A stretch of DNA of 33,156 bases from a virus. A program made the translations under genes and the position numbers. Of the stretch, positions 1-33,156 are shown in pieces (within the stretch, counting starts at the first letter, position 1; every line of letters begins with the position of its first letter). Location: the IMG/VR virus record IMGVR_UViG_3300017763_000089, positions 1 through 33,156 of that record. One strand, written 5' to 3'. A model generated the notes under the pieces. The model did not search any database and had not been told where the DNA came from. It saw nothing but the letters and a program-made list of their open reading frames with translations.

Positions 1-1052
1 GCATATACAGGTGAAGGAGCAAACAAGTCTATTGTAAAAGCTTGGTTGAAACTAGAGTTATTCATGTAGAATATAGACGTGTCCGCATCTTGCCATATCT
101 CTAATCTTGTAGCTATCCAACCATTACCAACTAAGTCGTGTAATATTAAATCATAAGTACACTGATCAATATCGTCCATTGTGTTTGCTAAAGGATCGTA
201 GTTGTACATTGTGCTATCTATACAACCATATATTTTTAAAGTAGCACAGCTACTATCATCTACAGTGGCTAATGGATCATACTCTACATAATCATCGTCC
301 ATACAGCCATATACCGGAGGAGGTGGCACACATGTATCAGAGATAAACACGTGAGCGGAGTCTTGCCCGAAGCTAGGGTCAATCCCATAGACTACGGTAT
401 CGCCGCATTGCATTACATAATACGAGCCATCTTGTCCTCCCCATAATGTACCTTCTAATCCATCGCCATATAAATCATATATAGTAAAAGTTAACTCTCC
501 AGGAGGTAAACAAGCAAACTGAAACTGCGGCTCGTAATCTGGCACATTGTTATAAGGTCCACCTGAAAACACTATGTTACCTAGACTGTCGGTTATTGTC
601 CAGCTAGTTTCTTCAGGGTATTGGTCTAAGTTTATATTTACTAATGTTGGTACACATGGTCCTGGTGGCGGAGGAGGTGGTGGTGGTAAACAACTTGGCA
701 CTTGTCTATTTGAATACACACCTGACTGAAAGTTAGGATTAGGATAATCCACTATAGTGTCACCACAAACAGTAACATAATAACTACCGTTCATACCATC
801 ACCGTAAGTATCTCTAATTAAAAATGTAATATCAGCTATACTATCATTTATGTAACAAGTGTCAGTGTAAGTAGTATTTGGTGATGTATAATAACCAGCT
901 GGTACCATAGCTATAGTATCACCATTTAAACTGTCAGCAAATAAAGTCCAATATGTTTCCGTAGGATATTGATCTGTAGTTACATGTATTACACACTCTT
1001 TCTGTGCAAATGTTATAATAGGTAATAATAGCAGTAATAATAATTTTTTCAT
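1..1052 (-). CDS. Secreted repeat protein with proline-rich linkers, C-terminus cut by window edge
   Basis: I translated this frame by hand; it is open to base 1, so 350 codons are visible and the C-terminus lies outside. The N-terminus (MKK followed by seven leucines, then PIITFAQ) is a clear Sec signal peptide, so the product is exported. Two tandem homologous units follow, about residues 27-112 and 143-232; each starts DQYPxET, has a core YGDG(M/L)xG and ends near YYVxxCGDT. They are separated by a run of eight prolines at 123-130. A degenerate third copy begins near HDLVGNGW (305-312). Between them are two short YGC(M/I)D...YDPLA repeats (248-269, 275-298), a motif common in secreted proteins of marine Bacteroidota. 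The start ATG (1050-1052) overlaps the TGA of the upstream gene as ATGA, which suggests translational coupling. A surface or extracellular adhesive role is inference; the function is unknown. Confidence 0.85.
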   Translation of the reverse strand, partial: MKKLLLLLLLPIITFAQKECVIHVTTDQYPTETYWTLFADSLNGDTIAMVPAGYYTSPNTTYTDTCYINDSIADITFLIRDTYGDGMNGSYYVTVCGDTIVDYPNPNFQSGVYSNRQVPSCLPPPPPPPPGPCVPTLVNINLDQYPEETSWTITDSLGNIVFSGGPYNNVPDYEPQFQFACLPPGELTFTIYDLYGDGLEGTLWGGQDGSYYVMQCGDTVVYGIDPSFGQDSAHVFISDTCVPPPPVYGCMDDDYVEYDPLATVDDSSCATLKIYGCIDSTMYNYDPLANTMDDIDQCTYDLILHDLVGNGWIATRLEIWQDADTSIFYMNNSSFNQAFTIDLFAPSPVY

Positions 1053-1597
1053 TCTTTTATCTTAATTGTTATATCATGAGGTGCATACTCGTTTCCTCCA
1101 AAATATGGGTATAAGTAATATCTTTTAATTAAACCCCAGTTTCCTTCCGGTCTTCTTCTAACCATTGTTGTATCACCATCTATAGTTATAATGTAGTAAA
1201 ACGTTTTTATATCTATAGTAGCGTTGTAAGCAACGTTTGGTTCTATAGTTCTTATTGTAGCAGCCGTGTGCCTACCTTCTTCATGCCTTAGCCAGCAAAG
1301 CTCTAATTCGTTATTTAAGTATCTCCAACCTAATCTTATAGAGTATTTTTGATGTCTAACACCAAAGTCACTAAAGCCGTAAATCTTATTTACGTCATGT
1401 TGATTCTCTGGTATCTCGCTAGTATAAATAGCAGACTCATCTAGCATGAAGTCAAAGTTTATTCTTGAGTTTGTAGGGTGGTTAAAGTAATTGCCCGAGC
1501 TATGAGCACCCTCGGGTATTACAAAAGTTCTAAAACCAAGATCGTCACGTTCTTTACTACAAGAGATAAATAATAATACTAATAATAGCTTGCGCAA
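1049..1597 (-). CDS. Putative surface-exposed lipoprotein, TTG start
   Basis: This is a 182-residue protein with a short signal peptide ending LLFISC; Cys13 would be the lipidated residue. The lipobox is weak at -3 (Phe), but the residues after the cysteine, S-K-E-R-D-D, resemble the charged lipoprotein export signal described in Bacteroidota that sends lipoproteins to the cell surface. The body is beta-rich with many aromatics and has no domain I recognise. The only start that keeps the signal peptide is TTG at 1595-1597, directly after the TAA of the preceding gene (1598-1600). The next in-frame methionine is far inside the protein. Its TGA overlaps the ATG of the next gene. The phage-encoded lipoprotein could act at the host surface, for example in exclusion, but that is inference. 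Confidence 0.75.
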   Translation of the reverse strand: MRKLLLVLLFISCSKERDDLGFRTFVIPEGAHSSGNYFNHPTNSRINFDFMLDESAIYTSEIPENQHDVNKIYGFSDFGVRHQKYSIRLGWRYLNNELELCWLRHEEGRHTAATIRTIEPNVAYNATIDIKTFYYIITIDGDTTMVRRRPEGNWGLIKRYYLYPYFGGNEYAPHDITIKIKE

Positions 1598-2218
1598 TTA
1601 TTTTCTAAACTGGTGAGCTTGCCAATTGCCAACACCACCTTTTACTTTGTTCTTTATTTTTGAATCAATAACAGTGTTAGTCTTTGGTCCATCTTTATGT
1701 ACCTTCTTGTTATGACCTTGTGGAGGAGTTGGTGGTTTAGTAGGATCCTTTTTATATTCTCCCATTTCATATCTTGATTTAGCAAGTTCAAAAGATTGAT
1801 CGTCACTGCCTTTATTAGCTCTTGGTCCAAACCCACCTTTTTTCTCCATTATGTTTTTCTCTCCTGTACTTTTGTTAGGAGATTTTTTAGCGTAAGGATC
1901 TGTAGTAGTATCTAAGTCTGATACTTGACCAGTATGTAGTTTACCGTCTTTAGCTTTAAACATTTTCTTGCCTTTAACAATAACATATTTACCACCAGAC
2001 TTTTTAACTTCGGCAGATTTATTTAGTCTAGCTATTTCTTGCGCTAGAGTTTCTTGCACTTTGTTTGGACTACCTTCTTTCTTACAGCTACCAGGCGCAC
2101 AAGGCTTAGTTCCAGGCACTCTTTTATAACCCTTCCAGCAATTACAATCTTTTTTCTTTGCTGGTGATGTAAATTTATACGAGCTCTTGCAACCCGCTCT
2201 TTTTGTTGGTGTTTTCAT
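1598..2218 (-). CDS. Basic hypothetical protein with an N-terminal cysteine cluster
   Basis: This is a 206-residue, strongly lysine-rich protein with no signal peptide or membrane segment. The first 45 residues hold five cysteines (10, 25, 27, 40, 45) in a patch reading CNCWKGYKRVPGTKPCAPGSC; the spacing could bind a metal ion or form disulfides. The remainder is low in hydrophobic residues and rich in Lys, Gly, Pro and Asn (for example PTKPPTPPQGHNKK near 160-172), so it is probably largely disordered. It lies between a secreted thioredoxin-fold gene (3-base gap) and a lipoprotein gene (no gap), which puts it in the same transcript. I do not recognise the family. Nucleic-acid binding would fit the charge, but there is no direct evidence. 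Confidence 0.7.
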   Translation of the reverse strand: MKTPTKRAGCKSSYKFTSPAKKKDCNCWKGYKRVPGTKPCAPGSCKKEGSPNKVQETLAQEIARLNKSAEVKKSGGKYVIVKGKKMFKAKDGKLHTGQVSDLDTTTDPYAKKSPNKSTGEKNIMEKKGGFGPRANKGSDDQSFELAKSRYEMGEYKKDPTKPPTPPQGHNKKVHKDGPKTNTVIDSKIKNKVKGGVGNWQAHQFRK

Positions 2219-2221
2219 ATT

Positions 2222-2548
2222 TTAAAAATCGCTCATTAATAATTCGTCTATTGCAGCTTGCATATCTTTTCTAGTTGCAACCATACTAAAAGATATATCA
2301 GCTTGAAATCGTTTTACCTCCTCGCCATCTTTAAATATAACGACAGTAGGAACTATAACTATTTGATGCTTCTCTTGTAACTTAGGTGATTTAGCTATGT
2401 CAACATAAACTATATCACAGTCAGTTAGTTTGCCAATGTACTTAACCTTGTTTGGATCGTTCCATTCAGCGTTAAAATGTGTTACAACTACTTGTGAGCT
2501 AGCGTTTAAACTAAATACCGCTAGAAGTATTAGTAATATATTTTTCAT
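2222..2548 (-). CDS. Secreted thioredoxin-fold protein lacking the CXXC active site
   Basis: This 108-residue protein has a Sec signal peptide (MKNILLILLAVFSLNASSQ) followed by a compact thioredoxin-like domain. The order of elements fits the fold: strand VVVTHFNAEW, the active-site position, a helix, strand DIVYVDI, the cis-proline segment IVPTVVIFKDGEE (Pro67) and a C-terminal helix. Where thioredoxins have W-C-G-P-C this protein has W29-N30-D31-P32-N33, so both redox cysteines are asparagine. The only remaining cysteine, Cys44, lies outside the motif. The protein is therefore probably periplasmic and not a classical disulfide reductase. A binding or chaperone-like role is possible. It sits in the run of small envelope-targeted genes downstream of the virion genes. 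Confidence 0.78.
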   Translation of the reverse strand: MKNILLILLAVFSLNASSQVVVTHFNAEWNDPNKVKYIGKLTDCDIVYVDIAKSPKLQEKHQIVIVPTVVIFKDGEEVKRFQADISFSMVATRKDMQAAIDELLMSDF

Positions 2549-2553
2549 TTAAT

Positions 2554-2829
2554 TTATCTTAATTTATCAATTTTATCTTCCATTCTTCTAATATCAATCT
2601 TCAACTCTTCTACAGCTTTTTCTGTATTAGAAATTGATTGTCGAACGTTGATGTCTTTCATGTTAAACTCCATACGAGTAATGTCTGGTTTTGGTAGTTC
2701 TTTTGCCTCTGCAATATCTGCTTGTAAAGCAAACCACATACCTATTATAGTTGCCATGGCAAAGCCAACAGCTATCATTGTTTTTATGCTTATATTAAAA
2801 CCTGTGTTTTCGTTTAATTCTTTTGCCAT
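2554..2829 (-). CDS. Small one-pass membrane protein with coiled coil (holin/spanin candidate)
   Basis: This 91-residue protein has one hydrophobic segment at about residues 17-35 (TMIAVGFAMATIIGMWFAL). A short linker with ELPKPDITRMEF follows, then a heptad-like charged helix from about 60 to 91 (AVEELKIDIRRMEDKIDKLR). The style is one I associate with a small protein common in marine phage genomes, but I know of no assigned function for it. Its size, single transmembrane helix and position after the structural genes would suit a holin or an inner-membrane spanin component; this is inference. Its ATG overlaps the TAA of the upstream gene by one base (TAATG), so translation is probably coupled. 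Confidence 0.75.
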   Translation of the reverse strand: MAKELNENTGFNISIKTMIAVGFAMATIIGMWFALQADIAEAKELPKPDITRMEFNMKDINVRQSISNTEKAVEELKIDIRRMEDKIDKLR

Positions 2830-3881
2830 TATCTTATTATGTAATTTATTCCTAACTTAAAGTCGTACCACTCTCTATTCCAGTACTTGTTGTATTTTCC
2901 TTCTGTAAAAATACCTATTCTATTAGTTATCTTTGTACCAAATATTATACCACCAGAATAATCTAACCACTGACCATTGTTAAATGCATGGTAAGAAAAC
3001 TCACCATCTTGATCTAAATGGTAAGGCATTAGGTTTGCCCAAGTGTGTGTCCAAAATGTTTTAGTGTAGTAGTAATAATCAAAACCAACAACTATAGAGT
3101 GTTGTATCATTAAGTCTAACTCGTCACGTTTTCTTTGTGTATAATCTGATAATACTTTAGGTATTACCACTTCTTCCCAAACCTCTTTACTTGTTGCAAC
3201 GAGCTCTCCGTCAGGAGAAAAATACTCACTAGCAGCTACGTTTACATTATAACCCTCTTGTAGTGCTAGGTAAGTGTAATGTATATTGCCATTGCTGAGC
3301 ATCCACTCTGCCAAAGGATCATATCCATACGGCTCAGATAACCTTTGTGCGAGTCCAGCATTAAAGGACAATTTGTCATTAACTTTATACCTGTATCTTT
3401 CCGATGTTTCAAAATATTTAATATCTGCAAAACCATCTTCTAAGTATTCACCTTTTAGTATATACTTATTGTTTACAAATCTTATAAAATGATGTTGATC
3501 TAAATACTCATTACCCTGCTGTCTAGTATAATCAACTTCAAACAAAAACTCTAGTCCTTTTACTTTACCTATATTAGCACCATCAGACCAAGAGTTTTCA
3601 GTACCATCATAAAAAGTTTGTGCTTTGTTTTCGTAACCAAACCTAGCTATTTTACGAACACCAAAAGCTAAGTTGTAATCAAAAGGTGTTTTTATTGTTG
3701 CTGTTTCCAAACCATTGTTAACAGAAAAAGTTTCTACATCTGATATAGACGTACCACCACTTGCAGCGCCGTAAAACGTAGCAAATTTAAAATATTTTTT
3801 TAAGTCTACTTGACTGCAGCATTTTTTAGGCGCAGCGCAAGCCGTTAATATCATTAACGATATAATCAGTAGTTTCTTCAT
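2829..3881 (-). CDS. Lipoprotein with outer-membrane beta-barrel-like body
   Basis: This 350-residue protein has a canonical lipoprotein signal: MKK, a hydrophobic core and the lipobox L12-T13-A14-C15. Two further cysteines follow at 21-22. The body is full of alternating aromatic/polar strands (for example around GFDYYYYTKTFW and GGIIFGTKITNRIG) and ends in a strand-like FKLGINYIIR, as expected for outer-membrane barrels. Tyr, Phe and Trp are abundant and there are no transmembrane helices. It follows the giant virion gene after a 30-base gap and begins the envelope-directed cassette. I infer a host outer-membrane destination. Whether it blocks superinfection, aids release or alters permeability cannot be told from sequence. 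A porin-like fold is likely but not proven. Confidence 0.75.
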   Translation of the reverse strand: MKKLLIISLMILTACAAPKKCCSQVDLKKYFKFATFYGAASGGTSISDVETFSVNNGLETATIKTPFDYNLAFGVRKIARFGYENKAQTFYDGTENSWSDGANIGKVKGLEFLFEVDYTRQQGNEYLDQHHFIRFVNNKYILKGEYLEDGFADIKYFETSERYRYKVNDKLSFNAGLAQRLSEPYGYDPLAEWMLSNGNIHYTYLALQEGYNVNVAASEYFSPDGELVATSKEVWEEVVIPKVLSDYTQRKRDELDLMIQHSIVVGFDYYYYTKTFWTHTWANLMPYHLDQDGEFSYHAFNNGQWLDYSGGIIFGTKITNRIGIFTEGKYNKYWNREWYDFKLGINYIIR

Positions 3882-3911
3882 AGTTTATAAATCACTTGTA
3901 AATTCTAAATT

Positions 3912-6900
3912 TTACTGGTGAGCATAGCATTTTCCAGACTTATTTTCAGTTCTGTTTTTACACCTAGGACCTTTACCTTTTCTAGTCTTAGCAGAACACT
4001 GTACTTCTCTAGCTTCTTGTTCTTTTCTTAACCTTTCTTTTTCTTTTCTTTTAGCTTCTTTTTTAGCTTCCTTCTCAGCCTCTTTCTTTTCTTGTATTTC
4101 AACTTTAGCTTGTTCAACAGCTTTGTTTTTAACACCTATATCCCACTGGTTCCAACCAAGTGATAAAGCTATTCTTTGCCAAGTTTCATTATCAGCATCA
4201 CTAGCACTTTTTAAGTTTTGAATTTTTTGATAAACTCTATCTGTAGGTACGTTTGTTAAAGCTGATATACCTTGAGAAACACTAGACCACATTGGATTGT
4301 CAAAATCCAATTTATCCATATGATCTATTTCTTTTCTTTTGTATTTATAAGTTTGTAATCCAGTTCTAACTTTTCTTACTTTACTTCCAATAGGTGGAGA
4401 TACATTTAACATTTCTATAATTATAGCTGACTCGGAAAAATTAAAACCTTTTTTATCTTCTTGTATAAACCTCATTAACATGTTCTTAAGAGTTGCAACA
4501 ATAGCGCCAGCAACACCAGTACCACGTAAGAACGAGTCAACCATACCGTTAGTAAGTCTAAGTGTTTTGTTCTTTTTATCTTGAGCTAATTTTTCCTCAT
4601 CTTCTTCGTCATCAAACATAAACTTAAACATAGCTGTTTGCAAAGCACCAAATATTAAATTCTGTGCAGCTCCATAGTATATTATTTTAGATATGTTTGT
4701 TTTAGCATCGCCTCTTCCGTTTTTAAGATCTAGTATAGCTTTTTTAGTTAACCTAGCATACTGCATCGGTGTGTTTTGAAAAGCAAGTATTAATCTACCA
4801 AGTGGTGAAGCTTGTTGTGACGAGATCATATCAGGTCTAGATGACTGCTGTGACTCTTCAGTTATTTTTTGGAAATCAGTAAAAGCTTTAGCTTCAGCAT
4901 CTGCTTTTGACATACCTTGTTTCATATATGTTTTAACCCTATTTCTATACATAGGAGCTCCACCCGCTGCAATTGCAAAACTATCCGCCATTTGTGTAGG
5001 TAAAAAACCTAAGTCTAATAGTTTTTGTAACACAGCACCAGCTGGATTACTTGATGTAGCAGCTACCTGTGCTAATTCACTCTCACTAACAGATCTTTGG
5101 TTACCAGATCTTCTTTGCTTTAACATGTCAGAGTTAAATATATAAGCAAAATCTTTCCAAAACTGTGGTTGATTAGCAAAAGCCGCGGCTGCTTTAGCAA
5201 CGTTATTATCATTCCAGTTTATATAGTTTACTGTTGATAATGTTTGTAGCACTGCAGATCTACCGTTAAAGAACATGATAGCACCAACAGAGTTGTTTAC
5301 CCAGTTAGCAAATCTATTGGTTAATTTATTTTTACCAAAAGATCTGTTACTACCATTTTCCATACGCCACAATATATCTTCCATAGCTTCTCTCCAGTTG
5401 GTACCTAAAGAAGCTTCAAGCTTATTCATTAATGGACCATTTAGTCTACCACCTTCCCACTCACCAAACATAGCCTCTCTGTTTTGTATAAACTCTGCCA
5501 ACGCTTGTTTTCTACCTTGACCTTGAGTCATTCCATATAGGTCTCTAGCTATTGTACTAGTTAGCCAACCACCTTCTGGGTCTATATAACTAGGTGACTT
5601 AGTAACCTTAGCCAAACCTTCTGCGTACTGCATTAACATAGAATCTCCTTGCACAGCTTTTAACATTAGTTTTTTATCAGCTTTAGATAAACCAGGTATT
5701 TCAACACCAGCCTTATCCCACAAGTAAACTCTAACAGCATTATCATATGTAAACAAACTATCACCAATTTTTTTATTTAACTTCTTTTTTGCTTTTGGCA
5801 TAGCTTTATTTAGTGCAGCAAAATCAGTAGATAAGTTTTGTGCCATCATATTCATCTGCTCAATACCTCTTGAGAAAGGATCAAGCAAGTTGTCTTTCAT
5901 AAACTTCATGTCAGCATCACCTTGCTTACCTTTACCTAATAATGGGTATAACAAACCTTTAAAATCTTCAGCACCTGGAGCTATGTAAAATTTCCATTTA
6001 CCTTTTGCTTTACCAGCTAACTGTGCTTTTGCCTGTGAATATTCTTTGTACTCAGCAACACCAAGAGTTCTAGCTATCATTGAATTTAAACTAGCGCCCA
6101 TGTCATTACTCTTTAGCGTAGCTTGCCTTACTTTAGACTTGACATCAAATTGATCTAACATGTTTTTAACAGCTTGTACGTTTTTAAGTGCATCATCCGC
6201 AAAGTAAAAGTCATTATAACCTTCAGCTGCTTTATCAGCAACCCATAGAGCTTTAGCTTCAGCTGTAGAGTTACCAAGACCAGTTATATTCTCGATAGGT
6301 AAATTTAAACCATTGTCTTTTAAAAATTTATGTATAGCTTTTTGAGCAGCAGCTGGTCTAGCTGTTAATATAAATATATCATTAGTACCAAACTTGTCAG
6401 CAAGTTTTAAAGCTTTGTTAAACAGTGGTGCTATCTTACCTTTAACAACTTTATTAAACTCTGAGAAATCAAACTCATAACCTAAGTCAGCTAAGTTTTC
6501 ATATTCAGCCGCATACTGCTCAGGCGTTAATGTTCCAACTCCACCATCTGGCTTTGTGTATTTTACTAAAGACTTGCTTGTAGCTAATGTATCATCAAAA
6601 TCTAATACGCTAATACCTTTTGGTTCTGTGTTTAAATATCTATTAGCAGCGGCTTGACCCATATTCTCTGAGCTTTTTAGCGCTTCACGAGGTTTGAAAG
6701 TTTCAATACCAAGCTCTCTATTAGCTATGTTAATATCAGCGCGTTCACCTGATATGTGGTATATGTTTGCTAGCATTTCTTTCTTTTCCGCAGTAGTAAG
6801 ATCTGTTGTTTTATCTATAGCAAGCGTTATTCTTTTGTGACCTTCCTTGCTATTTTTACCAAGCTCAATATCTAATATTTCGTCCATTAAAAATTTAGGA

Positions 6901-9900
6901 CCAAAAAACTGCGTGTGGTTTTCTACTATCTCATTAAATCTAGCTTCAGTAAGAGTGTTTGTGGATATTGCAAGAGTTAACTCTGCCATAGTGTCTGAAT
7001 TGGCACCTAAATGTTCTCCTTTTACAGTTAGATCTTTATATGTTTTTTGTTGAGCAGCGTACTCACTATCAGTTTTCTTTCTGTTTATAGCCATTCTACT
7101 CTCGTAGTAGTCATACTCTGATAACTTTTTCAACCCATCAACGTCACCTTCTTTTGGCATTTTAAACTTACTGTTGTCTATGAAGTTACCATTCATAAAA
7201 TACTCTACTTTACTAGAACCTCTAAACCCTTTTGCAGCGCTAGTCTGTAGCTGGAATATAGTCACTAAATTTTCAGGTGATAATTTCCCACTTTGATAAG
7301 CTTCGTTTAATTTAAACACAATATTTTTCATGCCAAGAATATTAGCTCTATTAGCTGCGTTCAGCTTAGGTCTAATAGTTTCTAGGTGAGCTAAAGCTTC
7401 TTGAGTTGTATTTTTCTCATGTAATATAGGTGAATACATAGTTACTAGCTTACCATTACCTTTGTTCATAAACATCATGTCACTTACATAATCAAGATTT
7501 TCATTTACAAGTCCATTTTTAATATCTTGAGACTTATCATAGTAAGGGGCTTTTATACCGGTCTTTTTACCAAAAGTATCTCTTTTGTCAAGTGCCGCAT
7601 CAAGCATTCTGTTGTGAAAACCTAAAGTATCTAAACCTCCCATTGCTTTCATTAATGAAGCGTCTAGTGGGAAAGCTTTATTAAACTCAATTAACCCTTC
7701 AACATACCTATCAGCATTTTCTTTTTTAATTGTTCTTTTGCCTTCAATCTTTCCTGATAGCTGGTGAGCACCATTTCGTAAAGCTTCCTTTATTGCGTAT
7801 GGAGAATTATTATTACCAGTAACACGCTGTATATAACCTATGTTGTCTTTAGTTATACCTTTTTTCTTCAACTCATTTAAAACGTGACCAACCACATCTT
7901 CAGATCCTTCAATCATTAGCATTGCTTCTGTAGCTTGTTTACTATCAGCTCCATATCGTAAAGCAACACCAACCACTCTGTTTATAGCAACATCATCAAC
8001 TCCTTGCATAAATGATGCAGCGCTAACATTTTTACCTTCGTTAGATTTTAACACCATACCTCTTTCTACTTGATCTACAATTTTAGAAGTTATACTGTCA
8101 GCAATTTCACCGTGTAGTAGCTCTTGTCTAGACTTAAACATCTGGGCTATAGGTCCATCGTTTTGCATTTCGTTTCTAAACATCTCTAAGCCTATCTCCT
8201 GTGACATTGCTTGAGTAAGAGTGTTTAAACCACCTCTTCTAAGCTCAGTCATTGTTGTACCGTTAAAAAACTTTTTAATAAGATCGACAGAGGTTATATC
8301 TGTCATAGCTTTAGGGTTACGTCTGATTTTTTGCTTACCATCAGTCATGCCTTTGTAAGGACCAACTTCAGTTGATCTATAAAAATCTACTTGACCTGGT
8401 TTTGTACCTTTAGTTCTACCAACATGATCTGTTGTCCACACTTTAGTACCATCTTCTTGTATAACTAGCTTCTGAACAGCTTTAGGCATATTCTTTGCTA
8501 ACCAAGTAGTTGGCATATGTTTAAGTATAGATGCTTTGTTTTTAGGATCTTTCAACCACATCTCTACTTCTTGAGGCGTTTTACCCATTGCAGCTTCTAT
8601 AGTTTGCTGTATAGGATTTTTTTCTTTGTAAAACTCTTTTTTAAGTTTAGCTACTAATGGACTAACCACGGCATTTTTCCCACGTTCAGCATCTACAGCT
8701 GGTAGGATTGATCCTAAGTTAAGTTTAACGTGATCTAAGACAACTTCTGTTTCAGCTGGTGTTAACTGTAAGTTGTCAACAAATGGAGTTCCCTCTTCAA
8801 CTACATTATTGTTTTCGTCAAACTCAACGTCATCTTCTGTAAATACATTATTAGCTTGGTCGATGTCTGTAGTAAACGCCTGGGTAACACCTAGTTTTTT
8901 AGCTAAGCTATTTGCTCTTAAGTTAAGTCTACTACTTAAAAATTTATCTAAGTTTTGATCAGATGGTCTATATTCCTTTGCTATTAAAACACCCGCATCA
9001 TTTAAAAGAGTTGTAACGTAATCAGCTCTTGATAATATTTTTTTATTATCTCTAGGTATAGGATCATAAAGTCTTTTTGTTATAGATTCAACTATACCTC
9101 CAACTTGAAAGTTAAAAGCACTTAACTGCTGCTCTCCTTCAACCATAGGTTTTCCGTTAAAATCAGTTTTTAACATTGTGTCAACAAACCCAGCCATTTC
9201 AGACTTAGGAGTCTTGCTACCTTTATACTGTCTATCTAGTATACCTTGTAAATCACTTGACTTTCTAACTAAGTTACCACTATTATCTTCTACTCTTTTT
9301 CTGTTTGCCGAATCTATTCTTTTCTTAGTTAACCTACCCATTTTACCACTATCAAAGCCTTTCATGTGGTCAGCTAAGTATGCTGCAGCGTTTTGTGGTG
9401 AGTTTATATCGTAATCACTATTAAATATACTCATGAAGCCAGCTTTGTTACTATACAGTTTTTTCTTGTAAGGACCATTTTGATCTCTTTGTATAGCGTC
9501 TTGTATGTAGTTACCGTATTCAGCATGTACCATTATATCTTGCTCGTTCCAAGGTTTCATTGGGTCAAACTTAGTATACTCGGCATTACCTATAATACGT
9601 GATATAGCTTCAGAGTGTACAGGGCCAGCATTTTCAGAGGCCCAGTTAGCTAGGTTTGTAGAGTAGTTGATAAGCTCTGAGTCATTAAAAGCTAAATTAT
9701 CAACAGCATGTTTTATCTCATGTGACAATACAGTTCCTTGTGTAAGCTTACCCTCAGCAAGATTTTTAGCTGCTGCCGCTTGATCTGTAACTATATATTT
9801 GTTACCAACTATCATACCAAAAGTTTCTCCTGATTTTAATTCATTTATTAAATCATTAGCACTTTCACCTTTTCTAAGCTCTCCTTTTCTTTCCATATCT

Positions 9901-12900
9901 CTAAGCTCTTGCTCAAAGTTACCGTCGACAGCTTCAACTACTTTTAAGCTTTCTAATCTTTTATCAGATAAGAAATCACTAGCATTAACGTTTTCACTTT
10001 TAAACCTAGAAACTCCTTCAGCTTTAAAACCACCAAATAGTTTACCTAGCCTTTCATATTCTTTATCATATCTTGCCTCTTGATCCGCTTGTCTTTTCTT
10101 TTGTTTGTATTTTTTCTTAGGACCTAAGCTAGCTTCAACCATACCAACTAAACCTGGGTCAGCTTTTGCCTCAGTTATTATTTGGTTTTTTAAATCACCC
10201 TTAACAACTCTATGTACTTCAACTGCTTTTTGTCTGTCAGTCATGTCTTTATAAGCAGGATTGTTTTTTAACAAATCTTTATGAACAGCCTCACCTCTTG
10301 TCCCCCAAACTTTATGACCATTTTTATAATCGATCTTACCCATTATCTTTTCCTTCTGATCACGAGCTGTTTTTAATCTATTGTCAAACTCTTTCTTATC
10401 TCTACCTTCTAAACTGTTAGAATGTTCTTGTAGTTTATTTTCTATTATAACTTGAGAGTCACCAGGTATAACACCAGCGTCATTATATATATTGTCTAGC
10501 ACAATACCATTTCTAAGTAAGTCTCTAGTACCATCACCACCTAGCAACATGCCACCAACTTCCATATCGTTTTGTAGAACAACAGATTTTTTATACTCCT
10601 CTTGTATACCAGTTCTTAACTGCTCTTTCATTATTTCACCATCTGGTGTGTTTGGTAGAGTAGCTATATCCATTTTGTACTTATCTATAATGGCTTTGCT
10701 TTTATTAAAAGCATCTCTCTGCTCTTTAGTCTGTATTCTATTCATTATAGCTGAAGAAGCAATACCAGGACCATTCATTCCACCACCGACAATAAGTGAA
10801 CTAGCCACAACATCGTCCCAACCTTCAAAATCAAAATCTCTACCTAGTATTAAACTTTCTGAAGCAGCATCACCAAAGTGAATAGATAATTCTTCAGCGA
10901 TCTCACCACCGGTTCTTTTCGCAAACTCAAGACCAGAGCTAGCCCAGTATCTAGCATTTTTCTGTGTTATAGCGTTTAATATATCATCACCAGGTCCTTT
11001 TATAAAACCTTTTACAAGTCTATTAGCATTAGGTATTGTACCAGCAACCATTGTAATAACACCTTCAATAGCACCACTAACTGTTGCTTGTGCTAGTATC
11101 TCATCATCACTCATTTTTCCAATAGCAACTGTCTCTTCTAAATTAGCTTTTTGATTTATATAGTCTTCATAAGACATAAAGTCTTTATTTTCTTCTAGCT
11201 CTTTTAACTTTTCTTCTGCACCAATAGATGCATTTCTTTGTATTGTTAAATCAGCAAACTTAGTAGTACCAGAATTTAAACCAAACATTGTTGATGTTAA
11301 CGCACTAGCAACTACAGTGCTACCAGTTAAAGCAGATCCAGCGCCAGCGGTACCGACAGCAAGCAGAACATTAAAACCTTGTTGTGCACCTGTTTGTTTA
11401 GTATATTTCCATTTTTGACCAGTAGCTACAGCTGTGCTATAATCTAACGCTACTTCATATTTTTCAGCACCAGCCTGTCTACTTTTATGTCTATTTATAG
11501 CTTCATCACTACCAAATAATATAGGGAATGTATCTCCAAAACTAGCAACACTATCTTCAAACATGTCTAGCATTTGTCTAGTTGTGTTACTATCTCTGTT
11601 AGCTATTTCTCTTATTTTTTTAGTATCTTGATCTTGGTTCTGTTTCATCCAAAGATTAAGTCTATCGCTTTCAGTAGTTACCTTTTGCTTGTAGGATTGC
11701 TTGTGTAATTGCTCTTGATCTCTTACTTGGTTTAAATACACCTGGTACTCTGCAGCTTTAGGCCCAATAGCTTTGTAAATATTATTACCGTTACTATCTT
11801 GGCTTGTTTCAACTCTAACACCATCTTCAGCCGCCTTGTGAGCTATTTCTTTTGCAAACCTAAAAGTATTCTCCATACTTTTCTTGTATGTCTCTCCAGC
11901 TATTTTAGTATTTTCTTCTATAGTATTATATTGCTCTTCTAGCTGTTTAGCTTCTTGTTGTGCCTCAACTCTACCACCGTACTTAACTAGGACAGCATTA
12001 TTGTCTTCTGATAACCTTTTAGAATATTCTGCGTTCCAAACAGCTTCGTTAGCCACGTCGTTAACTCGTTGCATTGATCTTTGAAAAACATCATTGTTTT
12101 TAGCTTCATCAAATATTGCTTGACCCTCTGGGCTTAATGAGTTTCTAACTTCATCAGAAAACATTTGGTCAAATCTTTTTGATTGCCAGTTTTCTTCAGG
12201 GTTGTATTCTGTATCACGTATAGGGTTGTTAACAAAAGCTTGTACTTTTTTAAAATCTTCTTCAGACATACCTTGAAAAGCTACTTGCATGTCTCGGCCA
12301 TACTGCGGAGTTTTAGTGTAAGCGTCTTTAGAGGCGCTCATGTCTATTTTTCTACCTAAATCAGTCTGTGCTCTATTTCTAACGTTAACTTGCTCTTTTA
12401 AATAGTCTTGAGCTTTTTTCATTAACTTACTTTTATCTTCAACAGTGAAATTTTCTCTGTTGTTAAAAAAGTCTTCAATACCAGTAACACCAACGTTACC
12501 AGTTAAGTCTTCGCTAGAAATCCATTTGCCACTAGAATCATAACTACCTCTTTGTACTTTGTAACCCTTACCTAAAGACTTTTCAACAGTAGGAACTATT
12601 CTAATACCTATTTCTTTATAACCCTCGTTTGCTTGTTGAATATCTTTATCATCAAATTGTCTATTGCCATCTCCAAAAGCACCAAACTGTTGAAATGAAT
12701 CAGCGCCAACCAATAAGTTAAAGCCAGGTCCATCTTTTATAAAGGCTTTTTCTAATTCGTCAGCGCGTTCTTTTATTACTTCTAGTTTTGCTATCGATAC
12801 AGCACTACCATCTAAATCTATATTATCTCTAAAACCAGGTCCAGATATATTAATTCTATTACCAAATGATCCTGTAGTCTGTACAGTTATACCAGAGTTT

Positions 12901-13238
12901 GGATATGCTTTATTAAAACTAGCGATAAAATCATCTTCATTTTTCTTAGCCCAAGTTTTAGGTGCTTTGTTATCCCAGTCATTATCAACTGTTAAAGCCG
13001 CTAGTCTAGTTTTTTCTTCTTGTTTAGATTTTTCTACTTCTAAGTTTTGTTGTTTCTTTTTATTATTTACCGCTTCAATTTCCTCAGGATTACTAGTCTG
13101 CTCAGCACTGTATTCACCCTGCTTGTTAGTAACATACAATTGTACAGCACTATTAATTTTATCTAAAGGCACGTTAGCACTCTTCATTTTTTCAATAGCA
13201 CCAAGTATTTCTTGCCTGTGGTTATCTCTTAAATTCAT
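3912..13238 (-). CDS. Giant internal virion/ejection protein with HExxH, HAD and C-terminal Cys3-His modules
   Basis: This single uninterrupted frame of 3108 residues is the largest gene here. The N-terminal third is charged and helical. Hydrophobic glycine/alanine-rich stretches lie at about 619-660, near 720, near 810 and near 2860. An HEIKH motif (1173-1177, context TVLSHEIKHAVDNL) matches the HExxH zinc-peptidase signature. A HAD phosphatase-like domain at about 2205-2390 has motif I DFDDT (2213-2217), motif II Thr2292 in LTAR and motif IV D2348-D2349 in FADD. Near 2793-2830 is a segment (around SSQQASPLGRLILAFQNTP) that I associate with very large phage polyvalent proteins. The last 60 residues are a Lys/Glu helix and then C3081, C3093, C3104, H3107. 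Following two smaller internal-virion-like genes, it probably corresponds to the giant ejection protein of podoviruses. The enzyme activities are predictions only. Confidence 0.85.
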   Translation of the reverse strand: MNLRDNHRQEILGAIEKMKSANVPLDKINSAVQLYVTNKQGEYSAEQTSNPEEIEAVNNKKKQQNLEVEKSKQEEKTRLAALTVDNDWDNKAPKTWAKKNEDDFIASFNKAYPNSGITVQTTGSFGNRINISGPGFRDNIDLDGSAVSIAKLEVIKERADELEKAFIKDGPGFNLLVGADSFQQFGAFGDGNRQFDDKDIQQANEGYKEIGIRIVPTVEKSLGKGYKVQRGSYDSSGKWISSEDLTGNVGVTGIEDFFNNRENFTVEDKSKLMKKAQDYLKEQVNVRNRAQTDLGRKIDMSASKDAYTKTPQYGRDMQVAFQGMSEEDFKKVQAFVNNPIRDTEYNPEENWQSKRFDQMFSDEVRNSLSPEGQAIFDEAKNNDVFQRSMQRVNDVANEAVWNAEYSKRLSEDNNAVLVKYGGRVEAQQEAKQLEEQYNTIEENTKIAGETYKKSMENTFRFAKEIAHKAAEDGVRVETSQDSNGNNIYKAIGPKAAEYQVYLNQVRDQEQLHKQSYKQKVTTESDRLNLWMKQNQDQDTKKIREIANRDSNTTRQMLDMFEDSVASFGDTFPILFGSDEAINRHKSRQAGAEKYEVALDYSTAVATGQKWKYTKQTGAQQGFNVLLAVGTAGAGSALTGSTVVASALTSTMFGLNSGTTKFADLTIQRNASIGAEEKLKELEENKDFMSYEDYINQKANLEETVAIGKMSDDEILAQATVSGAIEGVITMVAGTIPNANRLVKGFIKGPGDDILNAITQKNARYWASSGLEFAKRTGGEIAEELSIHFGDAASESLILGRDFDFEGWDDVVASSLIVGGGMNGPGIASSAIMNRIQTKEQRDAFNKSKAIIDKYKMDIATLPNTPDGEIMKEQLRTGIQEEYKKSVVLQNDMEVGGMLLGGDGTRDLLRNGIVLDNIYNDAGVIPGDSQVIIENKLQEHSNSLEGRDKKEFDNRLKTARDQKEKIMGKIDYKNGHKVWGTRGEAVHKDLLKNNPAYKDMTDRQKAVEVHRVVKGDLKNQIITEAKADPGLVGMVEASLGPKKKYKQKKRQADQEARYDKEYERLGKLFGGFKAEGVSRFKSENVNASDFLSDKRLESLKVVEAVDGNFEQELRDMERKGELRKGESANDLINELKSGETFGMIVGNKYIVTDQAAAAKNLAEGKLTQGTVLSHEIKHAVDNLAFNDSELINYSTNLANWASENAGPVHSEAISRIIGNAEYTKFDPMKPWNEQDIMVHAEYGNYIQDAIQRDQNGPYKKKLYSNKAGFMSIFNSDYDINSPQNAAAYLADHMKGFDSGKMGRLTKKRIDSANRKRVEDNSGNLVRKSSDLQGILDRQYKGSKTPKSEMAGFVDTMLKTDFNGKPMVEGEQQLSAFNFQVGGIVESITKRLYDPIPRDNKKILSRADYVTTLLNDAGVLIAKEYRPSDQNLDKFLSSRLNLRANSLAKKLGVTQAFTTDIDQANNVFTEDDVEFDENNNVVEEGTPFVDNLQLTPAETEVVLDHVKLNLGSILPAVDAERGKNAVVSPLVAKLKKEFYKEKNPIQQTIEAAMGKTPQEVEMWLKDPKNKASILKHMPTTWLAKNMPKAVQKLVIQEDGTKVWTTDHVGRTKGTKPGQVDFYRSTEVGPYKGMTDGKQKIRRNPKAMTDITSVDLIKKFFNGTTMTELRRGGLNTLTQAMSQEIGLEMFRNEMQNDGPIAQMFKSRQELLHGEIADSITSKIVDQVERGMVLKSNEGKNVSAASFMQGVDDVAINRVVGVALRYGADSKQATEAMLMIEGSEDVVGHVLNELKKKGITKDNIGYIQRVTGNNNSPYAIKEALRNGAHQLSGKIEGKRTIKKENADRYVEGLIEFNKAFPLDASLMKAMGGLDTLGFHNRMLDAALDKRDTFGKKTGIKAPYYDKSQDIKNGLVNENLDYVSDMMFMNKGNGKLVTMYSPILHEKNTTQEALAHLETIRPKLNAANRANILGMKNIVFKLNEAYQSGKLSPENLVTIFQLQTSAAKGFRGSSKVEYFMNGNFIDNSKFKMPKEGDVDGLKKLSEYDYYESRMAINRKKTDSEYAAQQKTYKDLTVKGEHLGANSDTMAELTLAISTNTLTEARFNEIVENHTQFFGPKFLMDEILDIELGKNSKEGHKRITLAIDKTTDLTTAEKKEMLANIYHISGERADINIANRELGIETFKPREALKSSENMGQAAANRYLNTEPKGISVLDFDDTLATSKSLVKYTKPDGGVGTLTPEQYAAEYENLADLGYEFDFSEFNKVVKGKIAPLFNKALKLADKFGTNDIFILTARPAAAQKAIHKFLKDNGLNLPIENITGLGNSTAEAKALWVADKAAEGYNDFYFADDALKNVQAVKNMLDQFDVKSKVRQATLKSNDMGASLNSMIARTLGVAEYKEYSQAKAQLAGKAKGKWKFYIAPGAEDFKGLLYPLLGKGKQGDADMKFMKDNLLDPFSRGIEQMNMMAQNLSTDFAALNKAMPKAKKKLNKKIGDSLFTYDNAVRVYLWDKAGVEIPGLSKADKKLMLKAVQGDSMLMQYAEGLAKVTKSPSYIDPEGGWLTSTIARDLYGMTQGQGRKQALAEFIQNREAMFGEWEGGRLNGPLMNKLEASLGTNWREAMEDILWRMENGSNRSFGKNKLTNRFANWVNNSVGAIMFFNGRSAVLQTLSTVNYINWNDNNVAKAAAAFANQPQFWKDFAYIFNSDMLKQRRSGNQRSVSESELAQVAATSSNPAGAVLQKLLDLGFLPTQMADSFAIAAGGAPMYRNRVKTYMKQGMSKADAEAKAFTDFQKITEESQQSSRPDMISSQQASPLGRLILAFQNTPMQYARLTKKAILDLKNGRGDAKTNISKIIYYGAAQNLIFGALQTAMFKFMFDDEEDEEKLAQDKKNKTLRLTNGMVDSFLRGTGVAGAIVATLKNMLMRFIQEDKKGFNFSESAIIIEMLNVSPPIGSKVRKVRTGLQTYKYKRKEIDHMDKLDFDNPMWSSVSQGISALTNVPTDRVYQKIQNLKSASDADNETWQRIALSLGWNQWDIGVKNKAVEQAKVEIQEKKEAEKEAKKEAKRKEKERLRKEQEAREVQCSAKTRKGKGPRCKNRTENKSGKCYAHQ

Positions 13239-13244
13239 TTAATA

Positions 13245-14429
13245 TTATTTGGTAAATTGATTCAGTATGTCTTCGCTAGATGCGTTGCTGTATTGTGAAG
13301 CTTCTTTGAAAGCGTTGCCATAACCTGCTTTATTGTTATATTGTTTTTGTAAGTGATTTGTTATATATTTTGACATTAATCCTCTAGTAACATCTTCTTT
13401 GAAAAAATCGTTATCTCTATTTGTTAATGCATCTATTATTTTTTCTTTATCCTCTTGAGACATTTTTTTAGCTTCTTCTACGCTTAACCTACCGTCTCCA
13501 TCAGTATCATAAGGGTTTGGAGCTGTACCTAAACCAATATCTTTGTATGTTAATTCATTTATAGCAGGATATTCAAACATGTCTTGTTTAAAATTACTTG
13601 CAGTACCTAGCATGTCATCATTTATTAATGATACTAGATTAGCTGTTTTTAGTATTTTGTTTACTTGTAATTGGTTTGCCTCATAATCAAAACCTCCATA
13701 TTTTTTATCACCACTGCTAACAGCTACGTCAGACAAAGCTTGGTTCATAACAACATCTCTAAGTTTTTGTACTTGATTAATACTAACAACATCTTCTTTA
13801 GCATCTTCAAGTTTATCTGATAATTCTTGTTTAGTATACCACTTGCCTTCATGTTGCATTGACTGCACCCATTTGCCATCAACATCTTCTATTTTAACAG
13901 GTGTATCTGGATCCATAACAGCTTTGAATAAATTCTGATCACTAGCGCTTAAGTTTTGTGTAAAGTTAGGCATTTCTTTACCATCAATACTAACAGTATC
14001 AAAAGTTTTAGCTACATTTAATCTAAATTCTTTTATTTGCTCTGTTAAAACTTTCAACTCTTTCATACGAGTTCCATTTTTAGCCACGCCTTCTTTATCT
14101 CCATCTAGTTCGAACTGGTTGTTTTGTTCTCCAAGCATTTTAACTGCCGTGCTAAAAGCATCGTAATGATTATTACCTAAACCACCACCAGCATCTAAAA
14201 CTGTAGTAGCTAGTTCTTGTCCGTCTTTTTTTGCTTGAGCAACTTCTTCTTTTTCATTTTGCCTTTTATCAACTATTGCTTTACCAACTTTTTCTAATCC
14301 TCCAACAACAGCATTACCAACAGCATTTGTTGATTTTGTCTGGTCTTTCATTAAGTCCGCTTGGTTGGCTAGAGCGTTGCCATCTAGCATTCTTTGCTCT
14401 GCGCTCATTTTATTTGGTGATTTAATCAT
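13245..14429 (-). CDS. Putative internal virion protein with an EF-hand loop
   Basis: This 394-residue, soluble, helix-rich and acidic protein has no signal peptide or membrane segment. One canonical EF-hand calcium loop is visible at residues 308-319: D308-T-D310-G-D312-G-R-L-S316-V-E-E319, with the ligand positions 1, 3, 5, 9 and 12 filled. A lone loop can also occur in dockerin- or thrombospondin-like settings, but no second copy is seen. The gene sits between a small Gln/Ala-rich protein and the giant multidomain protein, separated by 10 and 6 bases. This matches the small-medium-giant order of podovirus internal core (ejectosome) genes. A core or ejection role rests on position and style; no family was recognised from sequence alone. 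Confidence 0.72.
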   Translation of the reverse strand: MIKSPNKMSAEQRMLDGNALANQADLMKDQTKSTNAVGNAVVGGLEKVGKAIVDKRQNEKEEVAQAKKDGQELATTVLDAGGGLGNNHYDAFSTAVKMLGEQNNQFELDGDKEGVAKNGTRMKELKVLTEQIKEFRLNVAKTFDTVSIDGKEMPNFTQNLSASDQNLFKAVMDPDTPVKIEDVDGKWVQSMQHEGKWYTKQELSDKLEDAKEDVVSINQVQKLRDVVMNQALSDVAVSSGDKKYGGFDYEANQLQVNKILKTANLVSLINDDMLGTASNFKQDMFEYPAINELTYKDIGLGTAPNPYDTDGDGRLSVEEAKKMSQEDKEKIIDALTNRDNDFFKEDVTRGLMSKYITNHLQKQYNNKAGYGNAFKEASQYSNASSEDILNQFTK

Positions 14430-14439
14430 ATTATTAATT

Positions 14440-15111
14440 TTAATTTCTTCCTTGCCAGTTTATATCGCCCATCTTCTCTCCAAAACCGAAACCGTTAGTT
14501 ACTCCTCCTGTTACATAATCTGTAACACCGCCAATAGCATCTGAGTAAGCCGCGTTTTTCTCTTTGTTGGCTATTGCTGCTTTTGACTGAGCAGTAGCGT
14601 AGTCTTGTGCATCCATACCGTAAAGTGTACTAATTTTGTCTTTCTCATCTTTTCTCATTTGTATCTCACCTCCAATCTGCTTGTCTTGTATTCTAGCTTC
14701 TTCACCAAGAGCTAATTTTTGATTATCAGCTTCTTGTTTACCAATAGATATAGCAGATTTCTGCGCATCTAATGCACCTTGGTTAGCCATTGCTTGAGCT
14801 AGACCAGCGATACCAGATGATCCAGCAGAACCTTTCATTTGGTTTAATATATTAGCTTGTGATTGTTGTGTTTGTTGCTTTGCAAAATCAGCTTCTTTTT
14901 GATTTACAGTAAGGTCTTCATATACGTTATCCATATCCATAAAAGGATTACTAATATCTAAATTAGCAAACTGCTCTTTCCTAGCATCCATTTCAGCTTT
15001 AGCATCTTTAGCTTCTTGTTCAGCTGCTTTTTTTCTTTTGTTTGCTTGAACCCCCTTAAAAATACTATGGCCGACCTTGACAGCCGCTACGCCTGCAAGT
15101 ATAAAACTCAT
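14440..15111 (-). CDS. Putative small internal virion protein (T7 gp14-like position)
   Basis: This 223-residue protein starts with a short apolar helix (MSFILAGVAAVKVGHSIFKG). A charged coiled-coil-like stretch follows (KRKKAAEQEAKDAKAEMDAR). The middle has the motif NPFMDMDNVYEDLTVNQ at about 55-71 and a Gln/Ala-rich segment with GSSGIAGLAQAMANQ, a pattern I associate with small internal or tail-associated proteins of podoviruses and marine phages. The C-terminus is glycine-rich (VTGGVTNGFGFG). It is followed by the EF-hand protein and the giant protein, so the three genes look like one ejection module. The amphipathic N-terminus would allow insertion into the host membrane, as proposed for the analogous T7 protein; that is inference. 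Confidence 0.7.
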   Translation of the reverse strand: MSFILAGVAAVKVGHSIFKGVQANKRKKAAEQEAKDAKAEMDARKEQFANLDISNPFMDMDNVYEDLTVNQKEADFAKQQTQQSQANILNQMKGSAGSSGIAGLAQAMANQGALDAQKSAISIGKQEADNQKLALGEEARIQDKQIGGEIQMRKDEKDKISTLYGMDAQDYATAQSKAAIANKEKNAAYSDAIGGVTDYVTGGVTNGFGFGEKMGDINWQGRN

Positions 15112-15114
15112 ATC

Positions 15115-15567
15115 TTATTTATTTTTATTAATGTATTCTTCATATTCTTTAAAATCTTTTGCTACAATCTCTTTCTCTAACCATTCTATGTCTTGTGAGT
15201 TTGTAGGGTTTTTGTGTATATTAACAAATATACTTGTCTTATTTGCACGTATAACTCTTTTTGTGCCAGGTGTTGCTACTACATAACATGGTGCTATATA
15301 ATCTTCTGTAGTATCTTCTGTAACAACAGATATATGTCCAGTTAATAAAAACCAAACATGTAAATGTTTATGTATTGCTCCAACAACTACAGACCCAACA
15401 TCCATAGACATTTGTCTAACGTATATGCCATCTGCGAAAGTATGTTTCAAAGGGAACAGCTTTGAGTCGTGATGTGTAACTATGTTAACTTCATCAGCAT
15501 TATCAACTAGAGCATTTTGAAAATCTAAGATTTTCTTTCTAGTAGATAACTTAATATCTTTATTCAT
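15115..15567 (-). CDS. Cupin-fold small protein within the tail gene block
   Basis: This 150-residue protein has a single cupin-like domain. Residues 63-77 read GAIHKHLHVWFLLTG, giving candidate metal ligands H66, H68 and H70 and the conserved glycine of cupin motif 1. The usual motif 1 glutamate is not obvious. Motif 2 is represented by the P100-G101 turn and H118 (VNIHKNP). The beta-rich pattern between them (GHISVVTEDTTEDYIAP) fits a small barrel. Such histidine-bearing cupins are found in many marine phages near tail genes, where they may be structural or bind a metal. The enzymatic activity and substrate are unknown. The ATG follows an AT-rich gap of 41 bases. Confidence 0.75.
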   Translation of the reverse strand: MNKDIKLSTRKKILDFQNALVDNADEVNIVTHHDSKLFPLKHTFADGIYVRQMSMDVGSVVVGAIHKHLHVWFLLTGHISVVTEDTTEDYIAPCYVVATPGTKRVIRANKTSIFVNIHKNPTNSQDIEWLEKEIVAKDFKEYEEYINKNK

Positions 15568-15608
15568 ATTATATTTAATTATAGTTAAATAATCACACTT
15601 TTTTTGCG
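15568..15608 (-). promoter_or_regulatory. AT-rich gap with small palindrome and -10-like elements
   Basis: This is one of the few gaps longer than 30 bases in the window. It holds the inverted repeat ATTTAA-ttatag-TTAAAT. On the transcribed strand it also has two TATAAT-like hexamers shortly before the cupin gene ATG, after a run of seven A. No convincing -35 or Bacteroidota TAnnTTTG element is seen, so this is only a candidate internal promoter or spacer. Confidence 0.25.
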
Positions 15609-15950
15609 TTATTTACTACTTTCGAATGTATCGGTGGCAACACCAAACAACTCTGCATATACAGTTCCACTGTTTTTCATTTTAACCTCAGCAAAATAAC
15701 CTAGCAAACTACTTAAATTAGCCTTGTTATCTTTAGTAAAAAATATATAAGCATTTGATGGTGGAACAGATGAGTTGCTTGCTATAGTTATAGAAGATCC
15801 TGATATACCAGTTATAGTTCCAATAGCAACTATGTTAGATTGTGTTGCTACAGAAAAACCACCAGAACTAGAAGTTGGTGTATAGTAGGCAAAGTCTCCT
15901 ACTTGACAAGATATATTTAGTGCTTCATTGAATGTTAGTGTTACTGGCAT
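15609..15950 (-). CDS. Small conserved virion-associated protein
   Basis: This 113-residue, beta-rich protein has no signal peptide. It has a hydrophobic glycine-containing core (VAIGTITGISGSSITI) and an ending with FFTKDNKANLSSLLGYF and ELFGVATDTFESSK, a pattern I recall from short proteins in many marine phage structural gene clusters. The gene lies one base after the long stabilisation-type protein, which suggests it is made in step with it and may be a tail or head decoration component. The length, composition and lack of catalytic motifs favour a structural role. The exact position in the virion cannot be read from sequence. Confidence 0.7.
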   Translation of the reverse strand: MPVTLTFNEALNISCQVGDFAYYTPTSSSGGFSVATQSNIVAIGTITGISGSSITIASNSSVPPSNAYIFFTKDNKANLSSLLGYFAEVKMKNSGTVYAELFGVATDTFESSK

Positions 15951-15951
15951 A

Positions 15952-18900
15952 TTATGTTAGTGTTAAAAAGTCAGGTTTTAATGTTATGTTTCCGTTAGGT
16001 ACAGTTGCACTACCTTTTTTACCGTAAGATGTTATAGCTATAGTTCCTGCTACAGTTGCTTGTGTGCCAGCTTCGTTTACTAAAGTTGAAGATTCAGTCC
16101 ATATATAGTTGTAATCAGATTCTGTTTGTAAGACAGAATGTTGAGGCGCTACACCAGTAGTAACTTGACTTAAAGTAACAACCTTAGTAGCAGTGTTTAC
16201 TCCAGCAATAATAGTATTATCAGGTATAAAGCCTTTACCAGATCCATCACTAACTCTCATACCAACTTTTATTCCAGTAACTCTAGTTAAAGAAACAGTG
16301 TTTGCACCACTTGGCGTGTCCAAAGCTAGCTTGTAAAGACCGCCAGCTCCATCAAACATGTCGCCTCCAGCAGCTACAATTTTTGCTAGACCACCAGATT
16401 GACTATTAAAAGTAAGCTCTACGGGATATGTTTTTATATTAACAGACGATAATTGAGTTCCTTCCATAGCGCTAGGTATAGTAGTAGAACCAGTTGTCGT
16501 AACAGTTCCGCCGTTTGAAGTTTCAGTACCACCTGTAACAGTTATAGTTCCAGTTTGTACTACCACATCAAAAGTTGTTTCATTAACAGCGTCAGGTACG
16601 TTTGATTGTAAAGTTAAGTTTGTGCCAGAGCCACTGTTACCAGCTAAAAGTATTATACTGTATGTTCCACCAGCATTTGATTCGTTAGAGTCAATAGGCA
16701 CTGTTATTGTATCTTGGTGTACTGGTGCTGTAGATAAATCTGCAGATGTAACCTCGAAACTACCAACGTGTGTTGAGTTAGAAAAATCCCAAGCATTTGT
16801 ACTGAAGTTATACGATCCAGTTAAAGCATCGTTAGCACTATTATTTTTAGCAACTTTTATTCTATAATGACCAACACTATTTGTTGTTACTGGTATAACT
16901 TGAGATCCACCGGCAAACACTTGGCCTAGATAACCAATAGATGTAACTAATGGGCCAGTAGCAGGTAGAGCAACTGGATTAGTTGTAAATCTAATATCAT
17001 GCAGTAGTGAATCGAAATCTGCTGGATCACTTATACCAGTAGGTGGTGTGTAATATATTTCTATATCAGTAGACTGTATTCTGTTTGTAAGACCAGAAGT
17101 AGTATAGTTATTATTTGTAATAACCCAAGAGTAACTAGAGCTATAAGGTATGTTTGAAGGAAGTGGGTTCCAAATAACCTCTGCACCATTATTAGAGCCA
17201 GATACTGGTTGTAACTCATAACCACTGTCAACAGTTATAGTGTATTTAGCCACTAAACTTGTAGCTCCATCAGCAACAACACCAGTGTGCTTATCTGTTA
17301 AAAAACTAGGATTTGTACTACCAGTGTAACCGTTGTCAGAAGTTCTAGTCATATTAGTTACAGTTCCTCTTGATACTACTATGTGGTCTGGATTGCTAGC
17401 ACCTTCACCAGTTGTTGTTGGCTCATCTACAAAACTAACTCTAAATAAACTAGTTCTGTTAGGTGTGTTTGAAACTATAGGTGGTATCGCCGATCCACTA
17501 TAGTCAACGTCCACGTATATATTTTTATTAGCACTAGGCATTGTAAAAGAATTATAATATATTTGCACATTTACTCTATTACCAGGATCACCAGCTATAC
17601 CAATGTTTGTGAATTCAACTTTAGCAACTTCAGCATCAGCATTCCAACCTGTTGCCGCAGTATAAATATAAGTTGTTGAGTTTCCACTACCAGATGTTGT
17701 AGCTGTACCACCAGGAACAATAAAGTCAGCTGCATCTAAATTAAACCCAGAGTATTGTGTAACGCCTTGCGAGTTTACAACATCATTAGTTATCACTGCA
17801 TATATCTGTCCAGTACCTGAAGCAAGACCTTCTGTCATCAGCACTGTAGGTCCATCTAAAAATGCAAAGTCACTTGAATCAGCTGTTGAATCCCAGTTTG
17901 TACCGCTAGAAGATTGAGATCTAACAGCTACGGTTGTTATGTAATTGTTTGATGTTGTACCACTACTTGACTTTGAATCGTAAACTCCAATACCTTGAAC
18001 TGAAAATTCTTTTTGATCCATGTTTGATAAATTAGAAGCTACACCTTTTACTGTAGCAAACCATTTACCTTCTTTATCTTTGAATTCTATATTTTCAGCT
18101 TCTTGTAAGTCAGTGTTCATTGTGTCTAAATACCAACCTTGCTTAGCATTTAGGTTGTAGTATTCTTTATCTGTGTAGTCAGTACCATTTACTGTTACTG
18201 TTTGAAACTGTGTTATTCTTGATTGTGTACCTTCGTAGTTTAATGCTCCAAAGCTTTTTACTGAACTAGGTTTATCATTAAAAATCAAAGTTATATCAGA
18301 ATAATGTTGTGTACCATAAAAATTATTAGCAACAGAGTTTTCGTGATGCTGCCACATGCTACCATGCTTAAACGTATAATATTCGTTGTTTAAACTAACA
18401 CCAAACTCTAAGCCGTTAAAGTCTTTAAAACTACTCCAACCTTTTGATTTTTCGTTCCAAGTAACAGTTTTTGTAATAGGTCTTAACTGGAACTTATCCA
18501 TTTTAGTACAAGTTGTTAAGTTAAATTCATCTTTCTTATCATCATAACTACCTATTACATAAGCTAGATCTTTTAAGTTATCATTAAAATAATCTTTCAT
18601 ACCTACATCAGATATAACCTGTATTGTTGCGTTTCCTGTTAGTTTTAGTATTTGACTTCTTGCTTGGTCACACCAGTATATAGCATCGGAAGTAACTGTA
18701 ACAGATTCTGGGTTTGTTGATATACCATACTCACCTTGTATTGGTGTTGCTGATCCAAGAACAACAGTTGATGACAGTATATTAGAACTTCCATCAGCGT
18801 TAAATAAAGCGTCTTTGTTTGTTTGTATACTTAATACCTTGTCTTCACACAGAGCTAAAGTGTTCGTGTTTCTAGCTATTATATGTTGTATGCTACCATA

Positions 18901-21900
18901 ACTAGGATTTAAGTCTTTTGTTATTGGCTCTGCTTGTATAAATTGATTTAGCTCGTTAACACCACTGATTGAATTAAAAACACCAGAATGTATAAAACCA
19001 CTTGATCTGTGTTCTTCTGAATATCTTTCTGCTAAAACAGTAGATGCTTTAACACCATTTGTTATTTGTGATTGGTTGTAGTCATCACGTATTCTATCTG
19101 ATTCGATACCATTTCCAAACTGAAAACAGTTAGACCAACCTAAAACAAAAGGCATAAAATGAGGAGCTCTCCAAGGTTGCAAAGCGTTAGACACTACGTT
19201 CTTAGGAAAGTTACCAGTTACAAGGTCAACATAAACATCGCCAGCAACATGCTTGTCATTTGTGTTGTTTATACCGACGTATAAAATTATTTGTGAACCA
19301 TCGTATCTATCAATATATATATAGCTATCGTGCTCTAAATCATCTGTCAAGCCCATACTACCGTCTAAAGTGTTGTAAACAGTTACTCTAGTTATATCTT
19401 CGTTGTCAGTTGAGTTTACGGCCATAATCCTATAAACCACATCAGTAGCAGTGTTATCAACAGGTGAAGTTGAAGTTCCTTTATGAAAAACGCCACTACC
19501 ATTTCTAGCTTTAAATGTTGAGCCAATAGGTATATACAACTCGTTGTTTTCAGCTGTAATTTTTAATGGCATTGCCATAGAAGCTTCATAATATATATCT
19601 AACCCAACATCTTCTTTTGGTTCTGTTTCCCAAACAGCTGGATTTTCAGTAGCTAATTCAGATCCACTAGACTCGCTTATAAAATCTTGTTGTAATATAT
19701 CTAGTGGTGTTGTTGAGCTTCCGTCATGTTTCATTAAGCTTAAAACATCAAATGCAGCAGCATCCATAGGTCCGCCACCATCTAGTCTTTCAAAATTTAT
19801 ATTAAACGCTGTACTCTTAGATTGTACCTCTCCATGAGGACTACTATTTGTAGATGACTTATTATAATTGTAGCTTTGCTGTACTCCACCAGCAGATATA
19901 ACTCTATAAGCTGTTTGAGTTGTATCATCTCTAAATCTAAATATAGTACCAGGTGTTCTCATCGTCTCATAAAACCTTCTAACCATACCAGCTTGTGTGT
20001 TAGACGCTGGAGCGTGGTTAAGTCTCCAAAATGGAAAACCTAAGTACATTTTACTATAACTACTGTAATGTTTTAAAACACCATTACCATTACAATTCAT
20101 TGGACTACCAATTGCATTAAGATGTGATGAGTGAACACCGTTAGCTTCGTTGTGATTAACGTGTCCAGTAGGACTTCTCCAATTATATCTGTACCACTCG
20201 ATACCGTCCATGTATATTTTATCTTGGCCTGCAGAACCTGAGTTAGTAGAAGAGGTGAAAGCATGCCACCACTCTTGAAGTCTACTCTTTGATTCTTTTC
20301 TACCAAAAGACTCGTCGTTACAAGCTATACAGTTTATACCATTTCCACCGTGAGCGTCTTGGTCCCAAGAATAACTTGAGTAAGAACCAGTTATTGAAGG
20401 GTGTGTAGCAGTGCTACCACCCATATTTGATCCTTGAGCACCGATAAGAAGTCGTAAAGGGAAACTATCTATAAGTGTCAAACTAGCGGTTGCATCTAAG
20501 TCAACCATTATAGAGTTTTGTAATAGTAAATCTTTATATAGTTTAACAAAAAATCTACCATCAAACTCTGGTCTATTGTGTATTATATCTTCTCTAAGTT
20601 CTATTTGGTAAGTTATAGTTCCACTTAATAAACTAGACATGTCAGCATTTTCAAAGGCACTTGAAATTCTAAAACTATAATCACCAGTTGTACCAACAGC
20701 TAATTGCTTAAGACTTACTAGCTCTTTCCAATCTGTAGTTGCCATTCCACCTCCTGATGTAGTTCCAATTAACCTAGCATAACCATAACCACTACTAACT
20801 TTAGCCCACGTCTGCTCCATAAACTGTGCTCCAAAAGAATTTGTAAAATTACTATTAGGAACTACATAGTTAACGGTAGTGTTTGTTGGGGTTGTATTTG
20901 TGGTAGCGCTACCATGTGAAACTTTTTTACTTTTAATATAGTCTGGTGCTTCATTTTCTATAGCTAATACTTTGTACCTAGCTTTTTCAGACACAGGCCT
21001 TATGTCATCATGACGTTTTTTAAGAATTAAGTGTGTATCAATATCAACTTTGTTTATTTCAGATGAAGGAAAAGAGATCCAAACGTTACCATCTTCAGCA
21101 TCGTACCAACGATCCATAACCATGTTGTAGTATTCGTTAGATGTTTCTTTGATATAATACTTATAGTATGTAGCCCAACTAGGTATTGTTGTACCACCGT
21201 AATCTAAAGTTGCTTTTAATCTATTACTTCTATATGAATATTTTTTATCTATAGAAAAACTACTACTTTTCTTGGGAGCTTGTACCGGCGTCTCTCTACC
21301 AAATTCATCAGAGTAAACAATACCCAACTGATATGTTCTCATTGTTTTTACAGATGGTAAACCTACACCACCTTCTTGTAAATAGTTTTCTTTATTTTCG
21401 TGTTTACAAACAACGCTTAAATTAATATCACCGCTTATATCGTAACCCTGTTTGTAGTTAGCAAACACTAACCTGTTACCAGTTATAGCTAAAGTAGCAG
21501 CTGATTTAGGAACATTATCCCAAGGTCTTAGTATTTGATTACCAGGTACTACAGCGTGTATCATTTCTGATGTTAATACATATTCACCTCTATTAACATT
21601 AACAGTTCTGTCTGGCCACTCAGGGTGATCATTTTCTCTAGTTATAGTTTTTACAGTATAAACGTTTGGACTAGTTTCTTCTTTGTACAATAAGTCTACA
21701 GCTACAACATCACTAGGGAATAAATCAAACTCATGGAAATAATCTTTTAACTTTATAGACTTAGCTCTATTTGTCATACCTAGGTTAACTCCTTTCTTAG
21801 CTATAAAATCAAAAGCACCTGGCATAAAAGCTACATTAGTCCAAGGAGCAAACGTAGAATATTCACCATCAACATATCGCCATCTATAAGAAAATCTAGG

Positions 21901-23376
21901 GAATTTAAACTCGAATAAAGCATTTTCCGTTTCTAATCTACCCTGCCAATCACCAGGGGTTGTTTGAACGTTTGTAGAAACACTATCTATCTCAAAGTTA
22001 TAAGGACCAGTGCTACCACCATTTTGTGGAGCACCACCAGGACCGCTAGTTACTGTAGCTCTTACCAAAGCATCAGTTGACTCTAGCAAATTAGCAGGTT
22101 CTGATAAATCATCTGTAAATATAACTACATCACCTTTTCTAAGATCTATTGGTGAAGTAAATACCAATCCATTTACAGCAGTACCAGCTTCATACGGATC
22201 ACCAGATCCACCATTTTCTCTCCAAACTATTTGAGCTGACAACTGTCCAAATGTAGGGTTGGGAGTTAATAAGTTACCATTACTATCGACTGGCACTCTT
22301 TCTATAGGAGTGTCTGACATCTCTAATTTTAATGGAGCTTTAGGATATTTTTTAACTACAGTTGTGTATTGTTTTTCAAGGTATACTGGCTCGTATTCAT
22401 TTTGCCTTAAAGCAACTTCATAACCAGTTGATGGTCGTTCTATAACTAGTCTAGTGTGAAAATCCTGATTATTTGTATAGCCAGTAGTATTTTTTCTGCT
22501 TGGATTAGCTAAGTTAGTAGCGTGAGTTTTAATTAAAGCTGGATTATGACCTACGACTCTAGCTATACCACCTGTACCTAGCAAAGATCTTTTTATATTT
22601 ATTTTTCTTGGCTCAGTGTAGTTGTCTGTCCAAAATAACAAACCGTCTATATGATCTATAGAGGTTATTTTATCAAAAGGATTAAACTCTAAAACTCTTG
22701 GAGCTTTGAAGGTTATAGATTGACCAGCGTTTATATATATGTTTGATGATAAAAATATTTTCCAGGATGTAGTACCATTTTTAACAATATCAGTAACCTG
22801 TATGTTGTGATGTTCGCCAACGAAGTAAGTAGCTCCATTAGCTACTGTTTGGCCAGCTATTGTTTTTGAACTTCCACTAGAGTTTGTAAAAGAACCAACA
22901 ACTTTCATACCTCTTCTTATACCAGTCTTGTTTATGGTAGTTGAAGCGCCTATTGGTACTTCAATATAAGGAGAGCCTGTCTGCATTGCAGCGTGAGCAT
23001 TTTGTTTAACTTTAAATATGTCTACAACAACATACTTGCTGAGTTTAGATATTGAATCATACTCTATTATGTAATCTTTATATATTAATGGTTGAAAACC
23101 TTGAAGACCTGGGTGTCCTTGACTTGACACAAAATAATATATAAAATCAGACTCAGGTAAAACGTAAACACCAACACAAGTGGAATAATCGGCAAGAACA
23201 ATATTAGGTGTTACCTCTGTGTTACCTAAAAGCGTCTGTACAGAACCAACGTCACCACCATCAGAAGACGACACTTGTACGTTATTAGCATCACGATATG
23301 TTCCATTCCCAACTATACGCTCGTCACTGTCTTTGTCCATCTTACCAGCGGCGAAGTTTCTTTTGTATTCTGCCAT
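15952..23376 (-). CDS. Tail/neck stabilisation-type protein with long adhesin-like C-terminal extension
   Basis: This is a 2474-residue protein. The N-terminus (KRNFAAGKMDKDSDERIVGNGTYRDANNVQ) matches the opening I associate with the tail stabilisation proteins of crAss-like and marine podoviruses (P22 gp10-like). A second conserved block lies around 1480-1790, with GEYGISTNPESVTV, YWCDQARSQILKL, KGWSSFKDFNGLEFG, MWQHHENSVANNFYG and NYEGTQSRIT. From about 1795 to the end the protein becomes Ser/Thr/Gly/Asn-rich and beta-stranded with Ig-like spacing and no catalytic motif. An unusual Trp/His/Cys-rich patch lies near 1020-1150 (CIACNDESFG, NEANGVHSSHLNAIG). It directly follows the gp4-like neck gene. 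The N-terminal part probably forms the tail hub and the extension a receptor-binding appendage; the latter is inference. Confidence 0.8.
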   Translation of the reverse strand: MAEYKRNFAAGKMDKDSDERIVGNGTYRDANNVQVSSSDGGDVGSVQTLLGNTEVTPNIVLADYSTCVGVYVLPESDFIYYFVSSQGHPGLQGFQPLIYKDYIIEYDSISKLSKYVVVDIFKVKQNAHAAMQTGSPYIEVPIGASTTINKTGIRRGMKVVGSFTNSSGSSKTIAGQTVANGATYFVGEHHNIQVTDIVKNGTTSWKIFLSSNIYINAGQSITFKAPRVLEFNPFDKITSIDHIDGLLFWTDNYTEPRKINIKRSLLGTGGIARVVGHNPALIKTHATNLANPSRKNTTGYTNNQDFHTRLVIERPSTGYEVALRQNEYEPVYLEKQYTTVVKKYPKAPLKLEMSDTPIERVPVDSNGNLLTPNPTFGQLSAQIVWRENGGSGDPYEAGTAVNGLVFTSPIDLRKGDVVIFTDDLSEPANLLESTDALVRATVTSGPGGAPQNGGSTGPYNFEIDSVSTNVQTTPGDWQGRLETENALFEFKFPRFSYRWRYVDGEYSTFAPWTNVAFMPGAFDFIAKKGVNLGMTNRAKSIKLKDYFHEFDLFPSDVVAVDLLYKEETSPNVYTVKTITRENDHPEWPDRTVNVNRGEYVLTSEMIHAVVPGNQILRPWDNVPKSAATLAITGNRLVFANYKQGYDISGDINLSVVCKHENKENYLQEGGVGLPSVKTMRTYQLGIVYSDEFGRETPVQAPKKSSSFSIDKKYSYRSNRLKATLDYGGTTIPSWATYYKYYIKETSNEYYNMVMDRWYDAEDGNVWISFPSSEINKVDIDTHLILKKRHDDIRPVSEKARYKVLAIENEAPDYIKSKKVSHGSATTNTTPTNTTVNYVVPNSNFTNSFGAQFMEQTWAKVSSGYGYARLIGTTSGGGMATTDWKELVSLKQLAVGTTGDYSFRISSAFENADMSSLLSGTITYQIELREDIIHNRPEFDGRFFVKLYKDLLLQNSIMVDLDATASLTLIDSFPLRLLIGAQGSNMGGSTATHPSITGSYSSYSWDQDAHGGNGINCIACNDESFGRKESKSRLQEWWHAFTSSTNSGSAGQDKIYMDGIEWYRYNWRSPTGHVNHNEANGVHSSHLNAIGSPMNCNGNGVLKHYSSYSKMYLGFPFWRLNHAPASNTQAGMVRRFYETMRTPGTIFRFRDDTTQTAYRVISAGGVQQSYNYNKSSTNSSPHGEVQSKSTAFNINFERLDGGGPMDAAAFDVLSLMKHDGSSTTPLDILQQDFISESSGSELATENPAVWETEPKEDVGLDIYYEASMAMPLKITAENNELYIPIGSTFKARNGSGVFHKGTSTSPVDNTATDVVYRIMAVNSTDNEDITRVTVYNTLDGSMGLTDDLEHDSYIYIDRYDGSQIILYVGINNTNDKHVAGDVYVDLVTGNFPKNVVSNALQPWRAPHFMPFVLGWSNCFQFGNGIESDRIRDDYNQSQITNGVKASTVLAERYSEEHRSSGFIHSGVFNSISGVNELNQFIQAEPITKDLNPSYGSIQHIIARNTNTLALCEDKVLSIQTNKDALFNADGSSNILSSTVVLGSATPIQGEYGISTNPESVTVTSDAIYWCDQARSQILKLTGNATIQVISDVGMKDYFNDNLKDLAYVIGSYDDKKDEFNLTTCTKMDKFQLRPITKTVTWNEKSKGWSSFKDFNGLEFGVSLNNEYYTFKHGSMWQHHENSVANNFYGTQHYSDITLIFNDKPSSVKSFGALNYEGTQSRITQFQTVTVNGTDYTDKEYYNLNAKQGWYLDTMNTDLQEAENIEFKDKEGKWFATVKGVASNLSNMDQKEFSVQGIGVYDSKSSSGTTSNNYITTVAVRSQSSSGTNWDSTADSSDFAFLDGPTVLMTEGLASGTGQIYAVITNDVVNSQGVTQYSGFNLDAADFIVPGGTATTSGSGNSTTYIYTAATGWNADAEVAKVEFTNIGIAGDPGNRVNVQIYYNSFTMPSANKNIYVDVDYSGSAIPPIVSNTPNRTSLFRVSFVDEPTTTGEGASNPDHIVVSRGTVTNMTRTSDNGYTGSTNPSFLTDKHTGVVADGATSLVAKYTITVDSGYELQPVSGSNNGAEVIWNPLPSNIPYSSSYSWVITNNNYTTSGLTNRIQSTDIEIYYTPPTGISDPADFDSLLHDIRFTTNPVALPATGPLVTSIGYLGQVFAGGSQVIPVTTNSVGHYRIKVAKNNSANDALTGSYNFSTNAWDFSNSTHVGSFEVTSADLSTAPVHQDTITVPIDSNESNAGGTYSIILLAGNSGSGTNLTLQSNVPDAVNETTFDVVVQTGTITVTGGTETSNGGTVTTTGSTTIPSAMEGTQLSSVNIKTYPVELTFNSQSGGLAKIVAAGGDMFDGAGGLYKLALDTPSGANTVSLTRVTGIKVGMRVSDGSGKGFIPDNTIIAGVNTATKVVTLSQVTTGVAPQHSVLQTESDYNYIWTESSTLVNEAGTQATVAGTIAITSYGKKGSATVPNGNITLKPDFLTLT

Positions 23377-23384
23377 GTGTTATT

Positions 23385-24380
23385 TTAGTGTTTAATCCAT
23401 TTAGATTTACCTCTTAGTATCTGAGTAATCTCTTCTAGTCTTATATTTGATAATCTTATTTTTGCTTTTCTAGTTTCAGCAAACTTTTCTTTCTTTAAAG
23501 TAGGTAACATACCTTGTGGTTGTTTTGCTCTTGCCTGTAAGCAACCGTATAGTATGTGTTTTATCATTGCCTCTTGAGCAAACTTATGAACAATCATATC
23601 TTGCTCAGTATGTATTTCTGTATTGTAAGGAGAACTTGAATGTACACCAGACTGTAGTGTAGCTACACCATCACTTATGTATTTTAATGTTATAACTCTT
23701 CCTGTTAAATTACCAGAAAAGTGTATTCTACCTTTTAAGTAATCTATATAAAAAGATCCGTGAGCATGCATGTGTCTAGGTTCTGATCCAAACCTTTGTC
23801 CTTCTTGTAAATCATATATATCGTATTGATCAGCATCATTTATATTTGGCGTTGCAACTCCAGTTGGTGCACTTAAAACACCAGTGTTTACAGTGTTACC
23901 GTGGTAATCAAACCAAGTGTTAGAATCACTAGCATGTGTAGCTGCTCCATTACTATCAAACTCTATGTCATACTCGTTATCTTGTTGATAAGGCGTTGGG
24001 TTACTCGTTACTATAGCTGGCATTAAAGTTCTTTCTATACCATCATCGCCTTTATAAGTTAATTTAGTGTAACCAACAAAATCTATAGGTAAAGCCATTA
24101 GTAACGATGGTGGTATTTCTATTTCTTTTGATTTTACAGATCTAAACGTATCAAAACTAAGCTCTTGCATTGATCTATAAGCGTGGTACGATACATCTGA
24201 TTTTCTAACACCTTCTAATATTTGACCTTCTTGACAATAAGAAGCTAGCACGTCATTTATAACATCATCAATTTTCATAAACTGATAATTACCATATTGA
24301 GCGTCATCACCGTTTAGTTGACCTCCATTTTGTCCTTCGTAATATTGTTTCTCTGTTAATGTTATTAAGTTATTCGGCAT
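23385..24380 (-). CDS. P22 gp4-like head-to-tail adaptor (neck) protein
   Basis: This is a 331-residue protein. Residues about 35-100 contain the segment KIDDVINDVLASYCQEGQ, then DVSYHAYRSMQELSFDTFRS, then KEIEIPPSLLMALPIDFVGY and a lysine/tyrosine strand. I recognise this as the conserved N-terminal helical domain of gp4-like tail tubular/adaptor proteins in crAss-like and marine podoviruses. The rest is beta-rich, followed by a helical C-terminus rich in Lys/Arg (RKAKIRLSNIRLEEITQILRGKSKW). It lies between another neck gene and the stabilisation protein, the usual order for proteins that attach below the portal. No enzymatic motif is seen. The family call rests on remembered pattern, without alignment. 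Confidence 0.75.
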   Translation of the reverse strand: MPNNLITLTEKQYYEGQNGGQLNGDDAQYGNYQFMKIDDVINDVLASYCQEGQILEGVRKSDVSYHAYRSMQELSFDTFRSVKSKEIEIPPSLLMALPIDFVGYTKLTYKGDDGIERTLMPAIVTSNPTPYQQDNEYDIEFDSNGAATHASDSNTWFDYHGNTVNTGVLSAPTGVATPNINDADQYDIYDLQEGQRFGSEPRHMHAHGSFYIDYLKGRIHFSGNLTGRVITLKYISDGVATLQSGVHSSSPYNTEIHTEQDMIVHKFAQEAMIKHILYGCLQARAKQPQGMLPTLKKEKFAETRKAKIRLSNIRLEEITQILRGKSKWIKH

Positions 24381-24386
24381 GTCTTA

Positions 24387-25199
24387 TTATTTTGTTTCGT
24401 TACTGTTTTGTGTTTCTTCGTTAGAAGCTATTTGAACTAAACCAGCTTTGTTAAGTGTAATACCAGCTAACTCTAATATTTTTATAACTAAGTTTGTTTC
24501 TTCAGATCTATGCATGGTAAAGTTTACAGAGTTGCTGTTATCATACAGTGCTTTTTCATTTACAACAACATAAGCCCACTTAACAGTTGGAGGTACCGTA
24601 GCAACAACTTCTACTTTTAAACCAGATGTTAATGGTGTTTTACCTGTGCTTTCTCTATATAAAGAAAAAGTACCGTCTGTATTTTCTGTATAATAATAAT
24701 TTTCTTGATTGTTAGTATGCCATCTAGAATTTGTCTTAGCATCCCATAACTCTTTTAAATGGTCTAATGAATTGTAATCAACAAGTTGTAATGGGATTGA
24801 AGAACCTCCTGTACCAGTGTAGTACATTCTACCAGTTCTATATATACTTGATGCTGTAAGTGATGGTAAAGTAAAACTACCATTTGTAGCATTGTATGTC
24901 AAGGCAACGTCTGTTCCTTTGTATATACTTATTTTTTCTCTGATTATATTGACAGTATCTGCAAAGTCAGGTTCTAATGGATTACTCGCGCCTGGGTTTT
25001 GCTGATCTTTATCTCCTCTTTTGTTTAAAGTTACATAACCAGCTAGGTCATAAAAATACTGCTCAAATATATCTAATTGTGCTTGGTTAGCAAACAAGTT
25101 AAATTCTTGTGGAGTAATGTAACCCCTTTGCTCTTTATTTGCTAGAGCTAGTACTCTTTGATAAACTGTATCTATACTTATCTCTTTGTTGTTTGCCAT
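24387..25199 (-). CDS. Neck/head-completion-type structural protein
   Basis: This is a 270-residue protein. The N-terminal 55 residues (DTVYQRVLALANKEQRGYIT, then PQEFNLFANQAQLDIFEQYF) form a helical block typical of a conserved structural protein in marine and crAss-like phage head-neck clusters. The remainder alternates short strands and helices and carries a tyrosine-rich segment (NYYYTENTDGTFSLYRES). The C-terminus is polar (SNEETQNSNETK). It precedes the gp4-like gene with a 6-base gap and is itself preceded by a leader hairpin (25219-25247). A ring or connector role next to the portal is the best fit from position; the exact stoichiometry and partner are unknown. Confidence 0.68.
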   Translation of the reverse strand: MANNKEISIDTVYQRVLALANKEQRGYITPQEFNLFANQAQLDIFEQYFYDLAGYVTLNKRGDKDQQNPGASNPLEPDFADTVNIIREKISIYKGTDVALTYNATNGSFTLPSLTASSIYRTGRMYYTGTGGSSIPLQLVDYNSLDHLKELWDAKTNSRWHTNNQENYYYTENTDGTFSLYRESTGKTPLTSGLKVEVVATVPPTVKWAYVVVNEKALYDNSNSVNFTMHRSEETNLVIKILELAGITLNKAGLVQIASNEETQNSNETK

Positions 25200-25218
25200 T
25201 TATTATTTGTTTAAATAA

Positions 25219-25247
25219 TGTAACCACCCTATATAAGGGTGATTACA
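25219..25247 (-). promoter_or_regulatory. Leader stem-loop before the neck gene
   Basis: The left arm 25219-25230 and right arm 25236-25247 form a 12-pair stem with a single mismatch and a 5-base AT loop. The core is CACCCT/AGGGTG. On the transcribed strand it lies about 20 bases before the ATG at 25197-25199 and is not followed by a run of T. It is therefore not a typical intrinsic terminator. It could be an RNA-processing site, a stability element or a translational control hairpin. Confidence 0.5.
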
Positions 25248-25257
25248 TAATATTGTT

Positions 25258-26082
25258 TTACTTTAATTGTTTTTCAACTGAAGTTAGCACTTCCATGCCT
25301 TCATCAGTTTTAAACCATGCCGCTAAGGCAGAATACGGATGTTCGTCAAAAGGAACGTTCATCAATTTTCTATTGTTAGAAGCCCAACTAAAAGTTCTTT
25401 GATCGTGTGATAAGTTGATAATCCCATTTTCAACAGCTTTTATACCTAAGTTTCTAATATGGATATTTTCATCTTTCATTAAATCTAAGAATAACATTGG
25501 GTTTTTCTTAGCAAATACAAGTAAATCTCTTTTAAGTTCCTTAGAACTCATCTTAGTAACGCTAGAACCTAACTCTACACGCATAATTGCTTCTGCCATA
25601 TCTATATCTACAGATCTAGCTGCTATTAAAGCGTCTATTTCAAATTCCATGTTAGCTAATTCATTTTCAGCTCTTACTTGTGGTTGTATTTCAAAATAAA
25701 GAGTATCTTTTTTAGGGTGGTAAATACTTAAATACTTTTGGAGTGTTACCTCGTTTTTAGGTACAGCTAATATACCGTTTCTAAATATAATATGTCCAAC
25801 CAATTGATCTCCTTTCATTTCATCTACAAAAACTGTTCTTTGGTTTTTACAATATTTAATCTCTCTTTCGTAACCTTTCTCTTCGTCAAAGAAATATAAA
25901 CCTCTAGCTTTTATAGTGTATGTTAGTGGTGTTCTATTGTCTAACAGTCTATAAACTCTGTCTTTAACTTCCCAACCTCCAACTATTTGTTTTTTTGGTT
26001 CTTGTCTTCTTGGTTTTGGAGTTTCCATAACCGGTACTTCTACTTGTGGTTGTTCAACAACCGTTTCTTGTTTTTTTGCCAT
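25258..26082 (-). CDS. Unassigned virion-cluster protein
   Basis: This 274-residue soluble protein has a disordered Pro/Gln/Lys-rich N-terminus (about 1-33). It then has a beta-rich region with ARGLYFFDEEKGYEREIKYC and NQRTVFVDEMKGD, and a helical second half with SSKELKRDLLVFAKKNP and HIRNLGIKAVENGI. The C-terminal block around DEHPYSALAAWFKTDEGMEV is a pattern I recall from hypothetical proteins next to capsid genes in marine phages. It lies directly after the terminator that follows the major capsid gene, and its ATG is preceded by an ATATTATATC leader shared with the scaffold gene. No catalytic motif is apparent. A head-neck or capsid-associated role is plausible from its position. Confidence 0.65.
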   Translation of the reverse strand: MAKKQETVVEQPQVEVPVMETPKPRRQEPKKQIVGGWEVKDRVYRLLDNRTPLTYTIKARGLYFFDEEKGYEREIKYCKNQRTVFVDEMKGDQLVGHIIFRNGILAVPKNEVTLQKYLSIYHPKKDTLYFEIQPQVRAENELANMEFEIDALIAARSVDIDMAEAIMRVELGSSVTKMSSKELKRDLLVFAKKNPMLFLDLMKDENIHIRNLGIKAVENGIINLSHDQRTFSWASNNRKLMNVPFDEHPYSALAAWFKTDEGMEVLTSVEKQLK

Positions 26083-26101
26083 GATATAATATAATATAAG
26101 T

Positions 26102-26145
26102 TAATAAAAAAATAAAAGGACCGAGGCCGAAGCCCCGGTTCTTTT
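26102..26145 (-). terminator. Intrinsic terminator with UUCG tetraloop after the major capsid gene
   Basis: On the transcribed strand the gap between the capsid gene and the next gene holds a GC-rich stem (arms 26132-26145 and 26114-26127) closed by a C(UUCG)G tetraloop. The stem has one G-U pair and one A-C mismatch. It is followed by a T-rich tract (TTTTATTTTTTTATTA, 26102-26117). This is a textbook Rho-independent terminator or 3' mRNA-stabilising hairpin. It lies 14 bases beyond the capsid stop codon and interrupts an otherwise continuous late transcript, so it may raise capsid mRNA relative to the genes beyond it. Confidence 0.88.
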
Positions 26146-26159
26146 AAAAATAATAATGA

Positions 26160-27614
26160 TTAAGCGTTCATTAATAAGAAGTTATTAGCTCCTTGAACAA
26201 CTAAACATCTTTCAGATAAGAAGTGCATCTCCATCGCATCTAAATCAGAAGTAGTAGCACCAACCGAACCAGTAGTCCAAGTTTTGTACTTTCTGCTTTC
26301 CATGTTAGAAGCTCTATAACGTACATGTAAGAAAGGTCTCTTTAGGTTTTTACCTAATACCTCATCATATACAGTAGATACACCAGCTGGGATCATAACA
26401 CCAGTTATGTTACCAATTGAAGCTCTCGTACCTTTATCATTTAGATATTTGAAATCAGACTTGTAGAAGTCATAAGAACCTCTTCTGAAACCAGTGAAAC
26501 CTAAATTTAATGCCATATCTTCAGAGTTGTTAAATACTCCAAAAGAAGTACCACCATTGTAGCCAGCATTTAAAGTAGCTAACCAGTCATCAAAACCTAT
26601 AGATACAGCTCTGTTTAAGAACATCATGTTCTCTTCAATAGCGCCTTGCTCATCTAGTTTTGCTAATAAACCATCAACCTCAGCAGTTGTGATTGCATTA
26701 GAAAAGTCAGAAGTTATATGTCCTCTATCGTTGATAGCTGCAAATAAACCTTCAGTACCGTCAATTCTACCAGCAGCGCCAGTAATAGTTGATGGTGTCA
26801 TTGGGTTAGAACTAGCAGTTGAAGTTGATTTCTCAGACTCTAGCATAGCCATTTCTAAGTAATCATTAAAACGAGCTTTAGTATCACCTGAAGCTTTTAA
26901 GTACCAGTAGTAACCGTTTTGTCCTTCCTCACCAGAAATTTCAACCCATCCAATTTGAGCTGTATCAGATCCTGAAATCTCATACTTGTCTTTTAGGATA
27001 ATTGGCTTGTTGTTTCTTTGTTGGAATTGTGGCTTGTTAGCACCAACTCTACCTACAGAACCTTTAACATACTCAGATCCATATACCATAATAGTTGCTG
27101 CATCAGTACCAGTTAATCCAGCTGACATATCAGCCGCACTAGTATCGTAAGCAAACGCTGTAATTAGACCAACAGATGAAACTGCGTTTACGAAAAACTT
27201 CTTAACAACTGTAGTTTTTCTAACTAAAAGCATATCACCAGCTCTTACACCGTGATTTGCACCAACTGTACCACCGTCTACATCTGTTGCGTTAGTCATT
27301 GTGATTGTTACATCACCATCAACACCAGATGCAACGTTTGCTACTGTACATGCTAAATACGTAAGGTGTAATCTACCTTGCTCTGACCAAATTACTTGGT
27401 CTGAAGCCATAGCTTCTTCTGCACCTACTTTTGATAAGAAACCTGAAATAGTTCTGTTACCGAATATCTCAGCTTCTTTTTCGATTAAATCTGGCAAATA
27501 TTGTTGAGCCCAACCTTTCTCAGCTGCGCTTGTAAAATCAATATAGTTTGTTGCCAGTGTTTGTTTTATAGGAGCTGGTGTCATTTTACCAGTCCCTTGA
27601 AATGTTACTGCCAT
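26160..27614 (-). CDS. Major capsid protein
   Basis: This 484-residue protein is the first large gene after the scaffold-like gene. The N-terminus contains APIKQTLATNYIDFTSAAEK and QYLPDLIEKEAEIFGNRTIS followed by SGFL, a pattern I associate with major capsid proteins of marine Bacteroidota podoviruses. An insertion-like beta-rich stretch at about 90-185 (DVTITMTNATDVDGGTV, GVRAGDMLLV) looks like an exposed domain, and the rest is mixed helix and strand, as expected for an HK97-like fold. The gene order terminase, portal, scaffold, capsid is the classic head module. Immediately downstream is a strong terminator, consistent with high expression of a capsid mRNA. The fold was not verified by structure. 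Confidence 0.85.
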   Translation of the reverse strand: MAVTFQGTGKMTPAPIKQTLATNYIDFTSAAEKGWAQQYLPDLIEKEAEIFGNRTISGFLSKVGAEEAMASDQVIWSEQGRLHLTYLACTVANVASGVDGDVTITMTNATDVDGGTVGANHGVRAGDMLLVRKTTVVKKFFVNAVSSVGLITAFAYDTSAADMSAGLTGTDAATIMVYGSEYVKGSVGRVGANKPQFQQRNNKPIILKDKYEISGSDTAQIGWVEISGEEGQNGYYWYLKASGDTKARFNDYLEMAMLESEKSTSTASSNPMTPSTITGAAGRIDGTEGLFAAINDRGHITSDFSNAITTAEVDGLLAKLDEQGAIEENMMFLNRAVSIGFDDWLATLNAGYNGGTSFGVFNNSEDMALNLGFTGFRRGSYDFYKSDFKYLNDKGTRASIGNITGVMIPAGVSTVYDEVLGKNLKRPFLHVRYRASNMESRKYKTWTTGSVGATTSDLDAMEMHFLSERCLVVQGANNFLLMNA

Positions 27615-27639
27615 TTTAAAATTGTTTTTAAATTAATAA

Positions 27640-28749
27640 TTAGTTTCGTGTTTTAATTCGCAATTTCATATCATCTGAGCTATCGCCCAACACTCTAACA
27701 GTAATACCATCTTTAGTAGTCGAATGTGACTTTCTAGATGTATTAATATTTTTCGCATCAGCAACTGAAGCTTTTATAGCATCAGCTTTTCCTTGCTCAT
27801 AAAAATGATTTGCAATTGCATCAGGATTCATTGCAGTAAATAAACCTTTGTGATAACCCTCAGCGTTCTCCATTAATCCATCTTTATTCAAAAACTTTTC
27901 GATAAAGTTATTAATGTCTTTTTGTTGTGTCTTCACTTGGTCTGCATTACTAACATTGTACGTAACCTGTTTGTCACCAACTTTAAATTCAAAACCTTTG
28001 AAATCGTTGTTAAAAACCTTATCGGTTTTATTTAAGAATGTATCAGACTGCTGTCGAACAATTTTAGTGTTCTCTTCCTGTTCTGCATTGTAACTATTGT
28101 AGAAATCTACGGCTTGTTGTTGCTCTTCATTGAGTTTATTACTAGCTTTAATTTCTTCGTAGTATTTAGACTTTTGCCCGTCTAAATAGGCTTTAGCCTC
28201 GGCAACTTGCTCTTTTAAGGCTATTTTCTTTTTTCTTATCTCTCTTTCATCTGCATTATCTTCATCATAAGAGTAAGTATCTTCTAATAAGAAGTTTATT
28301 TCTTCATCGTTTAAATGAGGTTTTGTTTTTTTATAGTAATCATGTAACACCTCAGCGTCATCTAACTCTTCTACGTCAGTGTTTAAATTTACATAATCTT
28401 CAAGCGTTCCACCAGTTTCTTTCATAAACTCTTTAAGTTTAATAAGATCGTCTGGTAAATCAACTTCTATAACCTCTTCCTGTGCTTGGGTTTCCTGTTG
28501 TACTTCTTCTTGTTCTTGTGGGGCATTGGCATCTTCATCGACTCCAACCACTCCCTCGTTGTCAGTATTGTCTTCTGCAACTTCTGTTGTTTCTGTGGTT
28601 TCATCTTCTATTGGGTTTTCTACTGGTATTGATAAGTCTACTTTGTAATCACCATCTTCATTTATAGAGACGGGTGATTGTACTGTCTCTTCAACTGATT
28701 GTTCAGTTGCTTGTGTAGTTTCTTCAACTACGTCTTTGTTTTCTTCCAT
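27640..28749 (-). CDS. Putative scaffolding protein, acidic N-terminus
   Basis: This is a 369-residue protein. The first 100 or so residues are extremely acidic and rich in Glu, Gln and Thr (for example VEETTQATEQSVEETVQ and EEVQQETQAQEEV), so they are probably disordered. The middle is helical with charged coils (EIRKKKIALKEQVAEAKAYL), and the C-terminus becomes basic (RKSHSTT, MKLRIKTRN), a common arrangement in scaffolds whose basic tail binds the capsid shell. It lies directly between the portal and major capsid genes, the usual place for a scaffold. No protease motif is visible. The assignment is from position and composition. Confidence 0.75.
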   Translation of the reverse strand: MEENKDVVEETTQATEQSVEETVQSPVSINEDGDYKVDLSIPVENPIEDETTETTEVAEDNTDNEGVVGVDEDANAPQEQEEVQQETQAQEEVIEVDLPDDLIKLKEFMKETGGTLEDYVNLNTDVEELDDAEVLHDYYKKTKPHLNDEEINFLLEDTYSYDEDNADEREIRKKKIALKEQVAEAKAYLDGQKSKYYEEIKASNKLNEEQQQAVDFYNSYNAEQEENTKIVRQQSDTFLNKTDKVFNNDFKGFEFKVGDKQVTYNVSNADQVKTQQKDINNFIEKFLNKDGLMENAEGYHKGLFTAMNPDAIANHFYEQGKADAIKASVADAKNINTSRKSHSTTKDGITVRVLGDSSDDMKLRIKTRN

Positions 28750-28773
28750 GATATAATATTATTAAATAATTAG

Positions 28774-31113
28774 TTAAACATCCATATCCAACCCTTGACC
28801 CATCACATCATTACCTGATGACTCAAACTTTGGTTCAGACTTTTTTTCTTCTCTTTTATCTTTGCGATCTTCTTGTTCTGCTTTTGAAGTCATTTCCATA
28901 CGCTTCAGTTTAGTGTTAATTTCAAACTCATGATCCATTAACTCTTTCTTTAGTTGAGCTTCTTTTTTCATAAACTCCATTTGTAGTTTATTCTTTTCAG
29001 TTTCTAATAGTATTTGATTATCAGTCTTTGCTTTTTCCTTTTGCATATCACCTTGAGTTTTAGCTTGTGCTGACTGTACATTAGACTGGGTTTGTGCTTG
29101 TTGTTGTTGTTGTTGTAATTCTTTATCTTTATCTGCTTTCTTTTTTCTACGTAACTTAAGCAGTTGGTTTGCCATCTTAAGATTTTTAATTTCTCTTAAA
29201 TCTATAGCATCGTCAAGCTCTATTAGCTTTTGCTGTAATGCCATTTGTATGTTATTCTCAAGTATTTGTTTTTCTTCTTCATCTGGCATTAATTCTATAA
29301 ATATACCAAAGTCATATAAGTGTAACTCTTTCATTTCATCTAGCGTAGCTACGTTATGAGCTCCTATAGATTGTATAAACGCATCTTTAGTTGGTGAGTA
29401 CTCTAGTATATCAGATATTCTAAGTGATATTTGCTCTGCAGCCTCTACAGTTAAAAATAACGATGCGTCTAGTACATGTCTTGTTGCTACATTTGAATTT
29501 GCAGCTGCTAGTTTTTGTATACCAACTAATGACCTAGAGTCTGGTGTTGAAGCATCTCTAGCTTCGTTCAAACCAGTCACATCTCTAATCATTTGTAAGT
29601 AATAATTATAGTTACCTATAAGTGCTTGTAATTTACCACCTGCACCAGCTCCATTTGATATTTCTTGCACCGGTATTTTACCTGGGTTGCTATCACCATC
29701 TTGCGTAAATGATCTACCAATAACAGAACCTGTTTGAAAGAACATATTTAAAGCTTCTTGTGGATTATAGTTTGTGCCATTACCTAAATCAACTTCAGCT
29801 AAACCATCGATGTCTAAATAAACACCGTCTGGCACCATACGTGATAACACTTGTTGTATTTTTAGATGTGTAAGTTGTATCATGTCGGCAAAACCAGTTA
29901 TTCTACTAACTAGACTTTCTATTCTACCTTTATACATTTTAGGAGCAACTAAAGAGTAGTTCATTTTAACCTTGTTAAAATTACTTTTATCTCTCATCAT
30001 GTTATCAGCTTTTTGCCATTTTAACATAATGTCAGTTCCTAATATTTTTGCTCCTTCAAATAATACTTCTGAAGCTTTATGCATTCTAACGTAATCTACT
30101 TGTTTTTCTTTAGGTGGATTAAATCTATCTGTTTTAGGTATTGCTTTTTCTCCACCACTAGCAGTTTTCTTTATTTTATAAACATTATTCATATATGTTT
30201 TATAGTTAAAATATAAAACAGATATTTTATTTCTATCTTTGTTGTGTTGGTCAACTCTATTGTGAGATAAACCATTGTATTTTTTATCTATGTCTTCAAG
30301 ATCAGCCGGTGATAAGTTTGGAAACTCTTTTACAAGCTCGTTTATAGGTACGTATTTAACTTCACCTATATAGTATATATCTTCAAAATAAGGTGAATCA
30401 CTATGAGAATAAACTAAATCAGCTGGATCTACATATTGTACTTTTGCTCCTTCACTCCAATCAAAAGTAGTTTTAACAGCACCCATACCTAGCACTGTCA
30501 AATCTTCTAAACATCTTCTTCGTATTAGATCGTATTTAGAACCTTGCAATAAAACGTTCACAGCTTGTTCATTTGCTAACTCAACCTCTTGCTTGTAAGT
30601 TAACTGCATATGTAACCTTAACTCTTCCATTGTTTCTGGAAGTTGCTCTGGATCGTTTTCGTAAAGATCCATATTAAAATCTTGTTTAGCTTGGTTGTTA
30701 AAGTCTCTATTTCGCATATCTTTCAACATGCTTTCCATGTAGTCAGTTCTTTTAGCTACACCATACTGATCTTGCGAGTATGCTTTAATATCAAAATTTC
30801 TACCAGCCATACCGTTTACAACTATATCAACAAACTTAGGTATAATTGGTACTGGTGTCCAATCTAAATTAAGATAAGACAAATCACCATTTATAGATAA
30901 CTCATCTTTATATTTTTGTATTGATTGTTCACCCCTCGCGTATAATCTAAGATTATGAAACTTTCTTTGCGTTTTAGAATATCGATTTGAAGCAGGACCA
31001 TCAAACCATTCTAGTTCGATAGCTCTCGCTACTTTTAACCCATACTCATTAGTGATCTTTTCTAAATCACTAACAACTTGAGAAGGAAATTCTTTATGTA
31101 GAGAATCTGCCAT
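28774..31113 (-). CDS. Portal protein
   Basis: This 779-residue protein is encoded directly after the terminase; the ATG is one base beyond the terminase TAA. The N-terminal half (ARGEQSIQKYKDEL, NLDWTPVPIIPKFVDIVVNG and MAGRNFDI) and a central region with VSRITGFADMIQLTHLKIQQ match the style of large portals from Bacteroidota podoviruses. The C-terminal 130 residues are a long Gln/Lys/Glu-rich coiled coil with a run of six glutamines encoded by (CAA)6. They could reach into the capsid or bind the scaffold. The size is typical of crAss-like portals, larger than most siphovirus ones. It forms the dodecameric DNA channel at one capsid vertex in known relatives. Confidence 0.82.
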   Translation of the reverse strand: MADSLHKEFPSQVVSDLEKITNEYGLKVARAIELEWFDGPASNRYSKTQRKFHNLRLYARGEQSIQKYKDELSINGDLSYLNLDWTPVPIIPKFVDIVVNGMAGRNFDIKAYSQDQYGVAKRTDYMESMLKDMRNRDFNNQAKQDFNMDLYENDPEQLPETMEELRLHMQLTYKQEVELANEQAVNVLLQGSKYDLIRRRCLEDLTVLGMGAVKTTFDWSEGAKVQYVDPADLVYSHSDSPYFEDIYYIGEVKYVPINELVKEFPNLSPADLEDIDKKYNGLSHNRVDQHNKDRNKISVLYFNYKTYMNNVYKIKKTASGGEKAIPKTDRFNPPKEKQVDYVRMHKASEVLFEGAKILGTDIMLKWQKADNMMRDKSNFNKVKMNYSLVAPKMYKGRIESLVSRITGFADMIQLTHLKIQQVLSRMVPDGVYLDIDGLAEVDLGNGTNYNPQEALNMFFQTGSVIGRSFTQDGDSNPGKIPVQEISNGAGAGGKLQALIGNYNYYLQMIRDVTGLNEARDASTPDSRSLVGIQKLAAANSNVATRHVLDASLFLTVEAAEQISLRISDILEYSPTKDAFIQSIGAHNVATLDEMKELHLYDFGIFIELMPDEEEKQILENNIQMALQQKLIELDDAIDLREIKNLKMANQLLKLRRKKKADKDKELQQQQQQAQTQSNVQSAQAKTQGDMQKEKAKTDNQILLETEKNKLQMEFMKKEAQLKKELMDHEFEINTKLKRMEMTSKAEQEDRKDKREEKKSEPKFESSGNDVMGQGLDMDV
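29098..29115. repeat. Trinucleotide run (TTG)6 inside the portal gene
   Basis: Six perfect TTG units on the plus strand encode six glutamines in the portal's C-terminal coil. Such a run can change length by slippage, which would lengthen or shorten the coil without a frameshift. Confidence 0.9.
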
Positions 31114-31114
31114 G

Positions 31115-33156
31115 TTATTGTTTAATTATTTTTGAATTTATTCCTTTGTTGCTATACTTAGCAATGTTTATGTTTATTGGTGCTTTTTTAATATGTGGGT
31201 TGGGTTTGTACAAATGTCTATTACAAGCCATTATTGCTAACCCGCTACTAATCGTTGCATCATACTTAGTTCTTTTATTTATATCAAAACCAGCCCAATC
31301 ATTTAAAGTTCTATTAAAATACATATTTCCGTAACCATCTTTCGTTTGCCCAACCTTTTCTTGTATATACATCTCAATAGCAGCTGCGTGAGCTTGTTTA
31401 ATATCTTCACTTGAGTTTGGTATACCACCTATTTCTTTTTCAGCCGTAGACAATTTATTCCACACTTTGTCAGGTCTATTCATACTAAAACCTCTATAAC
31501 CACGTCTTCTTAAATGATACAATAGACGAGGTTTGTTGTTCTCTGCTAACATTGGCATTCCGTAGTAAATTAAAGCCATTAGAACGTCCTCAAAGAATAT
31601 CTCAGCTGTTTGTGGTCTAGCTATATATTCTAAAAAAAACTGAGCTGGCGGCGCATCTTCCATTGAAAACTTAGTTAATCCGTGTAAAGCACCTTTGGAA
31701 CCTTTACCATCTACAGTTCCTGATATGTCATAACTATCACAACCAAAAGCTCCCATGTGTTCATTACCGGGATAACGTATACCATTTTTTACTATAACGT
31801 TATTTTGCAAGTTTACTGGTGGTACCCAAGTTACTCTAAACCTACCTTTTTGATCTGGGTAAAACATTACTCTTGAATCTTTAACGCCATTAATCCATTG
31901 AAAATTACCTTGTGTTATACCTAAATTTCTACCTAACTCTTCGTTGTAATCTATTTGTTCATATAATTTAACTAAGTTAAATATACTGTTATTCGCCTCA
32001 TCTCTAAACGCGTGCTCAGTAGTTCTTGGAAACTGCCTGTAAAATTCATTTAACGCGTCTTGATCTTGTTTTAAACCATCAGCTTCGTTTTGCCAGTTTT
32101 CTACAACCCCTATATCTATTAACTCTCCGTCTGGGGCGAAGACATCATTATCTGGCGTATCAAATACAGGACGTCCGTATTCGTCAATAAATCCTTCGTA
32201 GTTCCATTCCATTGGGATAAAGAGAGAATATAAACCAGACTTTGTTTGTCCATTCCTATTTCTTTGAGTAACGTCTGATGCATTGTATAGTTTTTTAAAG
32301 TTATCACCTCCTTTATCTAATGCGTTTGATGTTGAACCCATCATGCATTTTCCAATAATCCTACTACCTAACCTTAAACATGTTTTTGTTACTCGCCAAT
32401 TATTTAATATGTTATCAGGTCTTTCCCACTTACCACTTTCATCATGTACTAGTAACTTTAGTTTTTCACCATCATAACTATTGTCACCTGTATTCTTCCA
32501 GTCTATAGTTGTATCTAGACCTTTTATATCTTCTAGCTTTTCATTTTCCGTAATCTTTTTTCTAGTAAACTTACTAGCAGGTACTCTGTACGCAAGTTCA
32601 GACTTCGGTCGATCCATACCATCTTGAATAGGTTTGAAAAAGAAAGGATAGTTTATTGATATAGGTACAACTTTATCTGTAAACATTTTCTTAGCATCAG
32701 CACCTGTTTTAGATAGTATACCAAACCTTGCATCGCTTGATATTGTAGCTTGGTTAACTGTTTCAGCTGACGACATAAAAGAAAAACCAGATCGTCTGTT
32801 TTTAAGGTAACACATACCATAACATCTTTTATCTGCCTTGCAAGCTTCCCAGAATATATAGAACAATCTGTTTGCTTCTCTAAAGTCTGGTGCACCTACG
32901 TCAATTTTACTCCACTGCAAATACATATAGTGTGTACCTGTTATGTATGTTGCTTTTCCTTTATTGTCAAACCAAAAACCCTCATCTCTACGTTTAAACT
33001 CTTCATCTATATAGTCAAACCAATCAGCTTTTTTTTCTTCAGGATAACTACGCCAATCAAATATGTTTTTAAGTCTACCTAATTCTTTCGGATATTCAAA
33101 CTGTTTCCACTTTTTTTCTTTGTTGCTATACACACTGCGCTCTTTCGGTAATGCTA
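31115..33156 (-). CDS. terL: Terminase large subunit, 5' end beyond window
   Basis: This protein packages DNA through an ATPase motor and a nuclease. Numbering from a GTG at 33131-33133 gives 672 residues, but the frame stays open to the window edge with ALPKERS upstream, so the true start is probably outside. A Walker A-like loop is K111-N-R-R-S-G-F-S118, the usual terminase deviation. Walker B is KLLVHDE with D231-E232, and a coupling segment GSTSN follows near 266-270. The nuclease half contains CDSYD with D466 and D469 and a conserved block FFEDVLMALIYYGMPMLAEN. It is followed by the portal after one base. The motifs support the call strongly; the closest family resembles crAss-like terminases. 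Confidence 0.9.
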   Translation of the reverse strand, partial: ALPKERSVYSNKEKKWKQFEYPKELGRLKNIFDWRSYPEEKKADWFDYIDEEFKRRDEGFWFDNKGKATYITGTHYMYLQWSKIDVGAPDFREANRLFYIFWEACKADKRCYGMCYLKNRRSGFSFMSSAETVNQATISSDARFGILSKTGADAKKMFTDKVVPISINYPFFFKPIQDGMDRPKSELAYRVPASKFTRKKITENEKLEDIKGLDTTIDWKNTGDNSYDGEKLKLLVHDESGKWERPDNILNNWRVTKTCLRLGSRIIGKCMMGSTSNALDKGGDNFKKLYNASDVTQRNRNGQTKSGLYSLFIPMEWNYEGFIDEYGRPVFDTPDNDVFAPDGELIDIGVVENWQNEADGLKQDQDALNEFYRQFPRTTEHAFRDEANNSIFNLVKLYEQIDYNEELGRNLGITQGNFQWINGVKDSRVMFYPDQKGRFRVTWVPPVNLQNNVIVKNGIRYPGNEHMGAFGCDSYDISGTVDGKGSKGALHGLTKFSMEDAPPAQFFLEYIARPQTAEIFFEDVLMALIYYGMPMLAENNKPRLLYHLRRRGYRGFSMNRPDKVWNKLSTAEKEIGGIPNSSEDIKQAHAAAIEMYIQEKVGQTKDGYGNMYFNRTLNDWAGFDINKRTKYDATISSGLAIMACNRHLYKPNPHIKKAPININIAKYSNKGINSKIIKQ

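Follow-up and report, generated by a model that had tools for sequence, protein, structure and literature searches.

Conserved envelope-directed genes of marine phages: a candidate lysis set and a putatively T9SS-secreted surface protein

Gene layout of the window

The window, i.e., the whole 33,156-nt stretch of virus record IMGVR_UViG_3300017763_000089 analyzed here, has all its long genes on the minus strand. They specify TerL, portal, scaffold-like, capsid, and tail proteins, then a giant protein, and finally six consecutive genes, g1 to g6 (Table 1). Relatives of the portal protein belong to phages of Flavobacterium, Cellulophaga, Maribacter, and Tenacibaculum. The gaps between the g1–g6 reading frames run from −4 to +5 nt, which bears out the overlaps and tight spacing noted in a preliminary description of this DNA. 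Export and membrane signals, called by scans for N-terminal hydrophobicity and lipoboxes, occur in five of the six genes, as that description had also claimed, versus one among the remaining 13 genes of the window (hypergeometric p ~0.003, calculated by hand); the one signal-positive gene among the latter encodes a 223-aa protein with a hydrophobic N-terminus.

Table 1. Position and predicted character of the genes discussed, in the window and in its closest relative, L002
Feature	Coordinates	Strand	Length	Signal	Predicted character
giant protein	3912..13238	−	3108 aa		Presumed virion protein directly upstream of g1; co-occurrence anchor
g1	2829..3881	−	350 aa	lipobox (LTAC in window copy)	Predicted exported outer-membrane β-barrel
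g2	2554..2829	−	91 aa	one TM helix	Single-pass inner-membrane protein with predicted periplasmic helical coil; holin/i-spanin candidate
g3	2222..2548	−	108 aa	signal peptide	Predicted exported thioredoxin-fold protein, FNAEWNDPN at active site
g4	1598..2218	−	206 aa	none (no signal peptide or TM helix)	Basic, non-exported accessory protein
g5	1049..1597	−	182 aa, TTG start	lipobox (FISC, then SKERDD)	Accessory lipoprotein
g6	3..1052	−	≥350 aa, runs off window	signal peptide	N-terminal part of a predicted secreted Cys-rich repeat protein
L002 g6	15656-18064				g6 frame in closest relative
L002 M15	18054-18509				M15 endolysin, overlapping g6

The giant protein looks like a multi-domain virion protein, with a polynucleotide-kinase-like stretch at residues 2207–2366 (phrog_415), a motif resembling HExxH (SHEIKH), and a Cys/His C-terminus.

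That g1 and its neighbors directly follow the giant protein gene, on the same strand and with tight spacing, fits a reading in which they encode virion components or a genome-delivery conduit in the particle. However, a barrel fold together with cleavable export signals should take such proteins out of the cytoplasm and away from assembling capsids, so that this reading seems remote.

The preliminary description ended the gene set at base 1 and saw no endolysin, and on both counts it was misled by where the window stops. The g6 gene continues past base 1 (its relatives are 600–1100 aa at full length, and the window copy is the N-terminal part), and the window is cut before an endolysin could appear. 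In L002, whose g6 is 87% identical, the order is g1-g2-g3-g4-g5-g6-M15; because the M15 frame there overlaps g6, the window's own endolysin is expected after g6, ~1.3 kb past the window end. Positions 1–3881 are best explained as the beginning of the envelope/lysis segment that closes the late operon in a podovirus-like phage infecting a marine Flavobacteriales host.

Conservation of the g1-g2-g3 core and its additions

In an unbiased set of 41 contigs, fetched through the giant protein alone and extending past it by 2.5 kb or more, g1 was present in 38, g2 in 39, g3 in 39, and g6 in 30. Two scans with g1 yielded 447 and at least 530 matches, respectively, and one with a divergent g2 at least 505; g1-g2-g3 recurs in several hundred marine viral contigs. 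A divergent clade (clade B, set B) was fetched through g2 alone, on contigs of up to 167 kb; among the best 80 of at least 505 loci, 73 have g1, g2, and g3 together and 78 have g2 and g3, while g6 is absent from all 80 and no sorting tail (see below) was found in clade B either. The order is g1-g2-g3 in 84 contigs of set A and g2-g3-g1 in 11; in set B it is g1-g2-g3 in 58 contigs, plus 10 with a duplicated g2. The synteny check proposed in the preliminary description therefore found consistent co-occurrence of the three genes in a fixed order within two clades, not homologues scattered independently across the contig sets. Median identity to the window copy is ~67% for g1 versus ~49% for the giant protein.

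The preliminary description's six-gene cassette survives as a set of envelope-directed, co-occurring genes, but not as a single unit. There are two layers: a near-universal g1-g2-g3 core, and g6 as an addition in the window's clade, with g4 and g5 optional (relatives in 16 and 28 loci, respectively, by tblastn). Because clade B keeps g1–g3 without g6, the core is independent of g6. The same observation down-weights the idea that g1-g2-g3 help g6 to be exported or anchored, as SprF/PorP-type barrels do with type B cargo of the type IX secretion system (T9SS). Such a link is suggested by six contigs in which g1 comes directly after g6 with a 4-nt overlap, and by MAG contigs L157, L158, and L159, in which g1 immediately follows g6. 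Not only does clade B lack both g6 and a sorting tail, however, but g1 matched no model in NCBIfam, SprF/PorP models included, up to E 0.5, and type A T9SS cargo needs no dedicated barrel. We consider a helper role very unlikely.

The core was found at only five loci in 84,980 species genomes (GTDB), mostly on MAG contigs with the phage arrangement, and g1 in none of 40 relatives and neighbors of a genome rich in sorting tails. This near-absence from host genomes identifies g1–g3 as a phage set. Together with the position of the genes in late operons, it also speaks against their being host-fitness genes (morons) that supply a nutrient pore, a stress protein, or an adhesin keeping the infected cell productive; even though the nearest barrel fold to g1 is that of porins (see below), this seems scarcely probable.

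Elemovirus, the Cellulophaga phages, and Maribacter phage Panino share the head/portal lineage of the window phage, but no g1, g2, or g3 was found in them, and Panino, MW202828, and elemoF have an endolysin or M15 gene upstream of TerL. No meaningful match turned up when isolate-phage sequences were searched with g1, g3, both g6 tails, and two g2 queries. The M15 or endolysin genes upstream of TerL in isolate relatives (L155:13857-14327, L156:13829-14290, L154:9062-9685) have GroEL/GroES genes nearby.

Several local variations were seen. Two g2-g3 pairs flank g1 in L060:12702-15296, and a second g1 copy lies just after g6 in L016:17784-18860. A gene judged by eye to be staphylococcal-nuclease-like is often found directly after g1 (L033:13997-14380, L064:13865-14224, and others). 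Between g3 and g6 lie several families of small basic Cys-/Lys-rich proteins (c7, c14, c17, c20, c21; e.g., L136:11736-12128) with the motifs NNPF..TSCGRRR and FKVYPSAYA, which possibly bind nucleic acid.

The core proteins and their lysis neighborhood

The AlphaFold model of g1 (90 relatives; pLDDT 83.3, pTM 0.76) is a 12-strand barrel whose strands 7 and 8 are separated by a large helical insert. Its top Foldseek matches are outer-membrane barrels, NanC first and PorB also, the match to NanC (2wjr) having E 3e-6 in one search and 5.6e-5 in another. The closest solved barrels are thus the 12-strand NanC/KdgM porins, from which g1 differs in sequence (8–9% identity), in its helical insert, and in overall shape (TM-score 0.30–0.36 on the query); given these low TM-scores, the fold class is supported and no specific family is. 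The C-terminal residue is aromatic in 88 of 110 relatives. A lipobox is present in 70 of the 110, clade B copies carrying ordinary signal peptides. A search of PDB sequences with the g1 profile found no match. PHROG matches of g1 to 'Rz-like spanin' (E 0.07) and 'Cor' (E 0.27) were discarded because they involve the signal peptide only.

By hydrophobicity and alignment, g2 has one transmembrane segment followed by a charged helix of ~55 residues in which E54, K58, D59, R63, and I66 are invariant. A single N-terminal transmembrane segment plus a predicted periplasmic coil is what is expected of an i-spanin; equally, one transmembrane segment with an endolysin downstream falls within the one to four segments near an endolysin that are expected of a holin. 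Matches of g2 to phrog_736 and phrog_1009, families without known function, were weak and were set aside. As to g3, it matches the thioredoxin model PF00085 above the cut-off (E 1.4e-5) and has Asn where the two active-site Cys residues would be; the motif WN..N is found in 92 of 96 relatives and a CxxC anywhere in only four. With both Cys positions replaced by Asn, g3 is presumably redox-dead.

Lysis genes cluster on one side of the core. Counting M15, DUF5675, GTA-holin-like, and c53 genes that start within 5 kb of it, a lysis gene lies downstream of g3 in 25 of 49, 34 of 54, and 10 of 19 contigs of three sets (69 of 122 in total), versus upstream of g2 in 1 of 94, 1 of 56, and 0 of 31 (2 of 181 in total), the three sets overlapping so that some contigs are in more than one. 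The downstream gene is mostly an M15 endolysin, and in clade B the median gap between core and lysis gene is 446 nt. Inspection by eye showed no signal peptide in the M15 protein, which matches PF08291 (E 9e-14). In the minimal form, g1-g2-g3-x76-M15 in L015, no inner-membrane protein other than g2 lies nearby. Just 2 of 36 M15-bearing clade A contigs have either of two holin-like families found, and core loci showed no spanin that could be recognised and, in most cases, no holin. With lysis genes as neighbors and few holins, g2 is a natural candidate for the inner-membrane component of lysis and g1 for the outer-membrane one. A PAP2-family acid phosphatase (PF01569, E 1e-8), which could modify envelope lipids, is encoded downstream in relatives (L136:13098-13640 and 25 more contigs).

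The holin T of phage T4 is small and has one transmembrane segment, a short N-terminus inside, and its C-terminus in the periplasm; its gene is near that for the endolysin. In size, predicted topology, and proximity to an endolysin g2 resembles this protein, although no sequence similarity to single-TM holins was found and the periplasmic part of g2 is a short coil. Likewise, g1–g3 resemble the lambda Rz/Rz1 two-component spanins in being late genes beside an endolysin gene and in combining an inner-membrane coil protein with an outer-membrane partner (Kongari et al. 2018, PMC6139136). Unlike an o-spanin, a small outer-membrane lipoprotein, g1 is a predicted 350-aa barrel, often without a lipobox, and g3 adds a third exported protein, with a thioredoxin fold; beyond the g1 signal-peptide match, no likeness to spanin families was found. 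A 2018 survey puts Bacteroides and Croceibacter phages among the 'spanin-less' (PMC6139136), and in a 2025 survey the spanins found for Bacteroidetes phages are all unimolecular (PMC12596118).

These comparisons suggest that, late in infection, g2 would sit in the inner membrane with its short helical coil in the periplasm, g3 would be exported to the periplasm or remain anchored, and g1 would be placed in the outer membrane as a barrel. Jointly, perhaps as a complex, the three would carry out the membrane step of lysis or virion release, in a spanin- and/or holin-like way, alongside the M15 endolysin. Several observations count against this. The periplasmic part of g2 (~8 nm if helical) is short for bridging the periplasm; g1–g3 identities are often 60–85%, above those usual for lysis genes; not every g1 is a lipoprotein; recognisable holins accompany the core in some contigs; and in ~43% of testable contigs the 5 kb downstream contain no lysis gene that was recognised. 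On balance, we give a role of g1–g3 in lysis or release an even chance.

g6, its sorting tails, and proposed events late in infection

g6 has Cys-rich repeats (GCMD..x..NYDP..ANxDDGSC) and, in 65 of 67 cases, a hydrophobic N-terminus as expected of a Sec signal peptide. Among complete g6 relatives, 15 of 58 match the T9SS type A sorting models TIGR04183/PF18962 (L105 above the cut-off) and 43 of 58, including that of L002, bear a short variant tail with the consensus VTDLLGRP.K..KN.LLFYIY.DGTVERK.IK; the tail of the window copy would lie beyond the window. Sorting tails in g1-bearing contigs are at the C-terminus in 58 of 58 cases, and in contigs with at least 5 kb downstream a tail occurs in 46 of 50, always on g6. 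The preliminary description's barrel-like protein and surface-type secreted protein thus have their counterparts in g1, a predicted barrel, and g6, marked for the surface by its tails. In three g6 relatives there is also a MAM adhesion domain (PF00629, best E 2e-23).

The short tail had no match among Pfam or NCBIfam models in the copies scanned, and a comparison of profiles gave no significant support for its being a worn type A domain (probability 6%). It was found in 58 of 148 Flavobacteriales genomes, nearly all of 0.8–2.0 Mb and with up to 49 such proteins each, and in 2 of 198 genomes drawn Bacteroidota-wide. The host proteins that end in it are, in the copies examined, otherwise unrelated and mostly bear signal peptides. 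Each of eight short-tail genomes tested also has 34–64 canonical type A tails, and SprA was present in all 12 tail-bearing genomes tested, which is consistent with T9SS secretion. The short tail is probably a second T9SS sorting signal. Use of either tail at the same place by one protein family suggests that the two are interchangeable, and the variant tail of L002 g6 points to a small-genome marine Flavobacteriales host.

Judging from these tails, the host T9SS is very probably the destination of g6. Phage proteins with T9SS type A sorting domains have been described in Cryophage (Bellas et al. 2020), where the cargo is three variable genes (endoglucanase, GH39, PA14) of one phage (PMC7468147). 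g6 differs in being one conserved repeat family, present in nearly all testable contigs and mostly bearing the unmodelled short tail. In the window's clade, g6 would be a late product that is exported first through Sec and next through the host T9SS to end up on the surface of the infected cell, where its most likely role is that of a coat restricting re-adsorption or superinfection.

The whole set could instead be a late superinfection-exclusion or anti-readsorption coat, with g1 and g6 altering or masking a receptor, g2 and g3 aiding their placement, and the lysis neighbors incidental. The surface direction of g6, the predicted outer-membrane barrel of g1, and the very high conservation of g1–g3, which suggests contact with a conserved part of the host surface, all fit this. 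Yet it is in clade B, where the core persists without g6, that the endolysin is nearest, and exclusion proteins are, as a rule, early products that vary fast. We therefore regard an exclusion function for the set as a whole as unlikely.

Our preferred reading is that g1–g3 help open the envelope at lysis while g6 forms a T9SS-secreted coat, to which, as a full statement, we assign a probability of roughly 0.45. A bolder version, in which g1-g2-g3 would be a new three-compartment lysis machine of Bacteroidota phages (coil protein in the inner membrane, redox-dead thioredoxin in the periplasm, barrel in the outer membrane) replacing both holin and spanin, coupled in one clade to g6, which the unmodelled tail would bring to the surface via the host T9SS, is rather unlikely. 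Of the functions floated in the preliminary description, surface decoration and an unusual lysis set are both still live, probably for different genes.

How Bacteroidota phages breach the outer membrane is poorly known, and g1–g3 are a conserved, testable candidate for this step; the set suggests that infection may finish with the host cell being opened or coated by a hitherto unrecognised route. The conservation of g6 suggests that phage use of T9SS is widespread, beyond the single literature case found, Cryophage. In addition, the short tail exposes what is probably a second, unmodelled sorting signal on many surface proteins of small-genome marine Flavobacteriales, and so ties uncultured phages to their hosts.
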